Source: Ferrimicrobium sp.
GTDB lineage: Bacteria > Actinomycetota > Acidimicrobiia > Acidimicrobiales > Acidimicrobiaceae
Direction: 5' to 3'
NCBI RefSeq assembly: GCF_027364955.1
Contig: NZ_DAHXOI010000002.1
Location: 1 to 64,000 of the forward strand
DNA length: 64,000 nt
The translations under genes and the position numbers were made by a program. The notes beneath the pieces were generated by a model that was not told the DNA's origin, did no database searches, and was given only the letters and a program-made list of their open reading frames with translations. This document shows, in pieces, positions 1-64,000 of this stretch; positions within the stretch are counted from its first letter, which is position 1, and each line of letters opens with the position of its first letter.

Positions 1-76
1 ACTTGCCGGCTTTAAATCTATTCCAGGCCGCTCTGTACTTGATCCCATTCTTAGCGGCGTATTCCGAAAGTTTCAT
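1..76 (-). mobile_element. IS607-family serine recombinase (TnpA), N-terminus only
   Basis: An ATG at 76-74 on the minus strand opens a frame of 25 codons that runs off the left edge. The product begins MKLSEYAAKNGIKYRAAW and continues with an RFKAGK segment. This is the characteristic MerR-like DNA-binding start of IS607-family serine recombinases, which move the element without a DDE transposase and are usually followed by tnpB. The flanking 77-160 bp is AT-rich compared with the rest of the window and holds an imperfect ATACT/AGTAT inverted repeat, as expected near an element end. No clear Shine-Dalgarno site is visible. The catalytic domain and tnpB lie outside the window, so it cannot be said whether the element is intact. 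It lies downstream of recG in the same orientation. Confidence 0.75.
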
Positions 77-228
77 ACTATCAGTATAGTACGGTTCGCC
101 ATAAACATTCCACAAATCGCCACATAATTATACTACTAGTTCAAACACACCTCGCCAGACCCAAACGCTCTGGCCGAAGTGACACGATATCTAGGGGTAC
201 ATTCGGATGCTCAAAGACGGTGGGCCAT

Positions 229-2409
229 CTAGCTCCTGAGCAGAAAATCAGCCTCGTCCTCTCCAAAAAGCGCCTGCATCATCGCGCGCAGGCGTGGGTG
301 TCGTTCAAGTGTTCGATCCTCGGCGATGATCGCACGGGCATGCTGGCGCGCCTCGAGCACCAGCTCCCGATCCTGGCTTAGCGAGGCAACCTTCAGATCG
401 GTCCGGCCAGCCTGTCGCCCACCCAACACCGTTCCCTCTCCCCGTAACGCAAGATCGACCTCCGCAAGGGCGAAACCATCCTCGCTTGCCACCAACGCAC
501 CAATCCTTGCTCGTGCCACCTCACTATCGGCCTCCGACAAGAGACAACAGAAAGACTGCTCGGCTCCGCGTCCCACGCGGCCCCGGAGCTGGTGAAGTTG
601 GGCTATCCCAAACCGATCCGCATCCTCGATGATCATGACCGTAGCATTCGGGATATCGACGCCCACCTCGATCACCGTTGTCGCCACCAACACATCGATC
701 TCTCGACCCCGGAAGGCGGTCATCACCTCCTCCTTGGCCTTGGAGGGCATCTTGCCATGGATCAACCCCAGCCGTAGGCCCGCGAGTTCCGCCTCTTGGA
801 GGCGTTCAAATTCATCAGTTACGGCTCTGACCTGCAGCTTGGTACTCTCATCAACCACTGGGCACACAACGTACCCCTGGTGACCGAGATCCACCTGTTG
901 TCGTAGGAGTGCGAAGGTCTCAGCCACCTCAAGCGGCGATCGCGCCCACCGTGTCTCGATCGGACGGCGCCCCGGAGGCAGCCCTTCGATGATGGAGACA
1001 TCCAAGTCACCGTAGACGGTCATGGCGGCGGTACGAGGAATTGGTGTCGCCGTCATCACCAAGGTGTCGGGTGAGCTACCCTGTTGAGCGGTTACCCGAT
1101 CAGTCAATGCTGAACGCTGCTCGACGCCGAAACGATGTTGTTCATCAACAACCACAAGCCCCAACGAAGCGAACTGGAGCTCATCGTTGAAAAGAGCATG
1201 CGTGCCGATCACGATATCAAGACTGCCATCACGAAGTTGACCAAGAAGTTTGCGGCGACGAGCAGCTGGCGTGGATCCGGTCAACAAGTCAATCGAGACT
1301 GGCCGAGGGATCCCCGCAAAGAGGCGACCGGTCGAGGCATCAGGAGTCTTGGTCTCGGCGATCAGCGACGTGATCGACCGGTAGTGTTGCTCAGCGAGTA
1401 CCTCAGTCGGTGCAACGAGCACCGACTGGTGGCCACTCTGGACCGCAAAGAGCATCGCCACCACCGAGACCAGCGTCTTTCCTGACCCCACATCTCCCTG
1501 CAACAGGCGATGCATCGCCCGATCAGAGCTCATGTCCTTGGCAATCTCCCCAATGGCGCTCAACTGGCCCACGGTGAGCTCGTAGGGAAGACCGGCGAGG
1601 AACTCCTCGACGAGACGAGCCTCGCCCGGCACCAATGGATGCGCATCATGCACTGTCGCAACCGCAGCCGCTTCACGCTCCGCACGCATCTGCGCTAACT
1701 TGAGCTGCAGCAGAAAGAGTTCGTCAAAAGCCACGCGTCGGCGTGCTGCTTGTCGGGCAGCCTCGTTGGCGGGAAAGTGCAGCTGCCAAAAGGCTTGATA
1801 GACGTCATACATACCGAGATAGCCACGCAACGAAGGGGGGAGCACATCCACAAACTCTGAATAGGTCGAGAATACCTGTGCTATGGCGCGGGCGATATCG
1901 GCCGAGGTCAGGCCGGAGGCCTCTCGGAGCGAATACAGCCCAACAATCGCACCGGTCTTATCCCCGATCGGATCAACCAGCGGGTTTGTCATCTGTCGAC
2001 GACGCCGAAACAGCTCAACTCGCCCGAATACCGCGACCTCACCGTCGATCGATGCAAGCTGCTTCGCCCGGTAGGGTTGGCCAAAGAAGGTGAGGGTGAC
2101 TTTGCCCGACGTATCCACCAACTGCGCCTCCACCAGCACACGACCACCTCGTGTAGGAATCCGACGGGCGTCCATAATGCGCCCGACTAGAAGCACCTGT
2201 TCACCAGGGACTGCCTCACCAATCGCGACCTGGCGCGAACGATCGATATACCGACGCGGAAAGTAGGTGACGAGATCGTAGACGCTCTCGACCCCAAGCG
2301 CCTCCAAGGCGCGAGCACGACTAGGGCCGATGCCCGAGAGTTCCTGCACGCTCAGCCGAGTCAACTCGTCTAGCCGAACTACCGCACTCACGAGGGACTG
2401 AACCTCCAC
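229..2409 (-). CDS. recG: ATP-dependent DNA helicase RecG
   Basis: RecG remodels stalled replication forks and branch-migrates Holliday junctions. The 726-residue length is normal. Visible parts are an N-terminal wedge/OB region (roughly 50-160), the Walker A motif GDVGSGKT near 310, the DEQH box in VVDEQHRFG, motif III VMTATPIPRT, and the C-terminal helicase motif QLRGRVGRG followed by the RecG TRG region. The assigned start is GTG without a convincing ribosome-binding site, so a somewhat later start is possible. It follows the DAK2-domain gene on the same strand, a pairing common in bacteria, but 306 bp separate them here. The rsmD-coaD genes that often follow recG are not seen; an IS607-type element occupies that side. 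Confidence 0.95.
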   Translation of the reverse strand: MEVQSLVSAVVRLDELTRLSVQELSGIGPSRARALEALGVESVYDLVTYFPRRYIDRSRQVAIGEAVPGEQVLLVGRIMDARRIPTRGGRVLVEAQLVDTSGKVTLTFFGQPYRAKQLASIDGEVAVFGRVELFRRRRQMTNPLVDPIGDKTGAIVGLYSLREASGLTSADIARAIAQVFSTYSEFVDVLPPSLRGYLGMYDVYQAFWQLHFPANEAARQAARRRVAFDELFLLQLKLAQMRAEREAAAVATVHDAHPLVPGEARLVEEFLAGLPYELTVGQLSAIGEIAKDMSSDRAMHRLLQGDVGSGKTLVSVVAMLFAVQSGHQSVLVAPTEVLAEQHYRSITSLIAETKTPDASTGRLFAGIPRPVSIDLLTGSTPAARRRKLLGQLRDGSLDIVIGTHALFNDELQFASLGLVVVDEQHRFGVEQRSALTDRVTAQQGSSPDTLVMTATPIPRTAAMTVYGDLDVSIIEGLPPGRRPIETRWARSPLEVAETFALLRQQVDLGHQGYVVCPVVDESTKLQVRAVTDEFERLQEAELAGLRLGLIHGKMPSKAKEEVMTAFRGREIDVLVATTVIEVGVDIPNATVMIIEDADRFGIAQLHQLRGRVGRGAEQSFCCLLSEADSEVARARIGALVASEDGFALAEVDLALRGEGTVLGGRQAGRTDLKVASLSQDRELVLEARQHARAIIAEDRTLERHPRLRAMMQALFGEDEADFLLRS

Positions 2410-2715
2410 TTCTGACGTTGATCACAGGCTAGTACGGGCGCCATCCCAAGAGCGGGCAACGTCGCGCAACTAGGAGGGACGACCGCACGCCACGGCCAAC
2501 CTCCACGCTTCGGTTGACACATCCGCGCCATACCACAACACGCTAGGAACTGAAGCGTACGCTAACGTCATGAGCTCCACCTTGCCTGACCCTGGATCTA
2601 TCCCGCCACGCTCTTGGCCCCGCCAGACTCTTGGCCCCGCCGTGGCCGCTACGAAACGTTGCTGCCACAGACCCGTGGCTCACGGTCGCAACGAAGGCTC
2701 AGCAATATTCCCGCG
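2410..2715. other. Intergenic gap between DAK2 gene and recG
   Basis: This 306-bp stretch has no supported gene. It holds a 17-bp-period tandem repeat (separate entry). Short frames on the plus strand lack ribosome-binding sites and family resemblance. It may carry the recG promoter, but no clear -35/-10 pair was found. Confidence 0.5.
2611..2642. repeat. Two-copy 17-bp-period tandem repeat
   Basis: CTCTTGGCCCCGCC occurs twice, 17 bp apart. It is one of many short intergenic tandem repeats in this window, each with its own unit sequence. Confidence 0.7.
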
Positions 2716-4344
2716 TCACTCGACGCCAATCAAAAACGGGTACAGAGGTTGATCGCCATGGAGTACCTCCACTGTCAGTTCGCGATAGATCTCCTCTACG
2801 CTCCTCGCGATCGTGGTTGCAAGCCCAGGGTCCACACCCTCCCCGATCAGTAAGGTGACGATCTCGGACCCTTCATGCACCAGCGACGCGATCAACGCTA
2901 ACACGACCTGCCCAAGGTCATCGGCGGCGGCGACAATTCCATCCGCACTCAGGCCGATAAAGGAGCCCACCGCGAAGGTCCCATGTTCGTACGTTCCAGC
3001 CCTCACCGCGGTCGTGACCTCTCCCCAAGAGACTCGGCGCGCAGCTTGGGTCATACGTTCGAGATTGACGGCACTCTCCGACTCAGGATCAAAGGCCATC
3101 AATGCTGCGAAACCCTCGAGCACATTCACGGTAGGGATGATCAAGACCTCTTTATCGACCAACGAAACCACTGACTGCGCAGCCGCCTGGATGTTGGAGT
3201 TGTTGGGGAGCAGCAACACCGAGTCGGAGTTCGCTGATTGCACCGAATCCAAGAGCTCCTTGATGGACGGGTTTCTGCCCTGCCCACCCATCACCACCGA
3301 CTGGACACCGAACGACTTAAAGAGTCTCGCTACGCCAGCACCGGCCGCCACCGCAACCACGGCCGTGCGTTGGTCCAGCTGCGTAGCGGCCGGTGACGCA
3401 AGCCCCTCGCGCACCCACGTGAGTTCATCAACTTGATGGACGAGGTCGGTGACGCCGATGTCGGAGACCTTACCCGCCTGGATGCCTGCCTCGATCGCAG
3501 GACCGATCTCGTTGGTGTGCACGTGACACCGGTACACGCCCTCGGCACCGACCACCACGATTGAGTCACCGATCCCTGACCAAACCGTCTTCATGGCCGC
3601 AACCCGCTGATCGCTGGACTCAAGCGAGAACATCACTTCAAAGCGCATCGCAGATTCTCCAGCACTGTCGAGTTCAACCGACGAGAGGTCAGGCAGAACG
3701 GGGTCGGTGAGATCACCGGCGTGTTCAAGCCAGGGATACACTCCCGCGTCGGCGACCTCGATACCGAGCGCATCGGCGAACGCCTCAAGAACCACGATCA
3801 ACCCCGCGCCGCCAGAGTCGACAACCCCAGCACGCTTGAGCACCTCCAGCTGTTCGGGGGTCTTCATCAGCGCTTCTCGCATGCGTACCAGACTCTCACT
3901 GATCGACTCAGTCGACGTCGCTGCGCCGGCAGCGATGACGCTTAAAATGGTGCCCGCCTTCGGATTCAAGACTGCATTGGTGGCAGCCTCAGAACCTTCG
4001 ACCAGTGCGGTGTGCCAGGCCTCCACCAGGGGATTATCACTCGACAACCCCCGCAGCATCGCCTGAAGAATCTGCGAGAGAATCACACCCGAGTTTCCGC
4101 GAGCGCCAAGCAGGCTCGCCTTGGCAACCACGCGATACCAGTCGGTGCCCAGCTCGCCGCCTAATTCATCGAGGGCCTTGACGCCAGCGGCCAGCGTAGC
4201 GAGCATATTCGAACCGGTATCACCGTCAGGGACTGGGAACACATTCAACCGGTCAACAGCGGCGTAGTGCCGTTGCAAACCAACACGCGCCGCGCGCAAA
4301 CCCTCTGCAACCTGATTGGAACGCCGAAACTGCCCTGACTCCAC
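2716..4344 (-). CDS. DAK2-domain kinase, FakA/YloV family
   Basis: This resembles the ATP-binding subunit of fatty-acid kinase (FakA), which phosphorylates fatty acids presented by a DegV-type FakB protein. The 542 residues begin with a DhaL/Dak2 domain: VFPVPDGDTGSN (metal/ATP-binding aspartates) near 37-48, ARGNSGVILSQ near 95-105 and DSGGAGL near 175. The middle and C-terminal FakA regions follow. The gene starts with GTG. It is divergent from rpmB, 73 bp away, and upstream of recG. The rpmB / DAK2 / recG neighbourhood is conserved in many Gram-positive bacteria, though rpmB is usually co-directional. No FakB partner is in the window, so the substrate is inferred from the family only. Confidence 0.85.
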   Translation of the reverse strand: MESGQFRRSNQVAEGLRAARVGLQRHYAAVDRLNVFPVPDGDTGSNMLATLAAGVKALDELGGELGTDWYRVVAKASLLGARGNSGVILSQILQAMLRGLSSDNPLVEAWHTALVEGSEAATNAVLNPKAGTILSVIAAGAATSTESISESLVRMREALMKTPEQLEVLKRAGVVDSGGAGLIVVLEAFADALGIEVADAGVYPWLEHAGDLTDPVLPDLSSVELDSAGESAMRFEVMFSLESSDQRVAAMKTVWSGIGDSIVVVGAEGVYRCHVHTNEIGPAIEAGIQAGKVSDIGVTDLVHQVDELTWVREGLASPAATQLDQRTAVVAVAAGAGVARLFKSFGVQSVVMGGQGRNPSIKELLDSVQSANSDSVLLLPNNSNIQAAAQSVVSLVDKEVLIIPTVNVLEGFAALMAFDPESESAVNLERMTQAARRVSWGEVTTAVRAGTYEHGTFAVGSFIGLSADGIVAAADDLGQVVLALIASLVHEGSEIVTLLIGEGVDPGLATTIARSVEEIYRELTVEVLHGDQPLYPFLIGVE

Positions 4345-4417
4345 TCAGGGCATGATAGCCTAGAGGGTCGACTCTTGAGTCCAGTTGTTTAAAACCGTTT
4401 CCGAAGGGAGCCCCATC

Positions 4418-4606
4418 GTGGCAAGCGTGTGCGAAATTTGTGGCAAGAAGCCCGGCTTTGGAATGAGTCTGTCGCACTCTCACAAGCGCAACAAGCGTCG
4501 TTTCAATCCGAACATCCAGCGCATCCGTGTGCTTGAGAATGGAACCTCTCGACGAAGGAACGTCTGCACCTCCTGCATCCGGACAAACAGATTGGTAAAG
4601 CCCTAA
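4418..4606 (+). CDS. rpmB: 50S ribosomal protein L28
   Basis: L28 is a small structural protein of the large ribosomal subunit. The 62 residues begin [15 protein letters not shown] and keep the two CxxC pairs (CEIC near the start, CTSC near the end), making this the zinc-binding C+ form. The GTG start at 4418 is chosen because GAAGGGAG lies 7 bp upstream and the family start matches; an in-frame ATG at 4385 would add unrelated residues. hemH follows after only 7 bp, so the two are probably co-transcribed. Confidence 0.95.
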
Positions 4607-4613
4607 CCCGACG

Positions 4614-5606
4614 ATGGCCGAAGCCAAGCGCGCCATTCTCTGGCAATCCTTCGGATCACCCGAAGCAGCTGATGACATCTGGCCCTTTCTGGAAAACGTC
4701 ACTCGTGGACGTGGCGTACCAGAAGATCGCTTGCGTGTCGTAGCCCAACAGTACCTCGACACCGGTGGTGCAAGTCCTCTCAATGCGCTGAACCGTGAGT
4801 TAATACGACGCCTCGGCACATCGCTTAGCGAACGCGCAGTGGATCTCCCTATCTACTTTGGCAACCGTAACTGGCATCCCTACCTCGCTGATACCATCGA
4901 ACAGATGGCGCACGACGGTGTCAATGAAGCGCTCATCATTCCAACCTCGGCCTACAGCTCGTACTCAGGCTGCCGCCAGTATCGCGAAGATCTCGAGGGG
5001 TGTGAGATTCAATTTCAAACCCACACCATCAAACCTTTCTCTCAACACCCGCTCTTCCTTGCTGGCGAGATCTCAATCCTCGCTGACTACCTAGCCACTC
5101 ACCCGCTGGCCGAGCCTGGAGTGACTAAGATCTTTGCGACCGCCCACTCGATTCCGACCGCAATGGCACAGACATGCGAGTACCAACAGCAGCTGATCAA
5201 CGTCTGTCACCATCTCGAATCTCTGCTCCCAGACGAGATCACCATCGAACTCGCCTACCAGAGTAGGTCCGGCAACCCTCGGACTCCCTGGCTGGTCCCC
5301 GATATCGGAGATGCCATCGATGATGCCTACACCAACAACCCAAACCTTCGCCAGATCATCGTTGTCCCCATTGGATTCATCAGCGATCACCAAGAGGTGC
5401 TCTATGACCTCGACATCCTTGCTCGCGATGGGGCAACTCGCTATGGCCTCAGCTTTGATCGGCTACCAACCGTTGGCACCACGCCAGCATTCATCGAGAT
5501 GGTGACCCAGCTGGTGATGGCTTGGCTCAACGGAGATGACCCAAATGACAAGATCCCCGGCGCCGAACTCCTATGCCACCAAACCTGCTGCCTCTCCGGA
5601 GCCTAA
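4614..5606 (+). CDS. hemH: Ferrochelatase (coproporphyrin III type expected)
   Basis: It inserts ferrous iron into a porphyrin in the last steps of heme synthesis. In Actinobacteria this enzyme normally acts on coproporphyrin III (CpfC). The 330 residues carry the catalytic His in ATAHSIP and the glutamate in SDHQEVLYDLD. Cys in YSGCRQYRED plus three cysteines in the C-terminal tail LCHQTCC fit the actinobacterial [2Fe-2S] cluster pattern of one internal and three terminal cysteines; that assignment is inference. It sits 7 bp after rpmB and converges with pckG. No other heme genes are present, so coproporphyrin versus protoporphyrin use cannot be decided here. Confidence 0.9.
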   Translation: MAEAKRAILWQSFGSPEAADDIWPFLENVTRGRGVPEDRLRVVAQQYLDTGGASPLNALNRELIRRLGTSLSERAVDLPIYFGNRNWHPYLADTIEQMAHDGVNEALIIPTSAYSSYSGCRQYREDLEGCEIQFQTHTIKPFSQHPLFLAGEISILADYLATHPLAEPGVTKIFATAHSIPTAMAQTCEYQQQLINVCHHLESLLPDEITIELAYQSRSGNPRTPWLVPDIGDAIDDAYTNNPNLRQIIVVPIGFISDHQEVLYDLDILARDGATRYGLSFDRLPTVGTTPAFIEMVTQLVMAWLNGDDPNDKIPGAELLCHQTCCLSGA

Positions 5607-5947
5607 CTGATCGAGTTCCGCGGCGCAGTGCCCACCGGTCTACCAGCTGAACTTGTCTAAGCGCGAGGGTAGCGACTGGGCGCAGCACCTCCAAATGCCA
5701 TACGGTCAAGACTCCTCCCGATTGGCAACATCGGTTCGCCCTCACCATCATCGTTCTCTGGTCAACGATGCGGTGCACCTATCGGACACAAGCGGCCTGT
5801 TGCACGGACCAGAACGGCCTATACCAACTTTTTTGTCGCCATCACTTGGCACCGGCACTTGGCCATCGGCACTTGGCCACCGGCACCTGCCATCAGCACC
5901 CTCACGAACGCTTGCCTCTATCGTCGCTCCAGCTGATACGCGCCGGC
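5607..5947. other. Intergenic region between convergent hemH and pckG
   Basis: These 341 bp separate two convergent genes. They hold the 14-bp tandem repeat at 5843-5896 and no gene that could be supported. No classical terminator hairpin with a T-run was recognised. Confidence 0.5.
5843..5896. repeat. 14-bp tandem repeat, about 3-4 copies
   Basis: Units of the form CACTTGGCCACCGG follow one another (first copy 13 bp, next two 14 bp, then a decayed copy). The array lies between two convergent stop codons. Confidence 0.75.
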
Positions 5948-7729
5948 CTACCCCTTCGACCGAGCTTTGACGGCTTGATCGAACTCCTCCAGTTGGATGG
6001 CGAGTTCTTTAGGCAAGTGATCCCCAAAGCGGGCGTAGTGCTCCTGGATCAGCTCTACCTCTGTCACCAGTTCTTTCGTGTTCATCGCAAAAAGCTGATC
6101 GTAGCCTTCTGGTCCGAGCTCCAACCCTTCGACATTGAGGTCTCCCTCCGAAGGGATCGTGCCCAACGGGGTATCGACACCCGCAACTCGCCCCTCGAGA
6201 CGATCGATGATCCAGGCCAGAACACGAACATTGTCTCCATAGCCCGGCCAGACAAAGCCCCCATCAGCATCGCGACGGAACCAGTTCACGAGATAGATCG
6301 TTGGCAACGCTTGCGCATCCGTCTCGGCCATGCTGAGCCAATGCGCAAAATAGTCACCCATGTGATAACCACAGAACGGCAACATGGCAAATGGATCGCG
6401 CCGCACCCTACCGATGGCACCTTCAGCTGCCGCCGTCGTCTCGGAGGCCATAATCGAACCCAAGAACACCCCATGTTCCCAGGTACGCGCCTCGGTCACG
6501 AGTGGGACCAAGCTGGAGCGCCGTCCTCCAAAGAGCATCGCCGATATCGGCACCCCATCACGCTCACTCGCGAGGTTGGGTGCTTCGTGGATGGAGACCG
6601 TGAAACGCGCGTTCGGATGGGCTGCGGGACCCTCGCCGGTATAGGGCTTGCCCTGCCAATCGATCAGCCCCTCAGGAGGCTCCTTGGTCATTCCTTCCCA
6701 CCAGACATCACCATCTGCGGTGAGAGCGCAGTTGGTGAAGATGGTATTCTTTGCCACCGTCTCCATTGCGACCGGATTGGTCTTGGTCGACGTGCCCGGA
6801 GCAACGCCAAAGAACCCCATCTCAGGGTTGATCGCCCAAAGTCGTCCATCCTCACCCCGTCGCAACCAAGCGATATCGTCGCCCACCGTCTCGGCTCGCC
6901 ACCCAGGTCGAGTCGGCACCAGCATCGCGAGATTGGTCTTCCCGCACGCACTAGGAAAGGCTCCGGTCACATAATAGACCTCATTCCTTGGCGAGGTCAG
7001 CTTAAGAATCAGCATGTGTTCGGCCAGCCACCCCTCATCACGCGCCGCCACAGAGGCGATCCGCAGCGCAAGACACTTTTTCCCGAGCAGAGCGTTGCCG
7101 CCATAGCCCGAGCCATACGACCAAATCTCTCGGGTCTCGGGGAAATGGGCAATGTAGGTGTCCTCGGGGTTGCACGGCCAGGCAACATCGCTGCGTCCAA
7201 CCAGTGGATAACCAACCGAGTGCACCGCAGGGACAAATGTGCCGGCGGCATCGATCGCAGCCAAGACCCGATCATCAACGGTGGCCATCGTCATCATTGA
7301 AAGGGCAACATAGGCAGAATCGGTAATCTCAATCCCATAGAGCGTGAAGGGTGAGCCTACCTCACCCATGGAGAATGGGATGATATACATCGTTCGCCCT
7401 CGCATCGCTCCCGCGTAGAGGGTGCGCATCATCTCTTTCATCTCGGCCGGCGCACGCCAGTTGTTGGTCGGACCAGCGTCCTCTTCGCGTTCTGCGCAGA
7501 TGAGGGTTCGGCTCTCAAGACGAGCCACATCCCGGGGATCTGAACGAGCCAGATAACTCCCAGGTCGCAGCCGCGGGTTAAGCGGCTCAATGGTGCCAAG
7601 CTCTACCAGTGTGGAGACGAGCATCTCTTTCGTCTCGGGATCTGCGTTCAACACTAGGCTGCGTTCGGGTTGCATCAATGCGATCCAATCATCGAGCCAG
7701 TTCACTACCTTTGGATTCGTAAACTCCAT
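5948..7729 (-). CDS. pckG: Phosphoenolpyruvate carboxykinase (GTP)
   Basis: It interconverts oxaloacetate + GTP with phosphoenolpyruvate + CO2 + GDP, the entry to gluconeogenesis and an anaplerotic valve. At 593 residues it is typical of the GTP-dependent family, which actinobacteria use in place of the ATP form. The GTP-family active-site loop FPSACGKTNLAML lies near 290, and SMGEVGSP and NWFRRDADG segments are also present. The ATG start at 7729 is preceded by a GGGAGGAGTGAGGA-rich stretch. The gene stands alone, converging with hemH and divergent from thiL. Confidence 0.97.
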   Translation of the reverse strand: MEFTNPKVVNWLDDWIALMQPERSLVLNADPETKEMLVSTLVELGTIEPLNPRLRPGSYLARSDPRDVARLESRTLICAEREEDAGPTNNWRAPAEMKEMMRTLYAGAMRGRTMYIIPFSMGEVGSPFTLYGIEITDSAYVALSMMTMATVDDRVLAAIDAAGTFVPAVHSVGYPLVGRSDVAWPCNPEDTYIAHFPETREIWSYGSGYGGNALLGKKCLALRIASVAARDEGWLAEHMLILKLTSPRNEVYYVTGAFPSACGKTNLAMLVPTRPGWRAETVGDDIAWLRRGEDGRLWAINPEMGFFGVAPGTSTKTNPVAMETVAKNTIFTNCALTADGDVWWEGMTKEPPEGLIDWQGKPYTGEGPAAHPNARFTVSIHEAPNLASERDGVPISAMLFGGRRSSLVPLVTEARTWEHGVFLGSIMASETTAAAEGAIGRVRRDPFAMLPFCGYHMGDYFAHWLSMAETDAQALPTIYLVNWFRRDADGGFVWPGYGDNVRVLAWIIDRLEGRVAGVDTPLGTIPSEGDLNVEGLELGPEGYDQLFAMNTKELVTEVELIQEHYARFGDHLPKELAIQLEEFDQAVKARSKG

Positions 7730-7882
7730 CAGTTCCTCACTCCTCCCTCGCTATACCTGACCGAGTCATCCAGACGGGCAAGGCAAACGATGCACCAACT
7801 TTATAGCGTGCTCAACACAGTAGATTGATTATGCCAAACTTATTGCGGCCAGAACAAGTTTTCAATCAATGATCGGAGTACG

Positions 7883-8788
7883 GTGACGGGTCAAGAGTGG
7901 GATGAACTCGCTCTCATCGAGGGTATTACCCAACGAGCCAAGTGGGATCCGACCCAGGAAGTTCTCGGTGATGATGCGGCCGTTATGCCAGCTCAAGGCA
8001 CCTCGCTCGCCCTCTGTGCCGATGCATTGGTCCAAGGAATCCACTTCGATCTCGCCTATTGGACTCCGGCCCAGATTGGGGCCAAAGCGGTGACAGTCAA
8101 TATCTCTGATCTTGCGGCGATGGCTGCTGCGCCACTCTGGATCCTCTCAACGATCGCTGCACCCAAAAACTTCGATGTCGAGGCACTCCTCCTCGGGATC
8201 GAGAGTCGGGCACAAAGCTACGGTGCCAAACTCATCGGAGGCGACCTCACAAGATCCGACTACGTGGTGGTCTCAGTCACCGCCATCGGGTCCCAACTCT
8301 TACCACCGCTGCGCCGTGGAGGCGCGCAACCAGGGGACACGATTTTTGTCACTAGACCCCTTGGCCTGGCATCGGTCGCCCTCTCACGCCTCTCACAAGC
8401 TGGCCAAGTCGATGATCGCACCCGGAGTGCACTCCTAGATCCTAGTGCACGCGTGGAGGAGGGCTTTGCCGCTGCTCGAGCTGGAGCAAACGCCGCCATC
8501 GACATCTCGGATGGATTGGCCCTCGATCTTCACCGACTTGCCAACGCCTCCGGTGTTGGCTTCCACTTGCACACGGTGCCAATCGCCCCAGGCGCGGGTA
8601 TCGCCGATGCTCTTGGCGGAGGTGAGGACTTTGAGTTGCTCTTTACGGCTCCTGATCCACATCTCGTCTATGGCGAGTATGCCAAGGCACGCCTCGCACA
8701 GCCATTTGCTATTGGCACCATCGTCTCTAGTCCCACGGACCGTACGCTCAACAATGCCCCATTGGATCCAATGGGCTATCGACACTGA
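7883..8788 (+). CDS. thiL: Thiamine-monophosphate kinase
   Basis: It phosphorylates thiamine monophosphate to thiamine diphosphate, the last step of cofactor synthesis. The 301 residues show the PurM/ThiL-like ATP-binding pattern: GDDAAV near 29, SDLAAMAA near 74, GGDLTRSD near 117, DISDGLALDLHRLAN near 210 and GGGEDFELLFT near 250. The GTG start at 7883 has GGAG 4 bp upstream, slightly closer than usual. No other thi gene is nearby. It is transcribed away from pckG, so the 153-bp gap must carry both promoters. Confidence 0.93.
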   Translation: MTGQEWDELALIEGITQRAKWDPTQEVLGDDAAVMPAQGTSLALCADALVQGIHFDLAYWTPAQIGAKAVTVNISDLAAMAAAPLWILSTIAAPKNFDVEALLLGIESRAQSYGAKLIGGDLTRSDYVVVSVTAIGSQLLPPLRRGGAQPGDTIFVTRPLGLASVALSRLSQAGQVDDRTRSALLDPSARVEEGFAAARAGANAAIDISDGLALDLHRLANASGVGFHLHTVPIAPGAGIADALGGGEDFELLFTAPDPHLVYGEYAKARLAQPFAIGTIVSSPTDRTLNNAPLDPMGYRH

Positions 8789-8895
8789 GTGGATGCAACG
8801 CATCCGTACTATCCGGCTCCGCCGGCAATGCAACCGACACGCTAGGCTAGATGTCGCTACACTGGAGAGATCCTACACGCATGAGGAGGAAGACA

Positions 8896-9195
8896 ATGGG
8901 ACTATTCGACAAGGTCAAGGAGCAAGCACAAACGCTTAGCCAAACCGCGACCGATGCTGCCCAAAAAGGTCAGGTGAAGCTCGATCAGCTCCAAGTGAAA
9001 CGTCAACTCGATGCATTGTATCGCGAACTCGGTACCATCACTTACCGTGGTGTGAACGAAGAGATCACCCCAGAAGTGCAGAAATCCGAGACCGAGCGTC
9101 TTGTCACTGCTATTCATGCGCAGGAGGACCAGATCAAGCCGGCCGCTGATAGTGGTTCGGCAGCTGGTGAAGGCCAGGCCGCACCGGAGGCCTAG
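8896..9195 (+). CDS. Small helical protein of unknown function
   Basis: This 99-residue protein begins MGLFDKVKEQAQTLSQ. It is predicted to be mostly alpha-helical in the first half (Q/K/A-rich heptads) with an Ala/Gly/Glu-rich disordered tail. Proteins with the same MGLFDK start and length are common, uncharacterised, in Actinobacteria. The ATG at 8896 is preferred over the one at 8881 because GAGGAGGA lies 5 bp upstream of it. No function can be assigned; it has no signal peptide or membrane segment. Confidence 0.75.
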   Translation: MGLFDKVKEQAQTLSQTATDAAQKGQVKLDQLQVKRQLDALYRELGTITYRGVNEEITPEVQKSETERLVTAIHAQEDQIKPAADSGSAAGEGQAAPEA

Positions 9196-9216
9196 ACCGT
9201 CCCCTCGTTCCTTGGG

Positions 9217-9248
9217 CGACCAGCACGAGGTACGACCAACACGAGATA
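9217..9248. repeat. Two-copy 16-bp tandem repeat
   Basis: CGACCAGCACGAGGTA is followed directly by CGACCAACACGAGATA (two mismatches). It lies just after the stop of the 99-residue ORF. Confidence 0.65.
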
Positions 9249-9297
9249 CAGAGTCGGCAATGGTCGCAACACCGGCAACAAAAGTCACCCCTCCGCC

Positions 9298-9327
9298 ACT
9301 TCGACACTTAGGACTTCGACACTTAGG
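9298..9327. repeat. Perfect two-copy 15-bp tandem repeat
   Basis: ACTTCGACACTTAGG occurs twice without mismatch, about 70 bp upstream of the start of the next membrane-anchored protein gene. Confidence 0.75.
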
Positions 9328-9398
9328 AGATGCGTCGTGGCGAAGGGGATAATCCTGTTGAGCGAACCGAGTTCGCCTTCGGTCCAATGAGGAGTCAT

Positions 9399-9950
9399 AT
9401 GACGGCCTATCGCCCCCCCTATCGTCGCGCATTCACGATCCCCGTCGTCTTGGCAGTTCTGTTCATCCTCGTTGGACTCATACTCGGACAGACACTCGGC
9501 AGCCACGAGCGGCTCGTCAATCAACGCAACGAGTGTCGTACTGGACAGGTGGCCGTCGCCGAGACAACCGTCGTCCAAGCCACTAGCCAACATGCCTCCT
9601 TTGCGATTCTTACCATCACGCCTCGAAGGGGTATCGCATGTACATTGGCGGGTTACCCAACGCTCGTAACACCTAGCTTGAGTGACATCGTCGTGACGCA
9701 TCTCGGGCCACAATTCGGCCTGACTCCGGTCACGCTCACGGCAACGCCAAGCGCCCCCGACCGGGTGCTAATTTCCCCGGCGACGACACCGTACGGACTC
9801 CGACTCCCGAATACCGATGGCCTCGTCATCATCGGTCACCATGCCAAGCCCACAATCACCCGCTACTCGATTACCCCAATCTTTGCGAGCAAGGATACGA
9901 CAACCATTCGCGCACTCGCCACCACGGACCTCAAACCATCCCGCTCGTAG
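9399..9950 (+). CDS. Membrane-anchored protein, DUF4232-like
   Basis: The 183-residue product has one N-terminal membrane segment (about residues 11-32, AFTIPVVLAVLFILVGLI). The extracytoplasmic part has a Cys pair (ECRTGQ and ACTLAGYP). The spacing and the CTLxGYP block resemble the actinobacterial DUF4232 domain, often found in secreted proteins of unknown function. The ATG at 9399 is chosen because GAGGAG sits 4 bp upstream; an ATG at 9387 is also in frame. Function is unknown. The domain assignment is by motif only and is uncertain. Confidence 0.6.
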   Translation: MTAYRPPYRRAFTIPVVLAVLFILVGLILGQTLGSHERLVNQRNECRTGQVAVAETTVVQATSQHASFAILTITPRRGIACTLAGYPTLVTPSLSDIVVTHLGPQFGLTPVTLTATPSAPDRVLISPATTPYGLRLPNTDGLVIIGHHAKPTITRYSITPIFASKDTTTIRALATTDLKPSRS

Positions 9951-10060
9951 GCGACGCTGGAGACATCGGTTGTAGATTCGTTAGCGTGGACCGTCAATGC
10001 ACCCAACACCTCCCCCAGACACCGTCCAAGCCAATGGCGTTCTCTCAGCTCGCGTAACCG

Positions 10061-10594
10061 CTAACCGCTGAGCTCCTGGAACGGGCGCTCGGCTGCGGCA
10101 AATTCGTAGTCGAGATAGGGAATCCACTCGTCTCGAACGAGGCCGAGGAGTATGATGGCCGAGGTGCGGCCACGCGGAACCTGTGGCGGTCGGTGCAGCA
10201 CGAAGTTTGTCTCAGACAACAGGCGATCACGTTTCCGCGAGTTGCAGGACCGGCATGAAGCAACCACGTTATCCCACCGGTGTGGTCCACCACGGCTACG
10301 AGGAATCACGTGATCGACGTTCTCGGCTGGTGCCCCGCAATACTGGCACCGATATTGATCACGAGCGAAGATAGCTCGTTTCGTGGGTGCGACTCTTCGC
10401 AGATGGGGAACACGCACAAAGTAGCGAAGCCGGATCACCGACGGCTCGGGGATCACCATGCGAGCCGAGTGCAAAAGCGTGGAGGTACCTAGCTCCACAT
10501 CGGCCTTGCCAACAACAACCAGGCCAATAGCCCGATGGGTCGAAACAACACAGAGAGCCTCGTAGCTCGCATTCAGAACGAGGACCCCTGCCAT
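10061..10594 (-). CDS. HNH endonuclease family protein
   Basis: The 177 residues show an N-terminal NASYEALCVV / AIGLVVVGKA segment, then an HNH/zinc module: CQYCGAP, DHVIPRSRGG, WDNVVASCRSCN. This form is widespread in Actinobacteria as a single chromosomal gene; its in-vivo role is not established. The start at 10594 (MAGVLVLNASYE) is chosen over longer frames because it matches the usual family N-terminus. Metal-dependent nicking or cutting of DNA is inferred from the HNH residues. No methylase or other restriction gene is adjacent. Confidence 0.85.
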   Translation of the reverse strand: MAGVLVLNASYEALCVVSTHRAIGLVVVGKADVELGTSTLLHSARMVIPEPSVIRLRYFVRVPHLRRVAPTKRAIFARDQYRCQYCGAPAENVDHVIPRSRGGPHRWDNVVASCRSCNSRKRDRLLSETNFVLHRPPQVPRGRTSAIILLGLVRDEWIPYLDYEFAAAERPFQELSG

Positions 10595-10807
10595 GGCGTT
10601 ACCTGACCAGCCTCGTCCCATCACCACAACAGCGATACTCAAAAGCGTATCCCCGCAGGGCAGGGGTCTTGGGCTCGAAAGAGATGCCGTAGGCGACATG
10701 GCGACCATCAACGCGACGCTGACACAGCTTGTGAGGGAAGAACTCCCCAACTAAGCGGCTATCGGCACCCGACCGATTATCACGCATGGAATCTACTCTC
10801 CATAGCG

Positions 10808-11011
10808 CTAGTCTAACCGCCTCCAACTAGCACGCTCCCTTGCAGACCAGCGAAGAAAACGCAGCACCTCGCTGTAGTCCATGGATCCTCCGTGGCCAGC
10901 GTAGGTCTCCATCCGAAATTTCAACCAAAGAAGCTGCCGCTTCACCGACCACGGACGACCACGTGAACCCAGCGTCAAGGCCCAAAGCTGGCGAAACGCC
11001 TCAAGAATCAT
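10808..11011 (-). CDS. Small basic protein coupled to acyl-CoA dehydrogenase
   Basis: This 67-residue frame starts with an ATG whose last two bases and next base form the stop of the upstream acyl-CoA dehydrogenase gene (ATGA at 11011-11008). That is the classic sign of translational coupling. The product is rich in Arg, Trp and Leu (MILEAFRQLW at the start, LRFLRWSARERASW near the end), with no membrane segment. It was not recognised as any family. The exact overlap supports a real gene; the short length leaves room for doubt. Confidence 0.55.
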   Translation of the reverse strand: MILEAFRQLWALTLGSRGRPWSVKRQLLWLKFRMETYAGHGGSMDYSEVLRFLRWSARERASWRRLD

Positions 11012-12270
11012 CCCCGTGGCTCCCGTGGGAGACCGAGCAGACGCTCTCCGATGATTGAGCGCTGGATCTCAGAGGTCCCCGCATAGATCGTGCCTGCTCT
11101 CGCATGGAGGAAGACTTCATCCCATGACCGTGTGGAGTTCGGAGCACCCACATCATCAGTCCGAAAGGCGGAGGAGCTTGGGCGCCCTGTGGGCACGAGC
11201 GCCTCACCACCCAGCGCATCGACCGCGAGCTCGGTCACGAGTTGATGGTATTCGGACCAAAAGAGCTTAAAGACAGAGGATTGTGCCCCTTGCTCAGTTC
11301 CGGCGAGGACATTTGAGAGCCACCCGTAACCCATGCTCCGAAGTGCGAAGAGTCGGGTCTGGCAAAGGACAAACCGATCCAAGAGATCCGCATCGTCGAA
11401 CGCACCACGAGCCGCAAGTAGCTCGCCTAGACGATCAAGCTCGAATTGGAATCGAATCGGCAGGGTTGCTGCGGCCTCACCCCGTTCGAACCCCAGCAGC
11501 GTCATGGCGACGGCCCAGCCCTGATGCAGGCCACCAACCACATGATCGAGCTTTGCGCGCGACCCAGTAAAGAACACCTCGTTGAACTCAGACTTACCGG
11601 AGATCATCCGGATCGGGCGGACCTCGACCCCATTGGCTTGGTACCCTACCGAGTTCCGGAGATCTCCCGCGCCGCCATCAACCTCGAGCGGTACCAGCAC
11701 AAAGGAGATACCGCGGTGCTTTGGTGCCTCCGGGTCGGTTCGAGCCAGTACAAACATCCAGTTCGCCAAGTGTGCCTCTGAGGTCCAGATCTTTTGACCA
11801 TCAAGGATTACCTCATCCCCGTCCACACGCCCACGCAGGGTAAGTGCAGCAAGATCTGACCCAGCGTTGGGCTCCGAATACCCCTGTGCAAACCGGTAAC
11901 TGCCATCGATAATCCGGGGTAGAAAGTGTCTCCGCTGTTCCTCAGAACCATGAACGAGCAGGGTATTGCCTAACATCTGGATGCCAAAGTGGTCATTAGG
12001 CCCGCCAGTCGGAACCCCAACGGCGGCGCTCTCTTGAGCGATGACAATCTCGCTCTCTACCGTCAGTCCACGACCACCGTACTCTTTCGGCCACGATACG
12101 GCGAGAAAGCCTCCCTCGTAAAGGCGAAGCCTCCACCAGTTCACAAAATCGGGAACAGAGTCAATGGCGAGTGCGCCAACACCAGCGAATCCCGCGGGAA
12201 GTTCCTCGGCGAGGAAGGATCGAAACTGAAGACGAAACTCCTCAGCAACCTCAGAGAGGGAAAGATCCAT
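11008..12270 (-). CDS. Acyl-CoA dehydrogenase
   Basis: An FAD-dependent dehydrogenase introducing an alpha-beta double bond into an acyl-CoA. The 420 residues show YSEPNAGSDLA (FAD/substrate loop) near 130, GQKIWTS near 157, and the C-terminal IYAGTSEIQR block. In short- and medium-chain enzymes the last block reads YEGTSQIQR and supplies the catalytic Glu; here Ala occupies that place. This also occurs in actinobacterial FadE proteins that place the base elsewhere or act as part of a heteromer. The substrate is unknown. It is followed by the coupled 67-residue ORF and preceded by the DUF3040 gene on the same strand. Confidence 0.88.
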   Translation of the reverse strand: MDLSLSEVAEEFRLQFRSFLAEELPAGFAGVGALAIDSVPDFVNWWRLRLYEGGFLAVSWPKEYGGRGLTVESEIVIAQESAAVGVPTGGPNDHFGIQMLGNTLLVHGSEEQRRHFLPRIIDGSYRFAQGYSEPNAGSDLAALTLRGRVDGDEVILDGQKIWTSEAHLANWMFVLARTDPEAPKHRGISFVLVPLEVDGGAGDLRNSVGYQANGVEVRPIRMISGKSEFNEVFFTGSRAKLDHVVGGLHQGWAVAMTLLGFERGEAAATLPIRFQFELDRLGELLAARGAFDDADLLDRFVLCQTRLFALRSMGYGWLSNVLAGTEQGAQSSVFKLFWSEYHQLVTELAVDALGGEALVPTGRPSSSAFRTDDVGAPNSTRSWDEVFLHARAGTIYAGTSEIQRSIIGERLLGLPREPRG

Positions 12271-12336
12271 CCCTATGCACCCAGAATCGCCGACTCATAC
12301 CACAGCGGTCCTCGGTCGCGATGGTGCGGCAGCAAT

Positions 12337-12693
12337 CTATTGATCCTCACCCCGAAGCTTCTTGCCCATGGACTTGAATCCACCCTGCTTGAACTGGCGC
12401 GACGAGAGATCTTGCAGCGAGGCCCTGCCAACCCTTCGAAGGTTACGCTCGAAGTAGACCGCCGACCCCAACATCACGAGAAAGCCAACAGCACCAAGGA
12501 CAACAGATATCGTGAACGTAAGGATGGTAAAGGCAAGGCCGACGACAAAACCGAGCGTCGCCCATTTCAGGTTTCTGCCCGAGTGTTTGTAGACCGTCTC
12601 CGAGCGAACCCGGTCAGCGAACTCCGGGTCGTTCTCGTAGAAGGTCTTCTCAATCTCCTGGAGAATCCGCTGCTCGTCCTCATTTAGCGGCAT
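12337..12693 (-). CDS. DUF3040-family membrane protein
   Basis: This 118-residue protein begins MPLNEDEQRILQEIEKTFYE, the hallmark of the actinobacterial DUF3040 family. Two adjacent membrane segments follow (about residues 45-85, rich in Leu/Val/Ile with a Gly-Ala break), then a basic tail. In other Actinobacteria, members are often near cell-division or envelope genes, but their function is unknown. The start at 12693 is supported by an AGGAGG box 4-9 bp upstream; a longer frame would begin at 12717. Confidence 0.85.
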   Translation of the reverse strand: MPLNEDEQRILQEIEKTFYENDPEFADRVRSETVYKHSGRNLKWATLGFVVGLAFTILTFTISVVLGAVGFLVMLGSAVYFERNLRRVGRASLQDLSSRQFKQGGFKSMGKKLRGEDQ

Positions 12694-12718
12694 GACTCCT
12701 CCTCTCCTAACATCCAAC

Positions 12719-12730
12719 CTTCGTACGAAG
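12719..12730. promoter_or_regulatory. Perfect 12-bp palindrome upstream of DUF3040 gene
   Basis: CTTCGTACGAAG is a perfect palindrome 25 bp upstream of the DUF3040 start. It resembles the outer part of the SOS-like box before recA (TTCGTAC...CGAA) but lacks the central spacing. A regulatory role is inference only. Confidence 0.35.
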
Positions 12731-12831
12731 TAGCGCTTTTAATTGTAGTCGTTTGGACTGTCACGAACTCTAAAACCATCACCGCTTCACCAGAATTCCA
12801 TTATCTGTCCGTCCATCATCTTGCCGATCCT

Positions 12832-13191
12832 TCAGGAAACTCCATCGACCAGTACTCCCTGGCGTCGGAGCGCATCCATCTCTACGGTGGATAGCTCTCC
12901 AAGAGGGTCATAAAGGCCGAGGAGATCTCCAGTAGCGCGGAGCTCGATCAGCACCGCCTCTCTAGGTACTTCGTTGACGAAGTCCTCCCGGGATGCGATG
13001 CCATACATCCCCTCGCCAACGAGCAATACTCGTGACGCCCCCTCGTCGAGGACACCAGCGATATCAGCAGCGAGACGAGGCCGAAGATCCATGCGTACCC
13101 ACACCTCGCGCCCTTGCGCCGACAGAACCCGTGCCACAAGGGCAGCGAGCTGACTCCGTTCATGATGGCCGGGACCTCGGATTTCGAGCAT
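12832..13191 (-). CDS. Conserved-looking protein of unknown function
   Basis: This 119-residue acidic protein shows alternating hydrophobic stretches (AALVARVL, SRVLLVGEGMYG, EAVLIELRA) suggestive of an alpha/beta fold. It was not recognised as a named family. Its ATG directly follows the TGA of the PIG-L deacetylase gene with no spacer, so it is translationally coupled to it and belongs to the same operon as the threonine aldolase. There is no signal peptide or membrane segment. Confidence 0.6.
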   Translation of the reverse strand: MLEIRGPGHHERSQLAALVARVLSAQGREVWVRMDLRPRLAADIAGVLDEGASRVLLVGEGMYGIASREDFVNEVPREAVLIELRATGDLLGLYDPLGELSTVEMDALRRQGVLVDGVS

Positions 13192-13896
13192 TCAAGCACC
13201 TCCCCGAACCATGCGAAATAACTCCGCCTCCCCGGAAACGCCAGCTTGGCGCGCCGCCTGCCGCGCTCGCTCCGCCACCACGCGATCAAGCGCATCCTGA
13301 TATCTCGCCAACTGCGCTCGATGCGCCCTCATGGCTGCAACCTTCTTCTCCACCAGTCCATCGATCGAGACCGATGTGTTAGGCTCCAGCGAGGCTGCCA
13401 ATAGCACCTCGAGCTCCTCGACCGGATCCCCAGCCTCAGGGAAGTAAGCGCGCTGGCGGGCCGCCGGAAACACCGCATCGAGCACCGCCCAACCGAGTTG
13501 CCGATGATCTCGATGGTTGTAGTAGAGATCCCCAAAGAAAACTGCAGTCGGATCTCCGGTGAGCACCACTTCCGGGCGGAAACTTCTGATGAGCGTCACC
13601 AACCGACGGCGCAGTTCCAACGAGTTCTCAAGCTCTCCGTCCAAATAGGCGAGTTGAATGACATCGTTAACCCCAAGCAGTCTTCCTGCTTCGAGCAGTT
13701 CGCGCGTGCGTTCCTCCGAGAGTCGACCAGGATCACCGCCATCACCGCCTTTGTCCCCTTGGGTCGCCACCGCAAGGATAACATGACAACGCTCCGCAGC
13801 CCATCGAGCAAGGGTGCCGCCACAGGCGATCTCTGCATCGTCAGGATGGGCAAAGATAGCCAGCGCCGTGTGGGGAATTTTTGTATAGGTGTGCAT
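13192..13896 (-). CDS. PIG-L/LmbE-family zinc deacetylase
   Basis: Members remove an acetyl group from N-acetylglucosamine-type substrates. In Actinobacteria they include MshB and Mca of the mycothiol pathway. The 234 residues carry the zinc/catalytic motif AHPDDAE near 16 and the second metal-ligand block NHRDHR near 128. At 234 residues it is shorter than MshB (about 300), so its substrate is not assigned. It follows ltaE by 14 bp and abuts the next unknown gene, forming a three-gene operon. Confidence 0.85.
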   Translation of the reverse strand: MHTYTKIPHTALAIFAHPDDAEIACGGTLARWAAERCHVILAVATQGDKGGDGGDPGRLSEERTRELLEAGRLLGVNDVIQLAYLDGELENSLELRRRLVTLIRSFRPEVVLTGDPTAVFFGDLYYNHRDHRQLGWAVLDAVFPAARQRAYFPEAGDPVEELEVLLAASLEPNTSVSIDGLVEKKVAAMRAHRAQLARYQDALDRVVAERARQAARQAGVSGEAELFRMVRGGA

Positions 13897-13910
13897 TGCG
13901 GATCTAGCAG

Positions 13911-14924
13911 CTACAGACTCGCAACGATGCGACTGGCGGCGAGCTCAATCGCACGATCATCGAGATCGCGATGGGTGACAAGGCGTAGGTCACCAGCGGG
14001 TAGAACGTTACAGAGGACGCCTTGGCCGGCCAGGCGCTGTTGGCTCTGGGTCGGATCCTTGACCTTCACAAGTACGATATTGGTGGGCACGGATTGAACA
14101 TCGGCAGTCGTGGCTGGCAATTGAGTGCTGATCAGCGAGGCTAGACGCTGGGCGCGTCGGTGGTCCTCCTCGAGGCGGGTCATGTGGTGGTCGAGCGCGT
14201 AGAGGCCGCCGGCCGCCATGATACCCGCTTGACGAAGGCGTCCGCCGAGTCGCGCACGCTCCACTCGAGCACGGCTGATGAGCGCAGCCGAACCGGACAG
14301 AACCGAGCCCATCGGAGCTGCCAACCCCTTTGACAGGCAGGTACTCACCGCAACGGATCCCTGACAGAGAAGCGCTGGTGTGACATCGAGAGCAACCGCT
14401 GCATTCCACAGACGTGCGCCATCGATGTACACCGGGGTGCCGTCAGCGGCTGCAAAGAGCATCGTTAGTGCATCCCCATCGATCGGCGTTCCACCACTTG
14501 GCATATGGGTGTTCTCGATGGCAATGAGACGGATCGGATTCTGTAGACGACGATACTGGCGTACAAGATCAGCGACCTGTGATGGGTCAGGATACCCCAT
14601 TCCATCGTCCACCGTGAGCAACTGAATACTCGCATTCTTGGCTGAGGCCCCCGCCTCAAACTGCAAGAGGTGCGCACGAGCTGCTACGATGACGGGATCA
14701 CCCGGTTGGACCAGCGTGCGCAGCGCGACCTGGTTGCCCATGGTGCCGGAGGCGACAAAGAGGCCAGCTTCAAAGCCAGTCAGTTCAGCGACCCGACGCT
14801 CCAGTGCGGCAACGCTTGGATCCTCCCCATAGCCGTCATCACCCACCTCAGCCTCCATCATGAACGCTCGCATCGCCGTCGAAGGCTTGGTAACGGTATC
14901 AGAGCGGAGGTCGATCACTTCCAT
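13911..14924 (-). CDS. ltaE: Low-specificity threonine aldolase
   Basis: A PLP enzyme cleaving L-threonine or allo-threonine to glycine and acetaldehyde. The 337 residues start MEVIDLRSDTVTKPS and include GDDGYGEDPS, FVASGTMGNQ, the HxPSGGT-type loop (NTHMPSGGTPI), IDGARLWNA, and the PLP-lysine segment STCLSKGLAAPMGS. The ATG at 14924 is chosen because the longer frame would begin with TTG at 14957 and add non-family residues. It is the first gene of a minus-strand operon with the PIG-L gene and is divergent from the inositol-phosphatase homologue. Confidence 0.9.
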   Translation of the reverse strand: MEVIDLRSDTVTKPSTAMRAFMMEAEVGDDGYGEDPSVAALERRVAELTGFEAGLFVASGTMGNQVALRTLVQPGDPVIVAARAHLLQFEAGASAKNASIQLLTVDDGMGYPDPSQVADLVRQYRRLQNPIRLIAIENTHMPSGGTPIDGDALTMLFAAADGTPVYIDGARLWNAAVALDVTPALLCQGSVAVSTCLSKGLAAPMGSVLSGSAALISRARVERARLGGRLRQAGIMAAGGLYALDHHMTRLEEDHRRAQRLASLISTQLPATTADVQSVPTNIVLVKVKDPTQSQQRLAGQGVLCNVLPAGDLRLVTHRDLDDRAIELAASRIVASL

Positions 14925-14983
14925 CTCTCTCACTTTAGGGCCTCCGGTCCCTACCAAGGTGACCTACACACTAACTTGGAGGG

Positions 14984-15769
14984 GTGAACCACGAACTCTT
15001 GCCCACTGCCCTCGATGCCCTTGCCAAGGCTCGCGCATCCCTGCCACAGCAATCCCGTCAGGTCATTGATACCAAATCCTCTAACACCGATCCCGTCACC
15101 GCGGCCGATCGAGCCCTCGAACGAGCCATCCGTGACACCATCGCCGAGCAACGTCCCAACGATACCTTTATCGGCGAGGAGTACGGCACCACCGATCATG
15201 CGGCTGGCACCACCCGTTGGATTGTCGACCCGATCGATGGAACCGTCAACTACAGCTACTCGATCCCCTCCTATGCAATCTCCATCGCGGCGGAGGTCAA
15301 TGGCCAGGTTGAGGTCGGACTCGTCTTTGATGTCGGTCACAACGAACTCTTTCAAGCCGTCCGGGGCCAGGGAGCCACCTGCAACGGCATACCCCTGCAG
15401 GCGAGTCAAGAGACCGAATTAGCCAAGGCGCTTTGTGGCACTGGCTTTGGCTACAGCGCCGCAACTCGCAAACTCCAGGCGCAGATCCTACACGATGTCA
15501 TCGACGAGATACGCGACATTCGGCGCTTTGGAGCTGCAGCCATCGACATCTGCTGGACAGGTGCAGGTAGAGTCGATGGGTACTTCGAGACAGGGCTAAA
15601 GGTTTGGGACTATGCAGCTGCGTCGCTCGTCGCCACCGAGGCAGGAGCCAGATTCGCAACCGATCTGCCGGGGATTGGCGATGATGGGCTTACCGTTGCC
15701 GCAGGATCGGGTCTTTTTGACGCTCTCGCCGATCGCATCGTCACGCTCTACCAAGGGCTAGCACGCTGA
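14984..15769 (+). CDS. Inositol-monophosphatase family phosphatase
   Basis: A lithium-sensitive type Mg2+-dependent phosphatase. The 261 residues carry the metal ligands in GEEYG (near 65), WIVDPIDGTVNY (near 78-89) and WDYAAASLVATEAGA (near 205). Family members dephosphorylate inositol phosphate, histidinol phosphate, or PAP. The signature alone does not separate these, and the neighbours give no hint. GGAGGG abuts the assigned GTG start, which is unusually close, so the true start could differ slightly. Confidence 0.85.
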   Translation: MNHELLPTALDALAKARASLPQQSRQVIDTKSSNTDPVTAADRALERAIRDTIAEQRPNDTFIGEEYGTTDHAAGTTRWIVDPIDGTVNYSYSIPSYAISIAAEVNGQVEVGLVFDVGHNELFQAVRGQGATCNGIPLQASQETELAKALCGTGFGYSAATRKLQAQILHDVIDEIRDIRRFGAAAIDICWTGAGRVDGYFETGLKVWDYAAASLVATEAGARFATDLPGIGDDGLTVAAGSGLFDALADRIVTLYQGLAR

Positions 15770-16012
15770 GGCTAACGGGTCAACGGCCTGGCCTCGAGGG
15801 ACTAAAACGGACGCGCGAGCTATTCGCTCACAGCCCCCTGCGCAAATTGGGATCCAACTGATCCTTTGTTGCCGACATCACCACCTCAGCTCCGCGTCAC
15901 CAAAGCAACCAACCCCACTGGAACGCAGGGTTACAGCATGCCGGTAGGTAACAGCGAGAAGTAAGCGCTCCGGGGCCAACCCAACGCGTGAGCACCCAGA
16001 AGGCCCCTCAGA

Positions 16013-16456
16013 TCACTTTTGGACATCGACCTCAAAGTGCTTCTTCAGGTTGGCCAACGTATTGACCATGGCGGTGAGGTTGCGGCTAGGGACGCCGGTA
16101 AGTTCATAGACCAAGCGCAAAGGAGCCTTATCCCACTCAAAGGACTCTGTCACCTTTGTAGAACCATCACCAAGCTCCCGTAGCTGATACCGCCAAATAT
16201 GTCGCCCCGAATGGCGCCAAGCGATCTCCGAATTCTCTGCAAAGGTCACGACCGTATTGGTGATGGTGTAGGGCACAAACATATGCATCTTCATACGAAA
16301 CTTCGCGCCGGGATAGAGTCGCTCCGGCCCAACGAGGGCTTGGCGGACCGTATCTGACCCATCGACCGAGACATGATTCGCTGGTCGAGCGAGATAGTCA
16401 AAAATCTCCTCTGCCGGAGCGTGAATCGTTATTTCCGTACTTTTGACTCGATTCAC
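16013..16456 (-). CDS. SRPBCC-fold (START-like) protein
   Basis: This 147-residue protein begins with the typical SRPBCC pattern STEITIHAPAEEIFDYLARPAN and continues with beta-strand-rich segments ending in an amphipathic helix (LTAMVNTLANLKKHF). This fold forms a hydrophobic cavity for lipids or polyketides. Actinobacteria have many paralogues, mostly uncharacterised. Its ATG overlaps the nrdR stop by 4 bp, so it is translationally coupled to nrdR; no functional link is known. Confidence 0.8.
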   Translation of the reverse strand: MNRVKSTEITIHAPAEEIFDYLARPANHVSVDGSDTVRQALVGPERLYPGAKFRMKMHMFVPYTITNTVVTFAENSEIAWRHSGRHIWRYQLRELGDGSTKVTESFEWDKAPLRLVYELTGVPSRNLTAMVNTLANLKKHFEVDVQK

Positions 16457-16941
16457 TCGCGTCCTCCTTCATCCTCTTTCTTTCGCAACGTAAAACTCCG
16501 ATCATCAATTTCCAAAACCTCGCGCCGAAAATCATCGACCCCATCGAAGTTCTTGTACACGCTAGCAAAGCGGAGGTAGCCGACCTCGTCTAACGTACGC
16601 AGTTGCTCTAGTATCCGCAGACCAATCTCCGTGGAGGTGACCTCGGCGAGGGATCGAAGTTGTTCCTCGAGGTCGACGACGATCCGATCGACCTCCGCAG
16701 GGGCCACCGGTCGATTCTTCAATGCGGCTAGCATGCCGCGAACAATCTTCTCGCGATCGAACTCCTCGTGTTCGCCAGTACGTTTGACCACCATGGTCTT
16801 CGCGCCGGCATAACGTTCAAAGGTCGTGAATCGTCGTGCACAGCTACCACATTCACGGCGACGACGAATCGCCTCACCATCTTCCACCACACGAGACTCA
16901 ATGACTCGCGTGTCATCTGCATTGCAATAGGGGCATCGCAC
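16453..16941 (-). CDS. nrdR: Transcriptional repressor NrdR
   Basis: NrdR senses ATP/dATP through its ATP-cone and represses ribonucleotide reductase genes. The 162 residues show the N-terminal zinc ribbon (MRCPYCNADD...ECGSCARRFTTFER) and the ATP-cone with VVKRTGEHEEFDREKI. It is divergent from lexA, so the 124-bp region between them serves both a dNTP-supply regulator and the SOS repressor. This arrangement is common in Actinobacteria. Confidence 0.97.
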   Translation of the reverse strand: MRCPYCNADDTRVIESRVVEDGEAIRRRRECGSCARRFTTFERYAGAKTMVVKRTGEHEEFDREKIVRGMLAALKNRPVAPAEVDRIVVDLEEQLRSLAEVTSTEIGLRILEQLRTLDEVGYLRFASVYKNFDGVDDFRREVLEIDDRSFTLRKKEDEGGRE

Positions 16942-17011
16942 CTAATTCGGTTTCCTTTACTGGGGCTACGATGCCTAGCATAACCGCCAACGTGATAGTA
17001 CGGCTGGTGGT

Positions 17012-17041
17012 AAACATATGTACGAGAACCTCTGCTATACT
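17012..17041 (+). promoter_or_regulatory. lexA promoter with LexA-box-like operator
   Basis: AAACATATGTAC at 17012-17023 differs at two positions from the actinobacterial SOS core GAACATATGTTC. A TATACT -10 hexamer lies at 17036-17041. On the minus strand the box reads TCGTACATATG, matching TCGTACATCTG upstream of recA. Operator function is inferred. Confidence 0.6.
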
Positions 17042-17065
17042 AGTGACAACGAAAGGGGTCTCGCC

Positions 17066-17680
17066 GTGCCAAGAACCAACAACGATGTGAGAACCGAAAT
17101 CGTAAATTTCCTGAAAGAAACCCTCGACCAGCGTGGCTACCCACCCTCGATTCGAGAGATCGGCGTTCATGTTGGACTCTCATCCCCTGCCTCCGTACAG
17201 CATCATCTCCGGCGACTTGAATCCGATGGTCTGATTCATCGCGACCCTACCCGCTCGCGGGCGATCTCGCTTGCCAACGAACCGCCTCGAGCCATCGAGC
17301 TACCGCTCCTGGCTGATGTCGGCGCGGGTTACTCGGTAGTAGCCGAGGCAACGACCACCGAGACGCTTGCGGTCCCAGCATCGATGATCGGGAGCGGTGA
17401 TCACTTTGCCCTACGGGTCCGCGGTGATTCCATGGTCGACATCGGGATCTTTGACGGTGATTACGCGATCGTACACCAGCAAGCCGACGCCCACGACGGT
17501 GAGATCGTGATCGCGACAATCGATGATCAATTCGGGACGATCAAGGTGTTGCGCAAGGTGGGCAATCGCGTGTTGCTAGAGGCTCGCAATCGGCGGGACC
17601 CAAACCTACAGATCCCAACGGAGATCACCAACCGAGGGCGAGTCCAAGGAAAGGTGATCGCCATCTGGCGTACCCTCTAA
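17066..17680 (+). CDS. lexA: SOS repressor LexA
   Basis: LexA represses DNA-damage genes until RecA filaments trigger self-cleavage. From the GTG at 17066 the protein has 204 residues: a winged-helix DNA-binding domain (about 1-70, with SIREIGVHVGLSSPASVQHH) and a C-terminal S24 peptidase domain. The scissile Ala-Gly is A87-G88 in DVGAGY, with catalytic Ser122 (RGDSM) and Lys160 (TIKVL). The GTG start is supported by AAAGGGG about 8 bp upstream; a longer ATG frame from 17018 would run through the promoter. Likely autoregulated through the box at 17012. Confidence 0.95.
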   Translation: MPRTNNDVRTEIVNFLKETLDQRGYPPSIREIGVHVGLSSPASVQHHLRRLESDGLIHRDPTRSRAISLANEPPRAIELPLLADVGAGYSVVAEATTTETLAVPASMIGSGDHFALRVRGDSMVDIGIFDGDYAIVHQQADAHDGEIVIATIDDQFGTIKVLRKVGNRVLLEARNRRDPNLQIPTEITNRGRVQGKVIAIWRTL

Positions 17681-17770
17681 TCCCAGGGGCAGATCATCAG
17701 CGACACCGGCACCAAGACCATACCGCTGCACGCTACGTCGGCTCTCCCTGATCAGCCGGGCCTGATTGGT

Positions 17771-18823
17771 TTAGCCTGCTTGGCTCAAGATCCATCCAGT
17801 TAGCGTCTCCAACGTCGACGCTAACGCTGACTTGGCCAATCGTTCATGTCCACTGTGCGCCAGGAGCGGTTCCCCTGGTCCATAGTTCACCGAAGGAAGG
17901 CCGAGGGATGCGAGAAAACTCACATCTGTCCAACCAAGTTTCGCTTTGGGCTGGCCAGCAGCATCGATCAGCCCCTCAAAGCCACTAGATACGGGCCTGG
18001 CTCCGTCCGCGCCATCCTCAAGGATAACGATATCGTTCTCACCGAGCACCGGCTTGAACCACGCGAGGAGTCGTGCCTGGGCCTCGGCAGTGGTGAGATC
18101 CGGCGCAAAACGGTAGTTGAACCATACTTTTGCCTCATCGGGCACCACGTTGTTGGCGACGAAACTCTCCACACGTACTGGTGATAATGACTCTTGGAAG
18201 CTCACTCCGGCAAGGACAGGACTCCGTCGTTCAAACTCCTGTGCCCGGTCCAGAACCACTCCCAGACGGTCAATCGCGTTCTGACCCATCCACGGTCGAG
18301 AGGTGTGTGCACGCGCACCCATCAGCTCAAAACGCATTCTCAGAGTGCCTTGGCATCCAAGTTCCACGACTCCATCGGTGGGCTCCAGCAAGACGGCAAG
18401 ATCGTGATCAGCCACCATCGCCTCCCAGGAGGGACCGAGGGAGTGCAGACCGTTCTGGTCGAAGGCCACCTCCTCGCAGGGGTAAAACACCAGCGTCAGC
18501 GCGCCGGCATACTCCTGATCAGCAAGGGCTAGCATCACCGCCAAACCACCCTTCATATCACAGGAACCCAGGCCGTAGAACGCCTCGTCGTCCTCATCAA
18601 TCCGCGGATCGCCAGGGACAGTGTCGAGATGTCCACAGAGAAGGATCCTCGCCCCGACCCTCCCATCGCGATGAGCGATGATCGTGTCACCGACCCGATC
18701 CAGTCGCCAGTTTGCCTTACTACTCAGCTGCGCCGCCACGTAATCGGCGATCGCCTTCTCCTCCCCCGAGACCGAGGGGATTGCCAGCAGGTCTCGAGCG
18801 TACGTGATCAGGAGGTCACTCAC
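17771..18823 (-). CDS. dapE: Succinyl-diaminopimelate desuccinylase
   Basis: It hydrolyses N-succinyl-LL-diaminopimelate to LL-DAP and succinate, using two zinc ions (M20 peptidase family). The 350 residues carry the metal-site motifs CGHLDTVPGD near 63, GLGSCDMKGG near 85-94 and FYPCEEVAF with the catalytic Glu near 113. The dimerisation domain and GHERLA metal ligand follow. It overlaps dapD by 4 bp and follows dapC-dapD, making the pathway assignment within the broad M20 family firm. Confidence 0.93.
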   Translation of the reverse strand: MSDLLITYARDLLAIPSVSGEEKAIADYVAAQLSSKANWRLDRVGDTIIAHRDGRVGARILLCGHLDTVPGDPRIDEDDEAFYGLGSCDMKGGLAVMLALADQEYAGALTLVFYPCEEVAFDQNGLHSLGPSWEAMVADHDLAVLLEPTDGVVELGCQGTLRMRFELMGARAHTSRPWMGQNAIDRLGVVLDRAQEFERRSPVLAGVSFQESLSPVRVESFVANNVVPDEAKVWFNYRFAPDLTTAEAQARLLAWFKPVLGENDIVILEDGADGARPVSSGFEGLIDAAGQPKAKLGWTDVSFLASLGLPSVNYGPGEPLLAHSGHERLAKSALASTLETLTGWILSQAG

Positions 18824-19644
18824 AGACCCGCACCGTGATCTCGCAGAATCGCGTTGAGTTCTGTCTTCTCGTGACGCCGCCCGGGGTCAAGCCGAGAAAT
18901 GATCAGAATGCAGCTCATGCCGAAGGTCGCTCCCGCACTCTCACGCAGTCTCGTCCCTGTCACCGCAACCGACCACGGGGGAATCACTCCCCGTTCAAGC
19001 TCCTGGCCGGTGGCGAGATCAAAAATCGGGATCGTAGGAGTTACGATTGTCCCAGCGCCAATCACGGCACCCTCCCCCACGCGCGCACCCTCCACCACCA
19101 TGGCACGAGAGCCCACAAAGGCATCATCACCGACAATGACCGGTATCGCTTGAGGGGGTTCAAGCACGCCACCGATGCCGACCCCCCCTGATAAGTGGAC
19201 ACGTTCGCCAATCTGGGCACAGGAGCCGACAGTAGCCCATGTGTCTACCATCGTCTCAGCTCCAACCCAAGCACCGATATTGACATAGCTCGGCATGAGG
19301 GTGACCCCTGGGCCGAGGTAGGATCCAAAGCGCGCCGAAGCCCCGGGGACGACACGCACACCTGCTTTGGCGTAATCGCGCTTCAGCGGCAGTCGATCCA
19401 CAAACTCAAAAGGGCCAACCGTATGCGTCGATAGTCCACGCAGGCGGAAGGAGAGCAGGATCGCCTTCTTCAGCCACTCGTGAACGATGACCGTCCCAGT
19501 GGACTCGTCGAACTCTGCAACACGTAACCTGCCTTGGTCGAGTTCGGTAAGTACTTCAAACACCTGTCGCCTGGCATGCACGTCATCGGGTGACAGAGAG
19601 TTACGCCGCTCATAGAGCGTCTCGATCTCAGCAGAAACAACCAT
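18820..19644 (-). CDS. dapD: Tetrahydrodipicolinate N-succinyltransferase, E. coli type
   Basis: It transfers succinyl from succinyl-CoA to tetrahydrodipicolinate. The 274 residues match the proteobacterial DapD form closely along their length: an N-terminal helical domain with HEWLKKAILLSFRL, then a left-handed beta-helix with LMPSYVNIGAWV, MVDTWATVGSCAQIG and VHLSGGVGIGGVLEP. Most Actinobacteria carry a different, longer DapD (mycobacterial type, about 317 residues), so this form is noteworthy. It sits 20 bp after dapC and overlaps dapE by 4 bp. Confidence 0.95.
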   Translation of the reverse strand: MVVSAEIETLYERRNSLSPDDVHARRQVFEVLTELDQGRLRVAEFDESTGTVIVHEWLKKAILLSFRLRGLSTHTVGPFEFVDRLPLKRDYAKAGVRVVPGASARFGSYLGPGVTLMPSYVNIGAWVGAETMVDTWATVGSCAQIGERVHLSGGVGIGGVLEPPQAIPVIVGDDAFVGSRAMVVEGARVGEGAVIGAGTIVTPTIPIFDLATGQELERGVIPPWSVAVTGTRLRESAGATFGMSCILIISRLDPGRRHEKTELNAILRDHGAGL

Positions 19645-19664
19645 ACCGGTCTAACCTACCCGGG

Positions 19665-20768
19665 TCACCCGAGCCGCGACGCTAATGTCTCCATCTGTTT
19701 GGTAGATATCGTCATGGAGACGCGTAGAAAACGAGCATCACCATAGTCGGCACCCGGCGCCGTGACCAATCCAAACTTTCTGGCCAGCATCACACCGAGT
19801 GTTGCTCCATCTTGATTGAACTCCTCAGGCGCGCGTACCCAAAGATAGATCCCGCCTTCGGGAAGCCGCACCGGAACACCAAGCAGGTTTTCCAGCCAGC
19901 CAGAGAGCAAACGAAGCCGTTCTGCGTACCGACGACGCTGCTCCACGACATGCTCTCGATCACCCAGGACTCCAGCCGCGACCGCCTGTACCGGACCTGG
20001 AGGCATGAATCCAAGTTCGCGTCTCGCAAAGGCGATCTCCTGGACGAGATCGCCATCACCAGCGTACATACCGATGCGAAGCCCAGCAAGATTTGAACGC
20101 TTTGACAACGAATAGAGCGCGAGGTGTCCCGAAGAGCCGAATCCGAGCAACGACTCAGGTTCGCGAGTCCAACCGAAATCGTGATAACACTCGTCGGAGG
20201 CGATGATCACACCATGTCGCTCTCCAAAGCGCGCCACCGGGGCAAGACTCTCGATCATCCCGGTCGGATTGTTTGGCGAATTGACCCAGAGCAGCAATGC
20301 CCGTCTTGCGACCTCCTCCGGAATCGCATCGAGATCCAGCGTTCCGTCCGTCTTCGCCGGCACACGGTAGGCCTCGAGTCCCGCCCACTTGGCACCCACC
20401 GCATAACTCGGATAGGCGATCGGTGGGATCAGTACGACGTCACGATCTGGGCGCCCCCTGGCGAGGAGCAGCGGCAAGGAGGAGATAAATTCCTTCGATC
20501 CGATCGTAGCGCCCACTTGATGGGCGTCGAGATCCACGCCGACTTCACTGGTCAGCCAGCCCAAGACCGCCTCTTTGAATGCAGTCGACCCATCAGATCG
20601 CGGATAGTGTCGCTCGGTTCCTGAAGAAGCGAGCAGTCGCGGAACGACCGCCGGCGGAGGATCGACGGGTGAACCAACGGCAGCGTCGACCACCTCAAGC
20701 CCACTCTCGTAGGCGATCTCGCGTAGCATCGCGACTGTCGGACTCCCAGTTGTTGCAAACTCCTTCAC
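19665..20768 (-). CDS. dapC: N-succinyldiaminopimelate aminotransferase
   Basis: A class I/II PLP aminotransferase; in this context it makes N-succinyl-LL-DAP from N-succinyl-2-amino-6-oxopimelate with glutamate as donor. The 367 residues show LLWVNSPNNPTG near 160, SDECYHDF near 193, and the PLP lysine in LYSLSKRSNLAGLR near 220. The sequence type is the DapC form found in Actinobacteria. It is the first gene of dapC-dapD-dapE and lies 55 bp downstream of hflX on the same strand. Confidence 0.92.
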   Translation of the reverse strand: MKEFATTGSPTVAMLREIAYESGLEVVDAAVGSPVDPPPAVVPRLLASSGTERHYPRSDGSTAFKEAVLGWLTSEVGVDLDAHQVGATIGSKEFISSLPLLLARGRPDRDVVLIPPIAYPSYAVGAKWAGLEAYRVPAKTDGTLDLDAIPEEVARRALLLWVNSPNNPTGMIESLAPVARFGERHGVIIASDECYHDFGWTREPESLLGFGSSGHLALYSLSKRSNLAGLRIGMYAGDGDLVQEIAFARRELGFMPPGPVQAVAAGVLGDREHVVEQRRRYAERLRLLSGWLENLLGVPVRLPEGGIYLWVRAPEEFNQDGATLGVMLARKFGLVTAPGADYGDARFLRVSMTISTKQMETLASRLG

Positions 20769-20823
20769 GGCCCCACCTTAACCGTCACCACACACAAATG
20801 TCTCTCCAAGACCTCATTGAATC

Positions 20824-22146
20824 TCACCATTGGCCGTCCGAATCGTTGGCAGCCTCTTTCCGAAGGCCGTCAATGGCACCATCACTGGCACCACCATCGG
20901 CACCATCAATATGACGGTGCAGGAGTGCACGTGCTGCATCATCAGCTCGCACCTTCAGCTCGACATAGCCATCGAGACTCTCCTCCGAAAGCACCTCAGC
21001 CTCTCGATGGATCTCTGCAAGAATGTCACCCCGATCAAAGGGGACGCGAAAGATCTCGACCCGGTTCAGCGCCCGCAGACGGTCTCCAATCACCCCGAGC
21101 AGTTCGGCAATGCCCTCTCCAGACGCGACCGAGATGGGAAATCCAGCTGGCAGATCGCTCGTGGCATACCCGAGGTCGATCTTGTTCAACACCACCAGTT
21201 CGGGTACCTGGTTAGCTCCGATCTCGGCCAAGGTCGCCCGCACCTCACGCATCTGGTCCAGTGCGTGCGCACTTGATGCATCAACGACATGGATCAGAAG
21301 GTCAGCCTCTGCCACCGCATCGAGGGTTGATCGGAAGGCTTCGATTAACTGGTGCGGGAGCTTGCGAATGAATCCAACGGTATCGGCGAGGAGGATCGTC
21401 TCTCCCCCTGGAAGCTTCAAACGTCTGGTCCGAGGGTCGAGCGTCGCAAAAAGACGATCTTCGACCACGACATCGGCACCGGTGAGCGCGTTGAGTAGGG
21501 ATGACTTGCCCACGTTGGTGTAGCCAACCAACGCCACCTGTAAGTTACGACCGTAGAGCCGCGACTTGCGTTGCAGCCGCCGCTGTCGTTCAAGTGCCGC
21601 TAACTCACGACGCAGCTGACCGATGCGCTCCTGGATACGTCGACGATCTTCCTCGAGCTTTGTCTCACCAGGACCCCGTGTGCCAATACGCCCCACCTGC
21701 TGAGAGAGGTTCGTTCGTCGACCTACCAACCGAGGTAATCGGTAGCGCAATAACGCCAGCTCGACCTGCGCCTTACCCTCTTGACTCCTCGCATTTTGAG
21801 CGAAAACATCGAGAATCACGGCGGTACGGTCGATGGCTGTCCGGCCTAAAACCTTCTCAAGGTTGCGCTGCTGTCCAGGGGTCAGCTCATCATCAAAGAC
21901 CACCGTATCGACATCGAAGCTCTCGGAAAGCGCTGCTAACTCGTCAACCTTACCTTTGCCGATATAGGTTGCCGGATCGGGCCGTTCGCGAACCTGTATC
22001 TCTCGATGCACCACCAGTGCTCCGGCGGTGTCGACCAGACTGGCGAGCTCGTCGAGCTGGTCGTTGACCATCTGCCGCTCTCGGCCACTCGCCGCCACCC
22101 CGACAAGTAGTATGCGTTCCTGAAAGCTCCGTTCAATGAGAGTCAT
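20824..22146 (-). CDS. hflX: Ribosome-associated GTPase HflX
   Basis: HflX is a GTPase that splits stalled or heat-damaged ribosomes. From the ATG at 22146 it has 440 residues: an N-terminal HflX domain with RPDPATYIGKGKV, the glycine-rich segment GRIGTRGPGETKLE, then the G domain with VGYTNVGKSSLLN, LADTVGFIRKLPH and NKID. The ATG overlaps the dapF stop as ATGA, so translation is coupled to the upstream fusion gene. The C-terminal tail is a DGADGGASDGAIDG run encoded by imperfect 12-15-bp repeats. The order miaA-dapF-hflX matches mycobacteria. Confidence 0.95.
   Translation of the reverse strand: MTLIERSFQERILLVGVAASGRERQMVNDQLDELASLVDTAGALVVHREIQVRERPDPATYIGKGKVDELAALSESFDVDTVVFDDELTPGQQRNLEKVLGRTAIDRTAVILDVFAQNARSQEGKAQVELALLRYRLPRLVGRRTNLSQQVGRIGTRGPGETKLEEDRRRIQERIGQLRRELAALERQRRLQRKSRLYGRNLQVALVGYTNVGKSSLLNALTGADVVVEDRLFATLDPRTRRLKLPGGETILLADTVGFIRKLPHQLIEAFRSTLDAVAEADLLIHVVDASSAHALDQMREVRATLAEIGANQVPELVVLNKIDLGYATSDLPAGFPISVASGEGIAELLGVIGDRLRALNRVEIFRVPFDRGDILAEIHREAEVLSEESLDGYVELKVRADDAARALLHRHIDGADGGASDGAIDGLRKEAANDSDGQW
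20874..20912. repeat. Imperfect short repeats in the hflX 3' end
   Basis: TGGCACCATC-like units recur at 12-15 bp spacing and encode a Gly/Asp/Ala-rich tail of HflX. The reading frame is kept. Confidence 0.55.
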
Positions 22147-24263
22147 GAGGAGAACAACCACCGAGCCGGGGTAATATCAGCGATCAGCAGTGACGGGCCC
22201 CGCAGCCACACCTCCGGGTCGGCCTGACCGGCACCGGCTGGCTCGTCGAGATCGGCAGCTGCGCGCAATCGTGCCGGCGCACCATGCTCGTCGCCGTTAT
22301 CGGTGGCGAGTGCGTTCGTCGATGACGACCCAAAGTGGACGGCAAGCTCACCTCCCGGGTTCTCAACGACCGCCCGCTCTCGAATCCATCCAAGATGGCG
22401 AGCCACCCAGGCGGCCGCCACCGAACCAGTTCCACACGCCATCGTCGGTCCGACACCACGCTCAAAAACCCTCATCACGCAGCCGTCCTCACTGCGCACA
22501 ATCCACTCCACGTTGATACCATCGGTCGCAAGCGCAAGCCCCTGATACTTGGCGCCTTCGGCGGCGATATCGAGGCCCTCGAGCTCGGCGAGTCCACCCA
22601 TCACGATCACCCGATGAGGGTTCCCAACATCGACAAGAAAGCTCCCGTCAGGCTCGATAGTCATCTCCACCACACCCATGGTCGTCTCGCCAAGCCATGC
22701 CCAGTTACCCTGCTCGACAAGACGATAGTGGCGAAGCCCTGCGTCGGTCATGATCGAGAGTGCGGGTCCCAATCCATGTCGTTCCACAAGGTAATGACCG
22801 AGACAGCGCAGGCCATTCCCACTCATCTCAGCGCGCGATCCATCTTGGTTATAGAGGTGCATCCTTGGCTGAGCCCCTTTAGCTACCTCAACGAGGATCA
22901 GTCCGTCGGCACCCACCCCATGGCTTCGATCGAGCAACGCCGAGATCATGACGCTATCAGGGAGCTGACTCGGCATCTCCCCAATCAGAAAGTCATTACC
23001 TGCTCCTGTATATTTCACTACTTGCAACTCGCCATCTCTCCTCTCTACAATCTGTGGCCGGAACACCCCTCGGAGTGTTTCCCCCTCCCCAATGCTGTTA
23101 TCCTGAGCGCGCGCCGGCTCCACTCGCTGCACATTGCGGCCACCGTATGGCTCTCCTGCCGTTGGGGCGGCACAAGCTGGATCGATCTCCCCCAAACCAT
23201 TCTCGATCCGACTCTCTTCGGCCAATCCCTCTTCTGCAGGACCCTCTTCGACTGGGCCCTCTTCGAACAGCCCAGCAACCCTTCGAGTGCCATCGATTGC
23301 GTCTGGGTTCCAATGTCCGCTCACTATCTGGTCGAGAAGCCGATCAGCCTGGTCTAATCCTTCGTCGATGCTAGAGACCCACACGATCCGAGGATCTCGT
23401 CGGAGCCAACTCAACTGACGCTTGACAAGGCGGCGGGTTCGTCGCGCGATGAGCTCAATCGCCTCATCAAGGGAGGACTTGCCTGCGAGGTAGTCGCCGA
23501 GCTCGGTGACACCGATCGCGACACGCGCTGTTCGTGATGGGTCCATGGCGAGCACCCGTGCTATCTCATCAACCCATCCACGGGCGATCTGTTGCTCGAT
23601 GCGCAGCGAGATTCGGCAGGCAAGCACCTCTGGTTCAAGCGCGAGTCCAATCTGTGGGTAGCGTTGAGGACCGTCGACACCCAACCGGTCACCAGCTACC
23701 GACTCAGCTCCGCCGCTGGCGAGCGCTACCTCGAGCGCTCGCAGGAGACGCCGACGATTACGGGGGTCGACCAACTCCCCAGCTCGTGGGTCGAGTTGGG
23801 CGAGAAGATGATAGGCAGATTGGTCGTCAGCGTCGTCACGTAGACGAGTCTCCAACCAACCCCGCAGGCCAGGGGCCCCTTTGGGCGGGGTGAAACCATT
23901 CACTACCGCGCGGATCCAGAGTGCCGTTCCTCCCACAAACAGGGGTCGTTGGCCCGCTTCGCTGAGTCGACACAGTTCACGATCAAGGTCCTGAAGGAAC
24001 TGACCGAGCGAGTACTCCTTATCAACAGGCACATGCGCTACACATCGATAGCCGAGTTCCGCGATGGCCGTCGGTTCCGGCATCGCCGTGGTGATGGGTA
24101 GAGCCTCATAGACCGTCAGCGCATCCACAGCGATCGGCACAAGATCACGCCGTCTATGGGCAAGCGTATGGGCAAACTCGGTCTTGCCCGACGCCGTCGG
24201 CCCTACGACCGCCACACCCGTTAACTTTCGCGTTCGTCCTCCCTCACCAGCCCAATCGATCAT
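22143..24263 (-). CDS. miaA-dapF: Fused tRNA dimethylallyltransferase (MiaA) - diaminopimelate epimerase (DapF)
   Basis: One open frame of 706 codons covers both enzymes. Residues about 15-325 are MiaA: P-loop VVGPTASGKTEFA, FVGGTALW, and the C-terminal IGVTELGDYLAG / RRTRRLVKRQLSWLRRDPRI block. MiaA adds a dimethylallyl group to A37 of tRNA. The usual DSMQVYRG and GTAKP segments are degenerate here (VDALTVYEAL, TTAMP). Residues about 326-412 are a Glu/Gly/Pro-rich linker with EEGPx repeats. Residues about 413-706 are DapF (LL- to meso-DAP): YTGAGNDF, HGVGADGLILV, VDVGNPH, and ERGVG with ACGTGSVAAAW. The first catalytic Cys (normally in EMCGNG) is Ser (EMSGNG, codon AGT at 22823-22821). An in-frame TTG at 23027 with GGAG 10 bp upstream could also start a separate DapF of about 294 residues. 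Confidence 0.88.
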   Translation of the reverse strand: MIDWAGEGGRTRKLTGVAVVGPTASGKTEFAHTLAHRRRDLVPIAVDALTVYEALPITTAMPEPTAIAELGYRCVAHVPVDKEYSLGQFLQDLDRELCRLSEAGQRPLFVGGTALWIRAVVNGFTPPKGAPGLRGWLETRLRDDADDQSAYHLLAQLDPRAGELVDPRNRRRLLRALEVALASGGAESVAGDRLGVDGPQRYPQIGLALEPEVLACRISLRIEQQIARGWVDEIARVLAMDPSRTARVAIGVTELGDYLAGKSSLDEAIELIARRTRRLVKRQLSWLRRDPRIVWVSSIDEGLDQADRLLDQIVSGHWNPDAIDGTRRVAGLFEEGPVEEGPAEEGLAEESRIENGLGEIDPACAAPTAGEPYGGRNVQRVEPARAQDNSIGEGETLRGVFRPQIVERRDGELQVVKYTGAGNDFLIGEMPSQLPDSVMISALLDRSHGVGADGLILVEVAKGAQPRMHLYNQDGSRAEMSGNGLRCLGHYLVERHGLGPALSIMTDAGLRHYRLVEQGNWAWLGETTMGVVEMTIEPDGSFLVDVGNPHRVIVMGGLAELEGLDIAAEGAKYQGLALATDGINVEWIVRSEDGCVMRVFERGVGPTMACGTGSVAAAWVARHLGWIRERAVVENPGGELAVHFGSSSTNALATDNGDEHGAPARLRAAADLDEPAGAGQADPEVWLRGPSLLIADITPARWLFSS
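23197..23271. repeat. 15-bp in-frame repeats in the MiaA-DapF linker
   Basis: Units such as CCCTCTTCGACTGGG repeat at 15-bp spacing (clearest copies 23227-23271, decayed copies before). They encode EEGPV, EEGPA, EEGLA, EESRI, ENGLG. The period keeps the frame. Confidence 0.8.
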
Positions 24264-24354
24264 GCACCTACCCCGTCCAGCCTAGCCACTAGGATGGAGG
24301 CAACGACGAAGACCCGATCCCGTAGCTCAATCCGTGCATCCCATCCGCTGCAAT

Positions 24355-24402
24355 GGTGCATTGATACCAAGGTGTGTTGATACCAAGGTGCATTGACACC
24401 AA
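24355..24402. repeat. Three-copy 16-bp tandem repeat upstream of aldehyde dehydrogenase
   Basis: GGTGCATTGATACCAA, GGTGTGTTGATACCAA and GGTGCATTGACACCAA follow one another. The array ends about 40 bp before the start codon at 24443, so it lies in the leader or promoter of the ALDH operon. Confidence 0.85.
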
Positions 24403-24442
24403 GGGGAGAGACTATTGAGATCGCTGGCCCTGGAAGGAATCT

Positions 24443-25981
24443 ATGCAACTCAAGCCCGGAACAAGTTGGGAAGAACTCTACGCGCAGGCAGCTGCGATCG
24501 CCCCACAGGCCTTTACGAAATCAGGGGTAGCAAACTATTGGGGTGGTCAATGGAGGGAGGAAGGTGAGGTTCACCCTGCCACCACCCCCATCGACCAGAC
24601 ACGCATTCACGGCCCCCTTCTCCTCGAGACCCATCAGGCGGCCGCCGCTCTCGATAGCTGCGTCGCCGAGCACTTCCAGTGGATCAAGGTTCCACTAGCC
24701 GAGCGCAAGGCCCGGACAGAACGCGCCATCGCCAAGATCGTCCAACATCGCGAGCTCCTCGCACTCCTCCTCACCTGGGAGATCGGAAAACCCTATCGTC
24801 AAGCACTGGTCTCGGTCGATCGGACTACCTCAGGCGTCGAGTGGTATCTCGCTGAGATCGACCGCATGCTTGACGGACGTGGCCCGCTACCTGGCCCAGT
24901 CTCCAACATTGCCTCATGGAACTACCCTTTGTCAGTACTCGCACACGCCCTCTATGTCCAGATGCTCTCGGGCAATGCCGTCATCGCAAAGGCACCAACC
25001 GATGGCGGCGTCGTAGCACTCACGCTTGCCATGTCCTTCGCCATCGAGGAGGGTCTGCCTGTTACTCTCGTCAGTGGCCTAGGCGGTAAGCTCTCTTCTG
25101 TGCTGGTACGCTCACCCGAGATCGGCGCACTCGCCTTCGTCGGTGGGCGAGATACTGGTGGCAAGATCGCCTCTGACCTGGTTCGGACCGACAAGCGCCA
25201 CATGCTTGAGCAGGAAGGACTCAACGCCTGGGGAATCTGGAACTTCTCCCAGTGGGATGTACTCGCCCCAATGATCAAAAAGGGCTTTGAGTACGCCAAG
25301 CAACGATGCACCGCCTATCCTCGCTACGTCATCCAGCGACAGCTCTTTGACGACTTCCTCGCGATGTATATCCCCGTCGTCTCCTCACTTACCGTCGGCC
25401 ACCCACTCGCGGTCGCCGATCCCAACGACCCGATTCCCGATGTGGACTTTGGGCCCGTGATCAACGCCGCCAAGGCGGCCGACCTACGGGCTAACATCGA
25501 TGATGCGATCGATCGTGGAGGCGTGCCCATCTATCGTGGCAAGCTTGATCCAGGGCGCTTCATCGAAGGCCAAGACTTGAGCGCCTACGTGGCTCCCGTC
25601 GCTATTCTTGATCCTCCACGCTCATCACCTCTTTACCATGCCGAGCCATTTGGACCAGTTGATACCTTGGTCATCGTCGACACGACCGCTGAACTCCTCG
25701 CCAAGATGAACGTATCCAACGGCGCCCTCGTCTCATCGATTGCCAGTGACGACCTCGAACTGGCGGGAACTCTCGCCGCGGAGGTCAATGCCTTCAAGGT
25801 GGGCATCAATCAACCCAAGTCTCGAGGGGATAAAGAGGAGCCCTTTGGAGGACGGGGAGCCTCGTGGAAGGGTGCCTTTGTCGGAGGTGAGTATCTGGTG
25901 CAGGCTGTCACCGAGGGGCCACCTGAGTCCCGCCTCTATGGCAACTTCCCGGAGTATCAACGGTATCCTGACCTAACGTGA
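24443..25981 (+). CDS. Aldehyde dehydrogenase family protein
   Basis: An NAD(P)-dependent oxidoreductase of the ALDH superfamily, 512 residues. The nucleotide-binding part has NIASWNYPLSVLAHAL (equivalent to PWNFP) near 155 and SGNAVIAKAPTDGG. The catalytic Cys is in AKQRCTAYPR near 292. The glutamate motif reads LEQEGLNAW instead of the usual LELGGKN, a marked divergence at the oxyanion/cofactor side. GGAAGGA lies 4 bp before the ATG. Its stop overlaps the next gene by 4 bp (GTGA), so it is co-translated with a MenC/NSAR enzyme. The substrate is not known. Confidence 0.82.
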   Translation: MQLKPGTSWEELYAQAAAIAPQAFTKSGVANYWGGQWREEGEVHPATTPIDQTRIHGPLLLETHQAAAALDSCVAEHFQWIKVPLAERKARTERAIAKIVQHRELLALLLTWEIGKPYRQALVSVDRTTSGVEWYLAEIDRMLDGRGPLPGPVSNIASWNYPLSVLAHALYVQMLSGNAVIAKAPTDGGVVALTLAMSFAIEEGLPVTLVSGLGGKLSSVLVRSPEIGALAFVGGRDTGGKIASDLVRTDKRHMLEQEGLNAWGIWNFSQWDVLAPMIKKGFEYAKQRCTAYPRYVIQRQLFDDFLAMYIPVVSSLTVGHPLAVADPNDPIPDVDFGPVINAAKAADLRANIDDAIDRGGVPIYRGKLDPGRFIEGQDLSAYVAPVAILDPPRSSPLYHAEPFGPVDTLVIVDTTAELLAKMNVSNGALVSSIASDDLELAGTLAAEVNAFKVGINQPKSRGDKEEPFGGRGASWKGAFVGGEYLVQAVTEGPPESRLYGNFPEYQRYPDLT

Positions 25982-27090
25982 TCCGGCTGGCACGCCTCCG
26001 CCTCTACCCAGTTACTCTCGACCTGGTGGCTCCCTTCAGGTCAGCCGAGGGCATCCAACAAGCGAAGCGTACCTACCTGCTTGAACTGCTCTCCGATGAA
26101 GGCATGAGTGGCTGGTCTGAGATCAGTGCGCAAAATGATCCAAGCTACTGGCCAGAGACGGTCACCACCTGCCTTGAGATCATCGAACACCACTTGGTTC
26201 CCCTTCTGGCTAGCAAGTTCTCCTCACCCTTTGAGATCGCCGCCAGGATGACATCGGTCAAAGGCAATCAGATGGCTCGGGCAAGTGTCGAGATGGCCTT
26301 CTTCGATCTCTGGGCACGGTATGAGGGTATGAGCCTCTCCGAACTCCTCGGCATTCCGACCGACGGCACTCGCGTACCCGCCGGCGTCACACTATCGCTC
26401 AGCACCGACATCGAGGCTCTCGTTGGAGAACTCACCGATCTCCGGCAACAAGGGTACCGCTTCTTCAAAGCCAAAGTCGCACCCAATGCCGATTCGGCCA
26501 TCCTCGAACTGGCGACGACCTCCTTCCGCATGGAGCAGTTAGTTCTCGATGCCAACGGGAGCTATGCGGGCACGGGTGAAACCCAACTCGACCGCATCGA
26601 CACCACCGGGGTCGCGCTCATCGAGCAACCGCTCTCGGAGCGGGATTTTGTCGGTCATGCGGAGCTCGCCAAGCGACTGACCACCCCGATCGGACTTGAT
26701 GAAACGATCAGCGGTGTCGACGACATCATCACCGCACTACGACTTGGGATGGCGCCTACGATCAATCTCAAACCGAGCCGCGTCGGTGGATACGTGGAGT
26801 CACTCAAGATCATCGACCGCTGTCAACACGAGGGATTGCACCTCAGAATCGGTGGCATGCTCGAGACCGGCATCGGTCGGGCCCACAATCTCGCCCTCGC
26901 GTCACACCCTGCCTTCGACCGTGTTGGCGACCTCGCCGCCAGCGATCACTATTTTGTGCGTGACATCACCAAGCCCTTTGTTCTCTCCGACGACGGGAGC
27001 ATCGAGTGTCCCAGGGGGATAGGTCTTGGAAGGACACCAGATCCCACCTGGCTCCTGGATGCACCCTTCTTAGAGCTACGCGTCAACTAG
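25978..27090 (+). CDS. menC: o-Succinylbenzoate synthase / N-succinylamino acid racemase family
   Basis: An enolase-superfamily enzyme. The 370 residues match the Amycolatopsis-type OSBS/NSAR group: NQMARASVEMAFFDL, the catalytic lysine pair in FKAKVAPN, metal ligands in LVLDANGSY, IEQPLSERD and GLDETISG, the second lysine in NLKPSRVGGY, and GGMLETGIGRA. The group includes true menaquinone MenC enzymes and N-succinylamino acid racemases, and sequence alone does not separate them. No other men gene is present, and the partner is an ALDH, so the menC symbol is provisional. The GTG start overlaps the ALDH stop (GTGA). Confidence 0.8.
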   Translation: MIRLARLRLYPVTLDLVAPFRSAEGIQQAKRTYLLELLSDEGMSGWSEISAQNDPSYWPETVTTCLEIIEHHLVPLLASKFSSPFEIAARMTSVKGNQMARASVEMAFFDLWARYEGMSLSELLGIPTDGTRVPAGVTLSLSTDIEALVGELTDLRQQGYRFFKAKVAPNADSAILELATTSFRMEQLVLDANGSYAGTGETQLDRIDTTGVALIEQPLSERDFVGHAELAKRLTTPIGLDETISGVDDIITALRLGMAPTINLKPSRVGGYVESLKIIDRCQHEGLHLRIGGMLETGIGRAHNLALASHPAFDRVGDLAASDHYFVRDITKPFVLSDDGSIECPRGIGLGRTPDPTWLLDAPFLELRVN

Positions 27091-27192
27091 GCGGGCGCAA
27101 GATCTCGCGGCACTGGCATACGTATTCGTCTCGGACGTATTCACACGACCTCCACACCACGGACTTGCCCGCCTTGGAGCGTAGGCTGCACT

Positions 27193-27252
27193 GGCAGGAT
27201 CAGAATGGGCAGGATCAGAATGGGCAGGATCAGAATGGGCAGGATCAGAATC
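27193..27252. repeat. Four-copy 15-bp tandem repeat
   Basis: GGCAGGATCAGAATG is repeated four times head to tail; only the last base of the last copy differs. It lies between the convergent stops of the MenC/NSAR gene and the pterin dehydratase gene. Confidence 0.95.
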
Positions 27253-27281
27253 GAGCAGTCCACAGTGGCCCCACGGGCTCG

Positions 27282-27620
27282 TTAGCCGACTTGCCCGTCC
27301 TGGTCCATTAGGAGCGGCGGAATCACTCCGTTGATCAAACGCGCCAGCTCAAGGTCGCGGTCGGTGACCGCACCGACATCGTGACTGAAGAGTTCGACCA
27401 CAAGACTTCGAAACTCCACGATGAGCGTCGGATGATGATCACGCCAGATCGCCAACAACGAGACCGCCAAGCTCGCGACGACGACTTTCCAGTAGTCATC
27501 AAGTTCAATGCGACGAACAAGCTTCGCCCCTTCAACGCTCCACCCTCTAGGAATGTGCTCCACGTTACCGAGGCTAGTCGATCTCACGAAGCACAGGAAG
27601 GTACGCACCGCGGCACCCAA
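27282..27620 (-). CDS. Pterin-4a-carbinolamine dehydratase (PCD/DCoH family)
   Basis: It dehydrates 4a-hydroxytetrahydrobiopterin, recycling the cofactor of aromatic hydroxylases; in bacteria many members may act on other pterins. The 112 residues hold the family pattern WSVEGAKLVRR, the catalytic RDHHPTL motif near 62, VVELFSHDVGAVTDRDLELA near 75-94. The start is TTG at 27620, supported by AAGGAG 7 bp upstream; no ATG or GTG fits as well. No phenylalanine hydroxylase is in the window. It converges with the MenC/NSAR gene. Confidence 0.8.
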   Translation of the reverse strand: MGAAVRTFLCFVRSTSLGNVEHIPRGWSVEGAKLVRRIELDDYWKVVVASLAVSLLAIWRDHHPTLIVEFRSLVVELFSHDVGAVTDRDLELARLINGVIPPLLMDQDGQVG

Positions 27621-27957
27621 GTGCCTACTCCTTAGATCACTCCTGCAAGATCACGCCCCCATCGCGCATCGCGTGGGCTCGTGCAGTTGCTGGAGGAAAG
27701 TGTCACGATCGCAACGATCAAGTACCGCCAGAGGACTGCGTAGACGACATTGCGTGTCCGATGCTGGGCCACCCTTCTCGCCTCAATAGCGCCAACGGGA
27801 TTCATGGCCACGCTAATGCGACAAGCAGGCGCAAGCCAGACAAACAACTAAGGGTACTCGCTAGCGACCAACGGTGCCGGTCCAGACGACAAAACCTTAA
27901 GCGATGCCCTGGTCGTGACGAAACCAGCTAACGAGAGCTGGTTTGAGGAGGAGACGG
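27621..27957. other. Intergenic region between PCD and chemoreceptor genes
   Basis: This 337-bp stretch separates divergent genes and must carry both promoters. A 71-codon minus-strand frame inside it lacks a ribosome-binding site and family resemblance and is not called. The only clear structure is the hairpin at 27921-27944. Confidence 0.5.
27921..27944 (+). promoter_or_regulatory. Hairpin abutting the chemoreceptor ribosome-binding site
   Basis: AAACCAGCT (27921-27929) and AGCTGGTTT (27936-27944) form a perfect 9-bp stem with a 6-nt loop. The Shine-Dalgarno stretch GAGGAGGAG begins at 27945, the next base. This could affect translation or mRNA stability; there is no T-run, so it is not a terminator. 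Confidence 0.6.
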
Positions 27958-29514
27958 ATGGTTCGTAGTAGACACAGGCATTCCTCTTCGCGCCCCGCCT
28001 CGCCCGAGGTCAAAGAGATCACGACGGCGCAGGCAGCCACGATCGAGCAGATGGCCGACGAGATCGGAGAAACCGGTCTCCTCGTCGTCGAGGCAGCCAC
28101 CAAGGTGGAGTCAATCGCCACCAACATCACCACCCAGGTCGACTTGTTCAAAGAACTGACCTTGGCCGCCCGCGATCTGCGTGATGGCAACCGTTCGCTT
28201 GCTGATGATGCCGAGGCCGCTGCCGATGCTACCCAGAAAATGAACCTCGAGCTTGAACAATCGAGCAACGAGATGGCAGCGTCGCTCTCAGAGGTCAACT
28301 ACATGATCCAATGGGTAGCCAGTACTAGTACCCAACTTGAGACGCTCCAGCAGGAGATGGAAGATGTCGGCCGTATCGCCCACCACCTCGACTCCATCGC
28401 TCAGCAAACCCACGTGTTAGCCCTCAATGCTCACATCGAGGCCGCACGCGCAGGCACTGGTGCGACTGGTTTCACCGTCATCGCCAACGCGATACGAGAC
28501 TTAGCGGACCAAGCGATCGATGCAGCTGCGTCGATCTCGAGCACGCTTGATCCACTGATCGAATCGGTCAATGAGTTGGGAGGTACGACAAAGGGTGCGC
28601 GCCGCGGGGCCGAACGTGCACGCAATGCGATCGACATCGTCGCCACATCCATCAAACGCTCTCAAGAGGAGGGTCAGGTCCTCGATCATCGGGTTGAGGC
28701 GATCGCGACCTTCTCAAGGACGATCAATGAGAAGGTCGGCCTCTTTTCGAACTCGCTACTCTCGCTCTTCGATGGCGTTGAGCACTCCGAAAACGACCTC
28801 AACGCCGCGACGGCGAGCCTTGAACACCTGATGCAGAGGACGAACTCGCTCGTTCAACTCAGCGCAAAGGTTGGAGTGGCAACAAGCGATACCCCCTTGG
28901 TGATGGAGGTGGTGCGCTGTGCTCACATCATCGAGGAACGGATGGAGCGTGCGCTTGCCGCAGGTGAAGTGAGCATCGAGACACTCTTTGACGAGGAGTA
29001 CGAGGAGGTTCCGGGCACCAATCCCCAACAACACCTCACTCGTTTCACTGCATTCGTCGATCGTAGTGTACAAGATCTCCTTGAAGCCTTCCTCGACTAC
29101 TCACCAACAGTCGTCTTTGCGGCTGTCGTCGATCGCAACGGTTACCTCTCAACCCATAACCTCAAGTACTCACTCCCTCCCACGCCCGGGGACCCCGTTT
29201 GGAACGCCGCCCACTGCCGCAATCATCGCTTCTTCACCGACCCGACAGGGATCCACGCTGCGCGCAGTCGTGACGAGTTTCTCCTCCAAACCTACCGGAG
29301 AGACATGGGAGGAGGCAACTTCCTCTTAATGAAGGATGCCTCCGCGCCTATCTACGTAGCAGGACTCCATTGGGGAGCACTGCGCTTGGGCTATGCACCC
29401 CTTGCGAGCACGTTCGAAGAGGCTAGGCAGGTACAACGATCGGAACGACCCTCGTCACCCAACAAACCCAGATCGGAACGCAGGGAACTCGACGAGCTCC
29501 TGTCACCTTGGTGA
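27958..29514 (+). CDS. Cytoplasmic methyl-accepting chemotaxis-like protein
   Basis: This 518-residue soluble protein has no membrane segment. The N-terminal two-thirds is coiled coil with the MCP hairpin tip region (IAQQTHVLALNAHIEAARAG near 150-170, then FTVIANAIRDLADQA). The C-terminal part (about 380-500) holds a PAS/Cache-like sensor with DRNGYLSTHN, CRNHRFF, LLQTYRRDMGGGNFLLMKD and WGALRLGY. This reversed layout, signalling part first and sensor last, is familiar from alphaproteobacterial soluble receptors. GAGGAGGAG 4 bp upstream supports the ATG at 27958. No che or flagellar genes are nearby, so its output is unknown. Confidence 0.85.
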   Translation: MVRSRHRHSSSRPASPEVKEITTAQAATIEQMADEIGETGLLVVEAATKVESIATNITTQVDLFKELTLAARDLRDGNRSLADDAEAAADATQKMNLELEQSSNEMAASLSEVNYMIQWVASTSTQLETLQQEMEDVGRIAHHLDSIAQQTHVLALNAHIEAARAGTGATGFTVIANAIRDLADQAIDAAASISSTLDPLIESVNELGGTTKGARRGAERARNAIDIVATSIKRSQEEGQVLDHRVEAIATFSRTINEKVGLFSNSLLSLFDGVEHSENDLNAATASLEHLMQRTNSLVQLSAKVGVATSDTPLVMEVVRCAHIIEERMERALAAGEVSIETLFDEEYEEVPGTNPQQHLTRFTAFVDRSVQDLLEAFLDYSPTVVFAAVVDRNGYLSTHNLKYSLPPTPGDPVWNAAHCRNHRFFTDPTGIHAARSRDEFLLQTYRRDMGGGNFLLMKDASAPIYVAGLHWGALRLGYAPLASTFEEARQVQRSERPSSPNKPRSERRELDELLSPW

Positions 29515-29574
29515 TCACGCCTGCGCCAACCTAGACCCGTCGTAAGAACGTGACCACCGAGGAAGGCGCACTAC

Positions 29575-30993
29575 TCAGCGGTACGCTTCAAGGATCTCAC
29601 CATGGAGGAAATGGGCACCAGCATCGACAATACGGGCCTGCACGTAGCATCCCCGATTGCGTTCGCCATCAACCCCAGCCAAATGGACCAACTTGTTTTG
29701 CCGTGTCCGCCCCGAGGCGACCGAAGCATCCCGTTTCGAAGGACCGTCGATGAGGATCTCCTCGATACGACCGACACGATCCCGATGTTTAGCCGAGGCA
29801 CTGCGTTCTGTCACGAGCTTGAGCTGCGCGAATCGTTGAGCGATTACCTCCGGGTCGACGAAACGATCCGTCCAGGCACCGGCCTCGGTGCCAGGACGCG
29901 GCGAATAGATAAACGTGAAGGCGGAATCAAACTCACACCGAGCTACCAACTCTAGCGTAGCCTCGAAATCCTCATCAGTCTCACCAGGAAAACCAACAAT
30001 GATATCCGTGGTCACAGCAAGGTCAGGTATGATCTCCCTTGCTTGGGCAAGCTTTTCGGCAAAGCGTGCACCTCGGTACCCTCGATGCATCGCCGCAAGC
30101 ACACGGTCGCTGCCAGACTGTAACGGGAAATGTAGGCTCTCACACACCGCTGGCGAATCCGCCATCGCCCGAAACGTCTCCTCACGCATGTCCTTGGGGT
30201 GCGGTGAGGTGAATCGCACCCGACGTATGCCCTCAACCGCGCCGACGGCTCGGAGGAGATCGGCAAAAAGGGGGCGTATCCTTGCGATGGAGCCGCTGAC
30301 ATAGACGTGTCCAGCCAAGTAACCTCGATCATTTGCACCAGCCTGTTCGGTGCGCAATCGTCGAGTAAGGTCGCGTCCATAGGAATTGACATTCTGCCCC
30401 AGTAGCGTGACCTCGGTCACCCCTTGCGATGCAAGGCTGCGCACCTCATCCACGACTGCCTGGAAGGGACGGCTGACCTCACCCCCTCGCACCTGGGGAA
30501 CGATGCAGAAGGCGCAGTTGTTGTCGCATCCGGTTTGAATGGTCACCCAAGCTTTGTGCCCCTCCGTCGGCTCGGCACCAAGATCAGCCAACGGATCGGG
30601 TCCTTGGGTTATCTCCCTGACGTCGATCACCCGGCGCTCTTGATCGCTGCGTTCGAGCAACTCCACGATCGAAGCCAACGCATGCGTACCAACCACGACG
30701 TCGACATGGGGAGCCCGATCAAAGATCGCCTCTTGTTCACCCTGCGCCAAGCATCCTGCCACCACAATCCGCAGATCGGAATCGGCCGCACGCCGCTCCC
30801 GCAACTTATTGACCTGTCCAAAGAACCTATTATCAGCGTTCTCCCGTATGGTGCAGGTGTTAAAGACCACCACATCAGCAACCTCTTCTGAGGTCGCTGG
30901 CGTCATGCCCTGACGGCGCAGCAACGCCACAATCCGCTCAGAATCATTCTCATTCATCTGGCATCCAAATGTCTTGACGTAAAAGCTCTTCAT
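29575..30993 (-). CDS. miaB: tRNA-2-methylthio-N6-dimethylallyladenosine synthase
   Basis: A radical-SAM methylthiotransferase that adds a methylthio group to the isopentenylated A37 made by MiaA. The 472 residues show the N-terminal cluster cysteines (KTFGCQMN, NTCTIRENA, AGCLAQ), the radical-SAM motif CDNNCAFC near 155, GQNVNSYG near 200, FTSPHP, and a C-terminal TRAM domain. A segment of about 25 residues after NSYGRDL is longer than in many homologues. It converges with the chemoreceptor gene; recA lies 421 bp upstream on the same strand. Confidence 0.95.
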   Translation of the reverse strand: MKSFYVKTFGCQMNENDSERIVALLRRQGMTPATSEEVADVVVFNTCTIRENADNRFFGQVNKLRERRAADSDLRIVVAGCLAQGEQEAIFDRAPHVDVVVGTHALASIVELLERSDQERRVIDVREITQGPDPLADLGAEPTEGHKAWVTIQTGCDNNCAFCIVPQVRGGEVSRPFQAVVDEVRSLASQGVTEVTLLGQNVNSYGRDLTRRLRTEQAGANDRGYLAGHVYVSGSIARIRPLFADLLRAVGAVEGIRRVRFTSPHPKDMREETFRAMADSPAVCESLHFPLQSGSDRVLAAMHRGYRGARFAEKLAQAREIIPDLAVTTDIIVGFPGETDEDFEATLELVARCEFDSAFTFIYSPRPGTEAGAWTDRFVDPEVIAQRFAQLKLVTERSASAKHRDRVGRIEEILIDGPSKRDASVASGRTRQNKLVHLAGVDGERNRGCYVQARIVDAGAHFLHGEILEAYR

Positions 30994-31414
30994 CTACCCC
31001 AGGAGTCTAGTGGCCCACGCAAGGCCGCCTGAGAAAGGGCAACCGTACGCGATCGGTTCATCAAGGAACCAGGAGCTGCCCGGGTGCCACGGCCGTTCAC
31101 ATTGAGCTCAAATCGTACACCGACAGCTCAACTGTGTGCACGGAGCGCATCGCGGTACCATGTGCATCGCGGTACCATGTGCATCGCGGTACCATGTGCA
31201 TCGAGGTAAGGTCACGCAATCTCCTACTCCCATCTACCCCAACCCGCCACGCCATTCGCACAATGCCCACGAACCGCCACGTGCAACCTCTGACCGATAG
31301 GAGCATGACGAGAAGAGAGATCGCCAAAAGCACAAGCGGCCGACGAGCCGGATGGCACCGGACCCGTCGACCACTCTCACCGTTAGCGAATACAGCCCAC
31401 TGCTGGGCTGCGAA
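30994..31414. other. 421-bp gap between recA and miaB
   Basis: Actinobacteria usually place recX here. No RecX-like frame was seen on either strand. The gap holds the 17-bp tandem repeat at 31148-31212 and short frames without ribosome-binding sites. Confidence 0.6.
31148..31212. repeat. 17-bp tandem repeat, three perfect copies plus a partial
   Basis: CATCGCGGTACCATGTG is repeated three times without mismatch (31148-31198), followed by a partial copy CATCGAGGTAAGG. Each unit contains GGTACC and a short GTACCATG palindromic core. Confidence 0.95.
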
Positions 31415-32467
31415 CTAGTTTGCCGTCTCGGAAAATGCCTCCTCATCATCGGCCGGGAGCATCCCATGGGTCAAACCCTCAACGACCGTACCACTGACCT
31501 TTTCACGAATCTTCTGATCCAGCTCTGCCATGAGTTGTGGGTTGGCGGCAAGAAACGTCTTTACGTTCTCACGTCCTTGGCCTAGCTGCTCACCCTCATA
31601 GGTGTACCACGAACCCGACTTTTTAATCAGACCCAGCTCCACTCCCACATCGAGGATCGAGCCCTCTCGCGAGATGCCATGACCATACATGATATCGAAC
31701 TCTGCCTGCCGAAATGGCGGCGCACACTTGTTCTTGACGACCTTCACCCTGGTGCGCGAACCGACCATCTCTGTACCGTCCTTGATGATCTCGACTTTTC
31801 GGATATCGAGCCTCACCGACGAGTAGAACTTGAGTGCGCGGCCACCCGGGGTAACCTCCGGCGATCCATACATCACCCCAATCTTCTCTCGTAGCTGGTT
31901 GATAAAGATAGCGAGTGTATTGGTATGATTCAAATTCGCCGTCAGCCGACGCATCGCCTGCGACATCAGCCGAGCCTGGAGCCCCACATGGGCATCCCCA
32001 ATATCCCCCTCGATCTCAGCGCGAGGGGTGAGCGCCGCCACCGAGTCGATGACGACCACATCGATGGAACCAGACCTGATGAGAACGTCACAGATCTCCA
32101 GCGCCTGCTCGCCGTAGTCTGGCTGTGAGATCAAAAGACCATCGATATCCACACCGATCGCCTGTGCGTACACAGGGTCGAGCGCATGCTCTGCATCGAT
32201 ATAGGCACAATTACCGCCAATACGTTGCGCCTCAGCGACCACGTGAAGGGCGAGGGTGGACTTCCCTGAACTCTCCGGACCAAATATCTCGACAACACGC
32301 CCTCGCGGAAGTCCGCCAACGCCGAGAGCAAGATCCAGTGCCATCGCTCCAGTCGAGACCGACTCGATCGTCATCTGCGGAGCCTCGCCCATACGCATGA
32401 TCGAACCCTTGCCAAACTGCTTTTCGATCTGGGCGATCGCTATATCAAGTGCCTTATCCCGTTCCAC
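31415..32467 (-). CDS. recA: Recombinase RecA
   Basis: RecA forms filaments on single-stranded DNA, drives strand exchange and activates LexA self-cleavage. The 350 residues contain Walker [14 protein letters not shown] near 67, VVIDSVAAL, the L2-loop region [20 protein letters not shown], and an acidic C-terminus (ADDEEAF). No intein is present. The GTG start at 32467 has AGGAGG 2-8 bp upstream. An operator-like box lies 50-67 bp upstream of the start. Confidence 0.98.
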
Positions 32468-32516
32468 CGTTCCTCCTCATCAACTCTTACCATAGACTAG
32501 ATCGAAGCTCGGACAA

Positions 32517-32534
32517 TTCGTACATCTGATCGAA
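32517..32534 (-). promoter_or_regulatory. LexA-box-like palindrome upstream of recA
   Basis: TTCGTACATCTGATCGAA is an imperfect palindrome (12 of 18 positions symmetric). Its TCGTACATnTG core is shared with the lexA upstream region. A TATATT hexamer suitable as -10 lies just upstream (32538-32533), so binding there would block transcription. Function is inferred. Confidence 0.6.
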
Positions 32535-32587
32535 TATAATTGTCACACTCGCCACAGAGAAACTCGCTCCGGCGGCAGCCGATCATC

Positions 32588-33859
32588 TCAGCGTCTCACA
32601 CCCGTCTCAACGAGCTCGAATCCACGTGCCGATCCACTCAGGGTCAATCGCACCAGATCGAGCGCGGTGGCAGTAGCATACGTGCGGATTCGCTCACGAT
32701 CTCCTAGGAGTTGCACCTTGCGTGCAGAAGAATGGCCATGCAGGCTCATCCCAATCCACACCGTGCCGACTGCCTGGCCCTCCATCATCTCAGGACCAGC
32801 CACTCCGGTCGTTGCGACTCCGAGCTCACTCCCTAACAGCCGAGCCACACCTTCAGCCATCGAACAGGCAGCCCCCTCGGATATCACCGCGGCCGTCTTG
32901 ACACCGAGCAGCTCCTCTTTGACGGCCGTAGCGTAGCTAACGACTCCACCACGGAACCATCGAGAGGCTCCAGGAACACGCACCAGTTGCGAGGCCACCA
33001 TTCCTCCGGTGAGCGACTCCGCAACCGCGATCGAGATACCCTGAGTCAGAGCGAGCTGGGCCACCACGGATTCCAGGGTATCGTCGTCTACTCCAAAGAT
33101 GGCATCCCCGAGGAGCTGACGCGCTCGACCCTCCTCACGATCGAGTAGGATAGCGGCCTCGTCCTCGCTCATGGTGTTGACCGTAAAGCGTACCTTTACC
33201 CCTTCGATCCCCGATGCGAGAAAAGCAATGGTGACATTCGAACCCTCAAGTTCTTCGAAACGCGGCGCCATCAATTCAGCAAGGCGTGACTCACCAAGCC
33301 CCCAGGTTCGCAGCACCCTAGATCGAATCACGGCAGCGTCGTTGCGTCTTGCACGTAACTCGGCGAGCACCTCGTCAGCGAGCATATCGTCGAGTTCATA
33401 CGGGACCCCAGGCAAAGCGAAGATGACTTTGTCTCCAACGGGAACGATCAACCCAGGTGCCGTACCCTTGCGCTGAGCGATGACCGTCGCCCCATCGGGT
33501 ACCAGGGCCTGTCGATAGTTATTGGCCGACATCGGCCGACCTCGCTGGGCAAAAAGCTCCTCGATGACCGCACGAACCTGGGCATCCTCGCGCAGTGGTC
33601 GCCGAGCGACCTCCGCAATCGCCTCTCGCGTGATATCGTCCTGGGTCGGCCCGAGGCCTCCACTGGTGATCACCGCATCTGCATCTCGAAGCGCTAGCTC
33701 CAACGCCGCAACGATGCGTTCGTGATTATCACCAACTTTGAGCTGAAGGTGCGAGGAGAATCCATTGGCCGCCAACATCTGTCCAATGCGCGCCGAATTC
33801 GAGTCGACAATCTGCCCGAGCAACAGTTCGGTCCCGATGGCGACGACGGCTACCTCCAA
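32588..33859 (-). CDS. cinA: CinA-like protein / nicotinamide-nucleotide amidase
   Basis: The 423 residues join an N-terminal molybdopterin-binding-like COG1058 domain (AIGTELLLGQIVDSNS, ITSGGLGPTQDDITREA, FALPGVPYE) to a C-terminal NMN amidase (PncC) domain (AVAESLTGGMVASQL, ATTGVAGPE, VGTVWIG). The full form is active in pyridine-nucleotide recycling, deamidating NMN. It lies between pgsA (6 bp gap) and recA, a conserved bacterial order; cotranscription with recA is plausible but the recA box suggests a separate promoter. Confidence 0.95.
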   Translation of the reverse strand: MEVAVVAIGTELLLGQIVDSNSARIGQMLAANGFSSHLQLKVGDNHERIVAALELALRDADAVITSGGLGPTQDDITREAIAEVARRPLREDAQVRAVIEELFAQRGRPMSANNYRQALVPDGATVIAQRKGTAPGLIVPVGDKVIFALPGVPYELDDMLADEVLAELRARRNDAAVIRSRVLRTWGLGESRLAELMAPRFEELEGSNVTIAFLASGIEGVKVRFTVNTMSEDEAAILLDREEGRARQLLGDAIFGVDDDTLESVVAQLALTQGISIAVAESLTGGMVASQLVRVPGASRWFRGGVVSYATAVKEELLGVKTAAVISEGAACSMAEGVARLLGSELGVATTGVAGPEMMEGQAVGTVWIGMSLHGHSSARKVQLLGDRERIRTYATATALDLVRLTLSGSARGFELVETGVRR

Positions 33860-33865
33860 CGAACG

Positions 33866-34426
33866 TTAGGCCTTGATGCTCTTGGAGTCAAAGAAGTACT
33901 GCACCGCGCTCACCAACGCCAACACTACGGCGATCCACACTCCGACGTTAATCAGCGAATGGTCGTGTTGGCCAACAAACGGAATCAGGGCGAAGCCAAT
34001 CACGAGAATCTGCACCAGCATCTTGAGCTTACCCGGCAGGCGCGCGGGCAGACTCTTACCCGAAGCAAGCACCTGTGTGCGGTAGACAGAGACCGCGACC
34101 TCCCGCAGCCCCATAATCAGCACAGGAAGACCATCGATACGGTGCAGGACAAATAAGGCACCAAACGCCGCGAAGACAAGAATTTTGTCAGCAAGGGGGT
34201 CGAGGAAGGCACCCGAGCGGGTGACACCCTGGCGTCGCGCGATGTAACCGTCTGCCTTGTCGGAGAGCGCAAGCCCCGCCCACAGCCAAAACGGAACAAT
34301 CGAGGTAGGCGATGACAGCAACAACAGCACAAAAACCGGCGCAAAGCAGATACGCAACACCGTGATAGCGTTTGCTGGTGTAGCTATGGCTGAGGGGCCA
34401 TAGATGAGGCGCTGTGGAGTAGACAT
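33866..34426 (-). CDS. pgsA: CDP-diacylglycerol-glycerol-3-phosphate phosphatidyltransferase
   Basis: An integral membrane enzyme making phosphatidylglycerol phosphate. The CDP-alcohol phosphotransferase signature is complete: SDKADGYIARRQGVTRSG followed by AFLDPLADK. Several hydrophobic segments flank it (LLLLSSPT, FAAFGALFVL, LVQILVIGFALIPF, IAVVLALVSAV). The start at 34426 (MSTPQRLIYG, 186 residues) is a choice; a frame open from 34468 exists and no ribosome-binding site is decisive. It sits 6 bp from cinA and 50 bp from thrB. Confidence 0.88.
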   Translation of the reverse strand: MSTPQRLIYGPSAIATPANAITVLRICFAPVFVLLLLSSPTSIVPFWLWAGLALSDKADGYIARRQGVTRSGAFLDPLADKILVFAAFGALFVLHRIDGLPVLIMGLREVAVSVYRTQVLASGKSLPARLPGKLKMLVQILVIGFALIPFVGQHDHSLINVGVWIAVVLALVSAVQYFFDSKSIKA

Positions 34427-34476
34427 CTGCGACCAGTTTACTCCATTTGCGGTGCCGCGATTACACAATCCGCGCT

Positions 34477-35349
34477 TCAGCTCTCGCCTGGCTCCTTCAG
34501 GGTCGTCAAACCTTCAAGATCAACGGCGAGAGAACGCACCTCGTAGCCCAAGCCACTCGCACGCATCGCCCGATCGACGTGCTGATGCACCCGCTCAACT
34601 CCATCGACATCAGTAAACCCGACACAGATCGTGCCAGCACCTGACCAGGAGGCCCCCAAACAACCCGCCTCCAATAGCATGTCGAGTAGCCGCTTTGCCG
34701 CAGGGAAGGCCGCCGTGCGCGCCTCCTGATGCAGACGGTCCTCAAAGAGCTCAGGCACCAGATCTTCGACATGACCGAGCGAAGCAGCCAACACCACTGC
34801 GTGAGAGAGGTTAAAGACCGCATCGCCAAAGGGTACCGTCGGCGGAAGGAGCCGTCGCGCCACCTCCGTCGCCAATCGATCAGGAGGAATAATGACTACC
34901 AACCGCAACAAAGGATCCACGGGGAATCGTCGAATGACAGGACCACCAGGAGCGACCAGCGCCGCAACACCACCGCCGTAATAGGAGGCGGCGACGTTCT
35001 CCGGGTGGCTCTCAAAATCAAGTGCAACCCCAAGAGGATCAGGATGCCCGAGAGCACCGGCAACCCCCAGAGCTACCGCGGCCGACGAGCCAAGGCCCCT
35101 TGCCAAGGGAATCTCCGAGTCGATGACCAACCCGACGTGATCATGGCCAAGAACCTCGATCACCAGCTGATGGATCAGATGGTTCCCGGTCACCACCTCA
35201 GTGGCACCCTCTCCATGCAGCTCGACAACAAACGAGTCCGACGGGTAGGCGGCGGCGGTGAGAAACAGGGGCACCGCGATCGCCAGCGTATCGAACCCAG
35301 GTCCTAAGTTCGCCGAGGAACCTGGGACCCGGACACTCTTGAAACCCAT
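34477..35349 (-). CDS. thrB: Homoserine kinase
   Basis: A GHMP-family kinase phosphorylating homoserine on the threonine branch of the aspartate pathway. The 290 residues show VPGSSANLGPGFDTL at the start, the ATP loop IPLARGLGSSAAVALG near 80-95, SHPENVAASYYGG near 115, and a C-terminal LGASWSGAGTICVGF. The ATG at 35349 is chosen because AGAGGA lies 9 bp upstream. hom and thrC, its usual partners, are not in the window; it sits between dacA and pgsA. Confidence 0.92.
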   Translation of the reverse strand: MGFKSVRVPGSSANLGPGFDTLAIAVPLFLTAAAYPSDSFVVELHGEGATEVVTGNHLIHQLVIEVLGHDHVGLVIDSEIPLARGLGSSAAVALGVAGALGHPDPLGVALDFESHPENVAASYYGGGVAALVAPGGPVIRRFPVDPLLRLVVIIPPDRLATEVARRLLPPTVPFGDAVFNLSHAVVLAASLGHVEDLVPELFEDRLHQEARTAAFPAAKRLLDMLLEAGCLGASWSGAGTICVGFTDVDGVERVHQHVDRAMRASGLGYEVRSLAVDLEGLTTLKEPGES

Positions 35350-35367
35350 CACGTCACATCCTCTGTC

Positions 35368-36633
35368 CTAGAAGTGGGTCAACCTCCACACGATCGACGG
35401 GTGCACGACGGCGTTAGCGACCTTTAACGGAACTATCTTAAGCTGCTCACCAACGGTCAGCGTCGCCGTGCCAACTTTAGCTCCTGCCGGGAGGCCATAG
35501 AGTGACGTATCGATCGTCGGTGTAAAGGACTCGGTCAGTCCGGGCCATCCGATCTCCGTTACCGACTCACTAGCCACCACTGGGTCCGGATTGGACCCGG
35601 GTACATCGAGGTAACCAACCACCTGCCCCTTATGTAAGACCGTCAACTCTCGCGGGATCGTCTGCAGTGATTTTGCCATCACCTCGCCATCGTGGAGTGC
35701 GTTGATCAGCGGTTCCACGCCACCGACATCGAGAATGGTACCAAGACCGTAGAGATCGGACTGTCCCATTTTGATCTGCGTCGCCATCGCGAAGCTACCG
35801 GTCAAAATAGAGCCTGTCTTGGCACCGACGATATTGTCGTGTCCAAGGGCATAGTTGACGTTATAGACCGTGCCCGCAACCGGCAGCGTCGCCTGCGGCA
35901 TCGCTGCGATATTAGCAAGGACTGGGTTTGACATAAACAGCGCCTCGATCTTGAGCTGGTCACGCGGGATCGATAATGTCGATGGGGTCACGCCACTTGG
36001 ATCACCGTAGTGGGTATGGTGGAGACCTAAACTCTGTGCATAGCTGTTCATTTCTGAGACAAAGCGGCTGACCGAGCCAGCATCCCACTTGGCCAAGACC
36101 GTCGCAATATTGTCGGCCGAGGGGATCAGCAGGAGCTCTAGGAGCTGTTCCTCCGAGAGCACCTCCCCCTCCTTGATGGCACCGACCGAGTCATTGGCGT
36201 TCTTGTCGTTGACATAGATCTGGTAGTCCTGGGGGGTCATGGTGAGGCTCGGTCCACTCTCACCAAGCGAGATCGGATGTGCCTTGAGCGTCAACAGCGC
36301 GGTGGTCATCTTGGTCACTGAAGCGATCTCCGTCTCATGCAGATTGCCGTGTTGGCCAAGGAGACCAACGCCAAGAATCTCTGCTGCCGCCTCAGCGTGC
36401 GCTGGCCAAGCAACGCTAGGTGGGGTACCTGGGATCTTCGAAGAGGCCGCTAGCGACGCGGCGTAGTTTGGGTTCGGTACTCCGCGCACCAGCTGGATAA
36501 TCGAACCGAGTCCCAGGATGAGAATCAGTACCAGTACTACAACAAGCAAACGCCTCGCCAGCATCGTGGAATTGCGCCCGGAATAACTCCGTCGACTGCC
36601 CTTTGCCGCCACCCACTGGTCACCGCGCGCCAT
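35368..36633 (-). CDS. dacA: D-alanyl-D-alanine carboxypeptidase (S11 family)
   Basis: A penicillin-binding protein that removes the terminal D-Ala from peptidoglycan stem peptides. The 421 residues have an N-terminal membrane anchor (about 25-48, LLVVVLVLILILGLGSII) and then the catalytic serine and lysine in ASVTKMT near 105, the SxN motif as SADN near 170, and the KTG triad in VGAKTGSI near 270. A C-terminal beta-rich domain follows. GGAGG lies 6 bp before the ATG. The dacA symbol is by family; the genome may have other paralogues. Confidence 0.9.
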   Translation of the reverse strand: MARGDQWVAAKGSRRSYSGRNSTMLARRLLVVVLVLILILGLGSIIQLVRGVPNPNYAASLAASSKIPGTPPSVAWPAHAEAAAEILGVGLLGQHGNLHETEIASVTKMTTALLTLKAHPISLGESGPSLTMTPQDYQIYVNDKNANDSVGAIKEGEVLSEEQLLELLLIPSADNIATVLAKWDAGSVSRFVSEMNSYAQSLGLHHTHYGDPSGVTPSTLSIPRDQLKIEALFMSNPVLANIAAMPQATLPVAGTVYNVNYALGHDNIVGAKTGSILTGSFAMATQIKMGQSDLYGLGTILDVGGVEPLINALHDGEVMAKSLQTIPRELTVLHKGQVVGYLDVPGSNPDPVVASESVTEIGWPGLTESFTPTIDTSLYGLPAGAKVGTATLTVGEQLKIVPLKVANAVVHPSIVWRLTHF

Positions 36634-36802
36634 TCACGTCCTCCATTTTTCACTACCTGTACGCGACTTGTCCGTACCTGTCAAGCCCATCATCATAACC
36701 GGCGAGAGAGACAGTTTGGTGAGAGGAACATGAATCCGCCAAACCCCGTCGTCGACAGAGTATCGCTGACATCGCGCGTACCCAAGATAGGAGTAACGAT
36801 TC

Positions 36803-39061
36803 TCAGATATCGAGCTCTTCAAGTTCCTCTGGAGATACCAGGACCTGCCGTTGCTTTGAACCATCAGCTGGCCCAACGATCCCTCGGTCCTCAAGGAGGT
36901 CCATCAGTCGTCCTGCTCGTGCGAAACCAACTTTGAGCCGCCGCTGCAACATCGACGTGGACCCCGCACCAGTCTCAACGATCAGTCGTGCGGCTGTCGC
37001 AAAAAGGGGATCTACCTCAGTAGCTAAATCACTCTTAGGCTTGGCAGCATCCTCTACTTTGTCGAGTTCCTCGAGGTAGGAGGGAGTACCCTGACGGCGC
37101 CAATAGCCAACCACCGCAGCCACCTCATGTTCGGAGACCCACGGCGCCTGCAACCGTCGAGGTTGGGAACTCGTAGCCGTGACCATCAAGAGATCACCTT
37201 TCCCCACAAGCTTCTCGGCCCCGAGCTGATCCAAAATCACCCTTGAGTCGGTCTGTGAGGCGACCGCAAAGGCGATTCTTGAAGGTACATTGGTCTTGAT
37301 CACCCCAGTGATCACATCGACCGAGGGCCTCTGGGTCGCGATCACAAGATGGACCCCAACCGCACGTGCCTTCTGAGCGATCCGACAGATTGAGTCCTCA
37401 ACATCGCGTGGTGCCGCCATCATGAGATCGTTCAACTCATCAATGACCACCAAGATATAGGGCAGCTCTTCAGGTGGTCCCTCATCTGGATCTTCCCTGC
37501 CTGCCGAGAGCGCAATCAGTTCGCGGTAACCGACAATGTCGCGTACTCCCCAATGGGCAAGGATATCGTAACGACGCTCCATCTCTACCACCGCCCAGTT
37601 CAGCGCGTGCGCTGCCTTTTTGGGATCGACTACGACGCTCGTGAGTAGGTGGGGCAATGCATTGTACTGCGAGAGCTCAACCCGCTTGGGATCCACAAGG
37701 ATGAGACGTAACTCTCTTGGTGTGTTGCGTACCAACAGGCTGGTCAGAAGCGAGTTGATCAACGATGACTTCCCCGAGCCCGTCGAACCAGCCACCAGGA
37801 CATGGGGCATCGCCGCGATATCAAAAACAGCCGCCGTACCGGAGATGTCTCGACCGAGTGGCACCTCAAGCACCTTGTTAGCTCGCTCCATCTGTGGGCT
37901 CGCCAGCACGTCTCCTAGGGTCACGACCTCACGAACCCGATTCGGAACCTCGACCCCAATCGCACTCTTCCCAGGAATCGGCGCAAGGATTCGCACATCG
38001 GTCGCGGCCATCGCGTACGCGATATCGCGCTGGAGCGCGAGCACGCGTGCAACCTTGACCCCCTCAGCCAACTCCAGTTCGTAGCGTGTTACGGTCGGGC
38101 CAACGGTCATGTTGACGACCTTGACGGTCACCCCATGTGAGCCCAATGCACTCTCGAGCACCCGGCCTCTGCGCTCAAGGTCCGCTCGGTCGATCTTGGC
38201 GCGGCTCCCCCGCTTCAATAGCGATTGTGGTGGTAGTCGCCACGGGCCATCCTCCCGCGCGGGCGGCATCAGTGTCTCCACGAGCGCCGGCTCCTCGATC
38301 GGTATCGGCTCCTCAAGGGGTATTGGCGTCCCACCAACTGCCTCAGTGCCATCGGGCGTAGCCGCTGCAACCTCCTTGGAGGTGGTCTCCTCAGAGGACG
38401 ACACACGCCGTCCTTTGCGGGTCCGCCGCGGGCTGGACTCCTCTTTGGCCTGTGACTCCCGTGCCTCGGACGGTGATGGCGCAGGTGATCGTGCCAGTTG
38501 CGCAACGAGCCAGTTCATCGATTCCCGGGGCCTGAGTCCAACCAGTCCAAGCAGGCAAACCACCCCAATCAGCATGAGCAAGATCGTTCCCCCGATCGAT
38601 CCCGCTACGGTGGTTGCTCCAAAACCGATAAGGTCGCCGACGACACCACCATCGCGTGTTCCAGGAAGTACAAGATGGGCTGTGGTCCCCAACTCAATCG
38701 CCGCATCGATCGCGGCGATCGCCATCACAAACACGCCCGCGATGATGAACGCATGACGCGGCAAGCGTGGGTACCTTATCAAAACCGCAAAACCAATGAC
38801 GGCAGCGACCAGGTAGAGCACCCATGCTGGATCTCCCAAGAGGTCATGGCTCAGCCCTAACAGTACCCTCCCCAGACCTCCAAATAGCCCCGAGTACGCC
38901 ACGAGTCCGAGCAGCAACGCCCCGACCATCCAGACAAGACCGGTCGCCTCGCGTGACCAGTGCACCGGTGTCGGCGCCGTCGCCGGTCGGGTGCCTGACT
39001 TGCGCTTGGTGGGAGTGGGCTTCCTTGGGGCACCTTGCTTTCCGCGAGAAGATGTCGCCAC
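36803..39061 (-). CDS. ftsK: DNA translocase FtsK/SpoIIIE
   Basis: A membrane-anchored ATPase that pumps chromosomal DNA across the division septum and activates XerCD at dif. The 752 residues have four or more membrane segments in the first 190, a Pro/Glu/Arg-rich linker (about 195-280, with a PIPLEE PIPIEE duplication), the motor with Walker A GSTGSGKSSLIN near 425 and Walker B YILVVIDELNDL, and the C-terminal gamma winged-helix that reads KOPS sites. The GTG start directly follows the rnj stop (TAAGTG), so the genes are coupled. Confidence 0.96.
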   Translation of the reverse strand: MATSSRGKQGAPRKPTPTKRKSGTRPATAPTPVHWSREATGLVWMVGALLLGLVAYSGLFGGLGRVLLGLSHDLLGDPAWVLYLVAAVIGFAVLIRYPRLPRHAFIIAGVFVMAIAAIDAAIELGTTAHLVLPGTRDGGVVGDLIGFGATTVAGSIGGTILLMLIGVVCLLGLVGLRPRESMNWLVAQLARSPAPSPSEARESQAKEESSPRRTRKGRRVSSSEETTSKEVAAATPDGTEAVGGTPIPLEEPIPIEEPALVETLMPPAREDGPWRLPPQSLLKRGSRAKIDRADLERRGRVLESALGSHGVTVKVVNMTVGPTVTRYELELAEGVKVARVLALQRDIAYAMAATDVRILAPIPGKSAIGVEVPNRVREVVTLGDVLASPQMERANKVLEVPLGRDISGTAAVFDIAAMPHVLVAGSTGSGKSSLINSLLTSLLVRNTPRELRLILVDPKRVELSQYNALPHLLTSVVVDPKKAAHALNWAVVEMERRYDILAHWGVRDIVGYRELIALSAGREDPDEGPPEELPYILVVIDELNDLMMAAPRDVEDSICRIAQKARAVGVHLVIATQRPSVDVITGVIKTNVPSRIAFAVASQTDSRVILDQLGAEKLVGKGDLLMVTATSSQPRRLQAPWVSEHEVAAVVGYWRRQGTPSYLEELDKVEDAAKPKSDLATEVDPLFATAARLIVETGAGSTSMLQRRLKVGFARAGRLMDLLEDRGIVGPADGSKQRQVLVSPEELEELDI

Positions 39062-40729
39062 TTACACCTCGATCACGAGTGGAACGATCAGCGGTCGCCG
39101 TTTGGTCTGTTCCCGAATGTACTTACCGACCCTGCGCTTGAGCTGGTCCTTCAAATGGCTCACACCCTGGTCTGGATTCAAACTCATCACAGTGGCCGAG
39201 ACCACGTCACGGATCGCGAGCAAAAGCCCCTCTTCACGTTCATCATGGACCCATCCGAACGAGAAAATCTCCGGCTCCCCAACGAGTTGGCGTCCTTTGG
39301 CCATCGTGAGTGCGGCCACGACAATACCATCCGCGGAAAGGCTGCGACGATCCCTTAACACACTGGCGTTGATATCACCGACCTTGCCGTCGACATAGAG
39401 ATAATCACCGGACCGTGACACTCCAGCGGCCATCCCTGAGGAGGTGAGCAGCACCTCATCACCGTCGTTGCAGATGCGTGCCGCTCCGCTGACCACACCA
39501 GTTTCGATGGCCAACTGCTGATGAGCAGCCAAATGACGATACTCGCCATGCACGGGTATAAAGAATTGCGGCCGCACCAAGGTGATGAGGAGTGAGAGTT
39601 CGTCCCGACGCGCGTGCCCAGAGGAGTGGACCCGCCGGACCGAGGGGTAGATCGCACGGACGCCAAGCCGTGCGAGTTGATTGATGACCCGGTAGACCGC
39701 AGATTCGTTCCCAGGTATCGTATCCGACGAGAAGATCACCGTGTCGCGATCGCCCATCGTGAACCAAGGGTCCTTGGCGAACGCCAACCGATGGAGCGCG
39801 GACGAGTGCTCGCCCTGGGAACCAGTGGCGATGATGCAGACTGACGCTGGATCGAGCTCATCGATCTCCTCGACATCGATGAGTCCACTCAGCGCACCAT
39901 CTGGAAAGAGGCCAAGCTGCTGGCCCAGCTTCGTATTGCGTTGCAGCGAACGTCCGACGAGGCAAATGCGCCGACCAGAGGCTTGGCATGCAGCAATAAT
40001 TTGTTGAATACGATGCAGATGTGACGCAAAACACACCACCGTCAACCTTCTATCGCGATTCTCAGCAAAGACCTCGGTGAGGACTCCCCCAACGGAACTC
40101 TCTGAATTCGACGAGCCCGGTTCGTCCGCATTCGTCGAATCTGAGAGCAACAGCCGCACTCCGTTGGCACCCAGGGTGGCCATGCGATCGAGCCCAAAGG
40201 CTCGAGCATCAACCGGGGTGCGATCGATCTTGAAGTCACCAGTGTGCAGAATCAAACCCTGAGCCGTCGAGACCGCGACCGCAGTCGCGCCTGGAATGGA
40301 GTGGGTAACGGGAATAAACTCCACCTGGAACGGGCCAACATTGACCGATTCATAATCGGCAATCTCCCGATAGCGGATACCCGAAACTCCCGATTGTTCA
40401 AGCCGTGAACGGGCAAACGCCATCGTCACCGCCGAACCATAGATCGGCATCGGAACCTCTCGTAGCAGGTGCGGCAGCGCACCGATGTGATCCTCATGCC
40501 CATGGGTGACCAGCACCCCGTGAAGATCAAGATCTGCCTCAACAAGATACCGATAATCGGGCAGCACGACGTCCACACCAGGCATGTCTGCCTTTGGGAA
40601 CATCACCCCACAGTCGATCACCACCGCATCGCGGCCCTGGGAGATGACCAGCGAGTTGCGTCCAATCTCACCTAACCCACCAAGAAATCGAACTGAAACG
40701 GTCTCCTCGGCGCCAACAACATTACTCAT
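39062..40729 (-). CDS. rnj: Ribonuclease J
   Basis: A metallo-beta-lactamase/beta-CASP nuclease with 5'-3' exo- and endonuclease activity in RNA turnover. From ATG 40729 it has 555 residues: FLGGLGEIGRNSLV, the zinc motif VTHGHEDHIGALPHLL near 72, LHTGDFKID, the beta-CASP region, and HSSGHARRDE plus IPVHGEYRHL near 370. The start is chosen over the longer frame because GGAG lies 7 bp upstream. It overlaps dapA by 8 bp and abuts ftsK; dapB-dapA-rnj-ftsK is a conserved actinobacterial cluster. Confidence 0.95.
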   Translation of the reverse strand: MSNVVGAEETVSVRFLGGLGEIGRNSLVISQGRDAVVIDCGVMFPKADMPGVDVVLPDYRYLVEADLDLHGVLVTHGHEDHIGALPHLLREVPMPIYGSAVTMAFARSRLEQSGVSGIRYREIADYESVNVGPFQVEFIPVTHSIPGATAVAVSTAQGLILHTGDFKIDRTPVDARAFGLDRMATLGANGVRLLLSDSTNADEPGSSNSESSVGGVLTEVFAENRDRRLTVVCFASHLHRIQQIIAACQASGRRICLVGRSLQRNTKLGQQLGLFPDGALSGLIDVEEIDELDPASVCIIATGSQGEHSSALHRLAFAKDPWFTMGDRDTVIFSSDTIPGNESAVYRVINQLARLGVRAIYPSVRRVHSSGHARRDELSLLITLVRPQFFIPVHGEYRHLAAHQQLAIETGVVSGAARICNDGDEVLLTSSGMAAGVSRSGDYLYVDGKVGDINASVLRDRRSLSADGIVVAALTMAKGRQLVGEPEIFSFGWVHDEREEGLLLAIRDVVSATVMSLNPDQGVSHLKDQLKRRVGKYIREQTKRRPLIVPLVIEV

Positions 40730-41633
40730 GGATGAGCTCCACTCCTTCATTCGCTAGGGCCATACGTAGTTGGGCGTAGAGCTTGACCGCCTCGTTGCGC
40801 AATTCCTCAGGGGGATCAATCAATGGTGATCGAGTAAACCCTTGACACACCCCGAGCTCTGCCATCATCGCTTTGGTTGGGATCGGGTTCGGATACAACT
40901 CACTACTCTCAAAGTCATAACTCGGAATCAACACCCGGTTCAGTCTCGCCGCCCGCTCAAGATCTCCACGCAAAGTGGCATCGATCAGGGCCTGGAGACC
41001 CACTCCGGCCCAGTGGGAAGCTACGGAGACGATACCAACCGCTCCAAGACTCAAGAAGGGCAACAGCAAGGCATCATCACCACAGTACACCTGGGCACGA
41101 CCCTCCAGGGCCGCGACAAGCTTCGCAAGGCGGGCCACATCTCCTGAGGCATCTTTGATCGCGACGATATTGGCGTGGCGTTCCATCAGTGCGAGGAACG
41201 TGGGCAACTCGATGCGACGTCCGGTGCGCGCAGGGATGTCATAGAGCATCACCGGCAGCTCCGTCGCCGCCGCAATCGCCGAGAAATGGCGGATCAGTCC
41301 AGCTTGTGGTGGACGATTATAATAAGGTGTCACTGCGAGGATCCCGTCAGCTCCCACCTCCTCAGCATCGTCAATCAGACGGAGCGAGTGAGCAGTATCA
41401 TTGGTAGTTGCACCGGCCAACACCGGGCAATCCACAGCCTCGCGGACCAGCAACCATAACAATCGCCGCTCAGCGTCGGAGAGCGTACCCGATTCTCCCG
41501 TGGAACCGGTGATCACCAGCGCATCGGAACCATTGCCAACCAGCCAACGCGCAAGAGCAACGACCCCGTCCTCATCGATACGTCCATCAGCCATAAAAGG
41601 CGTGCCCATTGCGGTGACAACTGCTCCAAACAT
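40722..41633 (-). CDS. dapA: 4-hydroxy-tetrahydrodipicolinate synthase
   Basis: An aldolase condensing aspartate semialdehyde with pyruvate, the first committed step to lysine and DAP. From ATG 41633 it has 303 residues: GSTGESGTLSDAE near 45, YNRPPQ with the catalytic Tyr in TPYYNRP near 120, and the Schiff-base lysine in VAIKDASGD near 160. GGGAGG lies 8-9 bp before this ATG; the ATG at 41642 abuts the box, making it less likely. It overlaps rnj and lies downstream of dapB on the same strand. Confidence 0.94.
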   Translation of the reverse strand: MFGAVVTAMGTPFMADGRIDEDGVVALARWLVGNGSDALVITGSTGESGTLSDAERRLLWLLVREAVDCPVLAGATTNDTAHSLRLIDDAEEVGADGILAVTPYYNRPPQAGLIRHFSAIAAATELPVMLYDIPARTGRRIELPTFLALMERHANIVAIKDASGDVARLAKLVAALEGRAQVYCGDDALLLPFLSLGAVGIVSVASHWAGVGLQALIDATLRGDLERAARLNRVLIPSYDFESSELYPNPIPTKAMMAELGVCQGFTRSPLIDPPEELRNEAVKLYAQLRMALANEGVELIHE

Positions 41634-41702
41634 CGGTGTCATCCTCCCCTCATCTGCTCTGCCAACCACGGGCAACCTGCCTTCATCACGACTCTCGTCG
41701 TC

Positions 41703-42506
41703 TCAATCTCCTCCGAGCAAACCATCGATCCCGATCACGAGCCCATCAAGACCCCTTACCCGATCCACCGCCAAGAGCACACCGGGGACAAAGGATGCAC
41801 GATCATGTGAATCATGCCGAATCGTCAATGTCTGGCCCGCCGCACCAAAAACCACCTCGTGATGGGCAACCGCTCCGCGAAGCCGGAGCGAATGAATCCG
41901 TATCTCGTCATCGACGACACCACCACGTACCCCTTCAACCTTTAGGTTACTCGTTCGATCACCGAGAAAACCACCCTCACCCGCTCCCTGACGGGCTTCG
42001 GCGATCCACTTCGCCGTCTCAAGGGAGGTTCCCGATGGGGCATCCACCTTCTGGTCGTGGTGCGTCTCAACGATCTCCACACTCTCAAAGTATGGGGCAC
42101 ACAGCGCCGCACAACGCATCAGCAAGATAGCGCCGATCGAGAAGTTTGAGGCGATCACACACCCCACTCCGGCAAAAGCCTGTGCAAGGTGGTCGAGCTC
42201 CTCTTGGGTATATCCAGTCGTGCCAACCACCGCTGGGACTCCAGCTTCGGCCAACTTGAGCAGATTGCGGTAGGATCCGCGGGCTTCAGTGAAGTCGATG
42301 ACCACCTCCGGCCTTTCGGCGATCAACGCCTCAACATCACGACGCGCTATTAGGCCAGCCGCCTGGCGTCCAAGCATCTGTCCAAGATCGATACCCGCGA
42401 GTTTGGGGTCCACTGCAGCAACCAACTCATACTCCGGGTCTTCGAGAATCACTCGACACACGCTTGAGCCGACCTTGCCACCTGCACCCAACACACCAAT
42501 TCGCAT
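41703..42506 (-). CDS. dapB: 4-hydroxy-tetrahydrodipicolinate reductase
   Basis: It reduces the DapA product to tetrahydrodipicolinate with NAD(P)H. From ATG 42506 the 267 residues begin MRIGVLGAGGKVGSSV (nucleotide-binding fold), with DFTEARGSY, VGTTGYTQEEL, ASNFSIGAILL, and the catalytic ETHHDQKVDAPSGT near 150. The longer frame to 42602 adds residues with no family match. It is the first gene of the dapB-dapA-rnj-ftsK run and starts downstream of the pnp terminator. Confidence 0.95.
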   Translation of the reverse strand: MRIGVLGAGGKVGSSVCRVILEDPEYELVAAVDPKLAGIDLGQMLGRQAAGLIARRDVEALIAERPEVVIDFTEARGSYRNLLKLAEAGVPAVVGTTGYTQEELDHLAQAFAGVGCVIASNFSIGAILLMRCAALCAPYFESVEIVETHHDQKVDAPSGTSLETAKWIAEARQGAGEGGFLGDRTSNLKVEGVRGGVVDDEIRIHSLRLRGAVAHHEVVFGAAGQTLTIRHDSHDRASFVPGVLLAVDRVRGLDGLVIGIDGLLGGD

Positions 42507-42674
42507 GTGAGCTATGCTAGTGGGCGGTATGCCCTTGGCCACGATTCGTTGGTTTCGTTCACTCCCGGCCACATTGCGATCGCAGCACAATGGCCACGAC
42601 ACATCACTTCACCCGCACGCCGAGCATCGGATTACCGACGCCGAAGAGCTCAACGAGCACCAGTCCCACCACAC

Positions 42675-42715
42675 AAAAAACGAGAGCCAACCAAGCACGG
42701 TGCTTGGTTGGCTCT
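42675..42715 (-). terminator. Rho-independent terminator after pnp
   Basis: AGAGCCAACCAAGC (42683-42696) pairs perfectly over 14 bp with GCTTGGTTGGCTCT (42702-42715), loop ACGGT. On the minus strand it is followed by C, G and six T (42680-42675). It lies about 30 bp after the pnp stop. Confidence 0.93.
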
Positions 42716-42747
42716 ACCGCGACTACCCAAGAGGGACGAGCGGGGTA

Positions 42748-45051
42748 CTAGCCCAGGTCGCCGATCTCTCGTGCAAGCTCAGACTCAAACGAATCCTCGA
42801 ATGAGACACGGTTCGTCGGTTCGGGCACCGCCGCTGGGGCATGCTTCCTCTCCGAGGGCACATGTTCGGACTCTCGAGGCTCGGACTGGGAGCCTTCGTC
42901 AACCAGGGACAGCGCCAACTTGCCCGAGGGATCGATCTCATCGACCCTCACCGAGAGCTCCTGATTGAGCTCGAGCACATCTTCGACGCGCTCGACGCGC
43001 TTTCCACGTCCCAACTTGGAGATATGCACCAATCCATCACGTCCAGGAAGGATGTTGACGAATGCACCAAATTTCGTGATTCCAACGACCTTACCCAGGT
43101 AGACAGCACCAAGCGTGGCCTCCGGTGGGTTGAGGATCAACTCGATGCGGCGTTGGACCTCTTTGACCATCTCGCCATCTTTCGAGCCGATAACGACCCG
43201 TCCGACCGTGCCATCATCATCGACCGAGATATCACAACCGGTGTCGAGTTGTAGTGCGTTGATATTCTTACCCTTTGGACCGATGATCTCACCGATCTTG
43301 TCCATCGGAATCTGGATGGTCACAATACGCGGAGCTGTCGCTGCCACCTCAGAACGCGGAGCCGGGAGCGTCTGTTCGATGACATCGATAATCTGCATCC
43401 TCGCGGTGTGGGCTTGCTTGAGCGCCGATGCCAACACCTCTGCTGGGATGCCATCGATCTTGGTGTCCAGCTGGAGTGCCGTCACAAACTCACGTGTCCC
43501 CGCTACCTTGAAGTCCATGTCACCAAAAGCATCCTCGGCACCCAGAATATCGGTGAGTGTGACGTACTTGCCATCCTCGTAGATGAGACCCATGGCAATG
43601 CCGCCGACAGGCGCCTTGATCGGCACCCCAGCGTCCATCAACGAGAGGGTCGATCCGCAGACCGAAGCCATCGAGGTCGATCCATTGGAGCTTAAGACCT
43701 CGGAGACGAGACGGAGCGCATAACTGAACTCCTCCTCACTTGGCACCACTGGAAGAAGCGCTCGCTCAGCGAGCAACCCATGACCAATCTCTCGACGCTT
43801 GGGACCACGCATAAAGCCTGGCTCACCGGAGGCGAACGGGGGCATATTGTAGTGGTGCATGTAGCGCTTGGTGTCCTCGACACCCAAGGTGTCGAGTAGC
43901 TGATTCATGCGTGGCATGCCCAGCGTGCAGATATTGAGCACCTGGGTCTCGCCTCGCTGGAAAAGACCAGAGCCGTGTGCCGTAGGAATCAGCCCCACCG
44001 CCGCAGAGAGGGGACGAATGGTGGAGGTATCACGACCATCGATACGTACGCCCTCATGCACAATTCGATCGCGCACGACCGCCTTGAGGAGGGACCGCAA
44101 TGCTGCTTTGATGGCTCCACTTTGATCCTCGAAACGGGCGGCAAGCTCCTCTTGCACCTGAGCATTGACGGACTCAATCGCGGCTGCTCGCTCCAGCTTG
44201 TCAGCGATGGCATTGGCAGCAACGAGCTTTGCTCGACCACTCGTAGCGACCGCTTCGGCGATCTCATCGCTATAGTCCTTGACAGGGATCCACACCATCG
44301 GCTCCCGTGGGGTCGACTTGGCGAGAAGCTCCTGCTGAAGCGCGATCGACTCGGCGATCCAACGCTTCGCCTCCACCAGACCAGCGGCGACGACCTCTTC
44401 GGTCGGTATCGCGGCCTTGGCTTCGTAGGCCTTCCAGGTGAACTCAGTGCCACCAGCCTCGACCATCATGACGGCGACATCAGAGCCATCGCTGGTCATC
44501 CGTCCAGCAACGACGAGCTCGAAGGAGCTCTCATCACCCTCTTGATACGTCGGGAACGGTATCCACCGACCATCCGCTGCCAATGCAATGCGAACCGCAC
44601 CGATGGGACCCTCGAAGGGAATACCCGACATCATCAACGCCGCCGACGATGCATTGATCGCGAGGACGTCATGGGGGTTGATCAGATCGGCACCAAGGAT
44701 CGTGACCACCACATGGACATCATTACGAAACCCATCGGGAAAACACGGACGGAGTGGACGGTCGATCAACCGGCAGGTCAGGATGGCCTGGTCGCTTGCG
44801 CGTCCCTCACGCCGGAAGAACGAACCCGGAATCTTCCCAGCGGCATACATCCGCTCCTCTACGTCAACCGTCAACGGGAAGAAATCGATCCCATCCTTTG
44901 GTTGCTTGTTGGTCGTGGCCGTCGCAAGCACCATCGTGTTGCCGAGCTGGGCCACCACCGCTCCATGAGCCTGCGGAGCAAGAAGTCCGGTTTCAAAACG
45001 AATCAGGGTATCCATACCCGTGAACTGACGCTCGACACTGATTGCCGACAT
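42748..45051 (-). CDS. pnp: Polyribonucleotide nucleotidyltransferase (PNPase)
   Basis: A phosphorolytic 3'-5' exoribonuclease of the RNA degradosome. The 767 residues contain two RNase PH-like domains (about 10-230 and 310-545; LATATTNKQP, FFPLTVDVEE, RREIGHGLLAERAL), a KH domain (MDKIGEIIGPKGKNI near 565), an S1 domain (VGITKFGAFVNILPG near 635) and a charged, partly disordered tail. AAGGAG lies 4-5 bp before the ATG. It follows rpsO by 42 bp, the classic rpsO-pnp pair, and ends at a strong terminator. Confidence 0.97.
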   Translation of the reverse strand: MSAISVERQFTGMDTLIRFETGLLAPQAHGAVVAQLGNTMVLATATTNKQPKDGIDFFPLTVDVEERMYAAGKIPGSFFRREGRASDQAILTCRLIDRPLRPCFPDGFRNDVHVVVTILGADLINPHDVLAINASSAALMMSGIPFEGPIGAVRIALAADGRWIPFPTYQEGDESSFELVVAGRMTSDGSDVAVMMVEAGGTEFTWKAYEAKAAIPTEEVVAAGLVEAKRWIAESIALQQELLAKSTPREPMVWIPVKDYSDEIAEAVATSGRAKLVAANAIADKLERAAAIESVNAQVQEELAARFEDQSGAIKAALRSLLKAVVRDRIVHEGVRIDGRDTSTIRPLSAAVGLIPTAHGSGLFQRGETQVLNICTLGMPRMNQLLDTLGVEDTKRYMHHYNMPPFASGEPGFMRGPKRREIGHGLLAERALLPVVPSEEEFSYALRLVSEVLSSNGSTSMASVCGSTLSLMDAGVPIKAPVGGIAMGLIYEDGKYVTLTDILGAEDAFGDMDFKVAGTREFVTALQLDTKIDGIPAEVLASALKQAHTARMQIIDVIEQTLPAPRSEVAATAPRIVTIQIPMDKIGEIIGPKGKNINALQLDTGCDISVDDDGTVGRVVIGSKDGEMVKEVQRRIELILNPPEATLGAVYLGKVVGITKFGAFVNILPGRDGLVHISKLGRGKRVERVEDVLELNQELSVRVDEIDPSGKLALSLVDEGSQSEPRESEHVPSERKHAPAAVPEPTNRVSFEDSFESELAREIGDLG

Positions 45052-45093
45052 ATTTCTCCTTATTTACGATTGCTTGTTCTGGAGCAAACGCGA

Positions 45094-45351
45094 CTAGCGT
45101 CGCAAACCAAGACGGGATATCAAAGTACGGTAGCGCTCAACGTCTTGGTTGCGCAGGTAGTCGAGAAGTCGTCGGCGTCGGCCGATCATCATCATGAGGC
45201 CACGGCGCGAATGGTGATCGCCCTTGTGCACCTTGAGATGCTCGGTGAGCTGAGCTATCCGATCCGTAAGGATGGCGACCTGAACCTCTGGGGAACCGGT
45301 ATCACCCTCACGAGTCTGGTAGCTCGCAATGACCTCTTGCTTAGTCGACAT
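45094..45351 (-). CDS. rpsO: 30S ribosomal protein S15
   Basis: S15 binds the central domain of 16S rRNA early in 30S assembly. The 85 residues include the signature [17 protein letters not shown] and [25 protein letters not shown]. It is a few residues shorter at the N-terminus side than the usual 89. It sits between ribF (77 bp gap) and pnp (42 bp gap). Confidence 0.97.
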
Positions 45352-45428
45352 ACGTAGTCATTCCTCTTCTAGATCTGGACCCACCAGATTGACGTTTCAC
45401 TTACGAGTACGGCGTTCATCATAGCGCC

Positions 45429-46421
45429 TCAAGGAAGGAAAGACGGCCAGGACCTGACCGCTTCGATTGCGTCCTGCACATCACGCCCCATCTGTTGACG
45501 AAAGTCTTCCTCTGAATCAAAGACCTGCTGTTCTCGCAGCTTTCGCAGAAAATAGACGCACAACACCCTCCCATAGAGGTCTTCGTCCGCTCCGATGACG
45601 AAGACCTCCAGCAGTCGAGCCCCACCCTCTGGATAGTACATCGGGCGAGTGCCGAGTGAGATCGCTAACGTATGGCGCCGACCATCAAGGTAGGTATATC
45701 CGGCGTAGACGGCATCCGGTGGCTTCACAAACTCCTCGCCGACCACGAGGTTAGCCGTAGGAAAACCAAGGGTGCGTCCTCGTCGATCCCCAGACACCAC
45801 GACTCCTTCGACCCCAAAAGGGTGACCCAAAAGCTCGTTGGCAAGATCCAGTTGACCCTCTTGCACCAGAGATCGGATCAGCGTAGCCGACACCACTCGG
45901 TCGGTTCCTAGCTGTTCAATCACCTCGGGGTTCTCGACCAACTCCCCGACGGTCAGCAGCCTCGATGCATGCACCGAAAATCCTCGGAGTACCCCCTGTT
46001 CGACAAGGTCGGCAATCGATCCTGCACCCTTGGCTCCATAGGTGAAGTTCTCCCCCACATACACCCCTGTAGCACCCAAGATGCGGACGAGCACCTCATC
46101 GACAAAGTCGATCGGAGCCTGGGCAGCACGTGCTGCATCAAAGTGGAGGAGATAGAGCACGTCCACACCCAGGGCACGCAACAGGTGGTGGCGCAACCTT
46201 GGACCCATGAGAAGACGAGGGGCGCGCTCGGGAGCGAACACCTTCATCGGATGCTGGTCAAACGTGACAACTACCAGTGGTAATGATCGCCGAACAGCCT
46301 CCTCACGCGCAGCCCCGATCAGGCCGAGATGACCAAGATGGAAACCGTCGAAGGCCCCGACGGTCACGACCGACTGATCCAACGAATAGGTCGGAGATTC
46401 AGAGCTGAGCACCTCGATCAT
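45429..46421 (-). CDS. ribF: Bifunctional riboflavin kinase / FAD synthetase
   Basis: It phosphorylates riboflavin to FMN and adenylates FMN to FAD. The 330 residues have an N-terminal nucleotidyltransferase domain (VTVGAFDGFHLGHLGLI near 20-36, TFDQHPMKVF, GENFTYGAKGAG near 122) and a C-terminal kinase domain (GDRRGRTLGFPTANL near 210, PPDAVYAGYTYLDG, LEVFVIGADEDLYG). Its ATG overlaps the truB stop as ATGA. Confidence 0.95.
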   Translation of the reverse strand: MIEVLSSESPTYSLDQSVVTVGAFDGFHLGHLGLIGAAREEAVRRSLPLVVVTFDQHPMKVFAPERAPRLLMGPRLRHHLLRALGVDVLYLLHFDAARAAQAPIDFVDEVLVRILGATGVYVGENFTYGAKGAGSIADLVEQGVLRGFSVHASRLLTVGELVENPEVIEQLGTDRVVSATLIRSLVQEGQLDLANELLGHPFGVEGVVVSGDRRGRTLGFPTANLVVGEEFVKPPDAVYAGYTYLDGRRHTLAISLGTRPMYYPEGGARLLEVFVIGADEDLYGRVLCVYFLRKLREQQVFDSEEDFRQQMGRDVQDAIEAVRSWPSFLP

Positions 46422-47347
46422 CTTGCCCCCTCTGGCGGCACCACCCGCAATGGGACCAGCTTATCGCCTTGGACACCGTAGACCCCAACGAGTCGTTGAT
46501 ACTCGGGCTCATCACCTTGGGCCAGAACCAACACTTCCTTACCATCGCCCAGCGCTCGCGGGCAGGCAAGCGCATGACCATTGCGAGCTTGGGTCAACAA
46601 TTCCCCCTCAATCGCATAGGATGGTGCGTCGGGAAAGACCGCCGACAAAGGGAGGCGATCGTCTGACACCAGCGAGGCGGGATCCTTCGCAGACGCTAGC
46701 GTCACTGAACCGATCGATTCCCGACGTAGCGCATGTAACGTCGCACCCGTACCAAGAAGCTCGCCAAGATCCCGGGCGAGCGATCGGATGTAGGTGCCCG
46801 AAGAGCAGTGAACGCGAATCACCACATCCAAAAATGGACCTGAACGAACGAGATCAAGAAGATCGATGGCATAGACCGTCACCGCCCGCTGCGCCAGGGT
46901 GACCTCCTCGCCAGCGCGCGCAAGGGCATAGGCCCGTACGCCGTTCACCTTAAGAGCGCTATAGGCTGGCGGTAGCTGATCAATTGTGCCGAGAAAACTC
47001 GCCAGTCCCGCCTGTACGGCCTCGGCTCCCAGGGCGGAGGGAACGGCTTGAAAGCCCTCGACCGCTCCAGTGATATCGAGCGTATCGGTGCGCAGTCCAC
47101 AGCGGACCGTCGCACGGTACACCTTGTCAGCACCCAACACAAAGGCCAACAATCGCGACCAAGAACCAACCGCCACCACCAAGAGACCAGAGGCGAGCGG
47201 GTCAAGTGTGCCGCTATGCCCGGCTTTCTTGATCTTCAATTGCCGTTTCGCAATGGTAAGCGCCCGCTGGGACGTGATGCCAACCGGCTTGTCGAGAGCG
47301 TAAAAGCCCCCTGCCTCCATCGCTTGCTTAGCCAAGGTTTTGATCAT
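46418..47347 (-). CDS. truB: tRNA pseudouridine-55 synthase TruB
   Basis: It makes the universal pseudouridine 55 in the T-arm of tRNAs. From ATG 47347 it has 309 residues: LDKPVGITSQRAL, the catalytic Asp in GHSGTLDPLASGLL near 45, GLRTDTLDITG, PPAYSALKVNGVRAY, and CSSGTYIRSLARDLG. The start is uncertain: 47347 overlaps rbfA by 20 bp; 47320 is an alternative just after the rbfA stop. The gene lies in the conserved infB-rbfA-truB-ribF order. Confidence 0.93.
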   Translation of the reverse strand: MIKTLAKQAMEAGGFYALDKPVGITSQRALTIAKRQLKIKKAGHSGTLDPLASGLLVVAVGSWSRLLAFVLGADKVYRATVRCGLRTDTLDITGAVEGFQAVPSALGAEAVQAGLASFLGTIDQLPPAYSALKVNGVRAYALARAGEEVTLAQRAVTVYAIDLLDLVRSGPFLDVVIRVHCSSGTYIRSLARDLGELLGTGATLHALRRESIGSVTLASAKDPASLVSDDRLPLSAVFPDAPSYAIEGELLTQARNGHALACPRALGDGKEVLVLAQGDEPEYQRLVGVYGVQGDKLVPLRVVPPEGAR

Positions 47348-47684
47348 GGCGGCGCAAAACCACCTCAATCGCCTCCGAGGTTGCCAGCACATCGTCGACA
47401 ACAAACTGCAACTGAGGCGTACGTTTCATACGGACCTGCCGAGCGATCGCGGCCTGGAGCTCGATGCGGTGCGCCTCAAGCGCGATCTCAGCCTCCTCTG
47501 TGAGCGAAGCGAAGAAGACCAGAGCAGAGCGCAAATCAGGGCGCACCCGCACGTCGGTGATCGTCAACAACGCCACCCGATCATCGATATCTCCGATACG
47601 CTCAAGCTCCCAGGCCACCACCTCTTGTAGCAGCCGTGAAACCCGATCAACCCTCTCGTACCCATGCGAACCTCGACTGGCCAT
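47328..47684 (-). CDS. rbfA: Ribosome-binding factor A
   Basis: RbfA is a KH-like factor needed for late 30S maturation. From ATG 47684 it has 118 residues with YERVDRVSRLLQEVVAWELERI, LTITDVRVRPDLRSALVFFAS and the C-terminal KRTPQLQFVVDDV. An AGGGAG 10 bp upstream supports this start, which lies 7 bp after infB; a longer frame from 47720 would overlap infB. Confidence 0.94.
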   Translation of the reverse strand: MASRGSHGYERVDRVSRLLQEVVAWELERIGDIDDRVALLTITDVRVRPDLRSALVFFASLTEEAEIALEAHRIELQAAIARQVRMKRTPQLQFVVDDVLATSEAIEVVLRRHDQNLG

Positions 47685-47691
47685 GCTCGGT

Positions 47692-50394
47692 TTACTCCCT
47701 GGCGATCTCGCGGAGTTCAAAGGTCTCGATCAGATCACCGCCATGGAGATCCTGGAAATCGGAGAGCCCAACACCACACTCGAAACCAGCGCTCACCTCA
47801 CGAACATCGTCCTTAAATCGTCGCAGCGATACCACGGTACCCTTCCAAAGGATCACTCCCTCACGCAGGAATCGTACATGCGATCCTCGGGTGATCACAC
47901 CCGATCGCACATAACAACCAGCGATCGCACCGACCCGAGGAATCCTAAAGACCTCGCGAACCTCAGCTTCACCGGTGACCACCTCTTCATACTCAGGCTT
48001 GAGCATGCCGACGACGGCAGACTCGATGTCTTCGATGACCTTGTAGATGATCTCATAGGTGCGAACCTCGACGTGGGCGAGCTCGGCCGCCTCACGAGCG
48101 CGTCGGTCTGGACGCACATTGAACCCGATGACAAGCGCATCTGACGCAGCAGCGAGTGCCACATCGTTCTCAGTGACGCCGCCTACTGCCTTGTGGATAA
48201 TCGCAAGACCAACCTCATCACGGGCGAGTTTCGCAAGCGCGTCAGCGAGTGCCTCAAGACTACCCTGGACATCTGCCTTCAAGATGATATTAAGCATCGG
48301 CACGTCGCCCTTTTGGATCTGTTCAAAGAGATCCTCGAGTTTGATACCCGAACTACCGATCGCCCGATTGGCGTTAGCGGCGAGACGTAACCGCTGCTCA
48401 CGCGATTCCGCCACCTCTCTCGCACTGGCGATCTCATTGGTCACACGGAACAGATCTCCGGCACTGGGAACCTCAGAGAAGCCCAATACCTGTACCGGAA
48501 CCGACGGTCCGGCTAGATCTACCTTGTTGCCTCGATCATCGACAAGGGCCTTCGCCTTCCCCCATGCCTGCCCAGCAACCATCGAGTCACCGACCCGTAA
48601 CGTCCCCGACTGCACCAACACCGTCGCCACTGGGCCACGGCCCACATCGAGGTGACCCTCAAGGACCGTGCCTCTGGCATGGCCCGTCGGGTTCGCATCG
48701 AGTTCTAACACCTCGGCCAACACCAGGATCTGCTCAAGCAGGTCGTCAATGCCTAAATTCTGTAGCGCCGAGATCTCGACCACGATCGTGTCGCCACCCC
48801 ACTTCTCTGGGACAAGGTTGTACTCAGAAAGTTGTTGGAGGACACGGTTCGGATCGGCATCGGCCCGGTCAATCTTGTTGAGAGCCACGATGATTGGGAC
48901 TCCAGCCGCCTTTGCATGGTTGATCGCCTCAACGGTCTGGGGCATAACACCATCATCGGCAGCAACGACCAAGACAACGATGTCCGTCACCCCAGCACCA
49001 CGTGCGCGCATTGCCGTAAAGGCCTCGTGGCCTGGCGTATCAATAAAGGTCACACGACCACCTGGCAGCTCGACCTGATAGGCACCTATGTGCTGAGTGA
49101 TGCCGCCAGCCTCACCCGCAACCACGTTGGAGTTGCGAATGCGGTCGAGCAACAGCGTCTTACCATGATCGACATGTCCCATGACGGTGACGACTGGCGG
49201 ACGAGATGCGATCGCATGCTCGTCTTCTGTCTCGTCAACGTCGAGGTAGCGAGCGGCGAGCATCGCCTCCTGCTCCTGTCCAGCATCCACCATGCGAATT
49301 TGCGCACCGAGCTCAGCAGCGTACAGCTCAATCATCTCGTCAGAGAGCGACTGTGTTGCCGTGACCATCTCGCCCTGTAACAACAGGAAGCGAATCAGAT
49401 CACCGGCTGAACGATTGAGTTTGGGCCCGACCTCTTGTGCGGTCGATCCGCGCTCGATGATGACTTCGTGATCTGGTATCGGCGCACTCGAGGGGACGTA
49501 ACTCGATACCGTCGTCGGCTCGAGCTCTTCGTACTCCTTCCTCGATACCCGCTTCTTCGACTTCGGTCCACCACGGCTACGGCCACGAGGAGCTGGCATT
49601 GGTCCACCCGGACCTCGCGCTGGAGCACCTCGACTACCACCTCGTGGCGGCGGAGATCCTCGAAATCCACCTGTGGAAGGTCCCGTGCCCACCCCTGGAC
49701 GCGCACCGGTCTGATCAGTGCGAGGAGGACGATCGTTCGGTCCCGCAGGACGTGGCGGTCGATCATCGGGTCGACCCGTACGGGGAGGCAGTGGAGCTCG
49801 GCTTCCGTCACGCGGGGGACGGGCTGGCCTACGACCACGGGGGTCGGGATTCGCGGAAGGACGCGGGGGTGGTGGGATTGGTCGCCCGGAAAAGGAGGTG
49901 AGGGGCTGTTGTTTACGCGCTGGTGGTGGAGGAATTGGTTGACCGGAGGGAGATACCGGTGATGACCTCGGTCGCGGTGGAGCCTGGGGTTCCGCGGTCT
50001 CACGGGCAAGCTTGCCTGCATTAGCGATCGCCACACGTTCAGCCTCTTCACGCTTGGCGGATTCCTGTGCAATCACGGCCGCTAAGTCGTGCTTATCCTC
50101 GTCCTCTGCTTGCTTTACCGCCGGACGCTCCTCGGGAACCGCCTCCACTGCTGGCGCAACACTCGGCTCAACAACTGCCTCCTCAGGCTGGTCTTGCGTC
50201 GGTGCAACCTTTGAACCATAGATGCCGATACCTTCGCGTTGTGCACGTCGACGCGCACGGTCAGCATGCGCCTCCTCAACGCTTGAGGAGTGTGACTTCA
50301 CGTCTATTCCAAGGGCGAGACACAGATCAAGCGCCTCCTTATTGGAGAGGTTTAACTCCTTCGCAATCTCATAAACTCGTAACTTCTTAGCCAA
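47692..50394 (-). CDS. infB: Translation initiation factor IF-2
   Basis: IF-2 is a GTPase placing initiator tRNA on the 30S subunit and promoting subunit joining. The 900 residues comprise an IF2-N domain ([20 protein letters not shown]), a long disordered Pro/Arg/Gly-rich region (about 60-300), a second IF2-N-like segment, the G domain ([10 protein letters not shown] near 410, [25 protein letters not shown]), and C-terminal beta-barrel and fMet-tRNA-binding domains. The low-complexity region is typical of actinobacterial IF-2. Confidence 0.97.
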
Positions 50395-50472
50395 CGACGA
50401 AACCTGACCTCCACTGTACCGACTCGACGCCTACGCCATCTGAGTCCATTGCAACCTCTACCTTGCGCTCGC

Positions 50473-50736
50473 TCAGACACCAAAGGAGTCCTTTAACCTA
50501 GCCAGTCTAGCCGGGGGGATAGGAATTCTTAGTGCCTTCGACAAACGTCCGCCTCTGAATGTCTCTTCGGCGCACCGTCGAGAGTCAGAGCACAACCATG
50601 CGCCCCTGCCGTATCCTACCCGCAGGCAGACATCGCCATCATAGGCCGCGAGCCGAATCAACTCCGATGTTGGCCGTCGACGTCGACAACCCACGCACAT
50701 TCGTATCACGACCCGCTGACTGCGAGTCATCGTCAC
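50473..50736 (-). CDS. ylxR: YlxR/RnpM family protein (DUF448)
   Basis: This 87-residue protein carries the DUF448 signature RMCVGCRRRRPTSELIRLA and GRGAWLC...CAEETFRGGRLSKAL. In Bacillus the homologue binds RNase P RNA and modulates its activity. Its ATG overlaps the nusA stop by 4 bp and infB follows after 78 bp, the conserved nusA-ylxR-infB order. Confidence 0.92.
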   Translation of the reverse strand: MTMTRSQRVVIRMCVGCRRRRPTSELIRLAAYDGDVCLRVGYGRGAWLCSDSRRCAEETFRGGRLSKALRIPIPPARLARLKDSFGV

Positions 50737-51905
50737 CCCTCGGAAGGATCACCAGTCGGGGCATCCACCGTCTCAATCGCCATATCGGAGACCCCTCGAT
50801 CCTCATCGACCTCATCCGCCCCACCCTCTGGTGCGGAATTTTGCCCATCGCTGGGCGGGCTGTCTTGGCCCGTTACAGCTGAAGCGATATCTTCGAGGTA
50901 ATCTTCTTCGGCCGCCGCCTCACGATCGAGCGCGGCCACCTCACTCTCGGCGCGGACATCGATATGCAGCCCACTAAGGCGCGCTGCGAGTCGAGCGTTT
51001 TGACCCTCTCGACCGATAGCGAGTGAGAGCTGATCATCTCCGACGACGATGAGTGCGGAGCCAGCAGCCTCATCAATACGCACTTCAAGGGCATAGGCGG
51101 GCTGAATCGCCCGTTCGAGATACTCGATGACATCGTCTGAAAATGGCACGATATCAAGTTTCTCGCCCATCAACTCATTGGTGACCATACGCACACGGGA
51201 TCCGCGCGACCCCACACAAGCACCCACCGGGTCGACCCCGTCATCGTTGGACCAGACGGCCACCTTGCTGCGATGACCCGGTTCGCGCGCAATCGCCTTG
51301 ATCTCGACGACCCCAGAGGCGATCTCGGGAACCTCGAGTTCGAAGAGTCGCTTGACCAAACCGGGGTGCGTGCGTGAAACAACGATCTGAGGGCCTTTCG
51401 CTGTCTTGCGTACCTCAACAATATAGGCCTTGATCCGCTGCCCAATAGAGTAGCGCTCATTCGGTGGGCACTCAGTATGGGGCATGATGGCCTCGATTTT
51501 TCCGAGGTCTAGCAGCGTAAACCGGGTATCCATCTGGGAGACAACACCGGTCACCACATCACCCTCACGGCCCGCATACTCTTCGTATTTGAGATCGCGT
51601 TCAGCATCACGAATCTTTTGAAACATCACCTGCTTCGCCGTTTGCGCCGCTATGCGACCAAAATCCTTTGGGGTGTCCTCCCACTCGCGCACGACATTGC
51701 CGTCATCGTCAAGCTCCTGTCCAAAGACCCGGATCTCGCCGTTATCCGGATCAATCTCCACGTAGGCCTCATCGGCGGCCCCAGGCATGCGCTTATAGGC
51801 AGCCACCAATGCGTTCGCCAACGACTCAAGTAGTGTCTCTACCGTCAGGCCCTTCTCTCGAGCAATTACCTCAAGGGCATCCATAAAATCCTGGTTGTCA
51901 CGCGC
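50733..51905 (-). CDS. nusA: Transcription termination/antitermination protein NusA
   Basis: NusA binds RNA polymerase and nascent RNA, controlling pausing and termination. From ATG 51905 it has 390 residues: an N-terminal polymerase-binding domain, an S1 domain (GDVVTGVVSQMDTRF near 127), and KH1/KH2 domains (GACVGSRGSRVRMV near 230; SLAIGREGQNARLAARL near 300). An acidic tail follows. AAGGAGG lies 7 bp before the chosen start. It overlaps rimP by 8 bp. Confidence 0.96.
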   Translation of the reverse strand, partial: ARDNQDFMDALEVIAREKGLTVETLLESLANALVAAYKRMPGAADEAYVEIDPDNGEIRVFGQELDDDGNVVREWEDTPKDFGRIAAQTAKQVMFQKIRDAERDLKYEEYAGREGDVVTGVVSQMDTRFTLLDLGKIEAIMPHTECPPNERYSIGQRIKAYIVEVRKTAKGPQIVVSRTHPGLVKRLFELEVPEIASGVVEIKAIAREPGHRSKVAVWSNDDGVDPVGACVGSRGSRVRMVTNELMGEKLDIVPFSDDVIEYLERAIQPAYALEVRIDEAAGSALIVVGDDQLSLAIGREGQNARLAARLSGLHIDVRAESEVAALDREAAAEEDYLEDIASAVTGQDSPPSDGQNSAPEGGADEVDEDRGVSDMAIETVDAPTGDPSEG

Positions 51906-52389
51906 CATCGACCTGCCTCCTTCCATCGTTGTTTCTGTTCTTGGTACCCCACTGGAAGACGGTCATCGCCTGATCGATCTCGCGCAGTGCATAGAGTCGT
52001 GATTCGCCCTCCACGATGACCTCAATCCTTGGTTCGCTCTCATCGAAGACGCGAGCCAGCACGCCTGCAACGACCCCATCCGCCGAAGTGAACTGTATAT
52101 CTCGCCCGGTCGCCCACTGAAAATGTGCCAATCGCAGCAGTGGGCGCTCAAGCCCTGGACTCGACACCTCAAGCGTGTAGGTGCCATCTCCTTGTCCATC
52201 GGCATCATCAAGCGCCGCCGAGACGGCCTTCGATGCTTGCGCAATCTCATCAAGTGAGGGAGCTGACGCGTCATAGTGCTCGAGTCGGAGGTCTAAAACC
52301 CGAGCATGCCAGGTCGCTGATAGCACGCGCAAGTCAAGCGGCTCGATCACCGGGTCGAGGAGATCGATGAGCGTCTGACTCGAGAGCAT
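51898..52389 (-). CDS. rimP: Ribosome maturation factor RimP
   Basis: RimP is needed early in 30S assembly. From ATG 52389 it has 163 residues with LIDLLDPVIEPLDLRVLSA, ASKAVSAALDD and the family mark LEVSSPGLERPLLRLAHFQWATGR. GAGGAGGAGG upstream fixes the start over the longer frame at 52404. It opens the rimP-nusA-ylxR-infB-rbfA-truB-ribF run, just after the proS terminator. Confidence 0.94.
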   Translation of the reverse strand: MLSSQTLIDLLDPVIEPLDLRVLSATWHARVLDLRLEHYDASAPSLDEIAQASKAVSAALDDADGQGDGTYTLEVSSPGLERPLLRLAHFQWATGRDIQFTSADGVVAGVLARVFDESEPRIEVIVEGESRLYALREIDQAMTVFQWGTKNRNNDGRRQVDGA

Positions 52390-52418
52390 ACCTCCTCCTC
52401 TCACCTATCCACTTGAAC

Positions 52419-52442
52419 AAAAAACGTGGGCTCACGCCCACG
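52419..52442 (-). terminator. Rho-independent terminator after proS
   Basis: CGTGGGC (52425-52431), loop TCAC, GCCCACG (52436-52442). On the minus strand the hairpin is followed directly by six T (52424-52419). It lies 45 bp after the proS stop and 30 bp before rimP, so it separates two operons. Confidence 0.9.
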
Positions 52443-52486
52443 CAGTTCCCATACTACGAATTATCCTCCACCAGTATAGCGCATCG

Positions 52487-54205
52487 CTATCGTCGTTCAG
52501 ATGCGAGTGCCCGGGTGAGCGACTGGATCGTTGCAGTGACCGCGTCGATCGGAACTTCGACCGTCTGTTCTCGAATGCGGTCTCGCAGCTCGACGACCCC
52601 CTTGGCCAATGAACGGGCACCCACGATACAAAAGAGGGGGGACCCAATCAGTTCGAGATCACGCATCGCCACCCCAGTCGAGATGCTCCGATCTTCGAGT
52701 AGCGCTGCAATGCCAGACTGCACCATCGATTGGTGTAACTGCGCGGCTACCGCCGCCACCTCATTGGTCTTGGTGGCACCCACCCCCACGATACTCACGA
52801 CGTAGGGAGCGACCTCTATCGGCCAAACCACAGCGTCACCATCCGCTGAGCCATACTGTTGAGCGATTACCGCCGGCACCCTCGTCACCCCAATTCCGTA
52901 GCAACCCATCCAGTAGGGCAGCTCCTCGCCGTCAACGGAGCGATAGCGGGCATGGGACAAGACTCCGGAATAGGTCAACCCGAGCTGGAAGGTATGGCCG
53001 ACCTCGACCGAACGAACCAGCGACAGAACCCCGCCGCATCGAGGACATGGATCCCCATCTTCGACCACTACCAGATCAACAAATTGATCGACCTGGAAAT
53101 CGACACCAACGCGTAGACCGACGCAATGATGACCCGCTTCATTGGCTCCAGACGCCCAACTAGGACGCGTACGGACCAAGGGGTCCGCGATCACTCGAAC
53201 CTCGGAACCGTGACCTTGGGGCCCAATATAGCCCTTCGCGAACCCCGTCATCTCGGCATCGGTGGCCAAACGCATGCCACCAGGAACATTGAGTGTGCGA
53301 TCACCAGGTATGAGCGCGATGACCCGATCACCCAGGTCGTCAATCAACAACATCGACTTGAGCATGCTCCCAACCTCTACCTCTGCACCGAGATCACGCA
53401 GCGCCTTCACTGCGATCTCAATCCCCGGCGCATTCGGCGTCGCATACGTCACCGGCTCACTCTCTGCGTCAACCTCGACCGTTGGCCGCTCGCCAGCGCG
53501 GGCAGCCTCGATATTGGCTTGATAACCGCAGTCACTACAGTGAGCAAAGTGATCCTCTCCAATGCTGGAGGCGACCATAAACTCATGATTCACATCCCCA
53601 CCGATAGAACCAGCATCGGCTTCAACCGGTTCCGCCCGAAGACCGAGCCGCGCAAAGATGGCGAGGTAGGCGTCATAGAACCTTCGATATGAGTCGCGCA
53701 TCGCGTCACGATCGACGTCGAAGGAGTAGCCATCGGCCATGATAAACTCGCGTGTCCTCATCAATCCAAAACGTGCCCGAGGCTCATCCCGGAACTTGGT
53801 TTGGATCTGGTAGACCAGTTTGGGCAGATCACGGTAGCTCTCGATGTCGGGGCTCATCGCCTCGATTACCGCCTCCTCATGGGTCGGTCCAAGCACAAAT
53901 GCACCTGATTTACCGTCAACGCGAAAAAGAACATCCGCCATCTTGTCGATGCGACCGGTCGCTCTCCAGATATCCACCGGCTGGAGTGCCGGCAACAGAA
54001 GTTGGGATGCCCCCGCACGATCCAGCTCCTCCTCAACGATGCGTTCCACATTGCGAAGCACTCGAAAGCCCAGCGGAAGAAAGCTATAGACACCACTGGT
54101 GAGCCGACGAATGTAGTTCCCACGAATCAGGACCTTATGTGAGGCCGCCTCAGCATCCTGAGGAACCTCCCGTCGACTCCTAAAGACGAGTTCAGATGTT
54201 CGCAT
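52487..54205 (-). CDS. proS: Prolyl-tRNA synthetase (bacterial type with editing domain)
   Basis: It charges tRNA-Pro. From ATG 54205 it has 572 residues, the length of the bacterial form with an inserted editing domain. Visible are motif 1/2 regions (YSFLPLGFRVLRNVERIV, LGPTHEEAV, FRDEPRARFGLMRTREFIMADGYSF in two parts), the INS editing region (about 225-385; GDRTLNVPG), motif 3 (YGIGVTRVPAVIAQQ) and the C-terminal anticodon-binding domain. It starts 33 bp after the ispG stop; a terminator follows. Confidence 0.96.
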   Translation of the reverse strand: MRTSELVFRSRREVPQDAEAASHKVLIRGNYIRRLTSGVYSFLPLGFRVLRNVERIVEEELDRAGASQLLLPALQPVDIWRATGRIDKMADVLFRVDGKSGAFVLGPTHEEAVIEAMSPDIESYRDLPKLVYQIQTKFRDEPRARFGLMRTREFIMADGYSFDVDRDAMRDSYRRFYDAYLAIFARLGLRAEPVEADAGSIGGDVNHEFMVASSIGEDHFAHCSDCGYQANIEAARAGERPTVEVDAESEPVTYATPNAPGIEIAVKALRDLGAEVEVGSMLKSMLLIDDLGDRVIALIPGDRTLNVPGGMRLATDAEMTGFAKGYIGPQGHGSEVRVIADPLVRTRPSWASGANEAGHHCVGLRVGVDFQVDQFVDLVVVEDGDPCPRCGGVLSLVRSVEVGHTFQLGLTYSGVLSHARYRSVDGEELPYWMGCYGIGVTRVPAVIAQQYGSADGDAVVWPIEVAPYVVSIVGVGATKTNEVAAVAAQLHQSMVQSGIAALLEDRSISTGVAMRDLELIGSPLFCIVGARSLAKGVVELRDRIREQTVEVPIDAVTATIQSLTRALASERR

Positions 54206-54238
54206 GGGAACAAAGGCTAGCACGACCCCAACGATCGC

Positions 54239-55357
54239 TCAGCGACGCTTCTTGTTAAGCCTCGCTTCAACGCCCTCAACCATGATCGCCTGCGCCTCCT
54301 CCACCAAGGCCGCGACCATGTTCGCCTCAGGAACGACCTCGACGATCTTTCCCTTGATAAAGAGATGGCCCTTCCCTTTGCCAGCAGCGATGCCAATATC
54401 AGCCTCACGTGCCTCGCCTGGACCGTTAACGTTACACCCCATAACCGCAACTTGGAGGGGAAGGCCGAGCTTCTCAAGCTCTCGTTGCGCCTCGGTGGCG
54501 ACCGCCACCACATCGATCTCTGCTCGTCCACAACTTGGGCATGCGATGAAGTCGAGTCCTTTGCGCTCGCGAAGTCCCAACGACTCAAGGAGCTGTCGTC
54601 CGGCTCGCGCCTCCTCGATCGGGTCTGCGGTCAGCGAGTAACGAATGGTATCCCCGATCCCTTCAGCGAGCAAAGTGGCGATACCAGCCGTGGCCTTGAT
54701 GAGACCACCGGGCAACGGCCCTGCCTCGGTGACCCCGAGGTGGAGCGGGTGATCGACCTTTTGGGCGAGCAAACGATAGGCAGCGATCATCAGTGCCACG
54801 TTCGAAGCCTTGACCGAAAAGGCGACATCGTCAAAACCCACCTCATGGAAGAGATCGAGTTCATGAAGTGCAGAGGCAACCATCGCCTCCGCGGTGATCC
54901 CTCCATATTGCTTGGCAAAATCCGGGTGCAGAGAACCAGCGTTCACGCCGATCCGGATAGGAACGCCACGCGCCCCTGCCTCACGTGCCACCAGTTTGAT
55001 CTCTTCAGGCTTGCGCAGATTGCCCGGATTCAGTCGAAGTGCAGCGACCCCAGACTCCAGTGCTGCGAGCGCCATCTCCACATGGAAGTGGATATCCGCC
55101 ACAATCGGCACAGGGGATCGCGGAACGATCTGGCGAAGTCCATCAGCTGCATCCTGGGAGTTGCAGGTACAGCGGACAATCTCCGTACCGGCGGCAGCCA
55201 AAGAGTAGATCTGGACGAGCGTGCCCTCGACATCGGCGGTCTTGGTGGTCGTCATCGATTGTACGGAGATCGGACTATCCCCGCCGACGGTGACCTTGCC
55301 AACCTGCACCGCTCGTGCAACGCGGCGCTTTGCTAGTACTACCTGTTCACGTGTCAT
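54239..55357 (-). CDS. ispG: 4-hydroxy-3-methylbut-2-enyl-diphosphate synthase
   Basis: An iron-sulfur enzyme of the MEP isoprenoid pathway, converting MEcPP to HMBPP. The 372 residues begin with VGGDSPISVQSMTTTKT, include VADIHFHVEMAL and LRLNPGN, and carry the [4Fe-4S] cysteines in ACPSCGR near 270 and MGCNVNGPGEA near 307. With dxr two genes away it gives two MEP steps in the same operon (dxr-rseP-ispG), an arrangement conserved in Actinobacteria. Confidence 0.96.
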   Translation of the reverse strand: MTREQVVLAKRRVARAVQVGKVTVGGDSPISVQSMTTTKTADVEGTLVQIYSLAAAGTEIVRCTCNSQDAADGLRQIVPRSPVPIVADIHFHVEMALAALESGVAALRLNPGNLRKPEEIKLVAREAGARGVPIRIGVNAGSLHPDFAKQYGGITAEAMVASALHELDLFHEVGFDDVAFSVKASNVALMIAAYRLLAQKVDHPLHLGVTEAGPLPGGLIKATAGIATLLAEGIGDTIRYSLTADPIEEARAGRQLLESLGLRERKGLDFIACPSCGRAEIDVVAVATEAQRELEKLGLPLQVAVMGCNVNGPGEAREADIGIAAGKGKGHLFIKGKIVEVVPEANMVAALVEEAQAIMVEGVEARLNKKRR

Positions 55358-55380
55358 TGTAACTCACTTTCATTCCTAGC

Positions 55381-56703
55381 CTAGCGAAATGGATTCGCGA
55401 TTGGATGAACGATATCCAGATAGAGTGCCGTCACTCCTATAAGCAAAATGATGGTCAGCACTGCGTAGGTGACAGGCATCAGCTTCATGACATCGGCGTG
55501 ATAGGGACGGTTCTTACGCGAGCGTAGGCGCTCATAGATGGCGATCACAACGTGACCACCGTCGAGCGGCAGGAAGGGGAAGAGATTGAAGACCCCCACG
55601 AAAACATTGATTAAGAACAGGAGCTCAAGGACCGCAGAGATACCTGAGTGCACTGCGTCGTTGGCCAAGTAGACGATGCCGACTGGTGACTCAAAGCGTG
55701 ATTGCGCCCGTGCTGAGGTCGGATTTGATGACGGATGGATCACCTCGCGGGCGTAGGTCGCGATGCCATGAGGTGAAAAGTGGGAAAGGATCCCCGTCAC
55801 CGACTGCCAAGCAAAGGAACCCAGGCCCGTCACGGCATGGCCGGCACCACTGAGGAACGAATCGGTGACCGTTTTCGAGGTCGCCTCGATGCTCACACCG
55901 ATCACCCCAGCTTGGCCAAGCGGCTTGTACGCCGGATCCGTACGCGCCAAAACTGCAGCGCTGACTGGAATCACGGTTCGATGGATCACCTTATGCCCAA
56001 CCTCGAGCGTAAGGCGTACCGGCTTGCCCGAATTCTCTTCGATGATCTTACCAAAGGTCGTCGTGTTCGGATGGGTAGTGCCGTTCGCTGCCAGGACGGT
56101 AGATCCGGCAGGAATGTGCGCCTGAATCGCTGGCGACTCGACGTGGGGAGTCTTGGCGACCGCGGCGATCACGGTCCCACCACTTGAGACGGCAAAGCCA
56201 ACGCTCGAGAGCAGGATCCAAAGGATCGCAAAAGCCATGATGAAGTGCATCAACGAACCCGCTACGCTCACGAGGATTCGGCGCGGAAAGGTGGCCTGAC
56301 GATAGGTCTTCTCCTCATCCTCTGGCGGAACCTCTTCGACGTTAGTCATCCCGGAGATTCTGACGTAGCCGCCAACGATCAACGCCTTGATGCCGTACTC
56401 GATCCCGCCTATCTTGATCGACCAGATTCGAGGACCAAAGCCAATAAAGAACTCCGTCACCTTCATACCCGATAACCGAGCGGTGATGTAGTGACCAAAC
56501 TCATGCAAGATAATCATCGCCGCGATGGCCGCGACGACCACCAACGTGGAGAGCGCATGAATGTGGGCGGCAAAGGCAATGATGGCCGCGATGGCGATCA
56601 AGAACTCGATCAGTCGGCGTCCAGAGAAGGAGCGCGCCTCCGCAAGTGTCGGTGCCCGGTTTTCTCGACTGTCGGCATCGTTGAGGGTCTCGACGTTAGG
56701 CAC
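55381..56703 (-). CDS. rseP: Site-2 intramembrane zinc protease (RseP/RIP family)
   Basis: An M50 protease that cuts membrane-bound regulators such as anti-sigma factors. From GTG 56703 it has 440 residues: a first membrane region with the HExxH motif IILHEFGHYI near 65-75, a single PDZ-like periplasmic region (about 175-265), and C-terminal membrane segments with the third zinc-ligand motif NLFPFLPLDGGHV near 385. The GTG overlaps the dxr stop; the longer frame begins inside dxr and is less likely. Substrates are unknown. Confidence 0.9.
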   Translation of the reverse strand: MPNVETLNDADSRENRAPTLAEARSFSGRRLIEFLIAIAAIIAFAAHIHALSTLVVVAAIAAMIILHEFGHYITARLSGMKVTEFFIGFGPRIWSIKIGGIEYGIKALIVGGYVRISGMTNVEEVPPEDEEKTYRQATFPRRILVSVAGSLMHFIMAFAILWILLSSVGFAVSSGGTVIAAVAKTPHVESPAIQAHIPAGSTVLAANGTTHPNTTTFGKIIEENSGKPVRLTLEVGHKVIHRTVIPVSAAVLARTDPAYKPLGQAGVIGVSIEATSKTVTDSFLSGAGHAVTGLGSFAWQSVTGILSHFSPHGIATYAREVIHPSSNPTSARAQSRFESPVGIVYLANDAVHSGISAVLELLFLINVFVGVFNLFPFLPLDGGHVVIAIYERLRSRKNRPYHADVMKLMPVTYAVLTIILLIGVTALYLDIVHPIANPFR

Positions 56704-57850
56704 TGGCAAGCACCTGCACCATTTCGGTGGCGACCACCCGCGCCTGCCGATCCAGCTCGACCACCTCATCGATACTCATTGGTGAACCTACCTCGTAGCT
56801 CTCCATGGTCCGGGCGACCACCTCATAAATTTGCAACCAACCGATGCTGGAGTTCAAGAAAGCCTCTACCGCGACCTCATTGGCCGCATTCATCCAACAA
56901 GGAGCGCCACCGCCGAGCCTCCCTGCCTCGTACGCTAACGCAAGTGCTGGGAAACGGATCCGATCGACCTCTTCGAAGGTCAGCGTCATGGGTCGCGACC
57001 AGTCCAACGCACCGTGAGCGAGATCGCTTCGAAGTGGCGAATAAAGTGCCAAGGAGATTGGGAGCCTCATGTCGGGCATGGAGAGCTGTGCCAGTGTGGA
57101 ACCATCAGTGAATTCAACCATTGAATGGACCAAAGATTCCGGATGGACCACCACCGAGATCGCGTCGTACGCGACCCCAAAAAGGTAGTGAGCCTCAATG
57201 ACCTCAAGTCCCTTGTTAAACAATGTCGATGAGTCCACGCTAATTTTTGGTCCCATCGACCACGTCGGATGTGCTAGCGCATCCTCGATGGTTACCGTGC
57301 GAAGGGATTGGGCGGGAAGTTGCCGGAAGGGTCCACCTGACGCCGTGATGACCAAACGGGCAAAGCCAGCCGGAACTTGCCGTGACTGCCCCATCGCCTG
57401 AAAGATTGCAGAATGTTCGGAATCGACTGGAATGAGCTCTCCACCCATCGACAACAGTGCGAGCACAAGGTCTCCGGCAGCGATCAGCGACTCCTTATTC
57501 GCCAGTCCGAGACGCAAACCGGCTCGCAGTGCGCGCTCAGTGATGCGGATTCCAGCAAAACCCATCACGCCGTTGATCACGATCTCCGCAGCGGTCACAG
57601 CGTCTACCAGCTCCTCCCCCGTCACGACGGCGACACTGGCATCCACCTGACTCCGCAGTTCCTTGGCCGCGAGCTCATCGTAGACTCCCACGACCAGCGG
57701 ATGAAACTCCTGCACTTGCTCGAGAAGGCGTTCGATATTCGAGTGCGCCGCTAACACAGTGACCGTGAAGGTCCCTGGATCCTGCCGCACAAGATCAAGT
57801 GTCTGGCAACCGATCGAACCGGTCGAACCCATAACGGCAAGTGATTTCAT
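56696..57850 (-). CDS. dxr: 1-deoxy-D-xylulose 5-phosphate reductoisomerase
   Basis: An NADPH-dependent enzyme making MEP from DXP, the committed step of the pathway. The 384 residues show the nucleotide-binding start LAVMGSTGSIGCQTLDL, LANKESLIAAG near 120, PVDSEHSAIFQ with the catalytic acidic residues near 143, ASGGPFR, and HPTWSMGPKISVDSSTLFNKG. It follows cdsA by 17 bp. Confidence 0.97.
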   Translation of the reverse strand: MKSLAVMGSTGSIGCQTLDLVRQDPGTFTVTVLAAHSNIERLLEQVQEFHPLVVGVYDELAAKELRSQVDASVAVVTGEELVDAVTAAEIVINGVMGFAGIRITERALRAGLRLGLANKESLIAAGDLVLALLSMGGELIPVDSEHSAIFQAMGQSRQVPAGFARLVITASGGPFRQLPAQSLRTVTIEDALAHPTWSMGPKISVDSSTLFNKGLEVIEAHYLFGVAYDAISVVVHPESLVHSMVEFTDGSTLAQLSMPDMRLPISLALYSPLRSDLAHGALDWSRPMTLTFEEVDRIRFPALALAYEAGRLGGGAPCWMNAANEVAVEAFLNSSIGWLQIYEVVARTMESYEVGSPMSIDEVVELDRQARVVATEMVQVLASA

Positions 57851-57867
57851 GGTAAACCTTTAATGCA

Positions 57868-59652
57868 TCACCTTAAGTGGAGACTCAGAAACAGATAAAA
57901 AGCGACTGGTAGTACGATTAGTATCCCGTCAATACGGTCCAGCATACCCCCATGACCTGGGAGTAACCGTGAAGAATCCTTAGCCGATACCGAGCGCTTC
58001 AGCGCGGACTCGGCCAAGTCGCCTACCGGGGCGATAATCGCTGACGCCACACCAATCAACACCCCCGCCTCAAGGGTAAACGGGTGAATCAACGGGAGCG
58101 CGAAGGCGCCAACCAAAATTGCCGCCACGCCACCGATAAGAACCCCCTCGACGGTCTTCCCCGGTGAAATCGCAGGAGCAAGCTTATGCTTCCCCAGGAG
58201 CGAGCCACCGAAAAACGCGAAGACATCGGCGGTCGTGGCACAGAGTAATGCCCCAATCAGGAGCCCCAGCCCACCGTCCCCAAACAGCGCATGTCGAAGT
58301 AGGAGTCCAGCGAACGCCCCAAATAGTCCAACCCACACCACAATGACCATCGTGGTGGTTACACCGACCACAAACTGCTCACCACGGTGCTGAACCATAA
58401 ACCAGACCAGGGAGACCAGGATCGCCCCAAAAATAACCAGAACGATGGCATCTTCTCCTGCCACATACGCACCAACCACCAACCCGATGACGGCGAGAAG
58501 CCCAACCAATGCAGCGGGCCGATAACCACCTCGACGCAGGAGATTGTAGCCCTCAGCTGCGGCGGTAGTGACCGCCACGACCACGACCACTAGCGTCGAG
58601 ACTGTTCCAAGTTTGAGCGCGCCGATAAAGACAAGGGCGAGTACGATCCCAGTGATGGTTCGCACCACCTTAATGCGGCGAAGTGGATCTGTCCCTGAAG
58701 AAACTCTATCATCTCTTTCCGGAGCTGGGACGTCTCTCTCCGGCGTCGAGACCGCCTCGCCTTGGTGATCGCGCGGTGGAGGCGACCCTTTGCTCTCAGC
58801 AGAACCTCTACCCCACCGTGGCGATCTTCCTCGAGCACGTATGACTTCGTGGCGCGTGCGACCCAACACCGTACCCTGCGGCGGGTCGTCCATCCTGGTA
58901 CTCACCACCCCCTGGGCATCGTCGCCGGCGACTGCTGGTCTTGGAGTGCTCGCCGCCGACCCCCTGCGCTCGTCGAGCATCCGCTGGAGATCCGCGCCAT
59001 CGTCGCCAGCTGGTGGCAAGGAGGAACTCCCCGACGCATCACGCTCGGATACTCGTGGGAGCGTTGACGACTCCTGAGACGTCCTCTCCTGAGTAGTTGG
59101 CCTCGCTGTTTCAGTAGGCCCCACTGTTTCAGTAGGCCTCGCTGTCTCATAAGGACTCGCTGTCTCAGTAGGCCTCGCTGTCTCATTGGAAACAGAGGGG
59201 CCAGCGACAGTCCGATCTGGGGAGAGGCGCTCAACAGGTACTAAGAAATCGTCGTTGGTATCACTGGCGGAGGTATCGGATCGGTCCTCCCTATCCTCAA
59301 GCGCATCAAAATTGGTCGGAGCCTCCTCGTGCACACGAGGAAGAGGTTCGCCAGCCAACTCCTCGATGATTCGAGGGATCTCGCCTGTAGGCGGATCTCG
59401 CCAACCCGGCAATTCCACCGTTGCATCCTCCCCAGAACGACCGTTGATCTGCCGCTCAGGGGTGGCTGAGATACTATAGGGGGCGTCAAGACTCAGCGTC
59501 CGATCAGGATCTTCCGCGGCTTCCGACCCAGGCACCTCGTCGTAGAACAGCGTAGGATCGTCGTCCTGTGGAGGCTCACCTTGCCCACTAAATAACGGGC
59601 CCTCTGACTGCCTGTTGGGCCCTCGCCGGTGGCGTTCCTCGCCCTCACCCAT
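57868..59652 (-). CDS. cdsA: Phosphatidate cytidylyltransferase with long disordered N-terminus
   Basis: It makes CDP-diacylglycerol from phosphatidate and CTP. The catalytic, multi-membrane-span part fills about residues 330-594 and ends with the CdsA signature SALKRSVSAKDSSRLLPGHG and MLDRIDG. The first 320 residues are charged, Pro/Ser/Thr/Glu-rich and without a recognised domain, making this about twice the usual length. This region includes five copies of an ETARPT-like hexapeptide from an 18-bp repeat. Some actinobacterial CdsA proteins have long N-terminal extensions, but none is known to have a defined role. It lies between frr (14 bp) and dxr (17 bp). Confidence 0.92.
   Translation of the reverse strand: MGEGEERHRRGPNRQSEGPLFSGQGEPPQDDDPTLFYDEVPGSEAAEDPDRTLSLDAPYSISATPERQINGRSGEDATVELPGWRDPPTGEIPRIIEELAGEPLPRVHEEAPTNFDALEDREDRSDTSASDTNDDFLVPVERLSPDRTVAGPSVSNETARPTETASPYETARPTETVGPTETARPTTQERTSQESSTLPRVSERDASGSSSLPPAGDDGADLQRMLDERRGSAASTPRPAVAGDDAQGVVSTRMDDPPQGTVLGRTRHEVIRARGRSPRWGRGSAESKGSPPPRDHQGEAVSTPERDVPAPERDDRVSSGTDPLRRIKVVRTITGIVLALVFIGALKLGTVSTLVVVVVAVTTAAAEGYNLLRRGGYRPAALVGLLAVIGLVVGAYVAGEDAIVLVIFGAILVSLVWFMVQHRGEQFVVGVTTTMVIVVWVGLFGAFAGLLLRHALFGDGGLGLLIGALLCATTADVFAFFGGSLLGKHKLAPAISPGKTVEGVLIGGVAAILVGAFALPLIHPFTLEAGVLIGVASAIIAPVGDLAESALKRSVSAKDSSRLLPGHGGMLDRIDGILIVLPVAFYLFLSLHLR
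59094..59190. repeat. 18-bp in-frame repeats in cdsA
   Basis: About five units related to CTCGCTGTCTCAGTAGGC encode ETARPT, ETASPY, ETARPT, ETVGPT, ETARPT on the minus strand. The 18-bp period keeps the frame. Confidence 0.88.
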
Positions 59653-59666
59653 CGATATGGCCCCTC

Positions 59667-60239
59667 TCAGACCTCAAGTAAATCGCGCTCTTTGGTCTCC
59701 AACGCCTTGTCAAGTTCCGCGATATACTGCGACGTTAATTGTTCGAGCTGTTTCTCAAGATCCCCAAGGTCGTCCGTCGTCAGTGAACCCTGCTTCTGCC
59801 AAACCTCAAACTGGTGGCGTGCGCTGCGGCGTATAGCTCGAACCGCAACTCTCCCCTCCTCAGAGCGTGCACGAACAACCTTGATAAGTTCTTTGCGCCG
59901 TTCTTCCGTAGGGGGTTGCAGGGTGATGCGAATCGCCGCACCATCGTTGCTGGGGTTCACGCCGAGATCCGCATTACGAATAGCCGTCTCGATAGCACCA
60001 AGGCTCCCGCGATCGTAAGGATTGATAACCAAGGTACGCGCATCGGAGACACCGATACCAGCAATGGTCATCAGAGGAGTGGGCGAGCCATAGTAGTCAA
60101 CGAGGAGATGCTCGACTAACGCCGGTGCCGCACGACCCGTGCGTACCGAAGCAAACTCCTCTTCAGTATGTTCGACGGCTTTGGCCATCTTGGTCTTGGT
60201 TTCAGCGATAACCAGATCCGTATTTACTTCTTCAGCCAT
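59667..60239 (-). CDS. frr: Ribosome recycling factor
   Basis: RRF splits post-termination ribosomes together with EF-G. The 190 residues show EHTEEEFASVRTGRAAPALVE near 20-40, ISVNPYDRG-type segment (VINPYDRGSLGAIE) and the C-terminal helical bundle with VRAIRRSARHQ. Its ATG shares one base with the pyrH stop (TGATG). Order tsf-pyrH-frr-cdsA is standard. Confidence 0.97.
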   Translation of the reverse strand: MAEEVNTDLVIAETKTKMAKAVEHTEEEFASVRTGRAAPALVEHLLVDYYGSPTPLMTIAGIGVSDARTLVINPYDRGSLGAIETAIRNADLGVNPSNDGAAIRITLQPPTEERRKELIKVVRARSEEGRVAVRAIRRSARHQFEVWQKQGSLTTDDLGDLEKQLEQLTSQYIAELDKALETKERDLLEV

Positions 60240-60961
60240 CAGTCAACCACCGTTCCAATCTCGCCACGCCAGGCGCGAGCGATATTACCAGGGCTGGTCA
60301 CGTCAAACACGATCACTCGAATATCGTGATCCTTGCAGAAAGTGACGGCAGTCATATCCATAACATTGAGATCGCGCGAGATGACATCCATATACCCAAC
60401 ATGATCATACTTCGTAGCGCTGGGGTCAAGGCGCGGGTCGGCGGAGTAGATTCCATTAACCCCTGAGTGTGTACCCTTCATCATCGTCTGCGCACCGATC
60501 TCCGCAGCTCGAAGTGCAGCTGCGGTGTCCGTCGTGAAAAACGGATTACCGGTGCCAGCAGCGAAGATGACGATCCTACCCTTCTCGAGATGGCGCACCG
60601 CTCTGCGCCGGATGTAAGGCTCAGCAAGCTCGGACATCTGGATGGCACTCTGGAGGCGAACTGGCTGGCCGAGCGCCTCAATGGCGCTTTGCAGTGCGAG
60701 CGCATTCATCACCGTCGCAAGCATCCCAATGTTGTCCGATGTTGGAGCATCAATACCGATATCCACGCCGTAGGTGCCACGCCAAATATTCCCGCCACCG
60801 ACAACTAAGGCGATCTCAACGTCGAGTTCCGACCGGAGCCCAACGAGTTCTTGCGCCAGTTGGGTCAGCACCTTCGCGTCAAGTGGCCCCTTGGCTGCAT
60901 CTCCAAGCGCTTCGCCCGAAATTTTGAGTAGAATTCGGCATCGATCAACCGATGACTGCAA
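60239..60961 (-). CDS. pyrH: Uridylate kinase
   Basis: A hexameric amino-acid-kinase-fold enzyme making UDP from UMP. The core shows RILLKISGEALGD, VVGGGNIWRG near 50, AEPYIRRRAV, FAAGTGNPFFTTDTAAALRA near 140 and MKGTHSGVNGIYSADPR. The start is unclear. The TTG at 60961 (240 residues) best fits family length and lies 13 bp after the tsf stop; TTG at 60973 and a longer frame overlapping tsf are possible. None has a strong ribosome-binding site. Confidence 0.94.
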   Translation of the reverse strand: MQSSVDRCRILLKISGEALGDAAKGPLDAKVLTQLAQELVGLRSELDVEIALVVGGGNIWRGTYGVDIGIDAPTSDNIGMLATVMNALALQSAIEALGQPVRLQSAIQMSELAEPYIRRRAVRHLEKGRIVIFAAGTGNPFFTTDTAAALRAAEIGAQTMMKGTHSGVNGIYSADPRLDPSATKYDHVGYMDVISRDLNVMDMTAVTFCKDHDIRVIVFDVTSPGNIARAWRGEIGTVVD

Positions 60962-60974
60962 CGTCGTCAACAAG

Positions 60975-61772
60975 CTACTCGCCAACGACGAGTTGCGCAA
61001 ACGCGACGAGCGTTGCTTGTCCTAGCACCTCTCGAACTCGATGTTTCTCATCCTTTACAAAGGGCTGTTCCAACAAGCAGATCGATTTGTAAAACCCATC
61101 AAGGCGACCTGCTACGATCTTTTCGACTGCCGCCTCTGGCTTGCCCTCATTTCTCGTCATCGTCTCAAGCGTCTCGCGCTCCTGCGCCACTACCGATTCA
61201 GGAACGTCCTCGATTCGCAGATACGTTGGACGAGCAAATGCAATGTGTAGCGCGAGGTCGTGGGCGAGCTCATTCGACCCATTCTTCAGTTGCACAAGCA
61301 CTCCATTGACCCCTCGATCAGCCTGAACGTGGAGATAACCCGACACCTCATCACCTTCACCGGCCTCAAGTCGAACGACCCGCCCGAGCGAGATGTTCTC
61401 CTTCAACGAGATGATGAGCGAGGAGATCATCTCCTCATACTCCGTGACGGCCTGCTCTCCTCGTTCCGCGACAGCAGCAGCTATCTCGTTCACGGTGTTG
61501 ACGAAGTCAGTTGACTTCGCGACAAAGTCAGTCTCGCACTTGAGTTCAACGAGTGCACCAACTTGAGTACCAACCATGGAGATCGCTACTGCTCCCTCAC
61601 TGTTTTCACGCTCAGCTCGCTTCGCCGCGGAGACGACGCCCCGCTCCCGAAGCAACTGTGCCGCGCGCTCGGCGTCACCACCTGTCTCTTCAAGCGTCTT
61701 CTTCGCGTCGAGAATCCCCGCACCGGTGAGCTTACGCAGCGCCTGTACATCCGCAGCCTTGATATCAGCCAC
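60975..61772 (-). CDS. tsf: Elongation factor Ts
   Basis: EF-Ts is the nucleotide-exchange factor of EF-Tu. The 265 residues show the N-terminal UBA-like domain (AADVQALRKLTGAGILDAKKTLEE in two parts), KRAERENSEGAVAI, and the core CETDFVAKSTDF near 80-91. It lies 47 bp after rpsB in the conserved rpsB-tsf pair. Confidence 0.97.
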   Translation of the reverse strand: MADIKAADVQALRKLTGAGILDAKKTLEETGGDAERAAQLLRERGVVSAAKRAERENSEGAVAISMVGTQVGALVELKCETDFVAKSTDFVNTVNEIAAAVAERGEQAVTEYEEMISSLIISLKENISLGRVVRLEAGEGDEVSGYLHVQADRGVNGVLVQLKNGSNELAHDLALHIAFARPTYLRIEDVPESVVAQERETLETMTRNEGKPEAAVEKIVAGRLDGFYKSICLLEQPFVKDEKHRVREVLGQATLVAFAQLVVGE

Positions 61773-61819
61773 CCTCGGCCTTCCTTTCTGATTGTATCAA
61801 TAAATAAAACAGATTGTTG

Positions 61820-62557
61820 TTACACTGGCGCCGGCGCCGGCACCGGAACGGGTTCTGCTGCCCCAGCTCTGGACTTTCCTTCGATAATCGCCGTCGCAAT
61901 CAGCCGAGTGAAGAGCTCACACGACCGAATGGCATCGTCATTACCTGGCATGATATGATCCACGAGCTCTGGGTCGCAGTTGGTGTCGACGACGGCTATC
62001 ACTGGGATGCCGAGACGAGCTGCCTCAGTGAGCGCGAGATGCTCCTTGACGGTGTCGATGACGAACAGAGCATCCGGCAACCTGTTCATGTTACGAACAC
62101 CGCCGAGGTTGAGGTCCAGCTTGGTGAGTTCTCGCTGCAACAACAGCGCCTCCTTCTTCGGCATGGCGTCGAAGTCTCCCTGCACCTTCATCTGCTCGTA
62201 CTCTTGCAGCTTGCGCACTCGCGAGGCAATCGTGGGGAAGTTAGTTAACATACCGCCTAGCCACCGGTGGCTTACGTAGGGCATGCTGGCCATCTTGGCG
62301 TACTGCGTAATGGCATCTTGGGCTTGCTTTTTCGTACCGACGAAGAGCACACTGCCACCTCGAGCTGACAACGACCGAACGAAGCGAAAAGACTCGTCGA
62401 TACCCTGGAGCGTCTGGCGAAGATCGAGCAAGTAGATGCCGTTGCGCTTATCGAAAATGTAGGGCTTCATCTTTGGGTTCCATCGCTTGGCTTGGTGACC
62501 AAAATGGACTCCCGCCTCAAGAAGCTGAGACATGGTTACTAGTGGTTTATCTGGCAT
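61820..62557 (-). CDS. rpsB: 30S ribosomal protein S2
   Basis: S2 bridges the head and body of the small subunit. From ATG 62557 it has 245 residues: MSQLLEAGVHFGHQAKRWNPKM, FVGTKKQAQDA, HRWLGGMLTNF, PVIAVVDTNCDPELVDHIMPGNDDAIRS-type C-terminal region, ending in a PVPVPAPAPV tail from GC-rich hexanucleotide repeats. GGGAGG upstream and family alignment fix the start; a longer TTG frame is unlikely. Confidence 0.97.
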   Translation of the reverse strand: MPDKPLVTMSQLLEAGVHFGHQAKRWNPKMKPYIFDKRNGIYLLDLRQTLQGIDESFRFVRSLSARGGSVLFVGTKKQAQDAITQYAKMASMPYVSHRWLGGMLTNFPTIASRVRKLQEYEQMKVQGDFDAMPKKEALLLQRELTKLDLNLGGVRNMNRLPDALFVIDTVKEHLALTEAARLGIPVIAVVDTNCDPELVDHIMPGNDDAIRSCELFTRLIATAIIEGKSRAGAAEPVPVPAPAPV

Positions 62558-62875
62558 GATCCTCCCATCGGTTGAACTAAGAAGTGTCCTCGCGACAAAC
62601 GCCGACCGTGGGTCGAACACTCCCGTTACTTACTCAAATTTGAGCCTAAGGTAGCCTAGCAGCAACCACCATCGGGATCAGCCTTCTTAGACGAGGTGGT
62701 CGGCGTTGCAATCGGCGCCTACGGCTGGCTACGCACCCTTCTTCAAACTCGGCGGGAGGTCCGCACTTCATCAAATCAAAGCTGCCAGAAAAAGGTAACT
62801 GCTCGAAGAAGCCAAGCACTGCATCGAGGAACGCATGCACGCTCCACTCCGTAGAAAGTTGACCCACCAGCGGCG
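62558..62875. other. Intergenic region between whiG and rpsB
   Basis: These 318 bp should carry the rpsB promoter and leader. A perfect 12-bp palindrome CTCAAATTTGAG lies at 62633-62644, about 76 bp before the start codon. A 73-codon minus-strand GTG frame lacks a ribosome-binding site and family match and is not called. No clear terminator after whiG was seen. Confidence 0.5.
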
Positions 62876-63637
62876 TTAACCGACGTCGCCGAGCTTACCA
62901 CGGAGTTGCAATACTGCTTTCGAGTGAATCTGGCAGACCCGACTTTCGGTCACACCAAGGATTTCGCCGATCTCGGCAAGGGTAAAGCCTTCGTAGTAGT
63001 AAAGGGTCAGCACCATCTTTTCTCGGTCACCAAGTCGATTGATGGCATCAACAAGCATGCGCCGTGTCTCTTCTTGCTCAAAGGAGCCGTTGGCGCTCTC
63101 TTTACGATCAGCAATAGTATCGCCTAGCGTCATACCCTCGTTGCGCTCCCCGCCAAGGACCACCTCATCAAGCGCGGCAATGCCTAAGAAAGAGATCTTG
63201 GAGAAGATCGCCTGCAATTCGGACTCATCAATCTCTAGCTCGGCGGCGACTTCTTTGTCGGTTGGACTCCGATGAAGCTTGCCTTCCAGTTTTGCATAGG
63301 CCTGTTCAACTGCTTTTGCCTTCGCGCGGACCGATCGCGGCACCCAGTCGATTGCTCGGAGTTCATCGATAATAGCGCCCTTGATGCGGGTAATTGCATA
63401 GGTTTCAAACTTGATATTGCGCTCAAGGTCAAACTTCTCGATGGCGTCGATCAGACCGAAGGTCCCGTAGCTTGCGAGGTCAGCCTGTTCAACCGAGTTC
63501 GGCAGACCGATAGCGACTCTTGAGGCAACAAAGCGTACCAGCGGCGAATAGGCCACTAAAAGACGGTCCCGCAAACCCTGGTCGCCAGTCTCTTTGTATC
63601 TATGCCATAACTTATCTAAGTCGGCATCACCTTGCAT
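62876..63637 (-). CDS. whiG: RNA polymerase sigma factor, WhiG/FliA family
   Basis: A group-3 sigma-70 factor. The 253 residues show region 2 (DLASYGTFGLIDAIEKFD, KFETYAITRIKGAIIDELR near 75-95, DWVPRSVRAKA), region 3 (SPTDKEVAAEL) and region 4 (LTLYYYEGFTLAEIGEILGVTESRVCQIHSKA near 215-245, given in parts here: GFTLAEIGEILGVTESRVCQ). In Streptomyces WhiG starts spore formation; elsewhere FliA controls motility. No flagellar or sporulation genes are in the window, so its regulon is unknown. The position next to a Xer recombinase and rpsB is conserved in Actinobacteria. Confidence 0.94.
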   Translation of the reverse strand: MQGDADLDKLWHRYKETGDQGLRDRLLVAYSPLVRFVASRVAIGLPNSVEQADLASYGTFGLIDAIEKFDLERNIKFETYAITRIKGAIIDELRAIDWVPRSVRAKAKAVEQAYAKLEGKLHRSPTDKEVAAELEIDESELQAIFSKISFLGIAALDEVVLGGERNEGMTLGDTIADRKESANGSFEQEETRRMLVDAINRLGDREKMVLTLYYYEGFTLAEIGEILGVTESRVCQIHSKAVLQLRGKLGDVG

Positions 63638-63645
63638 CGCAGCCC

Positions 63646-64000
63646 CTACTTGCCCCGTGGATGTAACTCCCGATAGACCCTTGCTAACCGTTCGTGACTC
63701 ACATGAGTATAAATTTCCGTTGTGGATAGTCTAGCGTGTCCGAGAAGCTCCTGAAGGCTTCGCAAATCGGCACCGTTTTCTAGCAGATGGGTTGCATAAC
63801 TGTGGCGCAAGGAGTGAGGGTGCGCACCAGGAAAATACCGATCAACGATGCGTCGCACGGATCGAACACCGAGTCGGGAGCCGCGAGGACCCAGAAAGAG
63901 CGCGGTTGCACAGTCAGATCGGGTTCCCAGGTAGTGTTGCATCGCCTCAAGGGCGCATCGAGCAACGGGCACGACCCGCGGTCTCCCGCCTTTACCGTTG
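63646..64000 (-). CDS. Tyrosine recombinase XerC/XerD type, C-terminal part
   Basis: The gene is cut by the right edge; only the last 117 or so codons are seen. They contain the beta-hairpin lysine region ([13 protein letters not shown]), the catalytic [20 protein letters not shown], the second His in [18 protein letters not shown] with the nucleophilic Tyr. The protein resolves chromosome dimers at dif together with its partner and FtsK (whose gene is in the window). It ends 8 bp before whiG. Sequence is too short to tell XerC from XerD. Confidence 0.93.

Follow-up and report, generated by a model that had tools for sequence, protein, structure and literature searches.

A miaA-dapF fusion gene in Ferrimicrobium with a conserved putative internal start for free DapF

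The fused frame and its neighborhood

The window analyzed here, a 64,000-nucleotide stretch of DNA, comes from a member of Ferrimicrobium, a genus of acidophilic iron bacteria, in agreement with the Acidimicrobiia lineage presumed in a preliminary description made from the sequence alone. That description placed MiaA and DapF in a single frame next to hflX, and both points stand: the frame runs uninterrupted from an ATG to a TGA at 22143-22145, both domains score over their family cut-offs, and hflX adjoins. The following features were located.

22143..24263, (-) strand: fused miaA-dapF open reading frame, 706 codons, calculated 76.1 kDa, open in 7/7 congeners
23322..24263, (-) strand: MiaA domain, residues 1-314 (TIGR00174; end set by the AF2 model at the last long helix, H299-314)
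23028..23321, (-) strand: interdomain spacer (about residues 315-412), disorder predicted at 334-405, fast evolving, no in-frame stop in 7/7 species
23227..23266, (-) strand: 15-bp tandem repeat (TRF: 2.7 copies, 84% matches), in this species only of seven
23037..23045, (-) strand: GAGAGGAGA, putative internal Shine-Dalgarno sequence for dapF, identical in 5/7 species, AAGGAGG in a sixth, weak in the seventh
23025..23027, (-) strand: TTG, putative internal start of free DapF (residue 413), predicted product 294 aa, ~31 kDa
22146..23027, (-) strand: DapF domain, Ser481 at the first catalytic Cys, Cys610 kept, disordered loop at 650-674
20824..22146, (-) strand: hflX (TIGR03156, 427.5 bits), likely start ATG 22144-22146; the mechanical ORF list has GTG 22161
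17771..20768, (-) strand: dapC-like, dapD and dapE after hflX, the succinylase route to LL-DAP, substrate of DapF

TIGR00174 (miaA) matches the fusion at residues 17-300 with 165.2 bits against a cut-off of 148.65, and TIGR00652 (DapF) at residues 415-645 with 156.5 bits against 114.65; the Pfam families IPPT (residues 51-290, 173 bits) and DAP_epimerase (106 bits) are found as well. Both curated cut-offs are exceeded in 7/7 congeners, and profile search of this genome returned one DapF match and one MiaA over cut-off. The AF2 model consists of two confident domains, with pLDDT <50 at 334-405.

The P-loop, catalytic Asp and pyrophosphate-binding Arg of canonical MiaA (2ZM5, which we take to be the E. 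coli enzyme, and 2QGN) are also present in the fusion MiaA, while the canonical GYR has become GV[TAS]. Alignment with 2zm5 and across the genus matches the E. coli residues to T23, K27, T28, D47, Y52, R172, R175, R221 and K281, the exceptions within the genus being Ser for T28 in one species (G002) and Arg for K281 in another (G005). PMC8234997 assigns roles to the E. coli counterparts Thr19, Lys23, Thr24, Asp42, Tyr47, Arg167, Arg170, Arg217 and Lys280. In place of two further E. coli residues, Lys56 (tRNA binding) and His67 (DMAPP binding), the fusion has Met61 (Thr in G005) and Tyr72. The Lys56 equivalent is also lost in the unfused loci L008, L009, L015 and L030, and Tyr at the His67 site is common among unfused proteins. 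Decay of MiaA as a result of fusion was rejected because these odd residues are partly present in unfused sister groups. By score and catalytic core, the domain is a MiaA-family protein with altered tRNA-contact residues. Its putative role in A37 prenylation is supported indirectly by miaB in the window (29575-30993; TIGR01574, 418 bits vs 355.3) and by its position as the sole MiaA over cut-off.

The DapF domain matches the sequence of 5h2g/5h2y/5m47 at 5.9e-25. Like canonical DapF (e.g. 5M47 of Corynebacterium glutamicum) it passes the TIGR00652 cut-off, but it has Ser481 where the canonical enzyme has its first catalytic Cys and a longer loop ahead of the last strand. The catalytic cysteine pair is thus absent from the fusion; Ser481 with Cys610 occurs in 7/7 congeners and first-site Ser in 93/94 readable relatives. 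Judged by these residues, the domain is a DapF-family protein of Ser/Cys type, not a canonical two-cysteine DapF. The substitution was rejected as a consequence of fusion, since unfused relatives have the same Ser.

The start of hflX is likely the ATG that overlaps the fusion stop as ATGA, and ATGA or GTGA occurs at this junction in 7/7 species. Among the genes that follow, dapD and dapE score over a cut-off and the best dapC model falls under its own. Matches to Ddh (TIGR01921) were found in 0/7 genus genomes. The DapL model TIGR03542 gave sub-cut-off matches only in 7/7 genomes, as it does for aminotransferases generally, and a second DapL model (TIGR03540) scored 182.6 against 593.25 on the dapC-like gene of the window.

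Distribution and origin of the join

When the same domain order was sought in Acidimicrobiia, as the preliminary description had proposed, it was found joined in 7/7 Ferrimicrobium genomes, with a stop between the domains in 0/7. In Acidimicrobiia and Actinomycetota relatives the neighboring genes likewise run miaA then dapF but, unlike the fusion, encode separate proteins with a stop codon between them. All 97 loci outside the genus that hold both genes are unfused, and a single in-frame stop separates the two genes at 18/97; the 97 include both L034 and its duplicate L019, and exclude L022 and L030, which had no dapF in the stretch examined. In this family and order search, loci were built for 30/59 genomes with a match and the other 29 appear in the match table only. 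Loci L031-L034 duplicate L003, L005, L006 and L019 and were excluded from the DapF-residue, start-site and tree comparisons.

A phylum sample of 197 genomes was also searched, and among the matches listed, 23/23 loci with a real DapF match have separate genes; of the 28 listed MiaA sites that lie beyond the window and have a frame >=505, 27 were examined (G081 omitted). A DapF match was not found at L120 and L123 of this sample. Two loci flagged by script as fusions (L134, L135) have chance DapF matches only (E 0.23 and 0.37), and the long frames of G017 and G033 were rejected as independent fusions because their translations show separate genes. Frame lengths in the profile-search tables seem, by comparison, to run through a stop, so translation was used instead. 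A literature search by title and abstract start, with most subscription journals outside its scope, found no report of a miaA-dapF fusion. Ferrimicrobium includes a cultured species, F. acidiphilum, in which proteomics is feasible.

The seven fused genomes form one clade (support 1.0), whose sister is the unfused pair L008/L009 (0.79), followed by L015 (0.997). The fusion probably has a single origin at the base of Ferrimicrobium. The preliminary description supposed that the intervening stop was lost in place and that repeat expansion made the join, and neither supposition is supported by comparison. In L008, L009 and L015 the end of miaA runs over the dapF start, which is placed as in the fusion relative to the GAGND motif, but the two genes lie in different frames, so that a frame change and 55-101 new codons would have been needed. 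The 15-bp repeat was not found by TRF in the other six species, and a different 18-bp repeat occurs in only one of the seven (G001). That the linker is built of 15-bp repeats was overstated, as the TRF repeat covers 40 bp of the 327-bp spacer; on this comparison, repeats would at most have lengthened the spacer later.

Spacers range from 55 to 101 codons across the species and have diverged almost past alignment. In 7/7 species they contain no stop in their own frame and one to seven in each of the other two. Dinucleotide shuffles leave a spacer stop-free in 3.9-22% of cases by species, with a product over five divergent species of 7e-6. Neutral simulation gives a stop-free product of 6e-5 at an assumed 0.5 substitutions per site, and 4e-3 under weaker assumptions (0.2 substitutions per site, or 55 codons per lineage at 0.3). 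Spacer dN/dS is below 1 without significance (0.53, p=0.07; 0.59, p=0.19) and approaches 1 in distant pairs (0.78, 0.93), the G005-G002 pair being saturated and yielding no value.

A putative internal start for DapF

The internal TTG sits 7 codons ahead of GAGND and closely precedes strand E415-420, with which the DapF fold opens in the AF2 model. At the dapF start site of the nearest unfused relatives, an in-frame start codon is present in 7/7 fused species (TTG in 5, ATG in 2), at -7 relative to GAGND in six and at -9 in one; unfused L008, L009 and L015 also have it at -7. AGGAG lies at -36/-38 nt of GAGND in 6/7 species, and the Shine-Dalgarno sequence at the junction is strong in 6/7. Both a start codon and a Shine-Dalgarno sequence are therefore conserved inside the frame. 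The junction of G005 has a different yet strong combination, AAGGAGG with ATG, at nearly the same position as in the others. In G002 an ATG is present with a weak Shine-Dalgarno pairing of -5.1, ranking 20 of 46 in-frame start-like codons. In five of the six other species, pairing at the junction is surpassed by one other in-frame candidate, which for G000 and G004 is a GTG likewise within the spacer, 20 codons ahead of GAGND.

Codon use was compared in the five species whose signal is the same to the letter, with the caution that these species are related and do not represent five independent events. Of the 6 conserved columns within residues 311-415, the 4 with a single codon are GAG AGG AGA (the Shine-Dalgarno sequence) and TTG (the start). 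Across the whole frame, 94/385 conserved columns keep one codon. Among conserved Arg columns this falls to 3/43, two of the three being the AGG and AGA of the internal Shine-Dalgarno sequence, codons that make up 7.3% and 3.4% of 437 other Arg codons. Predicted Shine-Dalgarno pairing of -9 kcal/mol or stronger occurs in 6/7 fused species vs 2/91 unfused relatives, a contrast that ignores shared ancestry, and L015, close to the genus, also reaches -11.5. In this comparison the DapF motif was present at 95 unfused loci, of which 91 offered a start candidate; the best lay at -10 in 40 and at -7 in 18. A search for internal promoters and terminators returned no terminator-like site and one promoter-like site, on the opposite strand (0.6 expected).

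One frame and its probable products

That the two enzymes form "one polypeptide" is borne out as far as the single open frame goes, but the ribosome-binding site and start codon conserved within the frame, where DapF begins, suggest that free DapF is a second product. We infer, with a probability of about 0.62, that the fusion arose once in Ferrimicrobium and that its single frame is translated into two proteins, MiaA-linker-DapF of 76 kDa and free DapF of 31 kDa. Ribosomes from the miaA start would cross the flexible spacer into dapF to make the former, and a second set would begin at the conserved TTG or ATG, the old dapF start, with its own Shine-Dalgarno sequence, to make the latter. Coupling by termination and re-initiation would be lost because no stop remains beside the dapF start, and the strong Shine-Dalgarno sequence may replace it. 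Among prokaryotic genes with internal in-frame starts, archaeal type I-B Cas11b, as described in PMC11899642, likewise has a shorter second protein in the same frame, and the full-length and C-terminal products predicted here resemble that case; unlike it, the fusion joins enzymes unrelated to each other, and its internal start is one retained from an older gene.

Four other accounts were weighed. An assembly or annotation artefact has a negligible probability even though these are draft genomes in 60 to 370 contigs: the joined frame recurs, with very different spacers, in seven assemblies, of which at least three (L031-L033) come from other records and are metagenome-assembled. Because this frame is open in all seven searched genus genomes, chance and the assembly error that the preliminary description wished to exclude are both set aside. 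If only a full-length bifunctional protein were made, the Shine-Dalgarno-like motif would be a relic or encode a conserved ERR peptide. The open frame in 7/7 species and the lack of a strong Shine-Dalgarno sequence in G002 agree with that account, which we nevertheless judge very unlikely, as GAG AGG AGA and TTG are codon-identical in five species while 40/43 conserved Arg columns changed codon, and as G005 has its own strong signal in nearly the same place.

The working enzymes could also be separate, the chain being cut in the spacer or a minor by-product, with the open frame serving only to carry ribosomes as far as the dapF start, through polarity or coupling. Disorder makes the spacer a natural target for proteases (pLDDT block means 31-41 over residues 331-400), the internal start is conserved, and the overlap of the genes in L008, L009 and L015 is as in translational coupling. 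A stop near the dapF start could keep such coupling, as in those three loci, yet 0/7 species have one, and the spacers have stayed stop-free against expectation, which leaves this account unlikely. Selection for a functional tether that joins DapF and MiaA or fixes their ratio, similarly doubtful in our view, would fit conservation of the fusion through 7 genus genomes and the strong purifying selection on both enzyme domains (dN/dS 0.06-0.20). Against it, the seven-species alignment has 0 invariant columns between residues 309 and 417, so that no interaction motif is visible, and we know of no common substrate or pathway for A37 prenylation and DAP epimerisation.

Returning to the reading with two products, DapF in characterised species is a dimer, and full-length and free DapF chains could co-assemble. 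It is conceivable, though distinctly unlikely, that the internal start in Ferrimicrobium sets the ratio of full-length to free chains, so that DapF dimers carry sub-stoichiometric tethered MiaA and physically link A37 modification with the provision of precursor for cell wall and lysine. The preliminary description pointed to a physical link of this kind; for a functional one, the data offer the conservation of the joined frame and nothing further.

The locus offers a natural case in which operon neighbors have fused, the putative translation start of the second gene has been kept, and the spacer has been rewritten across a genus. It suggests how such a fusion may be tolerated, in that free DapF would remain available, and that the length of a frame alone is a poor guide to the number of proteins made from a gene.

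The joined frame and its distribution

MiaA and DapF are encoded in one uninterrupted frame, as the preliminary description had it. The predicted product has a calculated mass of 76.1 kDa, its MiaA domain (TIGR00174, residues 17-300) and DapF domain (TIGR00652, residues 415-645) both exceed the curated cut-offs, and this genome holds a single above-cut-off match to each model. The features of the window discussed here are:

22143-24263, minus strand: miaA-dapF frame, 706 codons without interruption
23364-24215, within that frame: MiaA domain
22821-22823, within that frame: Ser481, first catalytic position of DapF
22242-22316, within that frame: residues 650-674, second loop predicted to be disordered, ahead of the last DapF strand
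24355-24404: 3.1 copies of a 16-bp repeat, in the gap separating miaA-dapF from the divergently oriented aldehyde-dehydrogenase-like gene
24443-27090, opposite strand: aldehyde-dehydrogenase-like gene and menC gene, between miaA-dapF and miaB
27193-27251: 15-bp tandem repeat, 3.9 copies (100% matches)
31147-31208: 17-bp tandem repeat, 3.6 copies
59095-59185: 18-bp tandem repeat, 5.1 copies

The hflX gene lies directly after the fusion, its likely ATG overlapping the fusion stop codon (ATGA), and is followed by dapC-like, dapD and dapE genes; dapD and dapE exceed a model cut-off, and the best dapC model falls below its own. The menC gene scores 264.8 bits with TIGR01928 (cut-off 200.65), and none of the 25 families shown for the aldehyde-dehydrogenase-like gene reaches its own cut-off. 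The 16-bp repeat could be an operator.

Ferrimicrobium is a member of Acidimicrobiia, and its sister genomes bear out the joined frame, which is found in all seven congeners at 668-727 codons from stop to stop. In one of them (G001) the MiaA start must lie a few codons later because an in-frame TGA occurs close to the N-terminus. Of the 109 loci yielded by a relatives search and genome-contig scan, the fused ones number 10 and represent the 7 congeners, three of them present twice; 97 are separate and 2 are without dapF. In a concatenated tree the fused congeners form one clade (support 1.0), with the unfused loci L008 and L009 as sister (0.79), followed by L015 (0.997). A broader phylum sample gave no further MiaA-DapF fusion in the 23 places checked, among the matches listed. 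The fusion is genuine, conserved throughout Ferrimicrobium and, among the genera checked, confined to it.

The interdomain spacer and the origin of the join

The spacer between the domains (about residues 315-412) is free of in-frame stops in all seven species, and each of the other two frames contains 1-7. Taking the five lineages as independent, the product of the shuffle probabilities over five divergent spacers (stop-free in 3.9-22% of shuffles by species) is 7e-6, and neutral simulation of stop-free spacers gives 4e-3 to 8e-6 at 0.2-0.8 substitutions per site or, with only 55 codons per lineage, 4e-3 at 0.3 and 7e-4 at 0.5. Spacer dN/dS is 0.53 (p 0.07) and 0.59 (p 0.19) in two close pairs, neither significant, and 0.78 (G004-G001) and 0.93 (G000-G001), compared with 0.06-0.20 in the domains; G000 and G001 share 20% amino-acid identity over the aligned spacer. 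The frame thus stays open as its sequence changes, which is how a flexible linker would be expected to evolve. The AF2 model (mean pLDDT 81.9, pTM 0.66) agrees, predicting two well-ordered domains and pLDDT < 50 at residues 334-405.

Neither origin proposed earlier for the join, loss of an intervening stop in place or its making by repeat expansion, is supported by the comparison. In L008 and L009 the dapF ATG lies within the miaA 3' end in a different frame, and in L015 the dapF GTG, with GGAGGAGG upstream, overlaps the miaA TGA (GTGA); relative to these nearest unfused relatives, the join therefore required a frame change and 55-101 new codons. The two genes are in phase with one stop between them in 18 of the 97 unfused loci, so that an easy route by stop loss exists, yet it is not seen taken. 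The 15-bp repeat spans 40 bp of this species' spacer and was not found in the other six; the nearest relative (G004) is 10 residues shorter at its position, and G001 carries an unrelated 18-bp repeat. Repeats change spacer length after the fact.

Residues of the two domains

The MiaA equivalents of Thr19, Lys23, Thr24, Asp42, Tyr47, Arg167, Arg170 and Arg217 are retained, while Lys56 is replaced by Met or Thr, His67 by Tyr and the GYR motif by GV[TAS] (residue roles as assigned in PMC8234997). Lys56, which binds tRNA in E. coli, is also absent from L008, L009, L015 and L030, and L015 likewise has Val in place of the GYR Tyr. Since these changes are partly common to unfused sisters, they precede the fusion, and tRNA recognition by MiaA may have been altered before the genes were joined.

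In all seven Ferrimicrobium genomes DapF carries Ser (MSGNG) at the site of its first catalytic Cys and retains the second Cys. The same Ser occurs in 93 of the 94 unfused relatives that could be read at this site (L008-L109) and in 7 of 23 readable phylum-sample places, the other 16 having Cys. Cys-to-Ser mutants of the DapF fold are hindered, according to PMC12039745 and PMC11602996. The Ser/Cys enzyme is presumably active, because succinylase genes lie in the window and the genus gave no match to Ddh and none above cut-off to TIGR03542; it may represent a natural Ser/Cys epimerase class. Three miaA-adjacent DapF-like frames (L124 in G225, L126 in G146, L131 in G154) have Ser at both positions, in SGNG and SGSG/SGTG motifs. 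The loop ahead of the last DapF strand is enlarged by low-complexity sequence across the genus, most in G002 (L007); the NPGG-to-GP distance, a rough motif measure, is 33-54 residues in the six Ferrimicrobium measured, and elsewhere has a median of 18 and reaches 78 in a few.

A putative internal start for DapF

Six species carry a start codon seven codons before the DapF motif GAGND (TTG in five, ATG in G002), the position at which DapF begins in L008, L009 and L015; G005 has an ATG nine codons ahead. Upstream of this putative start, five species share GAGAGGAGA and G005 has AAGGAGG; the site in G002 is weak. Across residues 311-415 in those five species, six columns are conserved (R376, E393, E407, R408, R409, L413), of which E407, R408, R409 and L413 each use a single codon, GAG AGG AGA and TTG. 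Over the whole frame, one codon serves all five species in 3 of 43 conserved Arg columns, two being the junction AGG and AGA, in 14 of 25 for Glu and in 6 of 51 for Leu. Predicted pairing to the 16S tail (9 bases) is -9 kcal/mol or stronger in 6 of 7 fused species, and 2 of the 91 unfused relatives pair as strongly (Fisher p 2e-7, taking no account of relatedness); L015, close to the genus, also pairs strongly (-11.5).

Without an adjacent stop, a dapF start would lose re-initiation and need a strong site of its own. Counted against this account are the ranks within single frames, where the junction start pairs best among in-frame candidates in one of seven species, second in five and 20th in G002, and the start place in the 91 unfused relatives, where -10 (40) is commoner than -7 (18). 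The single 706-residue polypeptide of the preliminary description stands as one open frame, while the conserved codons suggest a second start within it. A metabolic meaning of a MiaA-DapF tether is no more than a possibility, and the fusion is probably not made as one product only; judged from sequence, one gene with two products is the most likely biology.
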